Source of the DNA: Schizochytrium sp. TIO01
Lineage: Eukaryota > Sar > Bigyra > Thraustochytrida > Thraustochytriidae
DNA length: 64,000 nucleotides
NCBI GenBank assembly: GCA_004764695.1
Contig: SMSO01000032.1
Span: forward strand, 4,136,983-4,200,982
Direction: 5' to 3'
Made by a program: the position numbers and the translations under genes. Shown piece by piece: positions 1 to 64,000 of this stretch. Each line of letters starts with the position of its first letter. Within the stretch, counting starts at the first letter, position 1. The notes under the pieces were generated by a model that was not told where the DNA came from, did no database searches, and saw only the letters and a list, made by a program, of their open reading frames with translations.

Positions 1-2103
1 GCAGCAGATGCCTCCCAAGACGATGAAGATGAATGTAGCCGTGATACAAATGGCAAATCATCTACCAAAAATGATAGTGTTAGCAACTCTGGGAATGATA
101 TTAACGCTCGTTTCGTTCTCAACGATGCTGCAACCATGACTTTGGCAAGAGATGCCGCACTTTTAGTGGCAGCTGTGCAAAGCGGTAAACCGCAAGCAAC
201 GACTGCATTGTGGTGCGATGCTCTTGTAGAAGAATCCGAGCGCAAGATTCTTAACACAGCACTTGAAAGCCTTCTTGGACTCTACCAAGAAAAAGGAGAC
301 GCCAACAATCAAGCTTTAAAAATAGCTGCCTCTGGTCTCGCATGGCTACACTTTGACAAGGAAACCTTTTTGGCACTCGCGCCACATTGGCGTGCCTGGC
401 GTGCATCTGCTATAAATTTTGATAAAAATCAAGAACTTCGCAAGGCAGCAATGAAACGTTTTGGTGACGGAGCTGGGCATGGACGAGCGAAAACGTCTCA
501 TAGCTGGGTTAAACTTGGAGTCTCCACACGTGTAAACGCAGAAAACGAGTTTGCCACAATGGTGCCTAATCCTTTACTATATGATTTTACAGATAATGCG
601 ACTACACCAGAGGACCAGAATGGACAGCCTCGCTTTGTAGATTCGCAAGGGCCATCCGGTGCATTTACTGAAGTGGCTGGAGAAGAAGCAGGCACTGCAA
701 CTTTTGCCGAGGTCTTGAACAGGTGCTGGAACCCGCTCTGGAAAACCTTGTGTGAATATGTTAAAGCTGGTAAACTTTTGATCGACTTGGTTGCAGGTGA
801 CTGCATCGAGCTACTTACAAAAAATCGGTTCGGAGAGAAGCGTGAATATGCTGCCATTGATACGAGCAATGTCTCAGATTATGTTGGTATCTGGAATATG
901 CTACTTCTCCTCGAACCTCTACTGGAAAACCAGGATAAGGCATTTGTTCAAACCGAGAGTATTCTGTGTGCTGCCGAGACCTGGAACGAATTAATGACGA
1001 GCTATGTTCCCCAAAGCCCGTCCGCTGCTCGCGAGCTAGCACGACTTATGGGCTTGAATCCATGCAAGCCCCCGCAGAGCCTGTGTCCTGATAAAGAAGA
1101 AAACTTTCTCCGTACAAGGTGGATGTTTCATGAACCAACTCAAGCTGATATTGCTCGCATGACCGATACAGAGGTAGTACAGAGTCTTGTTCAAGAGTTA
1201 AAGAGGGTTGCTCCAGTCGGAACTACATTGGACGAGGCAAAGATGGAGACAAACCTCTTTCCGCCTGAGATTAAAATGTTCCTAGAACTGGCAAAGTTGA
1301 ATCCCGAACCTCGCGAGCTTGAGCATGCCATAAAGAAGATTCTGCAACAAGCTGAAGAACGTTTGGAAAACACAAAAGACCGCACTAAAGCAGCATTTGA
1401 AGCTAACTTCTCATTCTTTCTTCAGGGTACTTTTGTGCCTCAGTCTGTTTCATCAGATATGATTCGTGATCCTCGGGAAACCATTGATAATTCATATCCA
1501 TTTCCTACTCACACTGTCATGACTACAGCATTGATGCTGAGATCAATTGCCAGGCGCTCGTCTCAGGGCCAAGAACTTGCTTCTTGGTTCATGGAGAACT
1601 ACTTCAAAAATAAAACTTTGAATACCCAAGCACACGTTAGACTACGAAACATGTCATTTCTCATGATGTGTGCACGTGTGCAAAACCTACCGGGCGCGCA
1701 CCTTCAAACCAAGCTCAAAGCGCCACCTTCACATGTGCAGGAGCTCACGTTTGAGACCGTCGATGATGTTTGGAAGCCCAAGGGCGGTCTCATGGAGCCT
1801 TCTCTTGCACTTTTACTTTTGAGCAAGAAAACAAACCTTGGCAAGCTGCTCAGCCGGGACAGCAATCGGTTTATCATTGATGATGACGATGACCAAGAGC
1901 ACAATAAGAACTTTGATCACCTCGCAGATGCCACGCCAAAGCACGCCCAAATTGTTGACAACATCAAACTAATTTCGAACTACAAGGAGGAGCCAGCACG
2001 TTTGATTATCCAAGTTGATCTTCCAAGTAAGCTGCCTTATACTGTCGCATACTTGCTTGACATGCAGACATATGCCATTCTGACTCAGCCTGTTAGCTTA
2101 TAG
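1..2103 (+). CDS. DUF4470-like protein, 5' truncated by window edge
   Basis: The reading frame is open from base 1 and ends at TAG 2101-2103. The first in-frame ATG is at 136, but the frame continues upstream with acidic/Ser-rich residues, so the true start probably lies outside the window. About 700 residues are visible. A central stretch near bases 860-930 reads IDTSNVSDYVGIWNML followed by LLLEPLL. This resembles the core of DUF4470, a domain often found in MYND-finger or methyltransferase-like proteins of fungi and protists. No MYND cysteine cluster is visible in this part. An Asp-rich run lies near the C-terminus. It is convergent with the next gene, only 172 bp away. The family call is by recalled motif resemblance; the biochemical function is unknown. 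Confidence 0.6.
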   Translation, partial: AADASQDDEDECSRDTNGKSSTKNDSVSNSGNDINARFVLNDAATMTLARDAALLVAAVQSGKPQATTALWCDALVEESERKILNTALESLLGLYQEKGDANNQALKIAASGLAWLHFDKETFLALAPHWRAWRASAINFDKNQELRKAAMKRFGDGAGHGRAKTSHSWVKLGVSTRVNAENEFATMVPNPLLYDFTDNATTPEDQNGQPRFVDSQGPSGAFTEVAGEEAGTATFAEVLNRCWNPLWKTLCEYVKAGKLLIDLVAGDCIELLTKNRFGEKREYAAIDTSNVSDYVGIWNMLLLLEPLLENQDKAFVQTESILCAAETWNELMTSYVPQSPSAARELARLMGLNPCKPPQSLCPDKEENFLRTRWMFHEPTQADIARMTDTEVVQSLVQELKRVAPVGTTLDEAKMETNLFPPEIKMFLELAKLNPEPRELEHAIKKILQQAEERLENTKDRTKAAFEANFSFFLQGTFVPQSVSSDMIRDPRETIDNSYPFPTHTVMTTALMLRSIARRSSQGQELASWFMENYFKNKTLNTQAHVRLRNMSFLMMCARVQNLPGAHLQTKLKAPPSHVQELTFETVDDVWKPKGGLMEPSLALLLLSKKTNLGKLLSRDSNRFIIDDDDDQEHNKNFDHLADATPKHAQIVDNIKLISNYKEEPARLIIQVDLPSKLPYTVAYLLDMQTYAILTQPVSL

Positions 2104-2275
2104 ATTGTGAAGGCTGGATATGTTTGGATTAAAGGATGTTTTCTTTTTATAAAAATGATTGATATTTTCGATATCTTATAATGAAACTAAGCGGGAAGCT
2201 CTCTATCTAGGCTAATGTACATCTCCTCTTTAATAAATTTTAAAATAAGAATAATAACAATGCGCATCAATCACT

Positions 2276-4082
2276 TTACGTGCACTTGAGACCACTCACA
2301 CAACAAGCACTAGGTTGTGATGGGTTTTGCACTTCTTTAAGAAAGCACATTGCGTCTGCTTTTGTGTAAACCCAGGATCTGCATCGATAATCTGATTCAC
2401 AAACTTTACGACACTCTCTTGCGCTACGCACTGCTTGGCTATGAAAGGCAATACCAGGACGATCAGAGTCAAATTCAAAATTCCGGGCTTGATTACACGG
2501 CATGCCAGCACCCTGTTGGCCGCCGCCGCCACCAAAATTCATTCCACCTGGGCCGCCAGCCTGCGGTAGACCAGCTTGAAAACCTCCGCTATTCATACCT
2601 CCACCCATGCCCATCATGGGTTGGCCCATTCCTTGCCCGTAAAGTCCATTTCCTTGCCATTGTTGTTGTATGCCGCCCATGCCCATGCCCATGCCCATTC
2701 CATTTCTACCCATCCCGTTTCCAGCAGGATATCCGCCCTGTTGGCCTCCAAACATTTGGTTCGGGTACGAACCTTGATTCATTTGCTGATTTTGTTGACG
2801 TTGCTGTTGTTGCTGCTGCTGCTGCTGATATTGCATCGAATTCTGCTGTTGATAATTGCCGGCAACCCCTGCGCCTCCCACCGAACTGGCACCACCACCA
2901 CCACCCCCAACTCCTCCTCCTCCTCCAAATCCGATACTTGCGAAATCATCCTGCGCATGTGTACCTGCAGAAGAATCTGCAGCCACAGCTTTACTACTCA
3001 AAGTCTTCTCCTCAGCTGAACCTCCTAGATTCAATGCTGAAGATGCTGGTGAAGATGCCGAAGAAAGTGGGCCTGACGATAAAGAAGCAGATGCGGATTG
3101 GACTTCTTGAAGTTTAGCTTTTACATCAGCAAGAGCTTTGCCTCTTTGCTTATTGTCTTGCTTCAATTTCTCCACCTTTGCACGAAGCTCACTCAGCGAT
3201 TCTTCGGCATGGTCTGCCTGTTCACGTGCTTCACTGGCTGCTGCTCGAAAGTGATCTCTTTCAGCCTCTAAACTTTGCTGCTTCTGTTTTAGCGCTTTGG
3301 CTAACGATTTCATCTCCCGTAACGAGTCTTCACATTTCAGGGCTTCGTCGTTCTCCAAACTCAAGTATATCGCCAGCAACATCGGCACCTTCTGCTGCGA
3401 TAGCTCCTGGACCTTCTGATGAGCCCGTTTCGGGCATCTGCTGGAGTTTGGTTAAAGCTTCATCATGCAAAGTCCGCGCCTGGTCACGTTCGCGTCTCAA
3501 GCGTTCCACCTCTGCTCTCAATTTGATTAGCTCCTCCTGAGAGGCATGAGCATCATTGGAGGACTTATCCACTGCTTCTGCTTTTGCATTCATTTCTTGA
3601 GTGGCCTTCGTAAGCTGTTGTTCAAGGCGCTCATTTGCAAACTCCAGCTGCGCAGTGTGCTCTTTGTATTTGTCAATTTGGGATTTTGCTCGCTGTAGAG
3701 AAACCATAAACGTGGCATTGAGTTTGGCAGCACTGGCAGTGTCTTTTTTGCTAAGAACTCTACCTTGCGCGAGAGCAGTTTTAGCATCTTCTTTGTATTT
3801 TTCCACCTCGCTGCGGACACGCAGCAAGTCCCCACTAATTTGAAGAGCCTTTTCCTTTAGTTTGTCAAATTTACGCTTCGGCACTGAGCTTGTTTCGAGC
3901 GAGAACTTCAGATGCTCCAACTCACTACGAAGTTCTGAAATGCGTTTGTCAGCAGCTGTCATAACCTCCGATGCCTGATTTGCACTGCCTTCTCCAGAAA
4001 GCGCCGCCGAAAGGTACGTCCAAAGTACAGGCACGCAACTCAGCATTGCCAGCGTGAAGAAAACCCGTTCCAAAGCCACCAT
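2276..4082 (-). CDS. Signal peptide/anchor + coiled coil + C-terminal PAN/Apple domain protein (one frame break)
   Basis: Two overlapping minus-strand frames form one protein. The best start is the ATG at 4082 (MVALERVFF...), which begins a hydrophobic signal peptide or anchor of about 25 residues; the frame upstream of it has no ATG. A long Lys/Glu-rich coiled coil follows, from 4000 to about 3120. Then come a Ser/Ala linker, a polyQ tract (2801-2830), a Gly/Met/Gln-rich low-complexity zone with repeated GMGMGM, and a Cys-rich C-terminus (about 2280-2490). The C-terminus contains DSDRPG, ECRKVCESDYRCRSWVY and CCVSGLKC, typical of PAN_4/Apple domains that bind protein or carbohydrate. The frames join between 3452 and about 3400. 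Removing one base from CCC, TTT or GGG in 3424-3434 makes the coil continuous; an intron is less likely. The product is probably a secreted or surface adhesive protein; that role is inferred. Confidence 0.68.
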
Positions 4083-5466
4083 GACGCGCAAGCTCTCAAA
4101 CGTTGGTGGTCTCACCGCGTTAAGGAGACCTGTGCAACATCCAACAAATGAGGACCTACCCAAGCGTGTCTGGCTTTGGCTTCGTGGTTGGACTCCACAA
4201 TTGACAAAATTGGTATCGACTTCCTTAGCTTTTATTCCCCTTGGTACCTGGGCACTAGGATAGTACTATCACTACTACTCTAGAGGAGCGATGAGATGGG
4301 TACGTGGAACTTGAGAACCGAGAAGAATTAGTTGACAATCAACTCATAAACGATCAGCAAGCACGAAGCAGCGACCAGACGGAGAGGTACCTTGCTCGAT
4401 GACGACGCATACTTTGCCACAATGGCCGCACATTCTTTGATGACGTGGTGTACTCTTGCTCCAAGAGGGGTTGGTGGGAACTTGTGAATAAAGTTCTAAC
4501 AGGCAGAGGCAATTCGCACTCAATATCCTTGCTTGAATACAATTCTGACTTCATTCACCACTCCAAGTTGAGTTGTCCCTGAAAGATCATCTCCCAAGAC
4601 ATATTATCCTCCTCCTCGAGAAAGGCACATTTCTCATCTTCTCTAAAGTCATAGTCTAAGCAAAAGCAAACATACTTCTTCTGCCACTTTCATCTATCAC
4701 AACCCTGCACCAAACTCTTCAGGACATGATGTCCCTCTTCGCCCCAAAGCATGAAGATTTCATTCATACCCCAATGCACAGCTCAAATGTCTAATCTTGA
4801 AGCACATTGCGCCTCTTCAAACCCTCAACGAAATACTGCAAATTCCATGTGGGACTCCTTTCATGGGTCCTCTCTTTTATCCACCTTAATCTCCTCCTTA
4901 GTAGGGCCCCCCTTCCATTTAAGGCCCTTTTGCGGGCGTGGCGAAGCTTCGCTGGGTCGAGGGCGGATACTTCACTTGTGGGGTCTATATTCTATAGTAT
5001 ATCCTGCGGATAAGCGTGTTTGGGGAAGAATAGTCTATAGTATTGTGAGGCGGTTAAGAGCGTGTTGGAAAGAACTGGAAAGAAGGGGAGAGAATCGGAG
5101 AGAAATGATAGTATCAATTAACCTGCAGAAAGTAGGATCCTGAGCTCTGAGGATTCATGTCTTGAGAATTTGGATAATGCTGGTCTGGAGCTGAGATTGG
5201 TGGGCCTGGAGCACTACGCGTCTGGCTTCAAGCTGTCATCTGACCGAATTAGATCCTCGGCCTGCAGTTGTTGCTTAATTGTTGAAATCTTCGATCGAAT
5301 TCTGATCGTCTGAAAAGAAGGTCAATGGCACTGTTACTTATTTAGAGTTATTAGGAGAAACAGAGATTTTTTTCAAAGAGATAAACAAAGAGAGAGAAAG
5401 AAGCGAAGGGAAACAACAGTCGAGAGAGCAAATCGCGATCAATCGCGCGTCGGCGTTTCGGCAGCG
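4083..5466. other. Intergenic region between divergent PAN-protein and Rpt2 genes
   Basis: This stretch of about 1.4 kb carries no ORF with protein-like composition. It must hold the promoters of both divergent genes. No motif stands out beyond an A/G-rich leader (5370-5420) directly before the Rpt2 start. Confidence 0.5.
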
Positions 5467-7231
5467 ATGGGCAACGCGCAGGGCGGCCCCGGCGGCGGGC
5501 GCGGTCGCAAGGATGACCAGCAGAAGAAGAAGAAGAAGTTCCAGCACGGACAGCCTACCCGTGTAGGCAAGCGTCGCAGGAAGCGCGGCGTGGCAACAGC
5601 GACCAAGGTGCCCAACGTGCTTCCGAGCGCTAAATGCAAGCTGCGTCTGATGAAGTTGGAGCGTATCAAGGACTTTCTTCTGCTTGAGGAGGAGTACATT
5701 CGTAACCAGGAGGTGCTTAAGCCAAAGCATGTCAAGGATGAGGAGGACCGCTCCAAGATCGACGAGCTGCGAGGCACTCCGCTCAGCATTGGCACGCTCG
5801 AGGAGATTATCGATGATAACCACGCCATTGTATCTTCAAGCGTTGGGCCTGAGTACTACGTCAACATTCTCTCTATCGTCGACCAGGACCAACTCGAACC
5901 CGGAGCTTCGGTGCTTCTGCACCACAAAACCTCGTCTGTGGTTGGTATTCTCAGCGACGACACTGACCCTCTCGTCACAACGATGAAGGTGGACAAGGCG
6001 CCTGCAGAGACTTACGCTGATATCGGAGGTCTTGAGGACCAGATTCAGGAGATGAAGGAGGCTGTTGAGCTCCCGCTTACACACCCGGAGCTCTACGAGG
6101 ATATTGGAATCAACCCGCCCAAGGGCGTTATCCTCTATGGACCTCCGGGTACTGGTAAGACGCTTCTTGCGAAGGCAGTCGCCAACCAAACATCTGCTAC
6201 ATTTCTTCGTGTGGTTGGATCAGAGCTCATTCAAAAGTACTTGGGAGATGGTCCCAAGCTTGTACGCCAAATGTTCGAAGTGGCCGAAGACCACTCTCCT
6301 TCCATCATCTTCATCGACGAGATTGACGCTGTGGGTATGAAACGTTACCAGAGTAAGTGACCTTTTTTTTTGCTAGTATGCCAACAGGAAGTGGGTGCGC
6401 CAAATCCCAACGCATTTCTTATCCTGATCTTATCAGATTGACCATCCTGAGCCTGAGGGTCTCTTGTTTTGTGCCCAGCACGCTTTCGAAGGCATAAAAC
6501 CAGTCAGTTTACTAACATTATTCATGAACAACCGTGCGTTGCTGATATTCTGCCGATGTTTCTCGGTGCCTACATTTTTTAAACTATCAACAGGTTCCAG
6601 TGGTGGTGCTAAAGAAATCGTAAGTTATTCAACTAGAGAGAGAAAAAAAGTATTGGAATACTGGACTAACAAAAGACGGCGAGAAATGATTGTTTTTCTT
6701 GGCAATATTAATTTCCCTTTTTCATATTTTACAGCAACGTACAATGCTTGAGCTTCTTAACCAGCTCGATGGTTTTGATAACCGCGCAGATATCAAGGTC
6801 ATCATGGCTACTAACCGTATTGACAGTCTTGACCCTGCCCTAATTCGTCCTGGTCGTATCGATCGTAAGATTGAGATTCCTCTCCCGAACGAAGCGACCA
6901 AGCGCCAGATTTTTTCCATTACCACCTCTAGGATGAACCTTGCGGATGATGTCGACCTTAACGTGTTTATCTCAGCAAAAGACGACATTTCCGGCGCCGA
7001 CATTAAGGCCATTTGCACAGAAGCCGGTCTCCTTGCTCTTCGCGAGCGTCGCATGAAGGTAAGTAAAACACACTTCCAAAGGCTTTTGAAGACACGCGCA
7101 GTTATAACTAACATAACTACGAACACAAACTCAAATCACAATTGCAGGTTACGCAAGACGATCTTGTCAAGGCCAAAGAGAGTGCCCTCTACCGCAAAAA
7201 GAGCAACATTCCCGAAGGCCTTTACTTGTAG
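5467..7231 (+). CDS. RPT2: 26S proteasome regulatory ATPase subunit Rpt2 (PSMC1/S4), four exons
   Basis: Exons are 5467-6352, 6594-6619, 6735-7058 and 7148-7231. Together they encode 439 residues, close to the 440 of human PSMC1. The N-terminus MGNAQGG has the N-myristoylation glycine typical of Rpt2. A Lys-rich segment and OB domain follow, then the AAA+ module. Walker A GPPGTGKT is near 6150, Walker B IIFIDEID near 6307, and the [14 protein letters not shown] helix near 6990. The C-terminus GLYL supplies the HbYX motif that opens the 20S gate. All three introns follow GT-AG rules (GTAAGT donors; CAG acceptors), and the phases 1, 0, 0 keep the frame. Exon 2 is only 26 nt and encodes SSGGAKEI at the conserved SGGEREIQRT region. 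The subunit unfolds ubiquitinated substrates in the 19S base. Confidence 0.96.
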
Positions 7232-8023
7232 ATCCACCCCGCTGGAGGGTCAAGAAAACAATAACAAAAGTAAATCATTTCACTACCCTATGAATCATTC
7301 ATTCACCTGATGATTTTCTCTTTGAGTGTTCATCACCTTTTAGAGCCCTTCCTTTCTGATTAACGCACACAGCATTTGCAGATGGCCTGTGCATGATTTG
7401 CCATCATGTGCATTCTGCTTCAAATTTTACCCACCTCTGAAAAAATGAACGATCTCCCAAAGACATATAACAGTCACCATTTTCTCCATGGGCTAAGTTT
7501 GTAGGCTCGTTCACACTGCTTTTTACTTGCCTCCATATAGAGGTGCAAGCGTGCCTTCTCAGTACAAGCAAGCGAGCAAGCAAGCAAGAACAGCTGCTAG
7601 TATATGCTTCTAAGAACGACCATAAATGAGAAAAAAAATACCAGAAGAAAAAAAATATTTTAGAATAAACGAAAACCAGTAAGAAAAAGGAAGCTGACCA
7701 ACGGTTGCCTTTTGCCAATCATAGATAGTGAGAAATTATATCCTATTAACACGACCATCTATAAACCGCTTGTAGAAACCTATAAGTCATAGTAAGTGAT
7801 TTCCTTATTTCCTGGTTAAAGAAGATGCTCTTTGTTTGTTTGTTTATTTATTTATTTGTTTGTTTGATTTGGGCTTGTTCGTCTTCAATCAATACCGGTT
7901 TGCCAGAGTCTACGCGCAGCGAAGCGTTCGGAGCTCTGTCATCGCGCGGATAGGTCGTTCGCAGGATCCCTTATCAGCTTCGTAGAAGGAAACCTCTCGG
8001 AGCCACACTTTCATATCCTCGCA
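7232..8023. other. Intergenic region with GTTT/ATTT microsatellite
   Basis: No gene is supported here. A tetranucleotide tract (GTTT, ATTT, GTTT) lies at about 7833-7867. CAAGCAAGCGAGCAAGCAAG occurs near 7566. The last 100 bp are presumably the 5' leader of the TPR gene. Confidence 0.5.
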
Positions 8024-8840
8024 ATGTCGAACAAAGAGGCCGAGGCCAAGAAGGATGCCGGCAACGACGCCTTCCGCAGTGGCGACCACGAGAAGGCCGT
8101 GCAGCTGTACTCAGAGGCGATCGAGCTCGACAACCTGAACCACGTTCTGTATGCTAACCGAGCGGCTGCTTACCTTGCTTTGAAGAAGTGGGAGGATGCC
8201 CGCACTGATGCGAAGAAATGTATTGCCTTGGATGCCACCTTCGTCAAGGCCTATTTGCGGCTCGCGATGGCCGAGAAGGAGCTCAAAAACCCTGAAGAGG
8301 CATTGCGCGTTATTAAAGAAGCCATGAAGCACTTCCCCAATACCTCTGGCAAGAAAGCAAACCAGAAAAAGGTCGGTGTGCACGAGTTTAAGAAGCTCGA
8401 GAAGGAGCTCAAACACCAGATCCGCGAGTCGTCTGTGAAATCCTCAGCTGACTCAAGCCGCGCATCAACTGAGCAGGCCATGATGGGCAATGGCACTCAA
8501 GGAGCTTGGCCAGAAGGTTATGGAGGCCAAGTTCAAGTGGATGCAGGTCGTTAATGACTTGAACGAAAAGGAAATCGAGCAACGCACAAAGAGTATTATT
8601 TCTCAGAGCATCATGGAGGAGACCAAATCCAAGGATGGAGCAGATGTTGTGTGCTACCGTGCCATGGGAAAGGGATTTTTGATGCAAAAATCTGCTCAGA
8701 TCACCAAGGACCTATCGGAAGAGAGCTCCAAGCTCTCCTCCGAAATTGAGAACCTCAAGAAGGGTCAGATGCTTCTCAAGCGCAAGATGGAGGACGCGAA
8801 CAACACCCTCATGGAGCACCTCCGCCGTCGCCAGCCTTAG
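8024..8840 (+). CDS. HOP-type TPR co-chaperone fused to prefoldin subunit 1-like domain (one frame break)
   Basis: The first frame (ATG 8024 to 8554) encodes three TPR motifs. It has the full two-carboxylate clamp: K10, N14, N45, K75 and R79, the same spacing as K8/N12/N43/K73/R77 of HOP TPR1. This predicts binding to the EEVD tails of Hsp70/Hsp90. The +1 frame (8490-8840) encodes about 116 residues resembling prefoldin beta subunit PFDN1: helix LKELGQKVMEAK, a central YRAMGKGFLMQ hairpin, then a second long coiled-coil helix ending in HLRRRQP. The second frame has a TGA at 8481-8483, so the join lies after it. One base fewer in GGG 8485-8487 fuses the frames. Alternatives are a 67-nt intron (8435-8501, phase 0, weak GTGAAA donor) or independent initiation at ATG 8490. 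Normally PFDN1 is a separate cytosolic subunit. Confidence 0.75.
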
Positions 8841-9524
8841 AGACCCCTGATTTCAAACCGACCTCTTACTTTACCCACCTTCTTTTAAAACAAAAATCCT
8901 TGCTATCACAAGAAAATAAAAACGAAATAAAAATACAAACGACCCCCACTATTTTTGCTTCCTTGTCCTGCATTTACGTATCTCAGCCAGGATAAGACTA
9001 CTATGGTGCTCTGCTTCTTTTCAACTATGTCCCAATTTAAAGTAGTTCTCAGGTGGACGATCTGAAACTTTTGTGAACGCGTACTTTGTGTACCACCTAT
9101 CAGAAATACATGGTATAGCTTCACCATGTTTTCGCATGATAGACCTTCCTTTGACCCCAAGAGAATATGTTTATATAAGCATTGAAAAGAAGAGGCGGAA
9201 GATCTCTCCTATGTAGTTAAAGAAAGCTTGATAAAATACATCTCCTGCCTTTCTCAGATGAACTTGAAAAAACAACAAAAGAACAAGAATTGAGCACGAT
9301 TATTGCCCTTAATATTCGCAAGATTGAAAAGAATTAATTGGGAATTGAACTATTTTCCTGGTTGTCGCAAACTAGATTATTTTAAATCGAATGTTCAAAC
9401 TGCTCTCAAAACAAAGTGAAGCTAAGGTGTCTATCACACCTTTGTAAAACACAAACAGGAAAAACAAAAACTACCTGTGCCTATTTTCTCAAACCCAAAC
9501 CAACATCGTAGTTACCTAAGCTAG
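8841..9524. other. Intergenic region
   Basis: AT-rich spacer between convergent genes. It presumably contains both 3' UTRs. AATAAA-like sequences occur near 8915-8930. No gene is supported. Confidence 0.45.
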
Positions 9525-10979
9525 TTAACCTGATGAGCTTGAGCCACTAAGATTGCCATTAATTTCATCACTGTTAGATCCCATGTTTCCCTCATTGCCA
9601 CGATGTGTGAAGGGCATGAGAAACTCAGGAGCGGGATGGGGATGTTTATTCGCTACTTCGATGACCATCACAATCGAGCCAAGCAGGAAAGCAATCGAGC
9701 CCCAAAATGTAGATAGATATGTACCATAGTACTGGCAACAAACTTCTTCTCCGTTAACGTTTGCAAGCAGACCAAAAACAGCACAAAGCAAGAAACCAAT
9801 ACCTCCAATTGTATTGAAGAAGTTCGCCCACCAACCCAGAGAGCCGAGGTTTGGTAGGAACCAACGATATTGAGTTTCAAGCATCAGGATAACACCTGCA
9901 TAGATAAAGCAAAATGAACCCAACACCTGGAACCCCCAGATGAAGACGTCTGCCAAAATAAAGCGCTCGCTGGGTAAGATAGTGTCAGTAGCTCCGCGAT
10001 TTGGGAGGGCAAGCACCACAGCAACAGTAAAGAGAGTCGCGCCGATCATCTGTACGCTTGCAGCTTTGGTTCCTGCATCGGAGAATTCCATAGCAAACCA
10101 TTTCCACTTGCGTCTGGGATCTTCCTGATGAGGAATCAAGTGAAGAATATTTTTCTTGTCCTTGTGAATTGAATTCTTTGCCATATCAGCCACCCGGTAA
10201 CCGAACTCCAAGTGGCGACGGGGGTTTATGGCCTCAAGAATTGAGAAATAAGCACCTATTTCGAACACGAGACCACCGAAAAAACCAGAAACAGATGTAA
10301 TGAGGAGATCGTTTCTCTCGCTCTCCACAGGCCACATCAGATACACGGCATTGATAACCCAGAGAATCGACCCCCACGTGAACACGTGTGCTACCCACCA
10401 TGAGATATTATCGGGTTCAATCGTCAGAATTGTCCACATATGTCGTTGAATATAGGTTTCTTCGTCATGAACTTCAATCATTGGAAACCGGTTCTTGCGA
10501 TGGTGCCTTGTATGGTACACAAGCTCTCCATCAAATTCACCAGGGTAGAAAACCACTGTGTTTGGGGTAATCTCCTGCACGCTTGTAATATTTGCTGGCA
10601 ATTCATTGAGGTTCTTAACATGGCGGAGAGCATACGGCGTATTTCCCTTTACTTCAGAGATTGGAACGCGAAGCCCTGCCATTGGGATTCTCGCGCGATC
10701 CGAGTCGCGAGACCAGACAACTCCTTTCGCTGCTAATGCTGCATCAATGATGTCTTTGTCTTGCTTCATTTCTGCCTCTTGGGGTTTAGCTGGAGCAGAA
10801 AATGTGGCCTCCAGATGTTTCCGCTGTCGTACATGGCTCTCTGCTTGGTCTGCATTAGAATGGGTACTGCTTGAAGCACTGGTGCTACCACTGTTTTCCG
10901 CCCCTAAGCTCCTGATGTGCAAGTTCTGTGCTTCTGCAGCGTCTGCTACGGGCGTGTTTTGTGCTTTATCAGGCAGCAT
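9525..10979 (-). CDS. Six-transmembrane-helix membrane protein of unknown function
   Basis: Single exon of 484 residues from ATG 10979. Residues 1-90 are Ser/Ala/Gln-rich and probably disordered and cytosolic. Residues 91-190 form a soluble region with a His-rich patch (YHTRHHRKNRF). Six hydrophobic helices follow at about 192-216, 224-249, 307-325, 341-367, 382-408 and 419-441, several starting with aromatic pairs such as SWWV and GWWA. A basic, amphipathic loop (about 253-300) separates helices 2 and 3. The tail contains acidic, Asn and Ser residues. The layout resembles uncharacterised fungal and protist integral membrane proteins, but no transporter or enzyme signature is recognisable. 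A very short Cys motif (EEVCCQYYG) sits between helices 5 and 6. Confidence 0.85.
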   Translation of the reverse strand: MLPDKAQNTPVADAAEAQNLHIRSLGAENSGSTSASSSTHSNADQAESHVRQRKHLEATFSAPAKPQEAEMKQDKDIIDAALAAKGVVWSRDSDRARIPMAGLRVPISEVKGNTPYALRHVKNLNELPANITSVQEITPNTVVFYPGEFDGELVYHTRHHRKNRFPMIEVHDEETYIQRHMWTILTIEPDNISWWVAHVFTWGSILWVINAVYLMWPVESERNDLLITSVSGFFGGLVFEIGAYFSILEAINPRRHLEFGYRVADMAKNSIHKDKKNILHLIPHQEDPRRKWKWFAMEFSDAGTKAASVQMIGATLFTVAVVLALPNRGATDTILPSERFILADVFIWGFQVLGSFCFIYAGVILMLETQYRWFLPNLGSLGWWANFFNTIGGIGFLLCAVFGLLANVNGEEVCCQYYGTYLSTFWGSIAFLLGSIVMVIEVANKHPHPAPEFLMPFTHRGNEGNMGSNSDEINGNLSGSSSSG

Positions 10980-13900
10980 CTTAACCTAAGTTTGTGTCTC
11001 CCTCTTCGCCTCACGATCCTTGTCCTTGTAGAATTGCTGCCGAGACCTTTTGCAATTCGTTCAACAGTCAAAGTTCAACTTGTCATGCGCCGTTTCGAAC
11101 CCTGGGTAGTGCGTGCCACCTACGCGCTAGACAGCCAGTGAAATGGTCAGGCCCTTCGGAACCTGTTTTGGGCACGCTCAGCGCAACACCTTGTTCTTCC
11201 AAGGCCTTCCGAGCAAGCGAGCAAAAGCCCTCTGCTTCTGTGAAAAGCGCTTGGGGTCGCGAGGTTCCTAATGTAAAGCAAACGCCACCGTCTTTGTTGC
11301 CTCTGCGAGTTTATAGCAAACAGTTGTTCACCAGTTGTTGTGTTTCTATTTGTTTATGCTGCTATGGCGCCAAAAAGCTTTAGGTCCTCCAGAGTTCGCT
11401 TTAGCTTCTAGGAGCCCAAGTTCGACGTAGTCTTGAGGCGCTGCTTGCTTGATTTGGTTTGCCTGGCACGAGGCTGCAGTTGAGAAGCGAGCGCGAAGCC
11501 TTCTCCGAATCCTCTTCTGTACAAGCCAATTATCGTGCCCAAGCCACACCGTATAGCCACCCACGGCGCAGTCCTTCAATGTAAACCAGTTTTGGTTCGT
11601 CGTAGTCGTCTTGATGGACGTACTGCAATCGACTGTGTTTCTCGTGTTTTATTTTCTGTTCGATTGGAAACATAAAACTTCAATGGAAATAGAAAACAAC
11701 CAAAAAGCATTTAGAATAAAAACGTATTAAAATAAAACAAAGCCAATTGCATAATAAGCCCTAAACCGTGCTACCTCTACCGTACATTTATTTTTTCAAG
11801 CATCGTAAAGCTGGTTATGTGACATAGATATAACCAGTGGCAGCAGCAGCAGTTCCTCAGCGATCGAAAGGTTCGCAGTATTTCTCGTTTAGACAGCACT
11901 TCATCACTTGTTAGTTTCGGTTCTATCGCCTACTTTTTCGTAACTTAGTCAGCTCCAACGTCATAACCAAAACGGGGGTTAAAGGCAAAAGTACATGCAT
12001 ATATTTTTTTAATTTAACAAAGTTAAAAAATAATGTAACTTTCTCAATCTTCACTAAAATAACAGTAAACCTTTCGAAAAAAAATGAAAAAAAAAAAAAA
12101 AAAAAATCAATCAAGAATTCTCAGCATGGAGCAACAACAGGTTAGAGCACCAAGTCAGAACAACTTCGTGTCTTCTTCAACCTTTCCCTTCAAGCTGCGC
12201 CGCGAGTCTTCAGGGCGGACCACTGGGCAGGCACCCACACCCCTCGCCCCGATGCGTCCTCGCGGGTGGCTGCTCGGGAGGTCTTCAAGAAAGAAAGGCT
12301 CTTCAGCCCAGCGGAAAGCGAATGAACGATTGCTCGCCCCAGTCCCAGTCCTCTGAAGTTCTGATGACAGTTCTAAGGCCGTGTCGCGGAGCGTTGAGTC
12401 GCCCCGCGGAGCTCGCGAGCTCAGAATCCTGGCAGCCCGAAGGTGCCCTGAGCGAGCCCGGCTTGGAGGCTGCAAGCGTGGCCGGATCGAGCGTTGTCGC
12501 GAGAGCTTCGAAGCGAGAGTCTCACCACATAGAACAGTACCATCATAACAGAGAGTGTGAATGAAGAAGACATTCTCGTGAGATTCAGATGGATTGTAGT
12601 ATTAAGTTGGTGGTGCCTCAGCCGTGATCGTCGTGAACGCAATGAGATCCTCGTCAGACAGGTGTCCCGCTTTCATCCATGGCCTGTTTTGCGCCATTAG
12701 AGCTCGCAGACATCATTGGTCTGGTTGTGTATTTGTGTATATCTATCTCAAAGGAGGTCACGGTATATCCTTTTCATTCATTCATTCATTCATTTCTTTA
12801 TTTCTTTATTTATTTATATATTATTGTTATTTTATTTATTTATGATTATTGTTATTTTTAAATAGAATTGAAAACTAATATAACAATTAGAAATTATGCG
12901 CTCATGTTTAAAGTAATAAGAGCGACGATAATAATCAAAAACTACTTTCGTAAAAGAAAATATTTTTATTGCGAGTTTACATAAATAAATGTGAAGGCCA
13001 AACAAAACACATTCACGCGCGAGCCACCACAAGTTCGCGCAGACCGGCCTCGAGTCGCCCCCAATCCCTGGAGAAACCAAGCAGGTGTTTGGGCCGGGAG
13101 GCCGAGGAGCCAGGGGACAGCTCGATCTGACTGGCAACGAGCCGCGCAGAGTAATGTAATGGCCTTGGCCCGGAAATCCCCTTCTCTGCCTTCCTTGCAC
13201 GAAAACATGGAAGTCCTGGCAATGAGGAGGAAGACATAAAGAGGAGGATAGGTCACGTGTGACGGACGCAAATACTATTACTACGAGAATAGGGGTATAT
13301 TGTTGCTTGCCGTTAGCAAGAGTAATGCTGTTTGGTAATGTATTGTGGGGACGGGAATCTAGAACGGACGGAACGAAGGCGGAACGGGGTGGGGAGGTGA
13401 TATCGTGCACGAAAAGAAGATAGGGAAATGAAGAATCCGTTATGGCAGGTTAGAGGAAGTGTAATGTTGATTGTCGTGTAGGTAGGTAGGCAACTAGCTA
13501 GCTACCTTTTGAAGGGGTCTGATACAAGCACCAATTGAAAGAGACCCGGATAGTAGGGAATGTGATGCAAAGGATTACTCGCAAGTGTGTACGTGGAGAC
13601 TAAGATTTGTTACTTGAAGAGAAGAGCTGTCTATAGGGTACTTGGGAACTTCAGGGTGTGCACATGAATATGGGTTTGCTTTTTGAGTGGCAAGTGACAA
13701 TGTTCAACGATTCAGGTTGCTGCTGATGGCGCCGGGAGAAAGACCCTGATTACTTTTATATTTCGGCTGTTACGAACGGGGGGTGAAACAGCACAGATTG
13801 CCTAGCGGAGCGTTGCCACTGCTGCTGGTGCCTTGCAATAAGTACAATTGTTGTATGGCATAGCGGCATAGGTTTTGGAGCATACAAGCATAAAGCTATA

Positions 13901-14100
13901 CAATAGAGACCATTTCCTTAGTTCGAGTTATTTTAAGAGCAGATCAACTCTCGATCTGCTCAAAGTACAAAGAGAGTTTGTCGATTAGAGTCTGAATAGC
14001 AAGGGTCCAGCTGATTGCTTGAAGGGTCGCGAAGAGTTCTCCGTTTTGCAATCCATTCAGCAGCCAACTCTTTCGCACTTGAAAGTGTACGCTCATACAA
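10980..14100. other. 3.1 kb gene-free interval with two GC-rich islands and microsatellites
   Basis: No ORF here has convincing protein character. Two GC-rich islands (about 12185-12500 and 13010-13230) flank an AT-rich block. That block holds ATTC/TTTA simple repeats (12770-12850). A poly-A tract lies at 12083-12107. A TAGGTA/TAGCTA palindromic segment lies at 13478-13507. The 120 bp before 14101 should be the promoter of the next gene. The islands could hide small exons or an RNA gene; nothing recognisable is present. Confidence 0.45.
12770..12850. repeat. ATTC / TTTA microsatellite
   Basis: Uninterrupted ATTC units run into TTTC, TTTA and TTAT units. The tract is visible directly in the sequence. 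Confidence 0.9.
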
Positions 14101-17061
14101 ATGACGTCAGGAGTTGCTCTTTCTCGGCTGCCTCTCGAAGGTGATGGTGTTATCAAAAATCTGTATCATTTCTTGTGGACTCGGGATGAACTGGATTGTG
14201 GACCCAAAGTAAATATTCCTGATACTGTCATATACGAATTCCGTCAGCCTGCAACGTGGTATTTCACAAGCAAGTCAGGACACATCAAGAAAAAGAGCAG
14301 GTACAACCTTAGCAATATCAGAATTGAAGAGACATTCACTCGTAATGCTCTCAGTTCAGATATTGTAGCATCCTATCTGAGCACCAATGCAGAGTCTGGC
14401 AAGACCACCATTGAGTATTTTGATCGATCCACCTTGCGTGATTTCTTATATAATCGCGACAAAGTTGATAATGGAATACTTCAAAAGTTCGTTGAGCCAA
14501 AGGGTACACGCAATGTAATGATTCGAGGCATTTGGTCCCCTAAGCTACTCTTGTTAGAACGAAGAGAGAACCTAAAGTATCTCTCAGACGCGAAGTTTAG
14601 TCTCTATGAACGCGCTGTAACCTATGAAGGACCTGACCATTACAGTCGAGCTGCTCCCGTGCGTGGCTCGCATTTACCACTTGCAATACAAACAGTTTGC
14701 GAAGATATTGTGAATCATGTTGCAGAGGTCTCATTTCGAAAGTTTGGTATTTCTCGTATGGCGGCAAATTTTAAAGTTGATGGGAACGATCGCGTTTGGT
14801 TTCTTTGGTGCTCATCGCTTCGTCTGGCACAGACCTTGCCTGCAAAAACGCCAGATGGATCAGTCGCAAACCTTGCTGGTGTTACTTCACAACCGTCTTC
14901 ATTCATGTCATCATCGTTTGGCATGCCCCCACGGCAAAATATCATACCTAGTAGCAAAGGACCCGTGAGTTTGCTTCCGCACTGCGAAGTTCCGCCTGTT
15001 GTACAGCAGGCCTTCAGTACAAATAAAGCAAGTCGCGCTGCTGGAAGCCATCTGCCACTTGATGAAATTCGTCCCCCTGATAGGTCGGGCCAAAACGAAA
15101 TGCGCGAACCAGCTGCTGATGGGCGCCATACAGCAACTTCAAATTTGAGCGAGAGTGTAGTTGCAATACAAACAAGCACATGCCGAAGCTGTCGTAACTC
15201 TGTACTCATGGATAGGTTTTATCGAGTACCTTACAAAACTATTGTGGCGCATTTTGAACAGTTCATGACAGTAATAGCTGCAAATCATGCGGGAGGACGC
15301 CTTCATCAGAACAAAGACCATCACCATCACCACATTAACTTCAACGACGCCGAGGATGAAAGAAACGAAAGAGACACCCACCGTCACGGTTCAGCATCAA
15401 AGAAGATGCAGATTGAGTGGCCGCCTTCTCGAGAACTTGTCAAGGCAGTGGGTGGAGTAGGGCTTGGTCCGTTGGATGACTTACGCGAGAGCATTCGCAC
15501 AGCAAAAGATCGTTCAAAGATAACAATTGCTCAGGAGGACATTGAAATCCCCCCCATTATTCGTGAAACTCACCCGCATCTTGCAGCTGAAGACTATCGT
15601 CGGTATCGACGAGATCCCATGTTTTTGTACAAAACTAGTGCTGTATGCGAGGATTGCTATCTAATATTTGCGCAGGTAGCAAACTCTGCCAAAACTGACC
15701 TATTCGCTAAAGAGTTGCAGAGGCAGCTGGATGACATGTATGGGACATCCGACGAAGACCCAAGCCTTCGTCGTAGTCGCCTACATGAGAAAAATCAACG
15801 TGCGAATATTGACCATATTGAAAGAACAAGTCGTAATCGACGCGAACGCCGAGAGAGGAGACGTCAGGATCGCGAGCGCCATCGTCTTGCTCAGCAAGAA
15901 GTTGACTCCTTGCGTCGCCCAAGTAGTACGTCGCGCTTGGTGAAGATGACAGGGCCGTCTATGCCACCTCGCATCGACGAAAAAAACATTGCTTCGATTT
16001 CTATCTCCAAGTCCGAGGCTGTCTTGGAGCTTTTGCAAAAACGGGAGAAGGAAATCGAAAGTCAGCTTTCTCCGCTCAGATCTGCCGAGGGAAAGCGTCC
16101 ATCGTCCACATCCTCGTTCGGTGATGTCAACGACCTTTCGCAAGACTTTCAACAGGAGCTACGAGAACGTGAGAACGCATTCTTTCGTGACTTGTATCGT
16201 AACCCGAATTTGGAGCACGGTCATCCACTTTCACACATGATTTCCTCACAGGCAAAAGTTCATATTACAGAGGCAGCTCTTACAAGTGGTGCAAAGAAAG
16301 ACATCTCTACTAAGAGACGGACAATTTCATCACCACATGGTCAATCCCGTAACGGTGCACGCGGTAATCGAAATGGCACACGAGCATTCATTGCTCAATT
16401 TCTTAGTCCCAGAGAGCTTGAGAGCGTGGATTGGAGTAGCCCATATGTGCAGACTCAAGTGGTTACGAAACCTTCTGGGGCTGGTTCAAATCATAAACAC
16501 AAGAGCCCACGTGGATCAAAGAAAACACAGCTGGTACATACAGTAGACCACACACAAGAGGAGCGACCAAGCATGAGCGATACAAAGTCTGCATCTGAGC
16601 ATCGAGACTTCCTCTTGAAGACACTTCAGCATGTCCAAGATCAGCTTGATAACCCAATGCCTCTTGCTCAAGCTGTGGGCCTCGAAAGAGCTGCACAGAT
16701 TGCAACGGAGAGTGTTGAGCAGGGCCTGACACTGGACGATGCTTGGGAAGCTCGCGACCGCGCTTTAATTGCAACTCCTTCAAATATTGGAAGGGTGAAA
16801 CGAGCGGCTATCCATGTTGGTGGAATCCGAATGATGGCAGCTGTGGACATCCATCGCGAAGACATGGTTATCACTGTATTCAACCCACGAATTAGTCTTT
16901 CTCAAAAAATTGAGGTTCCTATGACTGTCGTCCTTCAAAATGCACCAGAGTCGTGTACAGACAGCGAATCGCTCGCTGATTTTGTCCTTGGAGCGCTTGA
17001 GCCAGACACAGTGTCAAGTCTCATTCCTGATGGAACACCAGTAAAATTAGGCTTTTCTTAA
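14101..17061 (+). CDS. Conserved-looking 986-residue protein of unknown function with two CxxC pairs
   Basis: Single exon from ATG 14101 to TAA 17059-17061. The first 240 residues look like a folded domain with many aromatic and invariant-looking stretches, such as RDFLYNRDKVDNGILQKF and IWSPKLLLLERR. Two CxxC pairs at residues 361/364 (CRSC) and 516/519 (CEDC) could form one split zinc site around a disordered His-rich insert (KDHHHHH). An Arg/Glu-rich helix (NRRERRERRRQDRERHR, about 580-596) and Ser-rich linkers follow. The C-terminal 90 residues are globular (VGGIRMMAAVDIHREDM...). The N-terminal block resembles hypothetical proteins I recall from flagellated protists and oomycetes, but I cannot name a family. 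No catalytic motif is seen. Confidence 0.85.
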   Translation: MTSGVALSRLPLEGDGVIKNLYHFLWTRDELDCGPKVNIPDTVIYEFRQPATWYFTSKSGHIKKKSRYNLSNIRIEETFTRNALSSDIVASYLSTNAESGKTTIEYFDRSTLRDFLYNRDKVDNGILQKFVEPKGTRNVMIRGIWSPKLLLLERRENLKYLSDAKFSLYERAVTYEGPDHYSRAAPVRGSHLPLAIQTVCEDIVNHVAEVSFRKFGISRMAANFKVDGNDRVWFLWCSSLRLAQTLPAKTPDGSVANLAGVTSQPSSFMSSSFGMPPRQNIIPSSKGPVSLLPHCEVPPVVQQAFSTNKASRAAGSHLPLDEIRPPDRSGQNEMREPAADGRHTATSNLSESVVAIQTSTCRSCRNSVLMDRFYRVPYKTIVAHFEQFMTVIAANHAGGRLHQNKDHHHHHINFNDAEDERNERDTHRHGSASKKMQIEWPPSRELVKAVGGVGLGPLDDLRESIRTAKDRSKITIAQEDIEIPPIIRETHPHLAAEDYRRYRRDPMFLYKTSAVCEDCYLIFAQVANSAKTDLFAKELQRQLDDMYGTSDEDPSLRRSRLHEKNQRANIDHIERTSRNRRERRERRRQDRERHRLAQQEVDSLRRPSSTSRLVKMTGPSMPPRIDEKNIASISISKSEAVLELLQKREKEIESQLSPLRSAEGKRPSSTSSFGDVNDLSQDFQQELRERENAFFRDLYRNPNLEHGHPLSHMISSQAKVHITEAALTSGAKKDISTKRRTISSPHGQSRNGARGNRNGTRAFIAQFLSPRELESVDWSSPYVQTQVVTKPSGAGSNHKHKSPRGSKKTQLVHTVDHTQEERPSMSDTKSASEHRDFLLKTLQHVQDQLDNPMPLAQAVGLERAAQIATESVEQGLTLDDAWEARDRALIATPSNIGRVKRAAIHVGGIRMMAAVDIHREDMVITVFNPRISLSQKIEVPMTVVLQNAPESCTDSESLADFVLGALEPDTVSSLIPDGTPVKLGFS

Positions 17062-17628
17062 TTATTGTTTTCATTTTGGTTGATTGTGTGTTTCAGCCTT
17101 CATGTTGGCTCGTACTTTACTGTTTTTTCATGAGAATTTCTTTATCTTTGTTAAGTTACCTTGCAATCTCCAAAAAATCATATTTCTCCTTCTATGGGTT
17201 TCCAAGCATATGTCTTGTTAAACGAAAAAACATGGTTAAAATGTTGTGTTTGTAGTAGTACCTCCTACCAGGACAAATAAAAAGTGTCCATGTCATGATA
17301 GACTGGTACATGGGAACGCCACTATAAACAAATACAAAGTACACACTGCTTGTTCTCCTGTGCAAGGGCGGCGCGGGATGGAGGAGAGAGCATTTGGATA
17401 AGCAGCATCATGTTTCTACTTGAGTCTTTTTCGTCGACCATCTTTATTTGGATTCTTCGGACACCTTAGAATTGCTTAATTCACGTGTAGTGTGAGAGCA
17501 GGACCTCGGAGGAGGGTGGTGGAGAAGGGCATCTCCGTCTGTGAAGCGCTGTAGTCAAGACTTCCGTGTAAGAAAGCGTATTACAAAACCACTACAGGAG
17601 GTTAGCTCCCTTTGATTTATGCAACGTC
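17062..17628. other. Intergenic region
   Basis: A 567-bp spacer between tandem genes. It holds the 3' UTR of the upstream gene and the promoter of the downstream one. Nothing distinctive is seen. Confidence 0.4.
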
Positions 17629-20015
17629 ATGACGACTCCACCAAATAAACAAAGGAGAAGCTCAGTGGGCGAGCTCTACTCTCTCCTGAACAAATCACGC
17701 GATGGTGCGACATTAAATCGTACTCTCAACACTGCAGCTTCTGCAAAGGTTCTTCATATGCCATCTCTGCTGAGCGAGCTTGACCGGGATCTCAAAGATC
17801 AAGATACTAAGCACGAGTCTGGTCGTGCTGAGGAAGGCAAGAATGTACAAGCGGACTCAAAACCAGCAAAAAAGAAACTAAACCGGTTAAAACTACACAA
17901 GCTGAAAGATAAGAAGCAAGCAGCTGCCACTGCAGCTGGAATGAAAGTTAACCGAGATTTCCCATGGCATTTACAAGTGCAGCCGATGGAAATCTTTGGG
18001 TCTCACGAACGAGACCTCTCTGCACGAGGCGATGCTCATCGCACCACTGCATATTGGAAAAAGGAAATCAAGAGACATACAAACACATTGTCAATTGGCG
18101 GCGCCCGCCTGACACGTCCAGAAGCCTTTAAGTCTCATTTTTGTCGAGCATTTGCTGAAGCTAGGCTTGGCCATGATGACTGTGCCTTCAGTGACTATTC
18201 TGCAGCAATCCAAGCAATGCCTACAAACGGAGCAGCCTATTTTAATCGTTCAGCAATCCATTGCCGCCTTGGAAGGTTTGAAAGCGCTATTGAGGATCTT
18301 GGTGTAGCAATCGAACGCGACCCATCCCATCGAGCAGAATATTATGGAAATCGAGCTCTACTGCACCGAAAATTAGGAAATTTTGCTGAGGCGATGAATG
18401 ACTACGAGCTCTCAGAATACCAGCGAGAGCTGCGTGCAAATCGACGAAGAACGTTTCGACGAGCCAATACACGGTCTATGAACTCTGCAGAACAATACCA
18501 AATCCTTGCTGAGCTAGGAAAAGCGAAAGACGGAACGAAACTTGCTGCGTGCCTCCAAAGCAATCCTGAAACACGAAGTAAGGCATATATCGACGAAATT
18601 TGTGATTCATTAAGAGAGCAGGTTCTCTTCAAGTCATTACCAGAAGAAATCCTCCGTGGTCTGAGCAAAATGGCTAAGTACGTCAAGGTGAGATCAGGCC
18701 ATTATGTTTTCAATGAGGGGGACATTGGAAACTCAATGTATGTTATTCTTGCCGGCGAAGTTACAGTTCGAAAATCAAAGGTTGAAAGTCCGACCAACAA
18801 ATCATTTCGCCGAAGGCCAGCGGGAATTGAAGAGGATATGCCATCGCCGGGGGAGTCCATCCTCCAGGAGCTTCAAGATTTCATCCGCAAGGCACCAGTC
18901 AATGAAATCATTCTTGCTAATCTTGGCCCAGGAGTAAGCTTTGGGGAGATTGGCGATGACGCCCCCCCGCCTTCTTCAGAAGAAGAAACTGACGAATCTC
19001 TAGTTCATAAATTAAAAGTCATGGCATCCACAAATAAAGACAAACCTAATATATCAATTGGAGATTCAGAAGAGGCGCCAAGTAACTATGGATCTGAAGA
19101 TGTAGATGAGGCAGATCTCCTGTCTGATCTGGCATCTTCTGACATATCAAGCGCAAGCGCTTCTATGAAATTCAAACGAAGAGAAACAACTCGCCAAATG
19201 CGAAGAAGAAAGGCGTCAATCTACGCAGAAGAGGATACTGAGCTTCTAATGTTTGAGACGAGTCCGTCAGCAAACAAGATTCTTAACATGTATAGATCCT
19301 GGCAGGTCGACCATCGAGTGCAGTCTTTCAGAAAGAGTAATATTTTTGCACATTGGACTGATGAAGATCTTGAAAAATTGGCCAAAAAGGCAATGATGCA
19401 ACAGTTTGCATCAGGTTCTATCCTTATTGAGCAAAGAGGAGCAGTGGACGATCTTTACTTCATCCTCTGTGGTGTTTGCCGGCTATCTAGAAAAACTAAC
19501 GTCGCAAAGCCGGCAGAACCTTCTGGACACCCAGCTCGAGCTTCATCATATACAGCAATCCTTGAGGACATCGAAGATGACATTCATGAGCCGTTTTCAC
19601 GCTATGGTGCGAAGCCAACCCCAGCCAAGCGAGCTGAGCTTCGGGAATTCGAAGTTGGAGTCATCGGGTGTGGACAAGTAGCAGGAGAGTTTGCGGTTCT
19701 AGAAAATCATCTTCAAATGCCGTCACCTGTTACTGTGACAGCTATGACAACCGTGGATGTTCTTGTAATAACTCGGGAGGAACTATCGGATATTATGCCA
19801 TGTTTTACGGTGAGTCTATGGTGAAGATTCGCGAGAATCTTCGGGTTAACTGTATGCCTCATAATATCATTCGAGCAAAATATGCAGATAATCGTAATTG
19901 GGAGCGTGAAAAACGACGTCTTGTGCTTAGTAGCGTCACGATGAACAATCGCCTTCGAAGGGTTCAGCAAGAGCTCGAGGCCTCAGAAAGAGAAGTAAAT
20001 CAGGCAAGCAGATAA
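17629..20015 (+). CDS. TPR + two cyclic nucleotide-binding domains protein (one frame break near C-terminus)
   Basis: The main frame runs from ATG 17629 to 19824 and continues in the -1 frame to TAA 20013-20015. The N-terminus carries a PKA-like RRSSVG site. TPR motifs lie at about residues 165-265. CNB domain 1 starts near residue 325 (VLFKSLPEEIL). Its phosphate-binding cassette is split: FGEIGDD is separated by an acidic insert of about 75 residues from RRRKASIYAEEDTELL, which carries the cassette arginine. CNB domain 2 (from about residue 567) has AGEFAVLENH but PSPVTVTA where the arginine would be, so it may not bind cAMP/cGMP. The frame break coincides with TTTT 19803-19806; five Ts would restore MPCFYGE followed by a basic helical tail. 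Likely a cyclic-nucleotide or related ligand sensor; no kinase domain is present. Confidence 0.8.
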
Positions 20016-20089
20016 CATTTTTTACAAGCACGATAAAAACCTTTTGCTATTGGCAGAATAAATACCTCGTAATATACATCTCAAATTGC

Positions 20090-20557
20090 TCAGAGCTCCT
20101 TAGCCTCCTCACCTTCTTTACTAATTAATTGTGTTTCCCCTTCTTCGCCCGGCGGCGCTTGCTCGACGCTAGCAGCTATAGCCGCAGCATCAGCTTCAAG
20201 CTTGTCGCGACGTTCGTTGTTCCGTTGTCGGATCTTGCGAAGCGTCCATTCTCTCTCTCTCTCCGTAAGTTTGTCCCAATTGGTGATACGGCGTGTTGTT
20301 CCATCAGAGTTTATAATAATTGGTCCAAGAGTGTCGAAAACCAACTTGCCTCCCACGGCAAGCTTCGGGACAGGCCCATCCTCCAAGCCAGTGCTTGTTC
20401 CTGCGTCAGGTAAGGAAAGCACCGCCTCTCCTTCATTGTCAGAAGATGCCAAGTTCCCAGCTTCCTGCGTCTTTACAATGTTCTCTGCACGAGCCCCAGC
20501 AAGCATCACTATCATCATGACGCTCAACAAAATTGTCAAGAATAGCTTGCGTCCCAT
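20090..20557 (-). CDS. Small signal-peptide protein with GTxRRIxNW motif, function unknown
   Basis: The frame opens upstream at 20707, but the ATG at 20557 is preferred. It directly starts a strong signal peptide or anchor (MGRKLFLTILLSVMMIVMLAGARA). The mature part, about 130 residues, has an acidic Ser/Gly linker. A short conserved-looking module near 20240-20350 follows: LVFDTLGPIIINSDGTTRRI, NWDKLTEREREWTLRKI and QRNNERRDKLE. Similar DGTxxRIxNW...ERE...RN.R modules occur, as I recall, in small plant, fungal and oomycete proteins of unknown role. The C-terminus is acidic and ends KEL, but EAKEL is not a canonical HDEL/KDEL retrieval signal. The longer 205-residue form would bury the hydrophobic helix internally as a type II anchor. 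Confidence 0.65.
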   Translation of the reverse strand: MGRKLFLTILLSVMMIVMLAGARAENIVKTQEAGNLASSDNEGEAVLSLPDAGTSTGLEDGPVPKLAVGGKLVFDTLGPIIINSDGTTRRITNWDKLTEREREWTLRKIRQRNNERRDKLEADAAAIAASVEQAPPGEEGETQLISKEGEEAKEL

Positions 20558-21193
20558 AGTTGCTTTCGATCCGGCCCACGAAGCAAAACCAACACTGATT
20601 CCACTACCCCAATACCACTTTTCGTGCAAAGGAGCAGCTTCCCAGCCCCAAAACGGTTCGTCCTGGACCTTTTCGCAAGGCACGCCCTGTAACTCCTGCC
20701 CAAGCAATATAGATCTGCATGCGGGAGGTTCTCAAACCAAACTCGAGTCCTTCAATTTCTTTCCAGATCGATGCGCTCTTATCTTCTCCAGCGTGGCTTC
20801 CAAAGTGTCACCGGGGAAACCGGGGAATCATAGGCTATTATCGGCCAAACCCTCGCAACGGCTATATCTGCTCTAGAGCGAATGTGGAGAATGGCTGCGA
20901 TCTTCATAAAGTAGGCACATTGCGTGGCAGTGACCAATGATTGATAGTGAGTGCCTATGGTCAACACCATTGGAACACTAGCATATTTTTGGCTTGAAGA
21001 CCTGGTTTTACAGGTTACGCATTGTGCTAGAAGTGCGAATAGTGGGTTACATTGATTATATTAGTTACTTTAATTACTGCAAGTGTTTGGCGTTTCCTGC
21101 AAACTCGGGCTGCCTGGGTGCAGAACTTGAGCTGAGAGCCAAGTCGATGGTCATTGCCGTGCCGGAGTTCAAGTGAGTAGCCTGGTTAGTGAA
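20558..21193. other. Divergent promoter region
   Basis: About 640 bp between the small signal-peptide gene (-) and the WW/PH/SAM gene (+). Up to 150 bp may instead be coding if the longer start at 20707 is used. No other gene is supported. Confidence 0.4.
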
Positions 21194-23563
21194 ATGGCAG
21201 CGGAAGAGGTCTCAGCGTGGATCGAACGTACAGATGCGCGAACGGGCCGAACATATTGGGGCAACCTCAAGACAAAGGTACGTGAGGCCCAGTGGAAAGT
21301 GCTGTGCTTAGTCAGTATGTGCCAAAACTGTGCATAACGCAAGAAACAATGTGATATAGAGCCGAAATGAACTGACGAATCGGTTGGGTAAAACTTGGTT
21401 GATTATGTTCTGCAGCAAACTACATGGGAGGAGCCAGACACAGTCCGGAAATGGAGATCGAGTTCCGTAGAAGAGAACTTTGTCGAGGTCATCGATCCAA
21501 AGACGAAGCTCCCATATTATGTCTGCCAAAGAACGCGTAGTAGTACATGGATTAAACCTCTTGGGCAGATTCGGCAAACAAGCAAGGCACACGCAAAACA
21601 TTCGAAACATGAAAAGAAGGAGAAACTACAGGAACATCAACAAGACTCAGCAAGAGTAGTTGAGCAGCACAGTGATGGCAATGAAGCAAAAGATGCTAGC
21701 GCAGCAGGCTACGTAGGCAAGCTGGATTCTAAAACAAGTAGCGAAAAGGCAGAGAAGAAAAGGATTACAAAAGAACGGATTCCTACTTCAGCATCTCCCT
21801 TGCAAGCAAATATCCGCAAATCTACCAAGTCCTTAGCTAGCGTTGTGAAAGCAACTATTTCTGCTGCTTCGCCTGTGTCAGAACATACCGAGTTTGAGGA
21901 TGCAACTTGGGTAGAATGTTTTGACCACAAGCGTCAGCGAACATACTACTTTAATGCTCAGACTGGAAAAACAACGTGGACCAAACCTGCCACCACACAA
22001 ATTATCAAAGCAACGCTATGGCAGCAACTGAAGGCGAAAGGTAGAGCCTTGAAATCAAAGGCGAAAGAGGGCCGATTAAACCAAGACACACCGAACTCCC
22101 AGTCATCAGATTCAGCTGAAGAAACGTATCTGGATCTTGATGCTAAAGAAAAGATTGTTGTTGAGAAAACCAAGGATGGATTATGGGACGCAGGCGTCAA
22201 GCTTGAAGACTACCAGTCAAAAGAGGTTCTGACAGAAGAAGTACATGTACGTAGCCAGACATCATCTCGAGCTTCCTCTCAAGGCCTAGTTTCATCGAGC
22301 AGCAAGCCCAGCCTCATTGAGACTGTTAGCGCAGGAAGTTCTGAACCGCATCTCTATAGTGAGGAGAACGAATTAGCGCAGGACCAAACTAAAGATGATG
22401 TGATTGAAAGTGACTCAGAAAATATGGAAAGATTGTTAGGTAAAGACACGTCGGGCAGTGATTTTCAAGACTCGAAAATTGAGAAGAACTTAGAATCATT
22501 CTCAGATACCAACGGCGAGTCAGTACCTGGTTCTTTGGAAAACACAGAATATGGGCGTCTCCAAGTTACCATTCCATGTTCTCATGAATACACGAAAGCC
22601 TCTGGACTACAAATCCACTCAAGTCAGAGAAACCTTCCTACAAACTCTGATCAGCCCAACCTCTCGACAGACTCTGATCTGTCGGTGGACAACTCGAGCG
22701 CTGTAGTCAGGGACGATGGGTCTGTATGCGGATGGTTGCATCATCGGCATCATGACACAAAAATGTTTACCAGAGTATACTGCAAACTTTATGAAGGTCA
22801 GCTGCAAATCATGAAGAACGAGAATGAGACTTCTCCCCGTGATATTCAGGCTAGCTTTCCAATGATCACAGCTCAGAGGGTGGAAGTGTATGACGATGAC
22901 GATGCACCTTTGGACGCGTCAGATGATCATGCGGATGGATCATCAGATAACTTTATATTCATGATCTGTTTAGAAAGCTCCTCACAAACCTGGATTCTTG
23001 GTACTAATTCGATAGAAGACTTTCAAACGTGGCTTGAAGCACTCCAACAGCAGGTTCGACGTTCGAGAGTAGCATCGTTAGATACTTTGAGTCCAGGAGA
23101 CGGACCAGTCAGTGGCTTTGGAGCAAAGTCTAGCTCGCCTCACGACGCTACTTCGCTTCTCCAGTCAAGAAGGCGGGGCCTCTCTTCAAATCGTCTGCAT
23201 GTATCGGTGCCATTGTCGCCCAGATATAGATCTGGTTCTACAGCGTTTCAGAAACCGCATCCAAGTTCTCCTGGTAAAGATGCATATCTTCGCAGCTCTT
23301 CAGAAGGCCAGATCAGTGATTGGAAATTGGAGGCTGGCCACGAAGCATTCTCTTCTTGGTGCACTGTTCATAATTTCAGTATTTATCTGGACAAATTTCA
23401 CGAAGCTGGATACGATGACCTCCTTCTGCTTGCTGGTCTCAATGATAATGATCTCAAAGAAATGTTAACGGAGCATGTTGAAATCCCAAAGCCAGGGCAT
23501 CGCATGAAGGTTGTCCTAGCTGTGAGAAAGTTACGAGATCTTATTGGCGGGCATCCACACTAG
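21194..23563 (+). CDS. WW-WW-WW-PH-SAM scaffold protein, two exons
   Basis: Exon 1 is 21194-21277 (28 codons) and exon 2 is 21416-23563, giving 743 residues. The 138-nt phase-0 intron has a GTACGT donor and a TTCTGCAG acceptor. Splicing is required to complete the first WW domain (WIERTDARTGRTYW...QTTWEEP, residues about 9-34). WW2 (about 49-76) ends STWIKP but has Phe for the first Trp. WW3 (about 190-219) is canonical (TWVECFDHKRQRTYYFN...TTWTKP). A Ser/Glu-rich disordered region follows. A PH domain lies at about 464-577 (GWLHHRHHDTKMFTRVYCKL ... TWLEAL) and a C-terminal SAM domain at about 673-736 (WCTVHNFSIYLDKFHEAGYD...). WW domains bind PPxY-type ligands, PH domains bind phosphoinositides or proteins, and SAM domains oligomerise. 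It is probably a membrane-associated signalling scaffold; partners are unknown. Confidence 0.88.
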
Positions 23564-23802
23564 CTATCGATACAGAATGTTCTCATTCTATAAATTGGCA
23601 CTTTGGGCAATCATTGACTTTTAAATTAGTAAACACTTGCGGAATGTTCTGCATGGAATGCCAATTTTAATAAAAGTGTAAATGTCTGAGGAATGAGGTG
23701 AAGGGGATCATTCAAAAAACAATCCTTGGACCAGATGAGAGATTAAAGATGGTGTTACTAGCATATTTGAATAGTTTAAAAAAAAGAAAAGAATGAGGTT
23801 GT

Positions 23803-25923
23803 CTAGTTTCGGTTTACTTTGCTGAGCAAACTCTTCAGGTCATTCACTTGGTTTGGAGTCAACTTGATAGGAGGTTCACTGTTACGCCCTGCAGGTGGTA
23901 TAGAGGGACGATTTTGTCCTGCAGATGAGTTATTGGAAGACGAGGAGAGCTGGCTTCCGTATGGCCCACCCGGAGGCCTGTTCGGATTACTATTGCCGCT
24001 TGCGCCATTATCATGCCCGCCATAACCTGCGTCTTGGTACCCGCTACTCTGAGGAGGAGGAGGAGGACGGTATCCACTGGGAGTAGAGCTTCCACCACCA
24101 TACGCTGGTGAATTGTTGCTACCACTTCCGTAACCCTGCTGATGAGAAGGCTGATGAGGAGGTGGTGCGCCATAAGACTGAGGAGGTGGTGCGCCATAAG
24201 ATTGAGGAGGTGGTGCCTGAGGCTGTCCATAATACTGGTGCTGAGGTGGTGGGGCGGGAGGAGGGGCTCCGTACTGGGGCGGTGCACTATACTGCTGAGC
24301 TGGCGGACCGCCATATGGGGGTGGCTGGTGCTGGGGAGGAATCGGGGCCGGTGGATAGCCACCATAGTTCGGGGGCGCCTGGTGTTGCAGTGGTGGAGCT
24401 CCGTAACTCTGGGGAGGGGGGGCGCCGTAGTTATGTTGAGGATGCTGCGGAGCCCCATAATTTGCGCCCCCATACTCACTCTGGTGACCCTGGTGATGAC
24501 TTTGGTGATGACCCTGATGGTGGCTCTGATGATGGCTATGGCTAGACTGGCCGTAAGAATGCGGAGCACCGCCACCATACCCACCATGCTGATGTCCCAT
24601 ATCACGTGGCGGTGCTCCACCACGTGGTGTGTATGTAAAGCCAAGCTTTTCCTCGGCGCGAAGAATACGGTCTACCATTTCACTGAGAGGAGCATCTACT
24701 GTGTAGCACTTACCGCTGCGGTCGTGCTCACGCAAGAATTTCATAGTAACGCGCTGTGTGCGAACACTTGTGTTTCCAACAATCACGCCGTAACGAGACT
24801 TGTTGTTTTCCCAATCACGGATAGCAGTTCCAAGGTTTCGACCGTCAGGCATCTCAAGCTTGTATGGTACGCCGGTGCGTTCCAAAACGCGGGCTGTTTC
24901 CTCTGCGAACTCTCGTTGGCCGCGGCCTAATAGCAAAAGCTTCACGACATCACCATCACCAGGGGTTGGAACTCCGCCGGCTCGTTGCGCAGCGGCACCA
25001 GCACCGTTGTTTCCTGTGCCAGGTGGGGAGCTTCCACGTCCACCATAAAACTCACGATCCCGAGAGCGCCCAGGACTACGCTCGCGTTCGCGACCACGGG
25101 GACCACGAATGTCACGATCCCGAGAACGACGATCACGGTCGTGATCCCGATCACGTTGGTCACGATTACCATCTCGGCGGGAGCGATCCATTGAGTCATG
25201 AGGGCCACTTGCAACAGGTTGAGGATCAATAGGTTTGCCTCCAATCATAACACCCTTTTCCACCATAGATGCTTGAACAGCTTCGGGTTTATCAAATTGC
25301 ACAAAACCATATTTGCGGTGGAATGAGATTTCTAAAATGCGACCATACTTGTTGAAAATATTTGCAATCTCATCACGCGAGACCATGTCGGTGTTCAAGT
25401 TACCAATAAAAAGACGGCAAGCGTTTCGCTCCTCGGAGTTGCGGAAAGCCGAAGCAACAGAGGCGGAGTTCCCTCCATTGTTGTTATTGTTGGTGCTGCC
25501 ACCGTTGTTGTTGTTATCATAAGCGTGCTCCGTTGATCCCGAACGGTCATCACCTCCGACTTGTTTACGGTCATCACCCCGATCTTCATAATAGGGCTTG
25601 GTTGCTGGTGTATGAGCTAACATGCTATCGGCGTTAGCATCTGATGTAGCAGAGGAAGGCTTATTTGCAGCTTCCTGTGCACTATCAGATGGTACATCGG
25701 GATTAGTTTGAGGTGGCGCATCTGCACCGTCGTTCTCTTGCTGTGGAGGATCAGCAGGCTTCTCCTGCGATACTGAGCTTAATGGTGCATCAGTCTCAGC
25801 AGCAGACTGGTTGCTAGCCGATGCTGTAGTCTCCGCACTAGGGGCCGCAGGCTCCTGAGGAGGTGCTTGGTTGCTCTCATTCAAGTTCTGCGGTGCAGTA
25901 GGTGCTTCTCCTGTTTCCGACAT
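23803..25923 (-). CDS. RRM + NCOA5-like anticodon-binding-fold protein with prion-like PQ/GY tail
   Basis: Single exon of 706 residues from ATG 25923. Residues 1-165 are Ala/Pro/Asn-rich and disordered. An RRM spans about 169-238, with RNP2 LFIGNL (171-176) and RNP1 KYGFVQF (204-210). An Arg/Asp-rich RD/RS-like stretch covers about 245-292. Residues about 325-428 (VKLLLLGRGQREFAEETARVL...) resemble the class II aminoacyl-tRNA synthetase anticodon-binding fold seen in the nuclear coactivator NCOA5. From about 430 on the chain is a low-complexity tail with many SYGAPPPQ-type repeats and His/Gln runs. A short helix-like end follows (TPNQVNDLKSLLSKVNRN). It is probably a nuclear RNA-binding, condensate-prone factor. 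The RRM is certain; the NCOA5 resemblance is from memory. Confidence 0.85.
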   Translation of the reverse strand: MSETGEAPTAPQNLNESNQAPPQEPAAPSAETTASASNQSAAETDAPLSSVSQEKPADPPQQENDGADAPPQTNPDVPSDSAQEAANKPSSATSDANADSMLAHTPATKPYYEDRGDDRKQVGGDDRSGSTEHAYDNNNNGGSTNNNNNGGNSASVASAFRNSEERNACRLFIGNLNTDMVSRDEIANIFNKYGRILEISFHRKYGFVQFDKPEAVQASMVEKGVMIGGKPIDPQPVASGPHDSMDRSRRDGNRDQRDRDHDRDRRSRDRDIRGPRGRERERSPGRSRDREFYGGRGSSPPGTGNNGAGAAAQRAGGVPTPGDGDVVKLLLLGRGQREFAEETARVLERTGVPYKLEMPDGRNLGTAIRDWENNKSRYGVIVGNTSVRTQRVTMKFLREHDRSGKCYTVDAPLSEMVDRILRAEEKLGFTYTPRGGAPPRDMGHQHGGYGGGAPHSYGQSSHSHHQSHHQGHHQSHHQGHQSEYGGANYGAPQHPQHNYGAPPPQSYGAPPLQHQAPPNYGGYPPAPIPPQHQPPPYGGPPAQQYSAPPQYGAPPPAPPPQHQYYGQPQAPPPQSYGAPPPQSYGAPPPHQPSHQQGYGSGSNNSPAYGGGSSTPSGYRPPPPPQSSGYQDAGYGGHDNGASGNSNPNRPPGGPYGSQLSSSSNNSSAGQNRPSIPPAGRNSEPPIKLTPNQVNDLKSLLSKVNRN

Positions 25924-28540
25924 GGTTTCTATTATCTGATGATAACTCGTAGAAAGTGAATGTCAAACCACAGCGTAACTTTTTTCCAACAACTCTTGTT
26001 GGCGATAAATCCGATTTGTTATGAATGTCGCACGACTTTTGGGTTTTCACAACAAATGACGCACAAGAATAAGGATATGAAGGAGAAGGAGTTAAGAAGT
26101 GGATAGGGGAGTGGAAGAAAGAAGTGGGAGGAAGGAGGAAGAGCAAAAGGAAAGGAAAACTGGAAGAGAAGGAAGAGAAAGACAGAGAACCAAAGAGTGT
26201 CCTCACCAACAACAGGCAAACCTCAAATAGATAAGGCTGGCGTTCAATAGGAAAAGCTTCTCACAACCAGTAAATGGAAAAACGCAGCCCTAGGCTAATT
26301 TCTAAACTCAGACGTTTGGAAAGATATAGCTTCGTGCGGAGTGAAACCCTTGTGTTAATATGTGAATTTCACAACGCTGCACAAGAAAGGAAAGACTCAC
26401 AAAGGTAAGTGATCGCAATCAGGAAAGCTAGGCTCGATGAAGAACAAAGCTTGAAGCTCAGGAGACTCGGCCTGTTCTTAACACAACAACACGAAACGCA
26501 CGCGTCTAAGGAAATCAAAACAAACAACGGCTAGCGAACTGATCTTCGATCAATCAAAGCAACAGTCGGGAACTTCTCTGAGAACCTGCGTACCCTAACA
26601 CAGTATTTCAGAGCAGATCGTAACTAGCTGGCAATGGCGAGATTGCCTGGTTTCGGGAGCTCAAATCTGCAGCAAGCGCGTGGACAGTTTCTATGGTAGC
26701 AAAGCTAGGAAGAAGTATATCAACAACGCAACGCAACGCAACGTAAAACAACAAAGGTAAACAACGACAACCGCTTTGTTCCCAATCCCTTAAGATGGCA
26801 ACAGGGCGTTCGAGGTGAAAAGGTAAGCTCAAAATCAGACTAGATCGTACGGATCAAGCTGTAATAGGACCCAGAGCAAAGTTGCAGACAATACTTGTCC
26901 GCTAGACTCGCAAGTTAATCTGGTGATCGAGAGATACCACCACCAAACCAAGACGGCAATGACTGCCTCCAACTTTACCAGCCGCCGAAGAATGTATTAA
27001 AGAAAGCTCAAAGCAAGCTACAGCTTGCAAGGGTTTTGTTTCTCCGCACTGCAAATGCGCTCAAGGACTTCACAAGGAAGTCAAGTCTCACGCCAAATAC
27101 AAAGTGGATTAAGCAGGAAAGAAATCAAATCGAAACAAAGGCGACGAAGAGGAGCTCCGGCACAACAGGAGAAATAGGGAGTAGGAGTAGAACTAGGAGA
27201 AGGAGACTCAGAGGAAGTCCTCAAGAAGGAGGGGATCTCCGAAAAAGACCAACGAGGCGTGAAAGAAAGGGATCGCCTGAGCGATCAGTCAACGAGTCCT
27301 GAGGTTTCAAACAGTGATCTGAAGCCGGTCCCACACCAAGCTAGATCAACCCAGTTCTGCACACAGGTGAAAAATGAAGAGTGCGGCGCGACCTTGCTAC
27401 GTGCCGCAGGCGAGCTGAGCAGGTAAGCGTCGCGAGAACAGATGGAAGGCTTCACTCGTTCCTGTTATGCTTGAACTTTTCTCTTTGCCACCCGCACAGG
27501 ATATGGTCTATCAGTATTAAGTGGTCTATAATCCTCACCGCGGTGTGAAAAGTCGACGGGGAACCATAGGAAGCTTCGTATGTATTGCTCTACCTAACTA
27601 AATTAGCTAATGTTTCCTGAAGAATGCATGAGAAAACACATCCTGCAATTGTTAAATGAAGTGGACGAAACTTGGTCTACCAGCAATGCTAAACACACGT
27701 CCAAGCACGTAAAAGTAGGTTTTAAACAAATCTTCAGTGATACTTTATCGCTTAAGACTTCCCGCGAAATGAAGGAAAGAAATTCTTTTAGGTTTGTGTG
27801 CGAAGTTGATTTGAGATTGTGCGTGAAATTAAGCTCTGGTGGATCTTCTGTTTAGCCTATACCTTGTTCTGCTGTGTAATAAATCATGTGCATTTGTAAA
27901 CCCTACTTTAAATCAATATGCTCTTGGTTCGATTACTAGGGTGCTCGCTGGTTGGAAACTTCTACATCCCTTAATGCTTATGGAGATTACAGACTGTCTT
28001 TCGACGATGCCAAAATTACGAGTATATCCTCGAGCATTTTGATGTATGTTTTAGCAACAAATCCTATTCGTACGTCACCAGGGTTACCGCATACAATCTG
28101 GTGTAGCCAAGGACAATATGTGTCAAAGATCTTATAGCGCTACATATATACTGTATATATTGAAATGAGATTGTTTGATGTACCAGTATCGCTGCGAGCT
28201 GCCGCCTAGAAGCTTGCCATTTAGAATAGAAGTGTTTGTATCCACGATCAATATTGTCATGTTTAGAGGCACCTTCTAGACAATGCGCCCGTGAGTTTCC
28301 ACAGCGAATGAGAGGGTCTTGCTCTTGGTCCGGTAAATAAATACACGGGTCTTGTTTGTGCATTCCTCGTCTCGACAATTGAAAAGCTCGTTTGATGATG
28401 CAAGAACAAAGTTGACCTCGAGGAATTGGGCAAGCATTAGATAAATCTTCGATGAACCTGCAATACGCCTAGGAAGAAAACACAAAACCTGCGAAATCTC
28501 TACCTGAGTGATGAGGATCACCGGAAGAAGCACTATCTAG
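25924..28540. other. 2.6 kb gene-free interval
   Basis: The interval lies between two divergent genes, so it contains both promoters. Only short frames without protein-like composition are present. A purine-rich stretch (26090-26200) and a second GA-rich block (27110-27300) are the only compositional features. Nothing else is recognised. Confidence 0.45.
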
Positions 28541-30175
28541 ATGGACGTTGTGATGGAGCCTGCTGCGCAAGATCAAGCTCATGTGCGGCAAGATATTGTG
28601 CTGGCGATCCTCTTGGGACTGGTGTTAGCGTTTCTGGTTACGAGAGGCAGACGAGAAACAAGAGAAGGTGGTCAAGATGAAGACCTGCAAGAAGGCAGTC
28701 TGGTGGCGAAGATTAACTTATCTTTGAAGCTTGGCGAGTTGAAAATGAAGCTACCGCTACAAAGGTGGGTTGCTGCTCCTCAAGATAATGCCGGTATAGG
28801 ATCCAAGATTCTTATTCTATCGTATGGCACACGTGGAGATATCGAGCCTATGATTGCTCTTGGCTTGAAAATGCAACAGGTTAAACTGAAACCTTTAATC
28901 TGTGCCCCTGATTGCTACCAGCATATGATTGAATGTGAAGGACTTGGATTCTTATCGATGGGGGTTGAGAAGGTGGAACAACCTGATACGGTCTTTAATA
29001 CGAATCATTCATCGATTGCTGACGTCCTTAGCGTTTTGGCAGATGTTTACCCAATTATCTCTCGAACAAGTTTCGAGATTGCATCTGAAGTACGCCCATC
29101 ATTGATTGTGTGCACTGCGTTAACACGATCGTTCACGATGCATATTGCAGAGTATCTACGTATTCCTTGTTTCTGTGCTCACTTCGTGGCATCTGATGTC
29201 CCAACTAGACACTTCCCTCCATGTGAATTCATTAAGACTTCTCAAGTAGCCTCTCGTCTCTTACCGAAATTTCTACTTGGGTACCTGAATAAATCTCTAT
29301 ATTTCTGGCGTGGGCTTGGGATTATCCGCGCAGCGATTGCTACAGGATTAGCTAAAGCAGACGAAGAATTTCGTATGAATGTAGTTGGCCTTCCCCGCGC
29401 AGACCCATTACAAGGCATGCGGGACGTAGATGAGCAACCCTCATTCCATGCATATGCGCTGCAAATTCAGCAGCGCCCAGCAGACTGGCCTGAACACGTC
29501 ATAAACTGTGGATTCTGGCGAAAGAGCAAAGTGGACTATGTCAAATCGAAAACTACTCAAATCACTGAAGGCAACAATGTGCAGCCAGTTCTTGCAAACT
29601 TCATTAAGGAGGCGCATAGTAGTTCAAAACAAATCGTACTTATTACCTTCGGGAGCATGCAATTGCCTGGCGATCTCCTTCAGCACGTGACAAGTGTTGC
29701 AATTTCTCTTGATTGCTTTGTAATTGCTTGCTCGTCCAAAGCAAATTCACTAGATCCGGACTTTACTCAAACTGAGAAGAGCATTCTGCATGTCCATACC
29801 TCCATTTCCTATGATGCTGTATTTCCACATTGCTCTTGTATTGTGCATCATGGTGGAGCTGGTACAACAGCCTCTGCTCTTTACGCTGGTGCACCATCTA
29901 TTGTAATTCCTATTTTCCAATGGTCAGATCAGCCTTATTGGGCTTCGCGTGTGGAGCTGAAGGGTTGTGGAGTACAGCTCCCTTTAAAAGATGCGCTTGA
30001 GGATAACACCAAGACTATATCTGCTCTCGAAAAGGCGTTAAGTCCGAACACAAGATCAAAGGCGAAGCTTATACAAGCTGAGTTGCTCTCGGAACCAGAT
30101 GGTGCCGAATTTGCAGCAAAAATTGTTCTTACATATTGTCAACAGCTTTCGCAACAGAAATCACTTATGTTATAA
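28541..30175 (+). CDS. GT1-family glycosyltransferase, sterol 3-beta-glucosyltransferase-like, membrane anchored
   Basis: Single exon of 544 residues from ATG 28541. A transmembrane segment lies at about residues 18-35 (DIVLAILLGLVLAFLV), followed by a basic cluster. The N-terminal Rossmann half starts with ILILSYGTRGDIEPMIALG (about 91-109). That is the acceptor-side signature of the sterol/UDP-glucosyltransferase group. The C-terminal donor-binding half has ITFGSM and the sugar-nucleotide motif VHHGGAGTTASALYAGAPSI (from about 435), with SDQPYWA downstream. Length and motifs fit a GT1 enzyme moving a sugar from UDP-glucose to a lipid or sterol hydroxyl. There is no GRAM/PH domain as in fungal Atg26. 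Substrate is inferred from family only. The enzyme is probably at the ER or another endomembrane. Confidence 0.88.
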   Translation: MDVVMEPAAQDQAHVRQDIVLAILLGLVLAFLVTRGRRETREGGQDEDLQEGSLVAKINLSLKLGELKMKLPLQRWVAAPQDNAGIGSKILILSYGTRGDIEPMIALGLKMQQVKLKPLICAPDCYQHMIECEGLGFLSMGVEKVEQPDTVFNTNHSSIADVLSVLADVYPIISRTSFEIASEVRPSLIVCTALTRSFTMHIAEYLRIPCFCAHFVASDVPTRHFPPCEFIKTSQVASRLLPKFLLGYLNKSLYFWRGLGIIRAAIATGLAKADEEFRMNVVGLPRADPLQGMRDVDEQPSFHAYALQIQQRPADWPEHVINCGFWRKSKVDYVKSKTTQITEGNNVQPVLANFIKEAHSSSKQIVLITFGSMQLPGDLLQHVTSVAISLDCFVIACSSKANSLDPDFTQTEKSILHVHTSISYDAVFPHCSCIVHHGGAGTTASALYAGAPSIVIPIFQWSDQPYWASRVELKGCGVQLPLKDALEDNTKTISALEKALSPNTRSKAKLIQAELLSEPDGAEFAAKIVLTYCQQLSQQKSLML

Positions 30176-30812
30176 TAAATATCTCCACAAATATGCTGGC
30201 ACTTCATTTTGAAACCTCATTTTTTTTCTTAAGAAAAAGAAATCATGTTGCGTGATCAAGGAAAGCTTCATGATTTGCATTCACATTTGCCCCAGCTGGA
30301 ATCCAAGCGGAACAAAGCGTCACTGTCCTTTTAACCATCCATTCAGGTGGCCACAGAAAAGAGAAACCCCATTTAAGAACCTCTTCTAAGAAAAACTTAT
30401 CAACTTATCATATAATTTTAATCACCCAAGGCTGGAGCTCCAATTCTCCTACAACTTTAATGTAGGCACACGCGTCACAGGCTCAAAGGAGCCCAACTGC
30501 TCAAGCCCTCAAAGCACCATCATGATATATGAAACATTTTCTTTAAATTAGATTCTTTACTATACATTAGGAAAAGGTACATATTCCTATAACTCTAAAA
30601 AATATCCGGGTTGTAATTTGATGAAACAGATCTCAAGTCGCAGCTGCTGCAATTCTCTATTTCCGGTGCCGCTTTCGCGGGCGCCATCGTCGAAGTCGAG
30701 GAGAGGCCGCTCTTCCTCTCCTCACCTTCGTTCGCTCGTATACTCCTAGTCCTTTGCTTTTTGTTTCTCTGGTGTATTGTTCAAGGAGCATCCATCCGCC
30801 GATTCCGCAGCC
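30176..30812. other. Intergenic region upstream of WDR24
   Basis: AT-rich 3' flank of the glycosyltransferase gene, then a CT-rich leader (30700-30775) immediately before the WDR24 start. No gene is supported. Confidence 0.4.
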
Positions 30813-33800
30813 ATGCTTGAGGGCTCCAAGGTCTTCGCGCGCGGCGCCGCTGCTGCTGGCGGGGCCCGCGTGGAGGTGACTGCTGACATCGGTGTCGTGG
30901 CAAACAGCGTTGATATCAGCGCTGATCAGCAGGTTGTGGCGGTGGGTGCCAACAACAGCCTGACGCTGCTACGGCTGTGGAATCGATACCGTTCTTTGGA
31001 CGTCGAAGAGTCGCATTTTTTGAAAGACACCAAGCATGGCGCAAGCAAATCGATAGGTCTCCTGAAACCAATTCTCAAGGTCAAATTCAATCCTACTTTA
31101 CATCATGCACATTATTTAGCTACAACATCCTCAAGCGGAGCTGTTGGACTGTGGAATCTGCATCACATCAAAGAGGATCGAGGCCAGTGGCACCCGGAAA
31201 CGGTCCTGCGAGAGCACAATCAGGCTGTGAGCTGTCTGGCCTGGCATTACGACGATCCCTCGCTGCTACTTACGGGCTCAAATGACACAAAGATAAAATA
31301 CTGGGACATGCGAGTTCGCCAGGCATCAAACCTCACAATTACACCGAAGAGTGATACTGTGCGAGATATCCAGTTTCGTAAAGAGGATGGGAGCACTCAG
31401 TTCGCGGCTGCTTTTGCGAATGGTACAGTGCAGGTTTGGGATGTACGCCACTTTAAGCGGCCGCAGTCCATATACCATGCCCATGATGAGGCTTACACAG
31501 TGGACTGGAATGCAGAGCAGACGAACCTGCTTGCCAGTGGCGGACGTGATGGCTGGATTAAGGTTTGGGATATCAACGCTAAACCTTTGGAAGATATGCC
31601 ACAACCAAGTGCACCTCTTTTAGGCTCAGAATTAGGAAATACCAGAGCTGCTAGTTCACGTGTTGTTACCACGGCAACTCACGTTCGCCGGGCTAGTGGC
31701 GACTCCTTGGGGCATTCTTCTATTAGCTCTGGAGTTGAGAATCCTTCTGGGCGTAAAATCAAGCGACGCACCTTACACCGCCCTGTGTATTTGATTGAGG
31801 TGGCCGAGAAACCTGTAATGCGCGTGAAATGGCGTCCTGAGCATCCTTATCTGATTGCTGCGAGCTCACTCAAGAGCCCGGAGATTACATTATGGAACGT
31901 TATGGACCCGCACGTCCCAGTTGCTTCGGTAAATGCATGCGACCGTGAAGATGTTGCAAATGGATTTCTTTGGCTCGATACATTTCTTGATCCCACAGAA
32001 ACAGTATACTCTAGCTTATATGACACCTCGTGGTGGATAGGCGATGAAGGCGAGGATGATCTTGAAGAAGTAGCTGAAAATAATGAAGCTGTGGAAAACC
32101 TTCGCGACCTCTCCAGACCAACAAAAGAAGCTGAAGAGTTAGCAGAAGTCCCTGCATCCGAACGCGGGCATTTCAGGCCTATTGACCTCTCGTACCGGTC
32201 GGACTCAAAGGAGAGCGGGAAGATGCCTTTGCATTCTGAATCAAGACTTCATCCGACGGCTGGACTCATTCCTGTGTCACCCCCGCTCCAGCACCAAGTG
32301 AGTGATCTTTCGTATGCCAACGCCAAGTACAATGCTTCCTTTGTTGGTCACTCTTTAGCACGCCCACCAAGCCCCGCTGCCTCAGTTGCGGATTCTGTCA
32401 TCTCACATCGCACAAACAATGGTCACATGAAGAATGGGGACTCTGCTGACGGAAATGTGCTTACCTTGCGTGACTCGCAAAAAATAAAGTTCCGCAAGTA
32501 CAGACATAAGCATCGCCAGGGCGAAGATTCTCAGCATAGCTGGGGCTGCTTGTTAAGCTGTACACCAGGAGGCAAAGTAACAATTCGCAATCTGCAGCGC
32601 GCTGACAAGCCTTTGAATAGGTTTCGTGCGACGGCAATCAGCCTATCTGTTGGATCTCGTCTTGCAGCAATGCATGAAGATATCCCTTTCCAACGTCTGG
32701 GCGGAAGTTTCCTAGTCACTCAAGTATTGGGACCATCCGAAATTGAACCCCCGTCACACAACAAGATTCATATTCTTGGAGCTGAAGTAATGCAGTCTAA
32801 AAGGCATCGCAAACGTGCTATGGATTTTACAGATTCTCTATTTGGGTTCGATGCGGAGCAATTCAAGACTCTCGCACAAGGCTACATGACACCGGGCACC
32901 CTAAGTCAAACTCCTGAAGGATCACGCTTGCTATCGGAACATCGTCTACGTCACCGTATTATCCTTCAAACAAACGCTGCTAACTCAAGCGCCCATATGC
33001 ACTCTGGTGATTATCCATATCAAGGAGGGCTTGGCGTCGATGGCCAAATGCCTCATGTGGCTAGTAAAACTAATACAGGACCTTCCAAGGAGATGGATAG
33101 TGCCCAGGACAAACACAAGACATCAGTGGAGCCGTATCGTAATGGTGGAGTTGATAGGCAAGAAGTTGACACTCCAGATATCACAAAAAACAAAAAAAGA
33201 ATGAGGGAGCAAGAAGCTCTGCTGGACCAGCAAGCAGCCTTGACTGCATGCTGTGAGCATAACGCGAGTATTGCAGATGCAGCTGGAGCTCTTGTTCAGG
33301 CTCAAATCTGGCGTCTGCTTATGCTTATTTTTTCTCCGCAAAGTGTACACCTTGACCTGCAGACTGTTTCTCTGAAAGTTAAGCATCCTGTAGTGAGTGC
33401 TATGCAGCGTTCCCGCGTGCGAACAACAAGCTATGCTAGCCAAAGCACGGCGGAGAGCGCTGCCCCCCATCAACCAAGAGTCCCTCTAATTGAACCGGTT
33501 TCTTCCGATATTGTTATTACTACGTATAATAATGCAGCCAATAATAGTGATCTGCTTGAGTCCAGTGGAGCGCTTCCACTCAGCAACAATCCTATGCTTC
33601 GCACAGAACCTAATATGAACAAGGTAGCCTCCCACGATTCGGTGAATAAACCTAAAGAGGTTCTTGGGGTGCCAGGGGTAACGGGCAGCCCACCGCATAT
33701 GCCCCAGAAACATCTTCGAACGCATAGTGCTAGCTCTGCGTCTAAATTATCCAACACCTCGTTAGAGTATCCTCCTGCAGGACCAGTTCAAGCACAGAGA

Positions 33801-35438
33801 CAAGTCCCACGTCCTCGGGCATCCTCTAGCAGTTCGCATTTGGGGAGTACTGTTCCTACAACAGATTCACAAAGTTTCGAAGAAACAGACCTTGATAGCT
33901 TGTATGTAACTCAAGATATGGATGCTCTGGTCGGTCCTGGAGAGATGAAAGAGGGCGATGCATCACATCGTTCAAAGAGGATTCCCGATCGCGTGGCCCT
34001 TAAGAAAATTCCTGTGGATGAGGAATCTCCGGAGAGTGAAATCTTTGCTTCTGAACCTGAAGGAGCACAGGAAATCACAGTGAAAGACCCGTTTTCTATT
34101 GCACCAGCACGAACACAATTGTGGAGACCTGAGAGTATTAATCTTTTGTGTAGGCTTAGTCTCGCACTTCCCATGAATGAATCGAACTTTATTCTTTCCT
34201 CGAAAGTGCTGGAAGATGATGTGCAGGAGCTACATGATGCTCTTGATTTGGCAAAACCGCCTGTGCCTGTGAGCCCTATGCCTAAGGGTCACCAGAAGCT
34301 CCGACGTTTACATCGGATGCAGAGGCGACAGAAATTTGTGCAATTTTATCGCCAGATATATGCAACTCAACTGCAAGTACAAGCAGAAGCTCCAGTGCAG
34401 GGCCCTGTTTCTGCTGTTCCGGTCTTTGCACCTAATGCGACAAGACCTTTACTTCAAATGCCCACAGCAGAGGAGCTTGCCTTGTCGCGCGGTACGTCGC
34501 TCAGCTCGGCGCTCACATATGATGCTGATGATAATGACCAATATGCACCTGGAAGCCACACAGGCATAGTGCACGGCGATGGAAGACCTGGATACGATGA
34601 CGGCACAGGAAACCGACATGGGGCTATAGAAAGTATGCATCAAGATCAAGAAAGTGAATCGGAGGGATTCGTCAGCTCTCAAGGTGGGACTCAACATCTT
34701 GAGACAAAGCTGGGCGTTGAATTGGATGGAATACATGACGTTAATGGGCTCGCAACTCTAGGAATGGGCTCTGAAGAGGGGTCTACTATCGCTTCGCAAG
34801 GACCTGTACCCTTGAGCCTTCTTGGTCTGTCTAAAAGTGGATTAGAAAAGGGGGAAGTTGTTCTCTCACCATTTCATATCGTTACGCAAAATACGAGCAA
34901 GTTTAAATCTGAGCTGGTACACGATATACTTCAATACCACGCTGATATTGGAGATGTGCAGACTTGCTCTATGGTAATTTTAGTTTTGGGCGATCTGCTT
35001 TCTCCAGAGGTAAGGCCTTTGAAGAGACGTATGTGGCTTTGCTCGTATGTAGACCTTTTGCAGCAACTTCGTGTGTATTCTGTTGCAGCGCGTGTCATCT
35101 CAGCTTGCCATGATCCGGAAGTGGAGAGATGCTATCAGATGTCCAGCATGGTTGCTGAAGGTTGTGGTTACTGCTATCCTACAAACACGAAGAACCTAAT
35201 CATGGCAGATGATGATTTCACAGGCTCTTGTAATACATGTAAGAACACAGTAAGTCGTTGTGCGATCTGCGAGGAAGTCGTCAAGGGTGTCTATGTCTGG
35301 TGCCAAGGCTGTGGACATAGTGGTCATTTGGATCATATGACTGAATGGTTCAAGACGGAGACTACGTGCCCGACTGGCTGTGGCCATGAGTGTACATTGA
35401 GTTGCCAGGGAGGACCCTGGTCTGCTACAGAAGAGTAG
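30813..35438 (+). CDS. WDR24: GATOR2/SEACAT complex subunit WDR24 (Sea2)
   Basis: Single exon; the ATG at 30813 (MLEGSK) is the first in-frame ATG, giving 1541 residues. That is about twice the length of human WDR24. Residues about 20-400 hold WD40 repeats, for example ending IKYWDMR, VQVWDVR and IKVWDI. The middle is Ser/Asp-rich and poorly structured, with predicted disordered inserts. A helical segment (34900-35170) precedes a C-terminal zinc/RING module. The module reads CNTC, CAICEEVVKGVYVWCQGC, GHSGHLDHMTEWF and CPTGCGHEC, a close match to the WDR24 C-terminus. No RWD domain is apparent, which argues against WDR59. GATOR2 opposes GATOR1 and so activates TORC1 at lysosomes/vacuoles when amino acids are present. 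The extra length lies in the linkers. Confidence 0.92.
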   Translation: MLEGSKVFARGAAAAGGARVEVTADIGVVANSVDISADQQVVAVGANNSLTLLRLWNRYRSLDVEESHFLKDTKHGASKSIGLLKPILKVKFNPTLHHAHYLATTSSSGAVGLWNLHHIKEDRGQWHPETVLREHNQAVSCLAWHYDDPSLLLTGSNDTKIKYWDMRVRQASNLTITPKSDTVRDIQFRKEDGSTQFAAAFANGTVQVWDVRHFKRPQSIYHAHDEAYTVDWNAEQTNLLASGGRDGWIKVWDINAKPLEDMPQPSAPLLGSELGNTRAASSRVVTTATHVRRASGDSLGHSSISSGVENPSGRKIKRRTLHRPVYLIEVAEKPVMRVKWRPEHPYLIAASSLKSPEITLWNVMDPHVPVASVNACDREDVANGFLWLDTFLDPTETVYSSLYDTSWWIGDEGEDDLEEVAENNEAVENLRDLSRPTKEAEELAEVPASERGHFRPIDLSYRSDSKESGKMPLHSESRLHPTAGLIPVSPPLQHQVSDLSYANAKYNASFVGHSLARPPSPAASVADSVISHRTNNGHMKNGDSADGNVLTLRDSQKIKFRKYRHKHRQGEDSQHSWGCLLSCTPGGKVTIRNLQRADKPLNRFRATAISLSVGSRLAAMHEDIPFQRLGGSFLVTQVLGPSEIEPPSHNKIHILGAEVMQSKRHRKRAMDFTDSLFGFDAEQFKTLAQGYMTPGTLSQTPEGSRLLSEHRLRHRIILQTNAANSSAHMHSGDYPYQGGLGVDGQMPHVASKTNTGPSKEMDSAQDKHKTSVEPYRNGGVDRQEVDTPDITKNKKRMREQEALLDQQAALTACCEHNASIADAAGALVQAQIWRLLMLIFSPQSVHLDLQTVSLKVKHPVVSAMQRSRVRTTSYASQSTAESAAPHQPRVPLIEPVSSDIVITTYNNAANNSDLLESSGALPLSNNPMLRTEPNMNKVASHDSVNKPKEVLGVPGVTGSPPHMPQKHLRTHSASSASKLSNTSLEYPPAGPVQAQRQVPRPRASSSSSHLGSTVPTTDSQSFEETDLDSLYVTQDMDALVGPGEMKEGDASHRSKRIPDRVALKKIPVDEESPESEIFASEPEGAQEITVKDPFSIAPARTQLWRPESINLLCRLSLALPMNESNFILSSKVLEDDVQELHDALDLAKPPVPVSPMPKGHQKLRRLHRMQRRQKFVQFYRQIYATQLQVQAEAPVQGPVSAVPVFAPNATRPLLQMPTAEELALSRGTSLSSALTYDADDNDQYAPGSHTGIVHGDGRPGYDDGTGNRHGAIESMHQDQESESEGFVSSQGGTQHLETKLGVELDGIHDVNGLATLGMGSEEGSTIASQGPVPLSLLGLSKSGLEKGEVVLSPFHIVTQNTSKFKSELVHDILQYHADIGDVQTCSMVILVLGDLLSPEVRPLKRRMWLCSYVDLLQQLRVYSVAARVISACHDPEVERCYQMSSMVAEGCGYCYPTNTKNLIMADDDFTGSCNTCKNTVSRCAICEEVVKGVYVWCQGCGHSGHLDHMTEWFKTETTCPTGCGHECTLSCQGGPWSATEE

Positions 35439-36384
35439 TTAGCTTGCCGTGAGGGTGAACCATGCGGCGTTATGTCACATTATAAAATAAAAGAATTTTC
35501 TTATTCGTACATCCTAATTTGATAGTGTTGAATTTTGAAAGAAATATTTGAACGAAATTTCCCCCCAGATCCCGAGTCGTTGTGAAATTGAACAGAATGA
35601 TGTCACATTGTTGACGGAAAGTAGAATTGTTGAGTACGTGTATATGAGAATATTTTTATTTTTTTCAGGCAACACATTTCTTGCAGTCCATAGATTCAAA
35701 ATAACCTGTGTAGCAATGGTCTCAAGTATATATACCCATTATTTGTTTGTGATTACTCGGATAGGTCGGGTTACTATAGTTCTAAACTATATGGTTGGAT
35801 GGAGTACATGGGAGAGATGGCAAGAATCCATCCCCTTCTGTTGAAGTTTTTGCCTTCGTAAAGTATCATATCGGATGCTCAGATAACAACTTTTGCTTGG
35901 TACAATGCATGTTGTATCTCTAGATTTCATCATAAAGAGAGCAATAGCAAGTCCTAATTTTATCACCTCTACATGTATTGAGGTGAAGCTTATTGTGCGT
36001 GTCGACGCACCATCAAGAAAGAATAAATATTGAAGGTGTAGAAGCCAAAGCCAGACCAATCCAAGCAAACAAAGGAAGCAAGCACAAGCAACGAGAACAC
36101 ATGCAGCACACATCATCCTATGTAACACAACCTATCGACCGGAGAGGCACGTGGGGTGAGCAGTCCAAGGTATCCAGTCAATTGCGTCCATACATCCATC
36201 CATTCGATTATAAGCATACAGATACGTGACTAGGCGAGTGCCATCGTTTAGCAAGTAAGCGCTCAAATGAATCAGTGAGTAGCTCAATCAAGGACGACAA
36301 AGTCAGGTGGGAAGTCATCAAGCAAGCAAGCAAACAAGTGAAGAAATCAACATGAAATGTGCCAGGTAATAACTTTGTTTGGAT
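35439..36384. other. Intergenic region between convergent WDR24 and eS12 genes
   Basis: About 950 bp with no supported gene. A CAAGCAAGCAAGCAAACAAG tract near 36319 lies just before the eS12 3' end. Confidence 0.4.
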
Positions 36385-36813
36385 TTAGGCGTTCTTGAGG
36401 TAGTCAAGGAGAAAGTTGAGGGCGGGGGACTCCTCACCGAAGTCGGTGATGACGGCGCAAGAGCAGCCGACGACGCGGGTGGCAGCACCCTCGGCGTCGA
36501 TCTTGCAGAGACCGCACCACTGGCCGAGCTCCTTGCGGTCGGTGACCTTGATGAGGGGCACGTCGTGCTCAGCGCAGAGAGCGACGATGAGCTTCTTGTA
36601 GGCGTCCTCCTCGCAGTTCTCAGCGAGGCAGCAGAGGCGGGCGGCCTTGCTGTCGAGGGCCTTGGCGCACTCGTGGAGTCCGCGGCGGAGACCATCGTTG
36701 TACATGGACTTCTTGAGCACCGCCTGGAGAGCGGTCATCGGGGTAAGGTCCTCAACGGGGACCTCCTCCACGGGGGCGGCCTGCTCGACCTCCATAACCT
36801 CCTCGTCGGCCAT
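36385..36813 (-). CDS. RPS12: 40S ribosomal protein eS12
   Basis: Single exon of 142 residues from ATG 36813. It has an acidic N-terminus ([14 protein letters not shown]), then the L7Ae/Gadd45-fold body typical of eS12: [42 protein letters not shown] and [11 protein letters not shown]. It ends LLDYLKNA. Length and motifs match the family, which sits on the 40S beak. Codon use is strikingly biased (GAG, CTC, AAG), as expected for a highly expressed ribosomal gene and unlike its neighbours. Its GC-rich coding strand produces long antisense frames that are shadows. Confidence 0.97.
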
Positions 36814-38592
36814 CTTTCCTAAACTTAGTTCAACACTAAAAACTCAGCAATCTCGCTCTGCGATCCTCCACCAAGGCGGGCACGGCCAAGGTCTCCTCGG
36901 TCGCAAGAATGAATCAGTAATGCTTTATCTATTCCCTATAACTAACTATCTATCACCCATTCTTTCTCTTATCTCATTCATTCTTTCTCTTCTTCCTTTC
37001 ACTGTTATAATATCGCACTAACAATTGTTACTCATTCATTCATTCATTCATTCATTCATTCATTCATTCATTCATTCACTCATTATTCATTCACTATTCA
37101 TTCATTCACTCATTCACTCATTCATTCATTATTCACTCATTCATTAATTCATTCATTCATTCTCTCATTCATTCATTAGTTATTCTCCTCCTTTCTTCTT
37201 TACGCGCGAACCGCTAGCAGTCAGCTACACCTCTATAAGGCTCGGAGCCCATTGGCCACTCATTCAGGGAGGAGTTCCCCGCGTTACCGCACACGCCGCC
37301 TTGGCCCGTCGTTCTTTTGTGGCCATATTCGCAGCGAGTCGTTCTGATTCTGGACGTTCTATTTCAGCAGGCGGGGATGTCCAGTGTACACCCCAGTGCT
37401 AGCAAGGCCAATCGAAGTGATACTGCAGAACAAAGAGACTACTTAGACCTATAATTAGGTCTCTATACCGCGCTAAGGGATAAGGTTTTAGGTAGATAGG
37501 GGCATATATTAGATATTCAAAGAGGGGGCACTTGATAAGAGTTCGTAATGTGGAAGATGTAGAACGTGGGGTTTCAAAACTTGGGCGCAAGAGAGCGCCG
37601 TAAAATATCTCAGGCAGGGGACAGAAGGAGGGTGTACATTCGCTGCTATAAGTAGCGATACTTATTTTATATGATTAGACCTAGAGGAAACCTTAGGGAC
37701 TCAGAAGGGCTGTCTATCATCTCGAAGAATCTGGAGATGATAATAAGTCTGAGATTTGTGTAGAAGGTAACCTAGCTAGGTACTTCTTACCTATTTACTT
37801 CGTAAGGTTATCATCGTAGTTAGTGGGTAGAGCTTTTATTTGTCGAAGTTGTGCTGATGCTGTCAGGAGAAGTTTATTTAATTAAAATTAAAGTTATGAT
37901 GGTGTTCTCGCCATTTTGAAGCTGCTCGAATACCTGATAAAACCTCGAATCAAAACAACCCCAATGGGGATATTAGGTTTTTAAGTTTAGGTTTGCTACA
38001 AAGAATTGGATTTACTACGATGCTTACTTAAACCCAGCACGTCTGTGGTGTAGATAGATGGGTATACTCCCTGCTAATAGATCTAGCGTTCCTTGTTCGA
38101 AGGGAAGATATGTGTTTTGACCCTTCGGGATGGAAGGCAGGGTACCTAGAACATCCCGTCATGACAGGGGAGCACCAAATATTGCGAAGTGCTTCAGAGG
38201 GGTGGTGCGTCAACTGGTAAGGAGATATTAATCACATCGTTTTAAAACTATTCATGGGAACACCTTGGTCGCATCAAATTCATGAGTATTCATTTGCAAG
38301 GAGTTGCATTTCTTTTTTGCCAAATCGCCGCTCAAAGGTAGCAAGTTGTAATCTTTTAGTCTGGAAGCCAAAACAAGTAGTCATGACCGATTTTATCTGT
38401 AATTTTAGTGGAGACCATCAACAAATGTGAAACAATATGATTTCGAGATTACATCAGGGACATGTTTTCCTCTCATGCGGTTCAATTATCAAACAAACCA
38501 ATATGTTCTTTCGTTTGACGATGTTCTACAAAAGATCCGGTGTTACAAATTGATATATAGGCCTGTACCATGCTGACAGGATTCTGTAATTT
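36814..38592. other. 1.8 kb gene-free interval
   Basis: It contains the eS12 promoter and leader at the left and a long ATTC microsatellite (37030-37185). A TAGGTA/CTAGCTAGG palindromic cluster lies at about 37760-37795. Short ORFs here have no protein-like features. Confidence 0.45.
37030..37185. repeat. ATTC tetranucleotide microsatellite
   Basis: About 150 bp of ATTC units, with interruptions (CACT, ATTATTC) increasing towards the right. It lies upstream of the eS12 gene. Confidence 0.95.
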
Positions 38593-41500
38593 TTACCGGC
38601 GACGTGGTGGGATACTGCGACGAAGAAAGCGAGCACTTCGACGAAGAGATTCATAGCGAATAATAAACATTTCCACGCGACGTAACAGTCGTCGAGCTGC
38701 TGCCTCAGTCTTGTCGTTGACCTCAGCTGACCGTAAAGACCTCAATTCTGTTTTGTACAAATTCACCATGTTCGTGTTAGTTATAACAATTGTTAACGAT
38801 AGTATCCCCATTGCCCTATTCTCAATAACTTACCTCTATGAAGGTGGCCCTGTTGACTACGAAGATCATGAAGTTCCGCGTCAGAAAGCTCTTGTGCAGG
38901 TGTTGAAAGCACTGAGTCACAGTCTCTCATTTTACTTTGAATGCTACGAATTGTCATAGCTTGCTGACGAATTCGGTCGCGGAGTGCTTGTTCTGCTTCC
39001 TCAGACCGGCCAATTCGAGCTGCCACTGGAGTACTACTCTGTACCGTCTCGGTCTCCATACGCGCCTGTTGAAGAGCGGAGGTTCTCTCGCGGTGTGTTG
39101 CCTTCATGGATTCAAGCTCATTTGTAATTTTGTCCATGGCTTCTTTCAACTGGTCTTCTGATACTCCACGCAATAAATCTGTATCAGAAGAATTGCTCAG
39201 ATAACCCAACTTCTGTAGCCACGTTGCTGCCACGCGAGTACGCATGGCAGTCTCCTCCTTGGTTTCCTGAATGATTTCAGTGCGATAATCAACTTCGTCA
39301 GCCCGCTGACCAAGATCTTTGTGCTCCCTGCGAAGAAGTTGTAAATCTTCTCGAATGCGTTCTAGCTTTTTAACATTTTCGAGGTGTCGAAGGTAGGCGT
39401 GATCTTGGTCCATCAAATGCTGACTATTGTTAGAGACTGCCTCTGCTGGCTGATCTTCTTGTTCATCAGTGCTGTCGTTGTGGGCATGTTCAACGTTATC
39501 CATACTCACGTTGTTCGAATAGTTGTCATCGTCATCGACGTCGACTTCTCGAATGGCTTCGTCCTCAGCAGGGACAAGTGGAGAAACCTTTGGGGGTTTG
39601 GGGACACTTTTCGGTGTTGCAGAAGTCTTCGCATCCAAAATCGGAGATTTAGCCAATATATCATCGCTTGCAAAGGACATCGGGCTGTGGACGTCATTAT
39701 GAGCAATTGGAGTCAGAACTGATAACGACATTGATCCATGCCTAAAGCGAGGGGTAGGAGCATGGGGCATTCTCCCATCGAAAGAGTCTGAGAAAGGTGC
39801 CATATCCGAGAGTAAACTCGCATGCACATCTGAGAACGAAACTCCATCGTTCTGCATGTTCGGAGAGCTGTAAAATGCATTTTCCTTTGGTGCTTTAGAA
39901 GCGGGAACAAATGTTCCTCTTTGTTTAGTTGTATCAGAGTGTGGCTGAGGGCTTTCTCCTGATTTCTCCTTTTTTGAATCGGGGTTCTTCGAACTCTGAG
40001 AACCTCCACTTCGTTCAGGAGGTAGGGTTGAATGTGCTTGAGGAACTTCTTGCTTCTGCGGGGAAGGATCTTGCAGTGTTTGGCGTTGAAGATTAACTTC
40101 ATTGTGAGGTACCGTGACATTAATATTGGCTTGGACTCCTTTTTTCAATTGATTGAGAAAGTCCGCTTTACTCTCCTGGTCAAGTGGGGTCCTAGCGAGA
40201 CCCTTTCCTGTTGGGATAAGGTTGCGGGAACGCTTTTCAACCGATGCGGATATACTCGGTAAAACGGAAGAATCATTACACAAAGCTTGTGGTGCTTGAT
40301 TAGTTGTGATGATATCGAATGCGGCTTGTGTTTCGTGCAAAGGAGTCCTAGACAGGCCATTTCCAGTCGGGATCATGTTTTTGGGGAGGGCTGGAGCATT
40401 TTCCTCGCTTTTTTCCAAGTTTGCCGTTACAAGAAGATTGTTTGTGTTCGTGGCCTCCGTAACCGGTGTGCGACTCAGGCCATTACCTGAGGGGATAACG
40501 TTTCGGGCATGCCGCACTTCATTCGCCAAAACTTGGTTCACCTCATTTTGATTATGACGCATTGATCCCATTGTAGTAGTAACAGCAGCAGCGGCAGCAG
40601 TGCCCTCCTCTAAAATTGGCGTCCGCGCAAGGCCATTCCCTGTCGGGATAACATTTTTCCTTGGCAGCTGTTGAGCGCTAGTATCAAAAGCACCAGCTGA
40701 TTCGAGTTCATTGTTGGTGTGAAAGAATGCTTTCGACTTAGGAGACTCATTAGCTGGAGTTCTGGCAAGACCGTTTCCACTAGGAATCATGTTTTTCTTT
40801 GGTTCGAGTATGCCTGATGCTTCCGTAATAGCTTCGCCAGAGTCGATGGTCTCCGCAAGCTTTTGTACCCTTCCTGCAATATGCATATCCGTCAATGGGG
40901 TCCGGGTTAAGCCGCGTCCAGTTGGAACGACATTTTTCTTTCTGGTGATCTCTGCAGTGATTTCCTTTTGAGAAGCTTTTGTTGAATTGAGCTTTCCCTC
41001 TTGGTCATTTAGAGGTGTTCGAGCTAGACCCTTTCCAGTTGGTATGATATTTTTGGTAGCTTTAGGTGCTCTGTCGATGTTCTGATTACCCGAATCCATA
41101 GTTACAGGTATAGAGGGGATTGCAGGAGCGGCAGCCTCTATCCGTGTGGGAATGTTCAGCGGTGTCCTTGCTAATCCATTACCACTAGGAATTAAGTTCT
41201 TTTGAGAAGGTGCAACACTTATCACTTCTTGCGATTGGGAAGGCACGTGAGAACTTGGCAAATCAGTCAACTCTTTTGAAATTGGCGTTCGCGCAAGCCC
41301 ACCTCCACTTGGGATGGCGTTGCGATCTGCACGGATAGTTTTAATTTGTGCAATAGGATCGTGGTTTACTTTCGTCGAGTTTGTATTATCATGCATTGGA
41401 ATTTGTGCCAGAGGAATTCCGGTTGGGATCGTATTCTTGGTTTGTTTCTCGATTGTCTTCTCTTCTGCTAGAGTGCGGAGGGGCGCCTCGATTGGAGTGC

Positions 41501-42434
41501 GTGCTAGACCAGCTCCAGAGGGAATCACATTACGCAAACTAACAGGTTCTTTTGTTGCAACAGAAGTTTTAACAGTATTTTGCTGATTGCTAGATCCATT
41601 AGTCTGCATTTGAATCTGGGTAATTGGAGTCCGTGCTAAGCCACCTCCTGAAGGAATAGTATTCTTAGATGCCAAAGGTTGACGCTGTTGCTGTGGTTGT
41701 TTATTCTGATTTAGAAACAGTTCTTGAGCCGGCAATGTTACAGGTGTGCGAGCAAGACCATTTCCAGCAGGAATTAGGTTCTTGCGAGAAGTAATTGGAT
41801 TATCTGAAGATATCACTTGATTCTCCTTCTGAGACTGTGCTTCCGGGATCGAAAACCCTCGCTCGACTTGACCAACAGGTGTGCGAGCCAAGCCTCGTCC
41901 TGCGGGAATTATGTTACGCAAAGGCTCGCTGCTTTGTGTAGCTTGTCCTTGGTCACCAGTAGTTGCGAGAGGCCCATCGGTGCTAGTTACCCCAACAGGA
42001 GTCTGAGCAGGCACACGACCTACAGGATGGATGTTGCTTTGATTTCCACCTGGATGAATGAATACCTGTGAAGTGATTCCGGTTGTAGCTAAATTACGAG
42101 TATTGCTCTGATGAGCTGCCGTTTGCGCAGGTCTTTGGCGTTTTAGATTTGTCTGGGCAAAGGGATGACTTTCTTGAGTCCTTTTATGAGTCTGTTGCTG
42201 GTTTTGCAAGCTCTGCTGTTGCTGATTCACTCCAATATTTTGCAGTGGCTTGCGACCAGGGAGAACGATTTCAGAAAAATCTTCCCAGTTCGTCGAAGAT
42301 TTACTCGGTTTCAAAGCTTGGACTTTGCGGTCATGTTGCTGACGTTCGTGTCTATTTTCCCTATCGACGTCCCGAGGATTTTCCACAGTAGGAGGCGTAC
42401 GCGCAAGTTGGCGTCCCACCGGAATTGCGTTCAT
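38593..42434 (-). CDS. LARTP-motif array protein with C-terminal coiled coil, two exons, function unknown
   Basis: Exon 1 is 42434-38834 and exon 2 is 38747-38593; an 86-nt intron (GTAAGT donor, AAAACAG acceptor, phase 1) joins them into 1251 residues. Without splicing the frame ends in intron sequence at 38793. The first 750 residues contain 16 copies of a short motif, consensus (R/K)NxIP(S/T)GxGLARTP, every 35-65 residues; the first copy is at residues 2-13. Linkers are Gln/Asn/Ser-rich and diverged, so only the motif is conserved. Copies 2 and 7 are degenerate. Each intact motif ends in Arg-Thr-Pro, a potential proline-directed kinase site. From about residue 1010 there is a coiled coil (LRHLENVKKLERIREDLQLL...), and a very basic end (RRSARFLRRSIPPRRR). 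I recognise no family. The layout suggests a multivalent scaffold, cytoskeletal or mitotic; that is inference. Confidence 0.85.
40190..42434 (-). repeat. 16-copy short-linear-motif array (IPxGxGLARTP) in coding sequence
   Basis: The 14-residue motif recurs 16 times in this 2.2-kb coding span. DNA identity among copies is modest because synonymous codons differ. Selection on the protein, rather than recent tandem duplication, therefore best explains the conservation. Confidence 0.9.
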
Positions 42435-42978
42435 TGCAAGGCGTCAGACCTGTTTCCGAATTTATACAGGGCCAGCCTTTTGTCAAAGAGCCAGAGGCGG
42501 CAAAATATGGACCTTGCAGTCCTTCAGAGAGATGCTGGACCCAATAGAGCCCTTGTTGTATCGTATCGCCAATGCGAAGTTTGATGGAATTCTATGCTCG
42601 CTTCTGGCTTTGGTCGTTTTTTGCGCAACGCAATTTACTTTCTAATTGCGCAACCCATTTTTCTTCCAATTGCGCAACCCATTTCCAAGACATGTTATGG
42701 GAACGCGGGTAACCATTTGAATCGCTGGACATGATCGTCGCGGGCACTATGATGGTGCAGTTCTCTGACTGTATTCGTGCCTCATTGGTGTTTGCGTAGT
42801 GCACATCGAGCCCGACCACAGTTCCAGATCGTGGACCGCTGTCTTTACTAGGGGAGTATTCTTTGTGCGCCGCGTTTATCTGTGTAGAGAGTGTGGATTG
42901 AGCCCCGGCCAGCCACCCAAGGTTTTCACCAAAGTATCGCTTCGTAGAAAACAGAAGCTTCAGAAAAGCCCAAGAATC
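42435..42978. promoter_or_regulatory. Divergent promoter with three TTGCGCAA palindromes
   Basis: This 544-bp interval separates the divergent LARTP-array and Trm112 genes. The palindrome TTGCGCAA occurs at 42621-42628, 42646-42653 and 42670-42677, spaced 25 and 24 bp. The last two copies sit in a near-perfect tandem repeat of AATTGCGCAACCCATTT. The regulatory role is inferred from position, palindromy and spacing. Confidence 0.5.
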
Positions 42979-43347
42979 ATGAAGCTCCTCACGCACAACC
43001 TTCTTAAGTGCAACGTCAAGGGCGTCAAGACAGGCTACCCTCTTAAGATTGAGGTTACATCGAAGGAGGTCCGCGAGACCGAGATGAACCCAACCTTTCT
43101 TCAGAACATTGTGAACAAGCTTGACTGGGCTGCTTTCCGCGCTGCCGCTGCCCAGCTTGGTGAAGATGGGTTTCCGGAGGCCGTGACCCCTGAGCTCCTC
43201 GAGCAGGACGAGTTCTTGGAGAAGTTCCACCGTGCTTTGTTGGAGACCGTTGTTGTGGAGGGCGCCCTCATTTGCCCCGAGTCTGGTCGCAGGTTCCCCA
43301 TCACGAACGCGATCCCGAACATGATTCTCAATGAGGATGAGGTCTAA
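42979..43347 (+). CDS. TRM112: Trm112 family methyltransferase activator (TRMT112)
   Basis: The frame is open upstream, but the ATG at 42979 gives the standard N-terminus MKLLTHNLLKCNVKG and 122 residues, the family's usual length. The zinc-ribbon-like fold contributes ICPESGRRFPITNAIPNMIL near the C-terminus, closely matching eukaryotic Trm112. This small protein is the obligate partner of several SAM-dependent methyltransferases, including Trm9/ALKBH8, Trm11, Mtq2/HEMK2 (eRF1 methylation) and Bud23 (18S rRNA). It thereby tunes tRNA, rRNA and release-factor modification. It is single-exon and divergent from the LARTP-array gene. Confidence 0.95.
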   Translation: MKLLTHNLLKCNVKGVKTGYPLKIEVTSKEVRETEMNPTFLQNIVNKLDWAAFRAAAAQLGEDGFPEAVTPELLEQDEFLEKFHRALLETVVVEGALICPESGRRFPITNAIPNMILNEDEV

Positions 43348-44718
43348 GGTGCCCTTCATTGGTACTCTAGACTTATTCAGTGGAACTCGTAGTGCGATAT
43401 TCCTTTGCGCAAACTTGTTTTGGTCCTAGCTTGCATGCAGGAAGGAAGGAGAAGGAGGTTCTTTCTAGCTTCCACGCGCATTTTACCTAGAGGGCTTGTC
43501 GCATGGCTTTTCTTATCTCGTGAGCTATTCAACGAATGCTTTGGTACAGCTAAATTCATGGTAGTTTCTACCTGTTGTCCAATTTCATTTGTTTCCTCCT
43601 TTGATCACTGGCTCGCTCGCCTATCCAGACTCACTCTTTAACTGGAGGCGCAAACTTTCCCACGTTGCAATATTATAACACACAAAGCTTTCGATTTGTA
43701 CACAAATCTGAAGAAAGATAGAAAGAAAAAAATCCTACTCACCAGTAGTAATTCATTCAAACTTCGTTTCAATCTCTTGATTTTACATATCAAACTCAAA
43801 CATGTTTCCCCTTGCAAATTTCGCGAGGCTATTGGTCTCTTGCGGTCTAGTTTAGTTATTTATAATCATGTGTCTGAACTGACCTGAATACTAAGCTGAC
43901 CCAGAAATGTTGATTTCGGTCGCGGTCTTCAAGTGTTTCGAAATTGAAATGCTCTTTTCACAAAATGTGGACGGTTTTGTGGACGGAGTTACTCCAATTA
44001 TTTGAAAAACATGTTGTCAGAATATCCTGGAAGGCGGATGAAGGATTGTGTTCTCAAGGATAGATAGCAACATTTTTCTTCTTCTTCTTCTTCTTCTTCT
44101 TCTTTCATGGAGAAGACAATTGAAGAGTGTTTGACAAACATTTGGACCAGTGAATACCCTCGTGAAGGTTCGACAATTTCATCGCCTTGAGGATATATGG
44201 CGCTTTGAAAACCAAAAGTATAAAGAAGAGGAAAATCGCATGACAACAGTGAGTGAATCACGAATGTCACACCACGCACACTTACAAAGAACAATAAAAA
44301 GAAGAAACAACACAAAGGCGTAGGTAAAATGCCATTAGTAACACAATAAGAAGAAATTAGTTACGGATATTGATTTCATTCGTTTGTTGTACCTAAATGC
44401 TCAAAAGATTTGTAATGCTTTGTTTATATAACCAGGCAAAAAAAGACAATCGAGATGTCCTTTTTCCTTTTGTGTTATAAGAAGAAGAAAAAGAATGTAA
44501 AATGTGCATAGGAGCGTGAATTACGGTTCGGTATGTGTGTGGTGTGTTGATTGATATTGAAAGCCAGGTGTTTGCAGCACGTCGAATCCAGTGGCTTTGC
44601 CGAAGGAATTGGGGGAACGGGGCAAAGGAGAGTGTGACAATACAAGTTGGGTCCCCTCATACAGGAGGCCCAATGTGCTGCTGCCAATATGTGTACATAG
44701 AAAAAGATTTCTCTCTAT
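43348..44718. other. Intergenic region with CTT microsatellite
   Basis: About 1.4 kb between convergent genes. A CTT trinucleotide run lies at about 44077-44105. No ORF with protein-like composition is present. Confidence 0.45.
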
Positions 44719-47517
44719 CTATGATGGGAAACTTTCTCTTTGTAGGAGTAAATAGAAAATTCTGCAGGGGGAGAAAAGGTTAGCGATACTTGAATTGACG
44801 CCTGCAAGATAGTCCTGGCCAAATCGCTCTTGGCAAAAACGGTGCCATGGCTGTTCTCGCTCTGCTCGAAAGTGATGAGGGATATCCATGAGAAGATGAC
44901 CTGGTGCACGGCGAGCGAGCTCCATCATGGTGCCAGCAGGCCATTGTCGCATATCGACATTTGTCATATCGACGGCTTCAATAAAGTAGCTCATGACTAT
45001 TTCCACAATGTATTCGGGAAGATCATCGAGATCGACTTTGTAAGTTACAAATGCCCGTAGAGAGAGGGTAAAAAGAGAAGGAAAAACCCCTTTGCGATCT
45101 GCACGAGCAGATGCTGCGCCCATGTCGTGTATGTCTTCCACTTCTGTGCCTAGATCGTCCTCATCATTATCATCTTGTGTGGAATGCGTTTCGAGCATAT
45201 TGCCATCTTGGCTCTGGCGTCCAGATTCCCTGTCCCAGTCGCGGGCAAGTTGGGTAGCTCTTTCAGCATCAAATTCTAATAGGTGATTCACCTCTACAAG
45301 ATCAGTCAATTCTTCGACACTCATAGACTTGAAGTCTTGCAAGAGGTCATCAATTGTTGTCGTTGAGGTCTCAACCAAGGTGGTGGATCGCCGAGACCGA
45401 AGCATTTGATCCACTAGCTCATTTGCGTGGTCTTTGTATGTTTTAGTACTCATTGCTGATGCAAGAGTGGTGACAGCCATAGCCCCTTGATGTTGTGTTG
45501 AGGCTGAAGCTGCGGTGGCCCCTTCTGAGCCACCTATTGAAGCATCATCTGAAGCGTTTGCATACTGCAAATCATGGTCCTTTTGGGGATCGTGCCCGTG
45601 AGCTATAGCATTTGGATCTCGCATATTTACAGAAGCGAAATGCGAAGGGGATACGCTACGACTATTAGTTATGTTTCCGCTGCCAGAAGGTGACCGCTGA
45701 CTTGAGTATTGCTGCTCTCCAATGCTGTTGAAACCTGGTACAAACGGCAGTGATGATGACGATAGAGAGGATTGCTGCATGGGAAACTGTATAGGATACT
45801 GCACAGGCCCTCCCTGAGTATTGGAATTGTGGAGCTGGTACTGGTTCATGTGCGATTGAAAACCATCAGTAGCAGTACTGGTCTCACCACAAGAAAGCTG
45901 GGCTACTCTAGGATGAAGACGTACGTCGACGCCTCCTAGGTCGTTTGGGCGAGTCTCTTGAGGCGATTGTTGCTGTTGCTGTTGTTGTTGTTGCTGCTGG
46001 TGAGAGTGATAATGTTGTTTGGTATCCTGGTCAATATGCAAGGATGACATTGATGTTGACAAAATTGATCGAGTCGAGGCCTCCATGCCCTTGAGCTCTA
46101 TATCGCTTTCGTCATCGTTGAGTTCGTCTGAGTGGTATGGCTGTTGCTCTTGCTGATAATGATGGTGTCGGTGATCAAAGGTGGATGCATCACTGCTGCT
46201 TTGCCCTCTATAGTACTCACTTTGCTGGGGGTTGTTCTGGCCAGCATGTGCACTCGGAGTGCTACTGTATGAGTCAAGTGCATACAGGCGATGTTGATCT
46301 GTTGGGTACCGCAACGAGGAGGCCGATGTTGGAGACCTCGATCTCCTCCTATTAATCCCTGCAGCTCTTTGTTCATCTGTTGTGCGGGTGAGTGATGTCA
46401 AAGCAGTTGTCGGTACTCCAGTCGCGCGCGCAGGCGACATCACTGGCATAGGCGACGTCGCTCTCGCATTGGTCGCCTTCGATGCTGGTGATGCCTCTGG
46501 TGTTGTTGGTGATGATAGAGATGCTGATGCCGTCGGCACAGTGGGTGTCATAACCGGCGGTAGCTCTGGCGCTGACCTGGAGCGTGCCTTATCCTCTGTA
46601 CCCTCTCTGGCGCGCTGGCCGTGCCAATTCCTTCCATCAATGTTGTCATTATCCTCGTTGTAAACACGAGCAGGGGCAACTGGTGGCGGTCTCCGTCGAT
46701 CTGTCTCGTTTCCTTCAATTGCATACATGTTCGCGCCATGATAGAATCCTTGATTAATCGTGCTCCCATTCAGTGCAACTAACATATAGTAAAAGAACTG
46801 ACATGGTGGGAACACCGAGGCCATGCTCGCACATGGTAATTCTTCCCACCCTTTGAACCTCACTCCGCAGAAGTCCAGCCACGGCAGTTCTTGTGCCGCT
46901 CTGTGTTCGCGTTTAATTTGTAGCAGGATCTGATAGCTCGCTTTACACGCCATCGCCCTCCCAAAAAAGGGAGGAAATCTTGCCAAGTCTACCGCCAGGA
47001 ACACCTCCACGTCTCCTAGGTCCTCCGCACCATTCCACTTCGGCGTATCCATATTCATATCCGCATTAGTTTCAGATCTCACAGCTGCGCTGTCCCCTTG
47101 CCTGCTCTCGTCACCGCTCTCGGCAGTTCTGGAAGCGCCATAGGGGTTTCGCTCCAAGTGTCTACACATAAATCTTTCCACTGCAGATTGCCCGCGTGCT
47201 GCTGCGACCGCACCTTGGATTGTAATCTCCATGCCACGCTCCGAGTTGAGTTCCTCTGCGCTTGCCTCCTGTTGGCGGTATGCTACGAAAGCCCGGAGGC
47301 GTTCCAGGAAGGCTTCTCGCCTCTTCTGAGCCTGGTTCGCTGCTGCCGTTCTCGACGTGGCCTGGTTTTCTTCGCGCTGTTCATTGTTTCCACTGTTGTT
47401 TCCGTCGTTGCCGACGCCACCACGGCCGTCATGCTCGCCATGCCCGTCATGCTCGCCTCCTCGGCCGCTGTCGTGGCCCGGGACCCAGGGTCCGCCGCCG
47501 CTGGCGGGCCGGTCCAT
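44719..47517 (-). CDS. 932-residue polyQ protein with matching N- and C-terminal domains, function unknown
   Basis: Single exon from ATG 47517. The start is Gly/Asp/His/Asn-rich. Two related domains flank a disordered middle of about 550 residues that includes a polyQ run (about 45975-46005). Domain A (about residues 68-247) has LRAFVAYR, PWLDFCGVRF and FPPCQFFYYML. Domain B (about 815-930) has LRAFVTYK, PWHRFCQERF and FSPCRIFYLLL. The shared core PWxxFCxxRF...FxPCxxFYxLL points to internal duplication. Domain B also contains LPEYIVEIVMSYF, weakly reminiscent of F-box or elongin-A-type leaders; domain A lacks it. The sequence upstream of the start (47630-47800) is a TTTC microsatellite. I recognise no named family. 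Confidence 0.8.
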   Translation of the reverse strand: MDRPASGGGPWVPGHDSGRGGEHDGHGEHDGRGGVGNDGNNSGNNEQREENQATSRTAAANQAQKRREAFLERLRAFVAYRQQEASAEELNSERGMEITIQGAVAAARGQSAVERFMCRHLERNPYGASRTAESGDESRQGDSAAVRSETNADMNMDTPKWNGAEDLGDVEVFLAVDLARFPPFFGRAMACKASYQILLQIKREHRAAQELPWLDFCGVRFKGWEELPCASMASVFPPCQFFYYMLVALNGSTINQGFYHGANMYAIEGNETDRRRPPPVAPARVYNEDNDNIDGRNWHGQRAREGTEDKARSRSAPELPPVMTPTVPTASASLSSPTTPEASPASKATNARATSPMPVMSPARATGVPTTALTSLTRTTDEQRAAGINRRRSRSPTSASSLRYPTDQHRLYALDSYSSTPSAHAGQNNPQQSEYYRGQSSSDASTFDHRHHHYQQEQQPYHSDELNDDESDIELKGMEASTRSILSTSMSSLHIDQDTKQHYHSHQQQQQQQQQQQSPQETRPNDLGGVDVRLHPRVAQLSCGETSTATDGFQSHMNQYQLHNSNTQGGPVQYPIQFPMQQSSLSSSSLPFVPGFNSIGEQQYSSQRSPSGSGNITNSRSVSPSHFASVNMRDPNAIAHGHDPQKDHDLQYANASDDASIGGSEGATAASASTQHQGAMAVTTLASAMSTKTYKDHANELVDQMLRSRRSTTLVETSTTTIDDLLQDFKSMSVEELTDLVEVNHLLEFDAERATQLARDWDRESGRQSQDGNMLETHSTQDDNDEDDLGTEVEDIHDMGAASARADRKGVFPSLFTLSLRAFVTYKVDLDDLPEYIVEIVMSYFIEAVDMTNVDMRQWPAGTMMELARRAPGHLLMDIPHHFRAEREQPWHRFCQERFGQDYLAGVNSSIANLFSPCRIFYLLLQRESFPS

Positions 47518-50500
47518 GCTGCTGCGAAGGCGCCGGCGGGCGGCCAGCCAGCACCGCAGAGCCGCCGGCCGAGCGGACTTGCAGCCGCTCCTGCCGCAAG
47601 CTCGTCTCGCGCGCCGCGTTTCTCGCTTTGCCTTCTTCTTCTTCTCTCTCTTTCTTTCTTTCTTTCCTTTCTCTCTCTCTTTCTTTCTCTTCTCTTTTCT
47701 TATCTCTCTCTCTCTCTCTCTCTTTCTCTTTATTTCTTCCTTCCTTTCTTTCTTCCTTTCTTTCTTTCTTTCTTTCTTTCTTCCTGTCTTTTTTTCTTTC
47801 TGCTAGTATCCAGCTAAGTACCTCCTATTGTAGAAAATGGAATGAAATCAAATCAACAACAAAAATGAAAAAATAATTGATATGAAGTGAAGTGAGGTAG
47901 AGAACTGCAGTGAAGGTGAAATCGAACAGAATGTTCACATGTGATAGAGAGCATCGCGATCAACGATTCTGCACGAGCTGATGCTGTGCATTCGACGTCT
48001 GCATTGATCTCCTCTTGTGCACGTGCTCGCTCTTCATGTCGCTTTCTCGCGAGCTGTGGAATAATTGAGTGTTCATGTTGGATGTACACGAACAATCCGT
48101 AGCTCTAGTTCTACTTTGGGGGTTAAATCCTTACCCAGAATTCCTCTGTGAGCTCGAGAAGGCCTTTGTAAACTTGGCCTTCGGCGGCAGCGAACTTGAG
48201 CTGAGAAGCAATTGAAGATTGAGAAAGGCCCAAAACAAGGAATCTGAAGCTTGCAAAATCTTGGGATCGAAGAAACAGCTACGCTCCTGCGTGTGAATAT
48301 GGATGCTACAGGGATCCCGGGCCACTTCATTGATTTATTGAGTGATTCATCGATTTGGCCTGCATCGTTAAACCTGTGTGAGGGATTCCTTATCCAAATT
48401 TGAGCTTACGGATGTGGCTTTGTCGGTAATTATCCAACATGGTCGTTGCAGTGGCTTGAGCGAGGCTCGTGGCCAAGTTCGTACTACACCTTGCAATGTG
48501 AAAGAGCGAACTTGCTCAATTCGAGCATTTGTTTCAGGTTCTTTTTATAAAATTATTCATTTAAAAGTTTTTTTTTTTTTTTTTTTAAACTTCAAATTGT
48601 AAAATCAATAAAATTAAAATAAAATAAACATTAAAGTTAAAAAGGAACAACTTTAGCAAATAAAGATCTCCGCCTTTTCAAGTGCCGAATGATCATCTGA
48701 AAACGAGGATAAGTTTAAAAGGAGGCCAAATACAGTAAGGAATAAAAGGGAGGAAGTTCTTTGCTTTCTCTTTCCTTTCATCATTCTTGAGGTTATATTT
48801 CTTCCCATTTCTCAGCAGCAGTTAGTTTAGCCCACTTGCCTTTCGTTTGCTCTACTGTATCCCCTCCATAGTCGACTTGTGGCTCTATACTCCACTTGCT
48901 ATAGCCCACTTGCCTTCGCCAGCTCGCGTAGCGACCCTCAGCCTGTGACATTCTGCGAAAAGGCTCCAGCCAGAGCCTCGGATCTCTGTTAGTCGATGAA
49001 GGCCACCGTTGCCTCGAGATTGCAGTGGACGTGGACCAAAGAACAGCGGTCTTCAGCCAGCCAGCTAGCTTCGCTTTGCCCGCTTTCTTTGCCCTCAGGC
49101 GCTTCCCATTCTTATCATTTGGTCTTTCATTCATTCGAGTTCTTTCAATCCCTCCTTCTTATCAATAAGTTCCTTTTTCAATACGTAGTGCTACGTAGGA
49201 GGTTGGTAAAAGGAATTAACTAAAAGTTGGTTTTATCGCAGCATGTAAGCAACTCCAGGGCTGTGGCCAATGCTAACTGCTATTTCTTTCTTTTTTTTTT
49301 CCCTTTTTTTTTCTTTCTTTTTTCTTCTTTCTTTTCTTCTTTCTTTCTCTTTCGTTGGTGAGTAATCTAGCACTCCTAGTGGCGCTAGCGGATGCTTAGC
49401 GCGGAGGCTTCAATATTGCATCGCCTTCGTAAGCACAGGGGTGTCTCGAAGATGCCTATTGAACGTGCTCGACCACTCTTTGTGCTCTTCGATTCCCTCA
49501 ATGTCTTGATTGCTTCCTTGCTTGCCATCCCCACCATCTTCAAAGTGGTTCTTCTGGTGGGCTGACACGTTTGAGGAGACATCTTTCGAGGCGAAGCGGA
49601 GATTTGGACGAACTTGAAGACCGAAACGATCTTGCAAACCTATTTATGTATGCACGTCCTGCAAAACCTCTACAAAAAGATACAGTGGGAAATATAGATA
49701 TCGAGGGTAGTAGTCCCTAGTGTCCACCTAGGTATCCAAGTTGCAGGTAAGGAAGTAGGCATCTTATTAACTAGCAGGAGTGGGTTAGTTAACTCTGCTT
49801 TGGGCAGCTCATCGAAAAGACTGTTGCTCTGCTTTCAATAGCTGTCTTATACGAGCGGATCTTAATCGAGCTCCTACAGCAACACTTATGCGCTTATGAA
49901 AACGTTCGAGCTTGTATAACCTCCAAATGTTTGATAGTGTCTATTTTATATGAATGATGTAATTGCTCAGATCTTTGTTAAGAAGTGGGGTGAGGTAAGA
50001 TAATGGCACGGCCAAGGAACCACTAAGCTTCAAACACTACAAGTGAAGCAAACCTTCAATATAAGCAACCAAAGTACTTCAACCGAAGGCTTGGTGTCTC
50101 AGCAAGTGCACCTCCGGCGCTTCCATGGAGGGAATCGCAATTACGCAAGTGACGATGTTGAAAGTATGTATGGCCGAGGTTTGTTCCGGCAGCCACGAGC
50201 AACGCAGCGCTTATCCGTACCAATATCTACGCCCTAATACCCTCCGCCAAACAAGGAAAGGATTCCAAACGCTAGATCGGTGACCTTCAACGTGCCTATC
50301 CAGACCCCTAACCGTCTACAAAGACATCCGTAGTGAGGTCAACTTCAAAAGGCCGGGCTTGCGCGCCCTCCTGATAGCAGCAGAGACGGCCAGGCTATCG
50401 AAGACTACTGCACTTAACTCAGGAGATAGTCTGGCGTTACCAAAAGAGCTTATAACGTTGCCTTTCATTATGATTTGTCTAAAGGTAAAAACGAAGCCGT

Positions 50501-50729
50501 GGCCGTACATCAAGATGTATGCATCAGGAAGGATCCTAAAACGAAGCAAGTCCTGAACGACGAAGAAGACAATTCCAAAGTGTTTGGCCATAGCTATGGA
50601 GAAAAGAAAACATCACGCCTTAACGGAGATATGGACGCACCTAATCAGGTCTTCGGAGTACCACAAGCTTTGCGCGAGTTTTTCAAAGCTCTCGATGCTG
50701 CGAGTAAAAAATGAGAAATTAGCCGTTCA
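47518..50729. other. Gene-poor, microsatellite-rich interval
   Basis: It holds the presumed promoter of the polyQ gene and TTTC/TC microsatellites at 47630-47800 and 49285-49352. A poly-T tract lies at 48569-48587. A weak 113-residue minus frame at 48793-49134 (basic, Trp-rich) has no recognisable domain and is not called as a gene. Short AGGTA/TACCT palindromic segments occur near 49720-49765. Sequence from about 50040 is probably flanking or decayed mobile DNA. Confidence 0.45.
47630..47800. repeat. TTTC/TC-rich microsatellite
   Basis: About 170 bp of TTTC, TTCC and TC units on the plus strand, just upstream of the minus-strand polyQ gene. It generates long spurious Ser/Phe/Leu frames. Confidence 0.95.
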
Positions 50730-51570
50730 TAAAAAAACTTTGCATTCGCCTTCTTACAAAGTTCATACAAAACGTGATAAAATCCAATTATCCAGCTCGG
50801 CTCAAGCGATTGGAACATAAGAGAATGCAAAACCTCACTCTTTTTCAAGAGCTTTTGGACTCGCAAAGAAATGTTATCTGGCCACGTAACGAACGCCATG
50901 CGTGTGCAAATCATTCTCCTAGCTCATGTTTACTTCTGCTTTTGCACGAAGGAAAAGCCCGGTCAGAAGATTAATCACCCGATCTGCACCATAGTACCAT
51001 TGCCTCGGAACCAGGAGTACGTTTGTTTCAGACCATGTACGACGCTGATGGCCGAGCCATTGAACGGAAGACACAAAACCCATATATTTTCTCTGTCGCC
51101 GCGCGGATATGATTGAAAGTAATCTGGCCAAAAAGAAAGAAGGCAAAACTGCTTTGAGACGCGCATCCCTCCGCGCATTACTCAAGAACAAGCCTATCGG
51201 GATTCACCGCAAGCTTGTACCTTGGTTCTGTGAAAGCTATCGTGTTATTCTTTTGCCTAAATTTGAGACCACCCAGATGGTCAACAAGCTAAGAAGTCAG
51301 ATCAAATGCAAGACTGCTCGAATGATGTGTCCTTGGGGCCACTTTAGCTTCTCCCAAGCGCCCATTGTTAACTTTCTATTTACCGAGTGGATTTCACTTC
51401 AAAAACATGCAATGAATATGGTACCATACACGACAAGCTCGGAACATCTATGTTTTCCAATACCCCAAAATGCATTACAATCCTGATCGTGATATCCCTT
51501 TTGTATTACCTATCCAAGGACATGATTTAAGAACTGACTTGACTTCCGGGTTTGCTTTTTAACCTCGCGA
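50730..51570 (+). pseudogene. Decayed Fanzor/TnpB-like RNA-guided nuclease homologue
   Basis: Pieces in three frames line up in the order of a TnpB/Fanzor protein. SPSYKVHTKRDKIQ (about 50746) resembles the pre-catalytic KxRKDxxQ element. VYFCFCTKEKP (about 50928) fits the strand before RuvC-I. EPGVRLFQTMYDADG starts at 51008 and matches DPGVRTFQT of RuvC-I, with Glu for the catalytic Asp. The best segment (51109-51486) has HRKLVPWFCESYRVILLPKFETTQMV, whose Glu is the RuvC-II position, then KTARMMCPWGHF. NPDRDI at 51479-51496 matches the RuvC-III DRDxxGA site. Frame changes, stop codons and loss of the zinc-finger cysteines show it is dead. Ends and any terminal inverted repeats were not located. 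Established families: TnpB in IS200/605 and IS607, Fanzor in eukaryotes. Confidence 0.72.
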
Positions 51571-53241
51571 TGGAGCCTTAGCCCGACTTGTCACCGCAGG
51601 AAATGCAAATTTTGCAAATTTTATAGGTGAAGTTCTAGGTGAACAAACTGCGTGGAAACAAGTAGGTAACGGAGGGGAAGGACTCAAACTTACATATATA
51701 GATAGCTTCAGGACCTCTGTAGGTAAGTAGTTAAGTAGGCACCTAGTCGTTGATTTGATCGTCTTCAGCCTACGAAAACGAAGGGGCTAAACTGTAATAT
51801 AACGATTGCTCAGAGTCGTCCCTACCTTCAACTCCGTTCAGCCATTTAGAAAGATTCTTAGATCCAGTTTCCTCAGTTACTTTTCTTAGATTCTCATTCA
51901 CTCCTTCTTTCACTCCTCTGAAGTCTTTACAGGCACTTCCAAAAGGGAGGAGAGCAGACGAACAAGCAAACAAGAAAATAGAAGAAAGCGGCCAAATTGT
52001 CGTAGTTCCTTTGTTTCTTTGTTTGTTAATTGTCTCTTTATTTCCAATTCAATCCACGTCACGGTAGATGTCGTTATTTACTTATCAGTCTCTTGGTTTG
52101 CTTCCGTTCAACGAAAACGAGCACGCGAATCGAATGAATAAACGATTAGCACCAAGCTCCAAGCGGAGGAGGGCTCTTGCAGCACCAAATTATGGCTCTT
52201 GAGCCGGGTCTTATTGGAGCGAGCGAGGGCATCGGCGAAAATGCCGCACCGGGAAGCCCACCTGTAATTTTACACAGCTTTTTGCTTCTCTTTCTTTAAT
52301 AGGCACTATGAGCTTTGGCCAATCGACCTTCAAAGGAAGAAAGAGGACTTAACATTGGAGTGTGAGCCAATCCTTTTCAGGTTAGCAAGGAAATCAATCA
52401 ACTTATATTTGATGAGATTCATTCTTATTGAATGACTTTCTTTTCATTGAAATTGTTCATGAAATAAAGTAAAGAGATAAAAAGATGAATTGAAAAATAC
52501 ATGAATGAATAAATCAGATAACATAAGATGTTTTGAGATTATGGTCAACTGCCGCCGCTATGATATCTATATGCTTACCAGGGTAGGCTAATCAGAGGTA
52601 TGAATGAACGATGGTTCAATATGCTGCCTCGATGATGCCTCTCTCTGTAACGAAACTAGACATCTATCTACCTAGTTTCTCAAACTGACCTAAGGGCGGA
52701 AGGCCGTTTGGAGTTACTAAAGATCGGTGAAAGGCAATGACTGAGTAGGTGGCTAAAGTTGAGCTCCAGAGTTTGGGAAATCATTACCAACGAAGTAGGC
52801 AAATGTCCAACAAGTGCTTCTTTAAACATAGATGGGCTTCTCTTTTATCAATTATTTAGTACTTGTAAGCTTGTAATTTATAATTCTTTTTTTATTAAGA
52901 TAAAACAATACTCTTTTTAAGTAACAGAGGAAAGAGAGAAATAAAAGATTGAAAAAGAGCGAGGAAGATAAGTACTTCCTAGGTACTACTAGGGGTGGGC
53001 GGTACGTACACATGTAGGTACGGGAGGTAATCGTAAGGCACAGAGGCCGTTTGACTTTGCCCGAGATGGTGTAGATTAGCTAGTTGGGCAGTGAAAAAAC
53101 CAACATCCAGTCACAATGCCTACAGCACATTTAATGGCAGGTGTCACTCTGAACGTGATATGATGAAAAGCACTTACAAGCTAAGCTGCACGGTCGAGAA
53201 ATCAGGCTTGGAGCTTTCTACCTTTGCATAACTTGCAGAAG

Positions 53242-53363
53242 TTCTGAAAACAAGCACTTGACAATTCATTCTAATCTCTGCGTCATAGTTGTGGGGACAA
53301 CTTCTGAAAACGAGCACTTCGCAATTTATTTTAATACCTGTGCCATATATTTGTGGGGACAAC
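53242..53363. repeat. Diverged 60-bp tandem duplication
   Basis: TTCTGAAAAC(A/G)AGCACTT begins both units (53242 and 53302), and GTGGGGACAAC ends both. The copies differ at roughly a quarter of the positions between these ends. Confidence 0.75.
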
Positions 53364-56300
53364 AAAAGGTCCCAGGATAAATTAAGTGAAGAAGCGATGC
53401 CTGATTTCAAGAAACCTCTCCCATGAGAATGCATATCTTTAAATACCGATTTGCCCAGATGTTGAATATCGGATATTCGAAATTCCATACAATATAAATT
53501 CAAAGCAGTACTTGCTTAACTCCGCGCACTGGCAACGTTACTGACTGATCCTCAGCTGAGCAAATGATTCGCATTCGAATAAAGCTGCAATATATATTGT
53601 TTCGCTTTGAAAATGACGATTCGGAGACCTCAGCAATCGATCATCAAGTCAGGAGTTGCGATGCAGCGAAATACACATCCTTCTCACTTCCTTCGCTTGC
53701 TTGGTTCCAAGCCGCCAATCCAAACGTATCTTCAGAGATACTAACTGGCGCTGCCACACGTGCTGCCGTTCACACTAAAACTACCGAGCCAAGAAGCAAA
53801 TGACTCTCAGACTTGCGATGCAGAAAAACGTACAAAAGGTCTTGTGCTGTGGTCTGCTTTTAGAAGCGAGCTTGCAGTTGGGAAGAGCAATAGCAATAGT
53901 ACCTAGAACTCTTCAGCAGTGAACCTTGACATGTTCTTTCTTTCTCATCAGCGATTTGCCGCTTCCTGAAGCCTGTTATGGCCGCAGTTGATGATAGCGA
54001 TTGCTTTGAAAACTTATATGACACAACGAAAACCCTCAATCTCAGAAGCCTGCACAGCTAGCTGATCTACGTATCTGAGCAAGTTACAAACCAACAAAAC
54101 TTGCCGCTAGGTACTTACCTACTACGGTTTCCTCTTGTACAGCATTCGAGTTAGCTTTTGATACTGCGTGCTGTTAGCTTTTGTGCGCGAGCCATCCAAG
54201 CCTTGTGGCGTTTGGCTCCGCGTGTCTAGCTTGTTAGATTGCTTGCAGTTGCTTGTATGCGCTTGCAGTTGTTTGTGTGCTTTTTGCGTGCAGGTACGTG
54301 CCATTTCATCCCGGCGTGGCACGTGAATTTAATTAAATAAAACTCCGTCGTTTTTCAGTATTAGTGAAAGTACGTGAATCAACCCAAGACAATCTGTTCA
54401 ATTAGTGAATTCTTCACGATACACGAGATGCGGGTGGTATCTGAGGAGCAGACACGAGCACCAGTTCGTGGAAGCTCGCCGAATGGAATCAAAGCCGCCA
54501 AGTGCTTCGTCGGTCCGCCTCCATTCGGCTCGCCGAAACGCTCTCCCACAACGAGATTGGCAGGCGCTACAAGCTGAGAAAGCAGTTGACCACTAAAAAA
54601 AGTATATGAAAATAATAAGAAAAGAAATAAAAAGTAATAAAAATAGTTGCTGCTCAACAAGATGGGTTCATATTCGTTTTAGCTGCCTTTGAGGCTGATT
54701 AGTTAAATGTTCTGACCTGTTTTAGCGCGATAATTAAGATGCACGAATAGTTAGACTCGCATTGAGCAGTGACCTCCCATTGATCTCCACCTTCGTCACC
54801 TGCCTCGCCATATGTTGCCATACTTGTGAAGCGACGGGTGGGATGAAAATTGCGAAATTTCAGAATGCAAAAACTTGGAACACTTTTAAAGTAGTAAATA
54901 AGTTGACATTAAAAACAAGTTTTAACTTTAAAACAACTGTTTTATTTTCTTAGCATTAAAAAAAAAAAAAAAAATGAAACAGAAACGCAATGAGATAAAA
55001 AGGTGATGAATGAAATTTGGATACGACCCGGAGCAAGATCTTCGTGTCTCAGCAGTAGACTCGAGGTTCTGCACATAGCAGTAGTATCAAATACTTGAAG
55101 ATACCTCGCCACGTGAATACATGCAGGGTCGGCATGCTGACTCAGGTCTTGGAATATTCAAACTCTTTGCATGTATTGGTTGTACAGATCGTGTCAGATG
55201 TGGTTTTCTATTCGAGAGGTGGTTTTGCATAGTGCTTTGAAGATCAAAAGAAGGACACGTGGAAACGAAAGGATCTAGAAGAGAAAGGAAGAAAGAAAGA
55301 AAGAAAAAGACAAATTGCAACAAACAGCATTTGTGAACATGTAAAAGTTGGAATGAAAACATCTCTTGGCTTATCTCACTGGCTTCCTTGTTCAATAACC
55401 ATCGCTGTCAGCAAGATGACGAAATATGTTGGTTGACGAACGCTTAAATGTGGATTTGAAAGTCAATGAAGCCCTTCAAATCAATCAGTACAATGTTCTT
55501 TAAAAGTTATGCCTGTCTACCTTTATTTAAACAAGAGTACTTGCGATGTTTTGCGTTTGCGAAAGCGTGAAACGGACGAAGATCTTAGATCTGCTATTTT
55601 TTACTGTCACGTTTTGATAATGAGGAATTAGAAATATATGTTAGCATCTCATTATTTGTCAAGAATACGAATTAAGGACATTTGTTATTCAGCCTAAACC
55701 ACTCAAACTTACCTCATCTACAAAGTTCACACATAGGGCAACGCAATCCAAGGCCATGCCCACTACCATTCGATCTCTAGGCTATAAGTGACGTCCCTCT
55801 ACCAAACTTTCATGGGAGAGTATTTGTGCGACATCGTCTTGATGCTAACAACTATTTGATCGCATACGAGACAACCTGTGGTAGAAGGCTTGAAATAACC
55901 ACAGCGACCCTACTTGGACGAGCGAACGTCCACGCCAGAACAGTTGGTTTGCTCATTTTGGGCGGCTGCTTTATACTATGTGGCTTGGCGGTTACTATCT
56001 TTGCACAACACATTGAATCTATTTGCCCTGTTATCTAGTACAACAAACTTTTCACGAATAATCTGAACTGGAGGTTGCACGCATTCTGCATTCTCTTGAC
56101 AACCTTCATGTTGTTTGCTTGGAGCACCTCGTTTCCAGCAAAAACAGCTGCCAGAACTATTTCATTCATTTCCCCCTTTTCTGTAGTCGCCGCGACTGGC
56201 CCTGAAAACATTAATCTTCTTTGCTGCTTAGTCCCACCTAAAATCTCGCTTCCTAGGAGTCAGGTCTCATCTCAGAGACGACTTTTCCAATTATAAAGTT

Positions 56301-58374
56301 TAACGAGCACTCTAAAACCTTGAAGCGGATTTCGAGAGGCATGTTTGGCAGCTGGGAGTATCGAACCTACGCATTCAGATACCTGCAAGAGAATGTTTGC
56401 TTGATGCAAATTGCAGAAGCAAGGTAAGCAGCCATAGAATTTGAGGCACTGTGCGCGTGGAGATTTGTAAAGCTAAAAGCCAACTTCCTCAACTGCCTCC
56501 GACTTCCCACTCGTTTTGACTCGTGCCGAAGCGAACTTGGCAGTCTAACATCGTGTGATTCTGCTCTGTCCCCGGCCTCATTCCAAACACGAACCCTTGC
56601 CATTGCGACTCGGAACCAATGGAGCTCGTTTGCATACGTCCATGTATGCATTGCTTTCGTTGCGTGGCATCTCTACAGTGCAAAATTTGATTGAGATTTT
56701 AGTTTGAGCAAAAGCCAAATCTTTTAGAATGTTTTTTTTCTTTCTTTTTTCTCTTTTCTTTTCTTTTCTTTTCATCAAAACAAAACGATGGTTTAAGCCG
56801 CTTCCTACAACTTAAAAAATATAAAAAGAGAGATGAAAACCATCTAAGTAGTTAGTAGTAGTAGGTACTAAGGTACCTGCCTCTTGTTACTCATGTCACT
56901 AAAAAGTGTCTCTTGTTCTCTATCCAATCAGATCGTTCATGCGTACATCCAACGCCGTCATCACCAATTAGTTGCGATTTACGGACAGAAAATACCAAGA
57001 TAACAAAATAAGTGCCCCAACTGGCCATGGCCGCTCACCTACTGCTTTCTGCTCCTGCTAAGGAGGACTTGAAAGTCACGACACATGCGTGCATCCTACT
57101 ACATCAGCATAACGCAGGTTGAGTGATTCAATTCACAGTTTCGAGTGCTTGTGGAGATTTGTCAAGCTCGGTTTATTTAAACATAATGTGCAAATGGATG
57201 AACTTCATGCGATTTATACAGCCTTGGATTGCTGAAGTCACCCGGGCGATGGTGTAATGTCACCACCAGGTTTGCGGAAGGGTTTGGCTGGTGTGGATAA
57301 GAGGAAGGGCAGGCTTACAGCTTACAGCTGTGCAGGTTGGCCGTAAACCTCGGGACCAGATCATAAGCTGCGTTATCTGGCGCTGGCCCGTGAAGTGTAA
57401 GTAAATGCAAGCGTTGTACACATGGTACCTCACGTAAGCAATGCTGCAGTCTAATATTTCTTGAAGGTGGAAGTGCAAGTGAGTCCAAGTATGTTGTTTA
57501 CAATGGTTCCCTTTTTGCAAAATGAGTGTGGCCCCCTACGAGTAGAACCAGTTACAACATCACTCATTCCTAATACTGCAACGTGTATGCAAGTAATGAG
57601 AGTGTGACGGAGCAGTATGCTTTGAAACATATTGTGTGAAAATCATATGCAGAAAATGAGGCTTCTGATATTGCAGATTCTCCACAAAGACAGCTCGCTA
57701 ATTGATATAAAGAAGTGAGGGAGTCTTTACTTTTGCAGCTTCCTCCAGCGGTTTAGCTGAGATAAACTTTTTGAGGGACTGATCCAGCATTGTTGATAAC
57801 GGTGTTGTGGTTACTGGATTATTTTTGGAGCAAGCTAGCTAGTGAGAACCTCCAACTCAATCCAATTTTTTTGAGTGTCGCAAAAAAACCTTTACTCCAA
57901 ATGCTAGGTTTAGTAGGTAGCTAGCTACCTCATGCTGACAAAGGTCTATCTTCCATCTGAGCAAAAAAACTAGCGCTTAGAACGACCTTAAATTAGTATG
58001 GAGGGTAGATGAGACGTTCTAGAACAGTGTTCTGTTCTAAACCAACCAAACATGTAATTTCTCACCTTGATAATTTGGAGTCCTATGGACATACCAGGTT
58101 CACTATTGATTTCTATCTCACTTTACTTCACATAATTGAAGATTTGTTATGTAGAATTCACAAACATGATAGTAGCACTTCCTAAAGTGTGGGTTTTCTA
58201 GACTCTGCGGTTGATATTGAATTAAGAAATCCACGAGATAAGCCTATAAATATAGGCGTCCCAACTTTTCTTCTATATAGTTCATTCACAGCTAGTCTAT
58301 CGATTCCAAATTATTCACAAAAATGATGCATACGAGCCTCAGTCCATGTCATTTTAGTGGTTGCAAAATATGAT

Positions 58375-58394
58375 TTATATATATATATATATAT
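58375..58394. repeat. TA dinucleotide microsatellite
   Basis: About ten TA units in an AT-rich context. Confidence 0.9.
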
Positions 58395-59295
58395 CAAACA
58401 TAATAGCAGCTGATCACATCATGATGGTAAACTTTCAAGTGCACTTTATTCGAGGATTTTCTAAAAGGAAGGGTTAATGTCAAGAGCAATAATGCATACA
58501 CACATTATACTGCTTAGTGTTAACAAAAAAGAGATAGAAGAACCTATCAGTAGGTAGTGTAACACATTTGAGACCTGAGAATGGCTTTCTTCTCTCTTAG
58601 ACCAGTCCTTTTATCCCTTTACTGAGTAATAACTCAAGCTGAAGTATAGGAGGGCTCTGCAAGAACTAGCTTTGATGAGTCTCTCAAAAACAGGGATGTA
58701 CTAGGAATGAGAAGCTTTGTCTTCTTGGTGAGATGGGCGCATTGCGTTTCTTTGAAGCCAAACCAGGAAAACCTATTTGACTTGAGTATTTTCTCCAAGA
58801 TTTCAACAAACACCCTTTGACTGGTGAGAGTAGCTTAATTTGAATATTTTCTCAAAAATGAAAACAACAAAATAAAACAAAATAAAAAACGGACTTCCTA
58901 GTGAGCAACCATAGTAGTCCATAGCACCTTTAGATAATCCAATTAGTAATGACAATCAGTCATGGCTGACAAACTGAATAGATTATCGATTTACAATACT
59001 ATGATTGCTTGGAGATGATTGAAAATTGTCGGAGATTGTTGCGTTTAGTTGTTGTTAAAGCTAGTGTTGATACTTGTCTTGGGTAGACATGCTCTAGTTG
59101 AATTGATTTTATCGATTCGGGTTGATTTAAATCTGCTGTTTGATAGCTTTGATAGCTTTCTCATTTTGAGACTTGCTTCGTTCCCATCATTCCCGTATGG
59201 GTTACTCCCAAACGAAGTTCTGTTTGGGTGGAATATTATACAAATGGATTGGCCAATGGATTGTCATGTGCAAGTCAGCAAGGCGTCCCTCTAAG

Positions 59296-61985
59296 GCTTG
59301 CAAGTTCAATAGGTTGTGTTGATCCATTTCCCTTCTTGGTTAGGCAGTCAGCAGTTAGTAGGCAACAGGATGTGCAGGCTGACCAAGGTCATGACCAAGT
59401 TGAAACCATACTTTTATTGCTCATAGACCATCCTGGCATCAGCCTTACAGATATCATACAAGGCCGTGCTGGGACGCGCAGCCAGCGACGAGTGCTGCAA
59501 AAGTTTATTAGTGCACTGCGAGAAACCCAAGGGCCTGAGATGGCCACAATCCCAAGAGAAGAGGTCAATGTTGAAACTGCGCGGGGTCTAGTTCGAGTTC
59601 TGGCTGATCGAGGCGAGCGGAGTGATCTGTTACGAACACTACAAATCTTGCACAATGCTTTGGAAGCTGAATTCAAAGCTGCTGAGACCGCAGATGGTCA
59701 TGATGACCTGAGGAGAGCTGTTCGTGAACGGGATATTCTTGTTCATTTGCAGAGAACCGTAAAGGAAGAGGAACACGATGCCGAAGTGGTTTCTGAAGCA
59801 CTATGGATCTTTCATTTCGCCTTTCATCGTGAAGCTACCTGTGAGTATACTAAGGCTGCAATGAAGACCTATGGTCTAGGCCTTGTACTAATTAGTATTA
59901 TGCGAGCGAATCAGCAGTGCAGGCTGCAGCATGTGCTTGTGTCAAAACCCTCGCGTACAGAAACACAGAAAGCGCGATTATTCTAGCAAAAGATTTGAAT
60001 GTGGGTGCAGAGATTGTGGCCGCCATGAGCACACATCGAACAAATGCAGACGTGCAAGAAAACGCATGTGGGGCATTGTGGAATCTTGCTGTCAATGATC
60101 GCAACAAAGAGATCCTGGGACAAGATTTGAATGTGGGCGCAGAGATTGTTGCGGCCATGAGCGCACATCGAACGAATGCAGGCGTGCAACAACAAGCATG
60201 TTGGGCATTGCGGATTCTTGCTTCAAATGATCGTAACAAAGAGATCCTGGGCCAAGAGTTGAATGTGGGCGCAGAGATTGTGGCGGCTATGAGCACACAT
60301 CGAACGAATGCAGGCGTGCAAGAACAAGCATGTTGGGCATTGCGGAATCTTGCTTCAAATGATCGTAACAACGAGATTCTGGGCCAAGATTTGAATGTGG
60401 GCGCAGAGATTGTGGCGGCCATGAGCGCACATCGAACGAATGCAGGCGTGCAAGAACAATCATGTTGGGCATTGCGGAATCTTGCTTCAAATGATCGTAA
60501 CAACGAGATCCTGGGCCAAGATTTGAATGTGGGCGCAGAGATTGTGGCGGCCATGAGCGCACATCGAACGAATGCAGGCGTGCAAGAACAAGCATGTGCG
60601 GCATTGCGGATTCTTGCTTTAAATGATCGCAACTGTGAGGTCCTGGTCCAGGATTTGAATGTGGGCGCAGTGGTTGTGGCCACCATGCGCGCGCATCTAA
60701 CGAGTGCCGACGTGCAAAAACAAGCATGTAGTGCAATAAGTAAGCTGACTTCAAATGATCGCAACTGTGAAATCTTGGGACAAGATTTGCATGTTGGCCC
60801 AGATATTGTGGCCGCCATGTGTGCGCATCTAACGAATGCAGACGTGCAAAAAGAAGCATGTGGGGTATTGTGCAATCTTGCTGTCAATAACAATCGCAAC
60901 AAAGAGATCCTGGGCCAAGATTTGAATGTGGGCGCAGTGGTTGTGGCCACCATGCGCGCGCATCTAACGAGTGCCGACGTGCAAAAACAAGCATGTAGTG
61001 CAATAAGTAAGCTGACTTCAAATGATCGCAACTGTGAAATCTTGGGACAAGATTTGCATGTTGGCCCAGATATTGTGGCCGCCATGTGTGCGCATCTAAC
61101 GAATGCAGACGTGCAAAAAGAAGCATGTGGGGTATTGTGCAATCTTACTGTCAATAACAATCGCAACAAAGAGATCCTGGGCCAAGATTTGAATGTGGGC
61201 GCAGAGATTGTGGCCGCCATGCGCGCACATCGAACTAATGCAGACGTGCAAGAGCAAGCATGTGCGGCATTGTGGAGTCTTTCTCTCGATAACAATCGCA
61301 ACAAAGAGATCCTGGGCCAAGATTTGAATGTGGGCGCAGAGATTGCAGCGGCCATGTCCGCGCATCTAACGAATGCAGACGTGCAGAAAAGAGCATGTGT
61401 TGCATTGTGGAGTCTTGCTCGCAACAATCGCAACTGTGAGATCTTGGGACAAGTTTTGAATGTGGGTGCAGATATTGCGGCGGCTATGCGCACGCATCTA
61501 ACGAATGCAGATGTGCAAAATCAAGCATGTAGGGCATTAAGTAAGCTTGCTTCAATTGATCGCAACTGTGAGATCTTGGGACAAGATTTGCATGTGGGCC
61601 CAGAGATTGTGGCGGCCATGTGCGCGCATTTAACGAATGCAGATGTGCAAGAAAATGCATGTAGGGCATTATGTAAGCTTGCTTCAAATGATCGCAACTG
61701 TGAGATCTTGGGACAAGATTTGCTGATTTGCATGTGGGTGCAGAGATTGTGGCGGCCATGCGCGAGCATCTAACGAATGCAGACGTGCAAAAGGAAGCAT
61801 GTGGGGCATTGTGGGGTCTTGCTCGCAACAATCGCAACAAAAAGCTTCTGGGACAAGATTTGAATGTGGGCGCAGAGATTATGGTGGCCATGCGCGCGCA
61901 TCTAACGAATGCAAGCGTGCAAATACAAGGATCTGGGGCATTGTGGAGTCTTGCTTCAAATGATCGCAACTGTGAGATTATGTGA
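59296..61985 (+). pseudogene. Armadillo-like repeat protein gene with frame breaks (degraded or mis-assembled)
   Basis: An N-terminal helical part (frame from about 59296 to 59986) contains VETILLLLIDHPGISLTDII and ALEAEFKAAETADGHDDLRR. It has no ATG until GPEMATIP, so a 5' exon may be missing; several AG acceptors lie at 59340-59361. It passes into 44-residue armadillo-like repeats in another frame at 59896-59917; one extra base at AA 59909-59910 would join them. The repeats (NVGAEIVAAM...ACxALxxLAxNDRNxEILGQ) run to 61773. An 8-bp duplication (CTGATTTG, 61723-61730) then shifts the frame into 61728-61985. Armadillo repeats form curved helical protein-binding scaffolds. It may be functional through a different frame call, or a pseudogene. 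The ORF ends at TGA 61983-61985, and a further in-frame repeat lies beyond the stop. Confidence 0.65.
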
Positions 61986-62110
61986 TAAGATTTGAATGTG
62001 GGCGCGGAGATTGTGGCTGCCGTGCGTGCGCATCTAACGAGTGCATATGTGTAAGAAACTGCATGTGATACATTGCGTAATCTAGCCTTCAGTTGTGACG
62101 TTTTTCAGTT
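59992..62110 (+). repeat. Tandem array of sixteen 132/135-bp armadillo-encoding repeats
   Basis: Units begin at 59992, 60124, 60256, 60388, 60520, 60652, 60784, 60919, 61051, 61186, 61321, 61453, 61585, 61717, 61857 and 61989. Periods are 132 bp, or 135 bp where an extra Asn codon occurs. The 61717 unit is 140 bp through an 8-bp insertion. DNA identity is high throughout, so copies are recent or homogenised. The last unit has in-frame TGA, TAA and a later TAA, and lies outside any possible coding region. Confidence 0.95.
60652..61185 (+). repeat. Perfectly tandem 267-bp two-repeat block duplication
   Basis: Block 60652-60918 recurs as 60919-61185. By eye they differ only at 60880 (g) versus 61147 (a), which changes Ala to Thr. 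Each block encodes one NVGAVVVATM unit and one HVGPDIVAAM unit. The duplication must be very recent or freshly gene-converted. Confidence 0.92.
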
Positions 62111-64000
62111 TCATATCAATGCGGGTGCACGTGGGTCTGTTTTGGACGCACATCAATGATTTTCGTCATCAAGAGCTTGTCAGCGAACTTTTGCAAAGCT
62201 ATAATAAGTGATAACAAATAAAAGAAACACGTTTGTATTTTTAGCTGGTTGTAGCTACCACCTTAGGGACAGCAAAAACACGAGAAATGAATTGAAACGA
62301 GAAATGCCGTAGAGAGGTATTTTCCCTCGCTTTTCTGACTAATTAGCTGCCTGTGAAATCTTGTCATCTATACCCAGTTGAACTTGCAAATTGAGATGGT
62401 CACGGTCAAGAAGGCAAGCTCCTTTGGGTAGAACACCTGTAAATGATCAAGAAACCAAAATAATCATAATTTACCTGCGAAAATTTCAAGGCTTATTAGT
62501 TTTGAGATTCTGACATAATTGCGGGTTTGTTGGAACACATATTGAAAACGCTGTATCAATCAATAATAATTGGTTTGATATAAGTTTCGAGTTTTTAAAA
62601 TTTCAAATTTTTAAAAAAAGTAATAGAGAAACGGGGTCTGTGCTGGTAGTGAATAGTTGGGAAATCCCATGATTTGAAGGCTCTTTTCGTTTTTAATTTT
62701 CAGTATTTGTTTCCGCTACGTCTATGGTCAAATTCAAAATTAAAATATGGTTTGAATAGTCCCATTCATTGCATGGTACTGTGACTATGCTTTGGATTGA
62801 GAATAGCCTTCACTCATTGAGCGAAATGAGAACAGAACGTTTATGTCGAGTCCTTTCGTAGCAAAAGAAAAGAACATATCACATACGCATCAGAACAACA
62901 AAGGAAACGCGTTAGACTGAAGGTGGTGAAGAACAAAACATGTAAGGAGTTAATACTTAGTAGGAGAGCTATTCTGTAATTAGAATGGAACATCTACTCG
63001 AGCGGCGTTAGTGTTCTTTCCCAGTGAACCTAGTTCGTCTGTAGTATATATGTCTCTGGTCTATGGCTAGAACAGAACAGCTATTTAAAGTACGTGTTCT
63101 GTTCATAGTGAGCATATTCGTACTTATAGTAAGTAATAGAAAAGCTGTTCTATTACCCTGGCTAATAGAAATGTTGTTCCATAAGCAGAATGTACTCTGT
63201 CAGTAAATGTAAAGCTGTTCCATGAGTAGAACAGTCGTGTTTCTTCATTTAGTAAAGCTCGAAGCTAAGGCAAGTCTAACGTTGTTGGAGAACAGCGTAG
63301 GTAGGTAGAACAACCACGTTAATAAGTTTAGTGCTTGAGTTTGCATTTTCTAGTCAAACTGTTGAAGGGAAAGGCATCGTCGATCCTTTAGAAAGAAGAA
63401 GACAAACAATCCTAAGCTCGACACTCAATCGATTGACAGACTTATTAATTAAGTAAGCTTGACTTTATGTTGTCTAATTTAATCTATGTTGTCTGATAAA
63501 TAAAATAGACATGAAATGGTCTTTGGTTGTCTGTGTGTACTGCAAAGGTTTAGCTTATTAGTTTCACAAGTAGGCATATGACATACCACCGCCGCTAAGT
63601 TTGAGTGCAATTCGATAAGAGCATGTGCGAGCTTACATAGGTACCGAGAAACAGCTTCAAACGTTGTATGATTTTAGTCGTCATGTCACCAGTTTCCCGC
63701 ACTATTTCGCAACAGCTACAATTGATAATGTAAATATGGTGAGTCAAAGACACAAGTCCGAGCCTCCACCCATATCAAGAATATGTTTTAATATACTATC
63801 GGACTTCAGCCTTATCCAAAACCTTTTCGAAAATCTCCATCCACAAATACCTGCGAATGCTCATCAGCCTTACAAAATCTCCCAATCCTCGCTATTCTAA
63901 TTTACCCAATTTATGTATACTACAAGGGTGATATATTTAGTATTATTAAAACTTATTTAACTACCCCCTATTTTGTCGCTATAATGTGGAGTTCAATAAT
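62111..64000. other. Gene-free right end of window
   Basis: No gene is supported. An AGAACAG/CTGTTCT-rich segment with three AAAGCTGTTC-type copies lies at about 63060-63235. An AGGTAGGTAG cluster is at 63298-63308. The short frame at 63625-63900 lacks an ATG start and protein-like character. Confidence 0.4.

Follow-up and report, generated by a model that had tools for sequence, protein, structure and literature searches.

A gene on the minus strand of the window (64,000 nucleotides of Schizochytrium sp. TIO01 DNA) may encode a multivalent docking scaffold, with the copies of a short repeated motif as candidate docking sites; the probability of this reading is roughly 0.55. The many conserved copies of a short motif in a region predicted from its composition to be disordered are what is expected of such a scaffold. 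The gene occupies 42434-38593, and its spliced coding sequence corresponds to a protein of 1251 amino acids. Reconstruction of the coding sequence reproduced the extent (38593..42434) proposed in a first-pass annotation of this DNA. One intron was required because the unspliced frame reached a stop at 38793, and an 86-nt GT..AG intron was placed at 38748..38833 (minus strand) from the reading frame and the splice-site dinucleotides. Exon 1 (38834..42434, minus strand), a 1213-codon open frame, contains the start codon, the motif array, an S/T-P-rich block (39480..40169, minus strand; residues 756-985) and most of the helical region, in which a heptad-bearing part (38835..39395, minus strand; residues 1014-1200) is a probable coiled coil according to heptad statistics. 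Exon 2 (38747-38593, minus strand) encodes the basic tail; the last 51 residues have 16 K/R and 6 D/E, and the protein ends in PPRRR-stop.

The motif was 15 residues long, with the consensus [KR]-N-hyd-[IV]-P-[STA]-G-x-G-L-[AST]-R-T-P-hyd, and it was present in 16 copies. Thirteen of these are clean, two are degenerate and the remaining one lies at the start codon. The count of 16 was the same as in the first-pass annotation, but its strict pattern, (R/K)NxIP(S/T)GxGLARTP, was matched by 8 copies only, whereas the looser consensus covered 13. All copies are on the minus strand. Copy 1 (MNAIPVGRQLARTPP, 42390..42434) is located at the extreme N-terminus, and the degenerate copies are copy 2 (SNIHPVGRVPAQTPV, 41994..42038) and copy 7 (KNTIPTGIPLAQIPM, 41394..41438), the latter without Thr-Pro. 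The clean copies are copies 3 (41874..41918), 4 (41739..41783), 5 (41622..41666), 6 (41490..41534), 8 (41280..41324), 9 (41157..41201), 10 (41010..41054), 11 (40893..40937), 12 (40752..40796), 13 (40614..40658), 14 (40461..40505), 15 (40338..40382) and 16 (40182..40226). The Asn, the first Pro and the first Gly were found in 16/16 copies. Eight positions (N, P, G, G, L, R, T and P) had zero entropy among the 13 clean copies, with Ile varying once, and the columns flanking these copies gave 2.1-3.4 bits.

Between copies, the motif showed pS of 0.76 (lowest pair 0.46) and pN of 0.22, with a pN/pS of 0.29. The first-pass annotation had suggested measuring a rate contrast between motif and linkers: the motif ratio was low, but the ratios of the 15 residues before and after it (0.99 and 0.90) show only that the flanks behave as unrelated sequence, as they could not be aligned as homologues. 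Because conservation drops abruptly at the borders of the motif and synonymous change between copies has reached saturation, we infer that the motif has been kept by selection, a conclusion drawn between copies inside one gene. Furthermore, Tandem Repeats Finder (TRF) reported no tandem repeat scoring >=30 within 38500-42500. The results were in agreement with the earlier claims that the copies use different synonymous codons and form a selected linear motif instead of a young tandem repeat.

The spacing was also regular. The last 14 copies had a near-constant pitch of 43 +/- 6 residues, and the spacing CV was 0.13 compared with a random-placement mean of 0.62 (0/20000 placements as even). This is far too even for motifs arising independently. 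It is therefore probable that the array arose from tandem units of about 43 residues whose linkers later diverged, or else that the spacing itself was selected. These data fit an old array of tandem units of which conserved stickers have remained, separated by free spacers. The tandem origin indicated by the even spacing would also suit an old repeat without any docking function, in which gene conversion or constraint at the DNA level keeps the motif, but this explanation is highly unlikely. The linkers had no DNA in common, and no residual similarity was detected between them in protein or DNA when tested against shuffles. Moreover, copies further apart in the array were not clearly more different in their DNA (Mantel r 0.13; 730/5000 permutations as high). 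Gene conversion could in principle keep the motifs alike, but the saturated synonymous differences, together with the low pN/pS, speak against recent conversion. For its part, the old-repeat explanation can point to a young 132-nt tandem array, located in an ARM-repeat gene of the same 64-kb window. Charge was distributed unevenly: the 16 motifs contained 34 K/R and 0 D/E (31 and 0 in the 210 residues of the 14 evenly spaced ones), and the 13 linkers (369 residues) were slightly acidic, with 33 K/R and 45 D/E. Judged by composition, the array region would be disordered.

The C-terminal part was examined in four segments chosen by eye, and an excess of heptad a/d residues was observed in three of them (P 0.047, 0.010 and 0.005). 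The fourth and last segment showed no heptad excess (P 0.62). Heptad statistics support the coiled-coil end described by the first-pass annotation in three segments but not in the last, and the protein probably oligomerises through these predicted coiled coils. The annotation had also stated that every motif ends in Thr-Pro, which was true of 15/16 copies and failed in copy 7. The linkers had 1 S/T-P site against 4.3 expected (256/5000 shuffles as low), and the Thr-Pro of 15 motifs together with these S/T-P-poor linkers is compatible with a putative kinase site. The block at residues 756-985 had 9 S/T-P sites compared with 4.5 expected (99/5000 shuffles as many). For the whole protein outside the motifs, S/T-P was not enriched (12 against 10.8 expected), and neither were full CDK sites, S/T-P-x-K/R (1 against 1.24). 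In addition, two weak KEN tripeptides were found outside the motifs (41820..41828, residues 203-205, and 39879..39887, residues 850-852, both minus strand; shuffle P 0.022). The D-box-like pattern R..L..[LIVM] had three matches outside the motifs, at residues 61, 1028 and 1219 (shuffle P 0.04, weak), and the first of these was RKPLQNI (42234..42254, minus strand; residues 61-67). The statistics for KEN, D-box and S/T-P are all weak and do not include a correction for the 13 patterns tried.

Within the reach of the search, the genome had no second copy of the gene: the 1213-codon open frame matched only itself, plus one E 1.67 match in the C-terminal region. A DNA pattern for G-L-A-R-T-P, which also accepts Phe in place of Leu and Ser in place of Arg but does not catch the G-L-S/T and Q-L copies, gave 31 matches in the genome (10 within this gene, 21 outside it), compared with 13 for the reversed control. 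All 21 outside matches were inspected, and none was preceded by I-P-x-G. A six-frame motif scan, covering the window and the retrieved loci except this gene and its own locus (L040), returned three matches: N-x-V-P-x-G at window position 1229 on the minus strand, and two at C24:491509. The latter, with P-D-G upstream, was rejected as a further carrier of the motif and taken as chance because it lies in a stretch of 38 codons on the strand opposite a 913-codon open frame. Pfam searches with the whole protein, 10 of the 16 repeats and the C-terminus gave nothing over the cut-off (best EPO_TPO, E 0.036), and PDB searches with the whole protein and with the motif profile gave no meaningful match (best E 1.1 in each). 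None of the pattern matches was confirmed among viral contigs, either for the whole open frame (12 matches) or for the motif alignment (7 matches, from a 16-residue query that hardly reaches the required E 1e-3), or among prokaryote genomes (23 matches). The motif strings, and NxIP together with EB1, were not found in the open-access literature searched.

In the proposed mechanism, each motif would act as a docking site, fitting in extended form into a groove of a single folded domain of the partner, with contact residues at both ends of the motif (K/R-N-hyd-I-P and G-L-x-R-T-P-hyd). Self-association of the C-terminal coiled coil would then gather many partner molecules and hold them by avidity. 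Phosphorylation of Thr-Pro by a proline-directed kinase could switch the docking, and a weak hint of turnover in the cell cycle comes from the pair of KEN tripeptides and the D-box-like site. If the copies do act as docking sites, they would represent a previously unknown short linear motif whose consensus can be read unusually clearly from one gene, and the scaffold would be tractable to study in this lineage, for which a PfaA-type PUFA synthase is consistent with a labyrinthulomycete. In that case the 13 natural variants in one protein would reveal the important positions, so that a pull-down with one peptide could be enough to identify the partner.

Among the alternatives, a microtubule plus-end or lattice binder, with each motif binding EB1 or tubulin directly and the constant pitch arising from one motif per polymer subunit, is unlikely. 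Basic, evenly spaced motifs would suit a polymer with an acidic surface, and Kar9 offers a precedent, since an excerpt of PMC9859758 describes three or more SxIP/LxxPTPh motifs within a disordered part of it. A conventional EB1, with both its CH and its EB1 domain scoring over the cut-off, is encoded in the genome. EB1 is known from nearly all eukaryotes, so its presence here says little. In the EB1 variant of this explanation, NxIP would stand for SxIP and L-A-R-T-P-hyd for LxxPTP-hyd. The Ile/Leu-Pro of SxIP was indeed present (IP in 14/16 copies, VP in 1, HP in 1), but the Ser/Thr position was Asn in 16/16 copies and never S/T, and the Pro before Thr-Pro was replaced by Arg (14/16) or Gln (2). 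Moreover, I-P was followed by S/T/A/V and then Gly, not by the EB1-favouring hydrophobics given in an excerpt of PMC12695022, and 30-residue peptides of 10/16 repeats had no match to the tau repeat or another Pfam family. It is quite unlikely that the protein is a kinetochore scaffold working like KNL1/Spc105, with a WD40 protein or some other reader brought in by the Thr-Pro motifs once phosphorylated and the coiled coil serving as the anchor of the array. The likeness noted by the first-pass annotation is one of layout only, with an N-terminal array and a probable coiled coil after it, and the weak KEN and D-box signals would suit this reading. In addition, recurrent repeat evolution of KNL1 is described in an excerpt of PMC5579357, which cites Tromer et al. 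2015, and a non-MELT Bub3-binding motif is predicted for Arabidopsis KNL1 in an excerpt of PMC12595034. Against it, the whole protein had 0 matches to [MILV][ED][MILV][ST] or M[ED].[ST] and 0 to RV.F, KV.F or [SG]ILK, with 0 RVxF outside the motifs, and the gene had no match to Spc7 or Knl1_RWD_C, although sequence profiles could miss a very diverged RWD. A 454-residue open frame on another contig (C32) suits KNL1 or ZWINT better: it scored 28.1 bits for Knl1_RWD_C against a cut-off of 27.8, and 25.1, below it, in a second search. Against PDB sequences this frame gave no KNL1 match (best E 0.045, a MarR regulator), and PF08317 elsewhere in the genome had weak matches only (best E 0.07, none over the cut-off). 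A split KNL1-like platform is most improbable; it would be built on a lineage-specific docking motif not described before, whose 16 copies, gated at Thr-Pro and repeated at a constant pitch of 43 residues, recruit one partner in register, with the RWD anchor in a separate gene; if true, the array would do here what the MELT array does in other lineages.

A chromatin scaffold is very unlikely, whether as a WDR5 WIN-like array with an A-R-T core or as nucleosome-binding arginine anchors like the 13 MDC1 PST repeats. The consensus A-R-[ACST]-[EKR] in an excerpt of PMC11261779 accommodates G-L-A-R-T, but its +2 position (E/K/R) was Pro here in 16/16 copies, position -1 was Ser/Thr in 3/13 clean copies, and WIN leaves the invariant N-x-I-P-x-G half unexplained. 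The PST precedent is a positively charged region with 13 human repeats, several of which are needed for nucleosome binding, largely via the acidic patch (excerpt of PMC6858307); however, Pfam showed no known chromatin domain in the present protein. An array of WH2-like actin-binding motifs is extremely improbable. The WH2 core has an I-x-x-G-x-x-L-x-R-T-like spacing, and the I, G, L, R and T of the motif can be aligned to it. However, no conserved amphipathic helix was found upstream (columns -16 to -2 unconserved), and Ile directly precedes Pro. WH2 is given as a helix plus LKKV in an excerpt of PMC8102491, which names at least A, S, Q, D and E for the residue before Ile, but this residue was hydrophobic in 11/13 clean copies. 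The Pfam WH2 profile had 12 matches elsewhere in the genome and none in this gene, nor in ten single-repeat peptides.

The candidate docking scaffold was compared with the closest known systems, and its motif fits none of the motif classes tested. WH2 arrays share the core spacing but differ in their conserved helix, in the Pro after Ile here and in the profile match. MDC1 additionally carries FHA and BRCT domains and is not known to end in a coiled coil. Its PST repeats are likewise many and positively charged (excerpt of PMC6858307), but their motif is unlike the one here. The WDR5 WIN motif shares the A-R-T core, whereas the present motif has Pro at +2, tolerates Ser/Thr at -1 and adds an invariant N-terminal half. 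Like the EB1-binding +TIPs (Kar9, APC and MACF), the protein has multiple motifs built around a hydrophobic-Pro core and set in predicted disordered sequence; it differs in Asn for Ser/Thr, in Arg/Gln for Pro, in the long conserved G-x-G-L-x-R and in its 16 copies. Compared with the MELT array of KNL1/Spc105, the motif is unrelated, has Thr-Pro instead and comes without a PP1 motif or an RWD match, but in both a series of short motifs, each with a Thr as known or putative phospho-acceptor, is separated by linkers that have diverged and is followed by a coiled coil, which is a probable one here.

Sixteen copies of a 15-residue motif, [KR]-N-hyd-[IV]-P-[STA]-G-x-G-L-[AST]-R-T-P-hyd (hyd, hydrophobic), were found in the product of the minus-strand gene at 42434-38593, the number given in the first-pass annotation. 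They comprised 13 clean copies, one at the start codon and two degenerate ones; the strict form of the motif proposed earlier was matched by 8 of the 16, and the other copies deviated from it. N, P, G, G, L, R, T and P were invariant in all 13 clean copies. Position -1 was K in eight and R in five, 11 copies had a hydrophobic residue following N (the other two, T and A), and the I position was V once. Moreover, the residue following I-P was S/T in 11 and A in two, that preceding R was A (10), S (2) or T (1), and the position behind Thr-Pro was V, I or L, with A once. Conservation among the clean copies dropped to background at both motif edges. The pN/pS was 0.29 in the motif and 0.99 and 0.90 in the 15 residues upstream and downstream, respectively; since the flank values are those expected of unrelated sequence, they do not measure the rate of the linkers, and what the test reveals is motif constraint. 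The pS was saturated (0.73-0.77) across the motif and both flanks. The motif array is real and selected.

The frame from the ATG at 42434, directly preceded by in-frame stops, was open over 1213 codons by ORF reading. A predicted 86-nt intron (38833-38748, GT..AG) would keep the frame, and the stop of the second exon fell at 38593, the boundary already claimed for the gene, giving a spliced product of 1251 residues. A Pfam search with the protein and its C-terminus returned no family at its cut-off. Heptad hydrophobic excess was observed in three of four segments chosen by eye within residues 1014-1235 (P 0.047, 0.010 and 0.005; 0.62 for the fourth), and the tail was basic. The protein is probably a coiled-coil scaffold. 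The neighbours look like ordinary eukaryotic genes, including what we take, by eye, to be genes for a TRM112-like protein (ORF 42799-43347) and an eS12-like ribosomal protein (36385-36813). In addition, the window held a 1553-residue ORF (30777-35438, plus) that combines WD40 repeats with a RING-like zinc domain (zf-RING_16) at the C-terminus, reminiscent of WDR24/Sea2, a 932-residue ORF with a low-complexity middle and no Pfam match at E 0.001 (44719-47517, minus), and a 37-copy TCAT microsatellite (37032-37177).

The pitch of 14 copies (residues 173-737, one degenerate copy included) was 43.4 residues, with an SD of 5.7 and a CV of 0.13. Copies 1 and 2, separated by 132 residues, were left out, copy 2 lying 40 residues ahead of copy 3. 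Random placement gave a mean CV of 0.62, and none of 20000 placements was equally even. The linkers showed no similarity beyond shuffles, either as protein (mean score 16.8 vs 16.4; 45 of 300 shuffles as high) or as DNA (41 of 200), and DNA distance had no clear relation to array position (Mantel, 730 of 5000 permutations as high). TRF detected no tandem repeat in the gene. On the even pitch, the dissimilar linkers and the TRF result, we read the array as having expanded long ago in tandem from a unit of about 43 residues, with just the motif and pitch preserved. The earlier view that this is not a young tandem repeat was upheld, with an old tandem origin added to it. By contrast, a young tandem array in the window (59990-62067; 15.6 copies of a 132-nt period, with 82% matches) overlies an ARM-repeat ORF (59917-61773, plus; Pfam Arm, ARM_LRRK2); its 44-residue period happens to be near the motif pitch.

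The array consists of basic stickers with slightly acidic spacers. All 16 motifs contained 34 K/R and no D/E; the 14 evenly spaced ones, 210 residues in total, had 31 and 0, compared with 33 and 45 over the 369 residues of the 13 linkers between them. S/T-P was observed once in the linkers (4.3 expected; a count this low in 256 of 5000 shuffles) and nine times in residues 756-985 (4.5 expected; a count this high in 99 of 5000), and was at expectation over the entire non-motif sequence (12 vs 10.8). Full S/T-P-x-K/R CDK sites were not enriched outside the motifs (1 vs 1.24 expected). KEN (n = 2, P 0.022) and D-box-like sites (n = 3, two within the C-terminal region, P 0.04) outside the motifs were weak signals, because 13 patterns were tried. 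A partner, phosphorylation and any mitotic role of the protein are conjectural.

No paralogue was found in the 64-Mb genome (37 contigs), and all 21 GLARTP-type DNA sites outside the gene lacked the remainder of the motif. The nearest, P-D-G-R-G-L-A-R-T-P on contig C24, was taken for a chance match; it sits within 38 codons that run antisense to a long ORF. Viral contigs and prokaryote genomes gave no confirmed match, which says little for a eukaryotic gene and, for viral contigs searched with the short motif as query, is nearly uninformative. The genome also encoded, above the NCBIfam cut-off, a PfaA-type polyunsaturated fatty acid synthase (contig C4, 608161-617209) with several tandem matches to one central part of the profile, as is typical of labyrinthulomycetes; this lends plausibility to the stramenopile origin assumed earlier.

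Among known motif classes, SxIP failed at the Ser position and LxxPTPh at the Pro position in 16 of 16 copies, and WIN and WH2 likewise failed; a conventional EB1 was present in the genome. The likeness to KNL1, suggested from layout, was not borne out beyond it: MELT, RVxF, SILK, Spc7 and RWD matches were all absent from the array protein. A Knl1_RWD_C match occurred on contig C32 (28.1 bits in the genome search, cut-off 27.8; 25.1 bits in hmmscan, below cut-off), in an ORF at about 1343540-1344904 (L038:7041-8405, an excerpted locus) encoding 454 residues from the first ATG, with coiled-coil-like sequence and neither a MELT-like motif nor a copy of the array motif. This ORF may be the KNL1 or ZWINT of the organism, because plant ZWINT has two RWD domains according to PMC12595034. 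A second excerpted locus, L037, scored only weakly against Knl1_RWD_C; its long open frame includes a polyglutamine tract that spans several dozen residues. The array motif, without a match in the searches made, is unnamed, and the protein that carries it would be of a kind already known, the multivalent motif scaffold.
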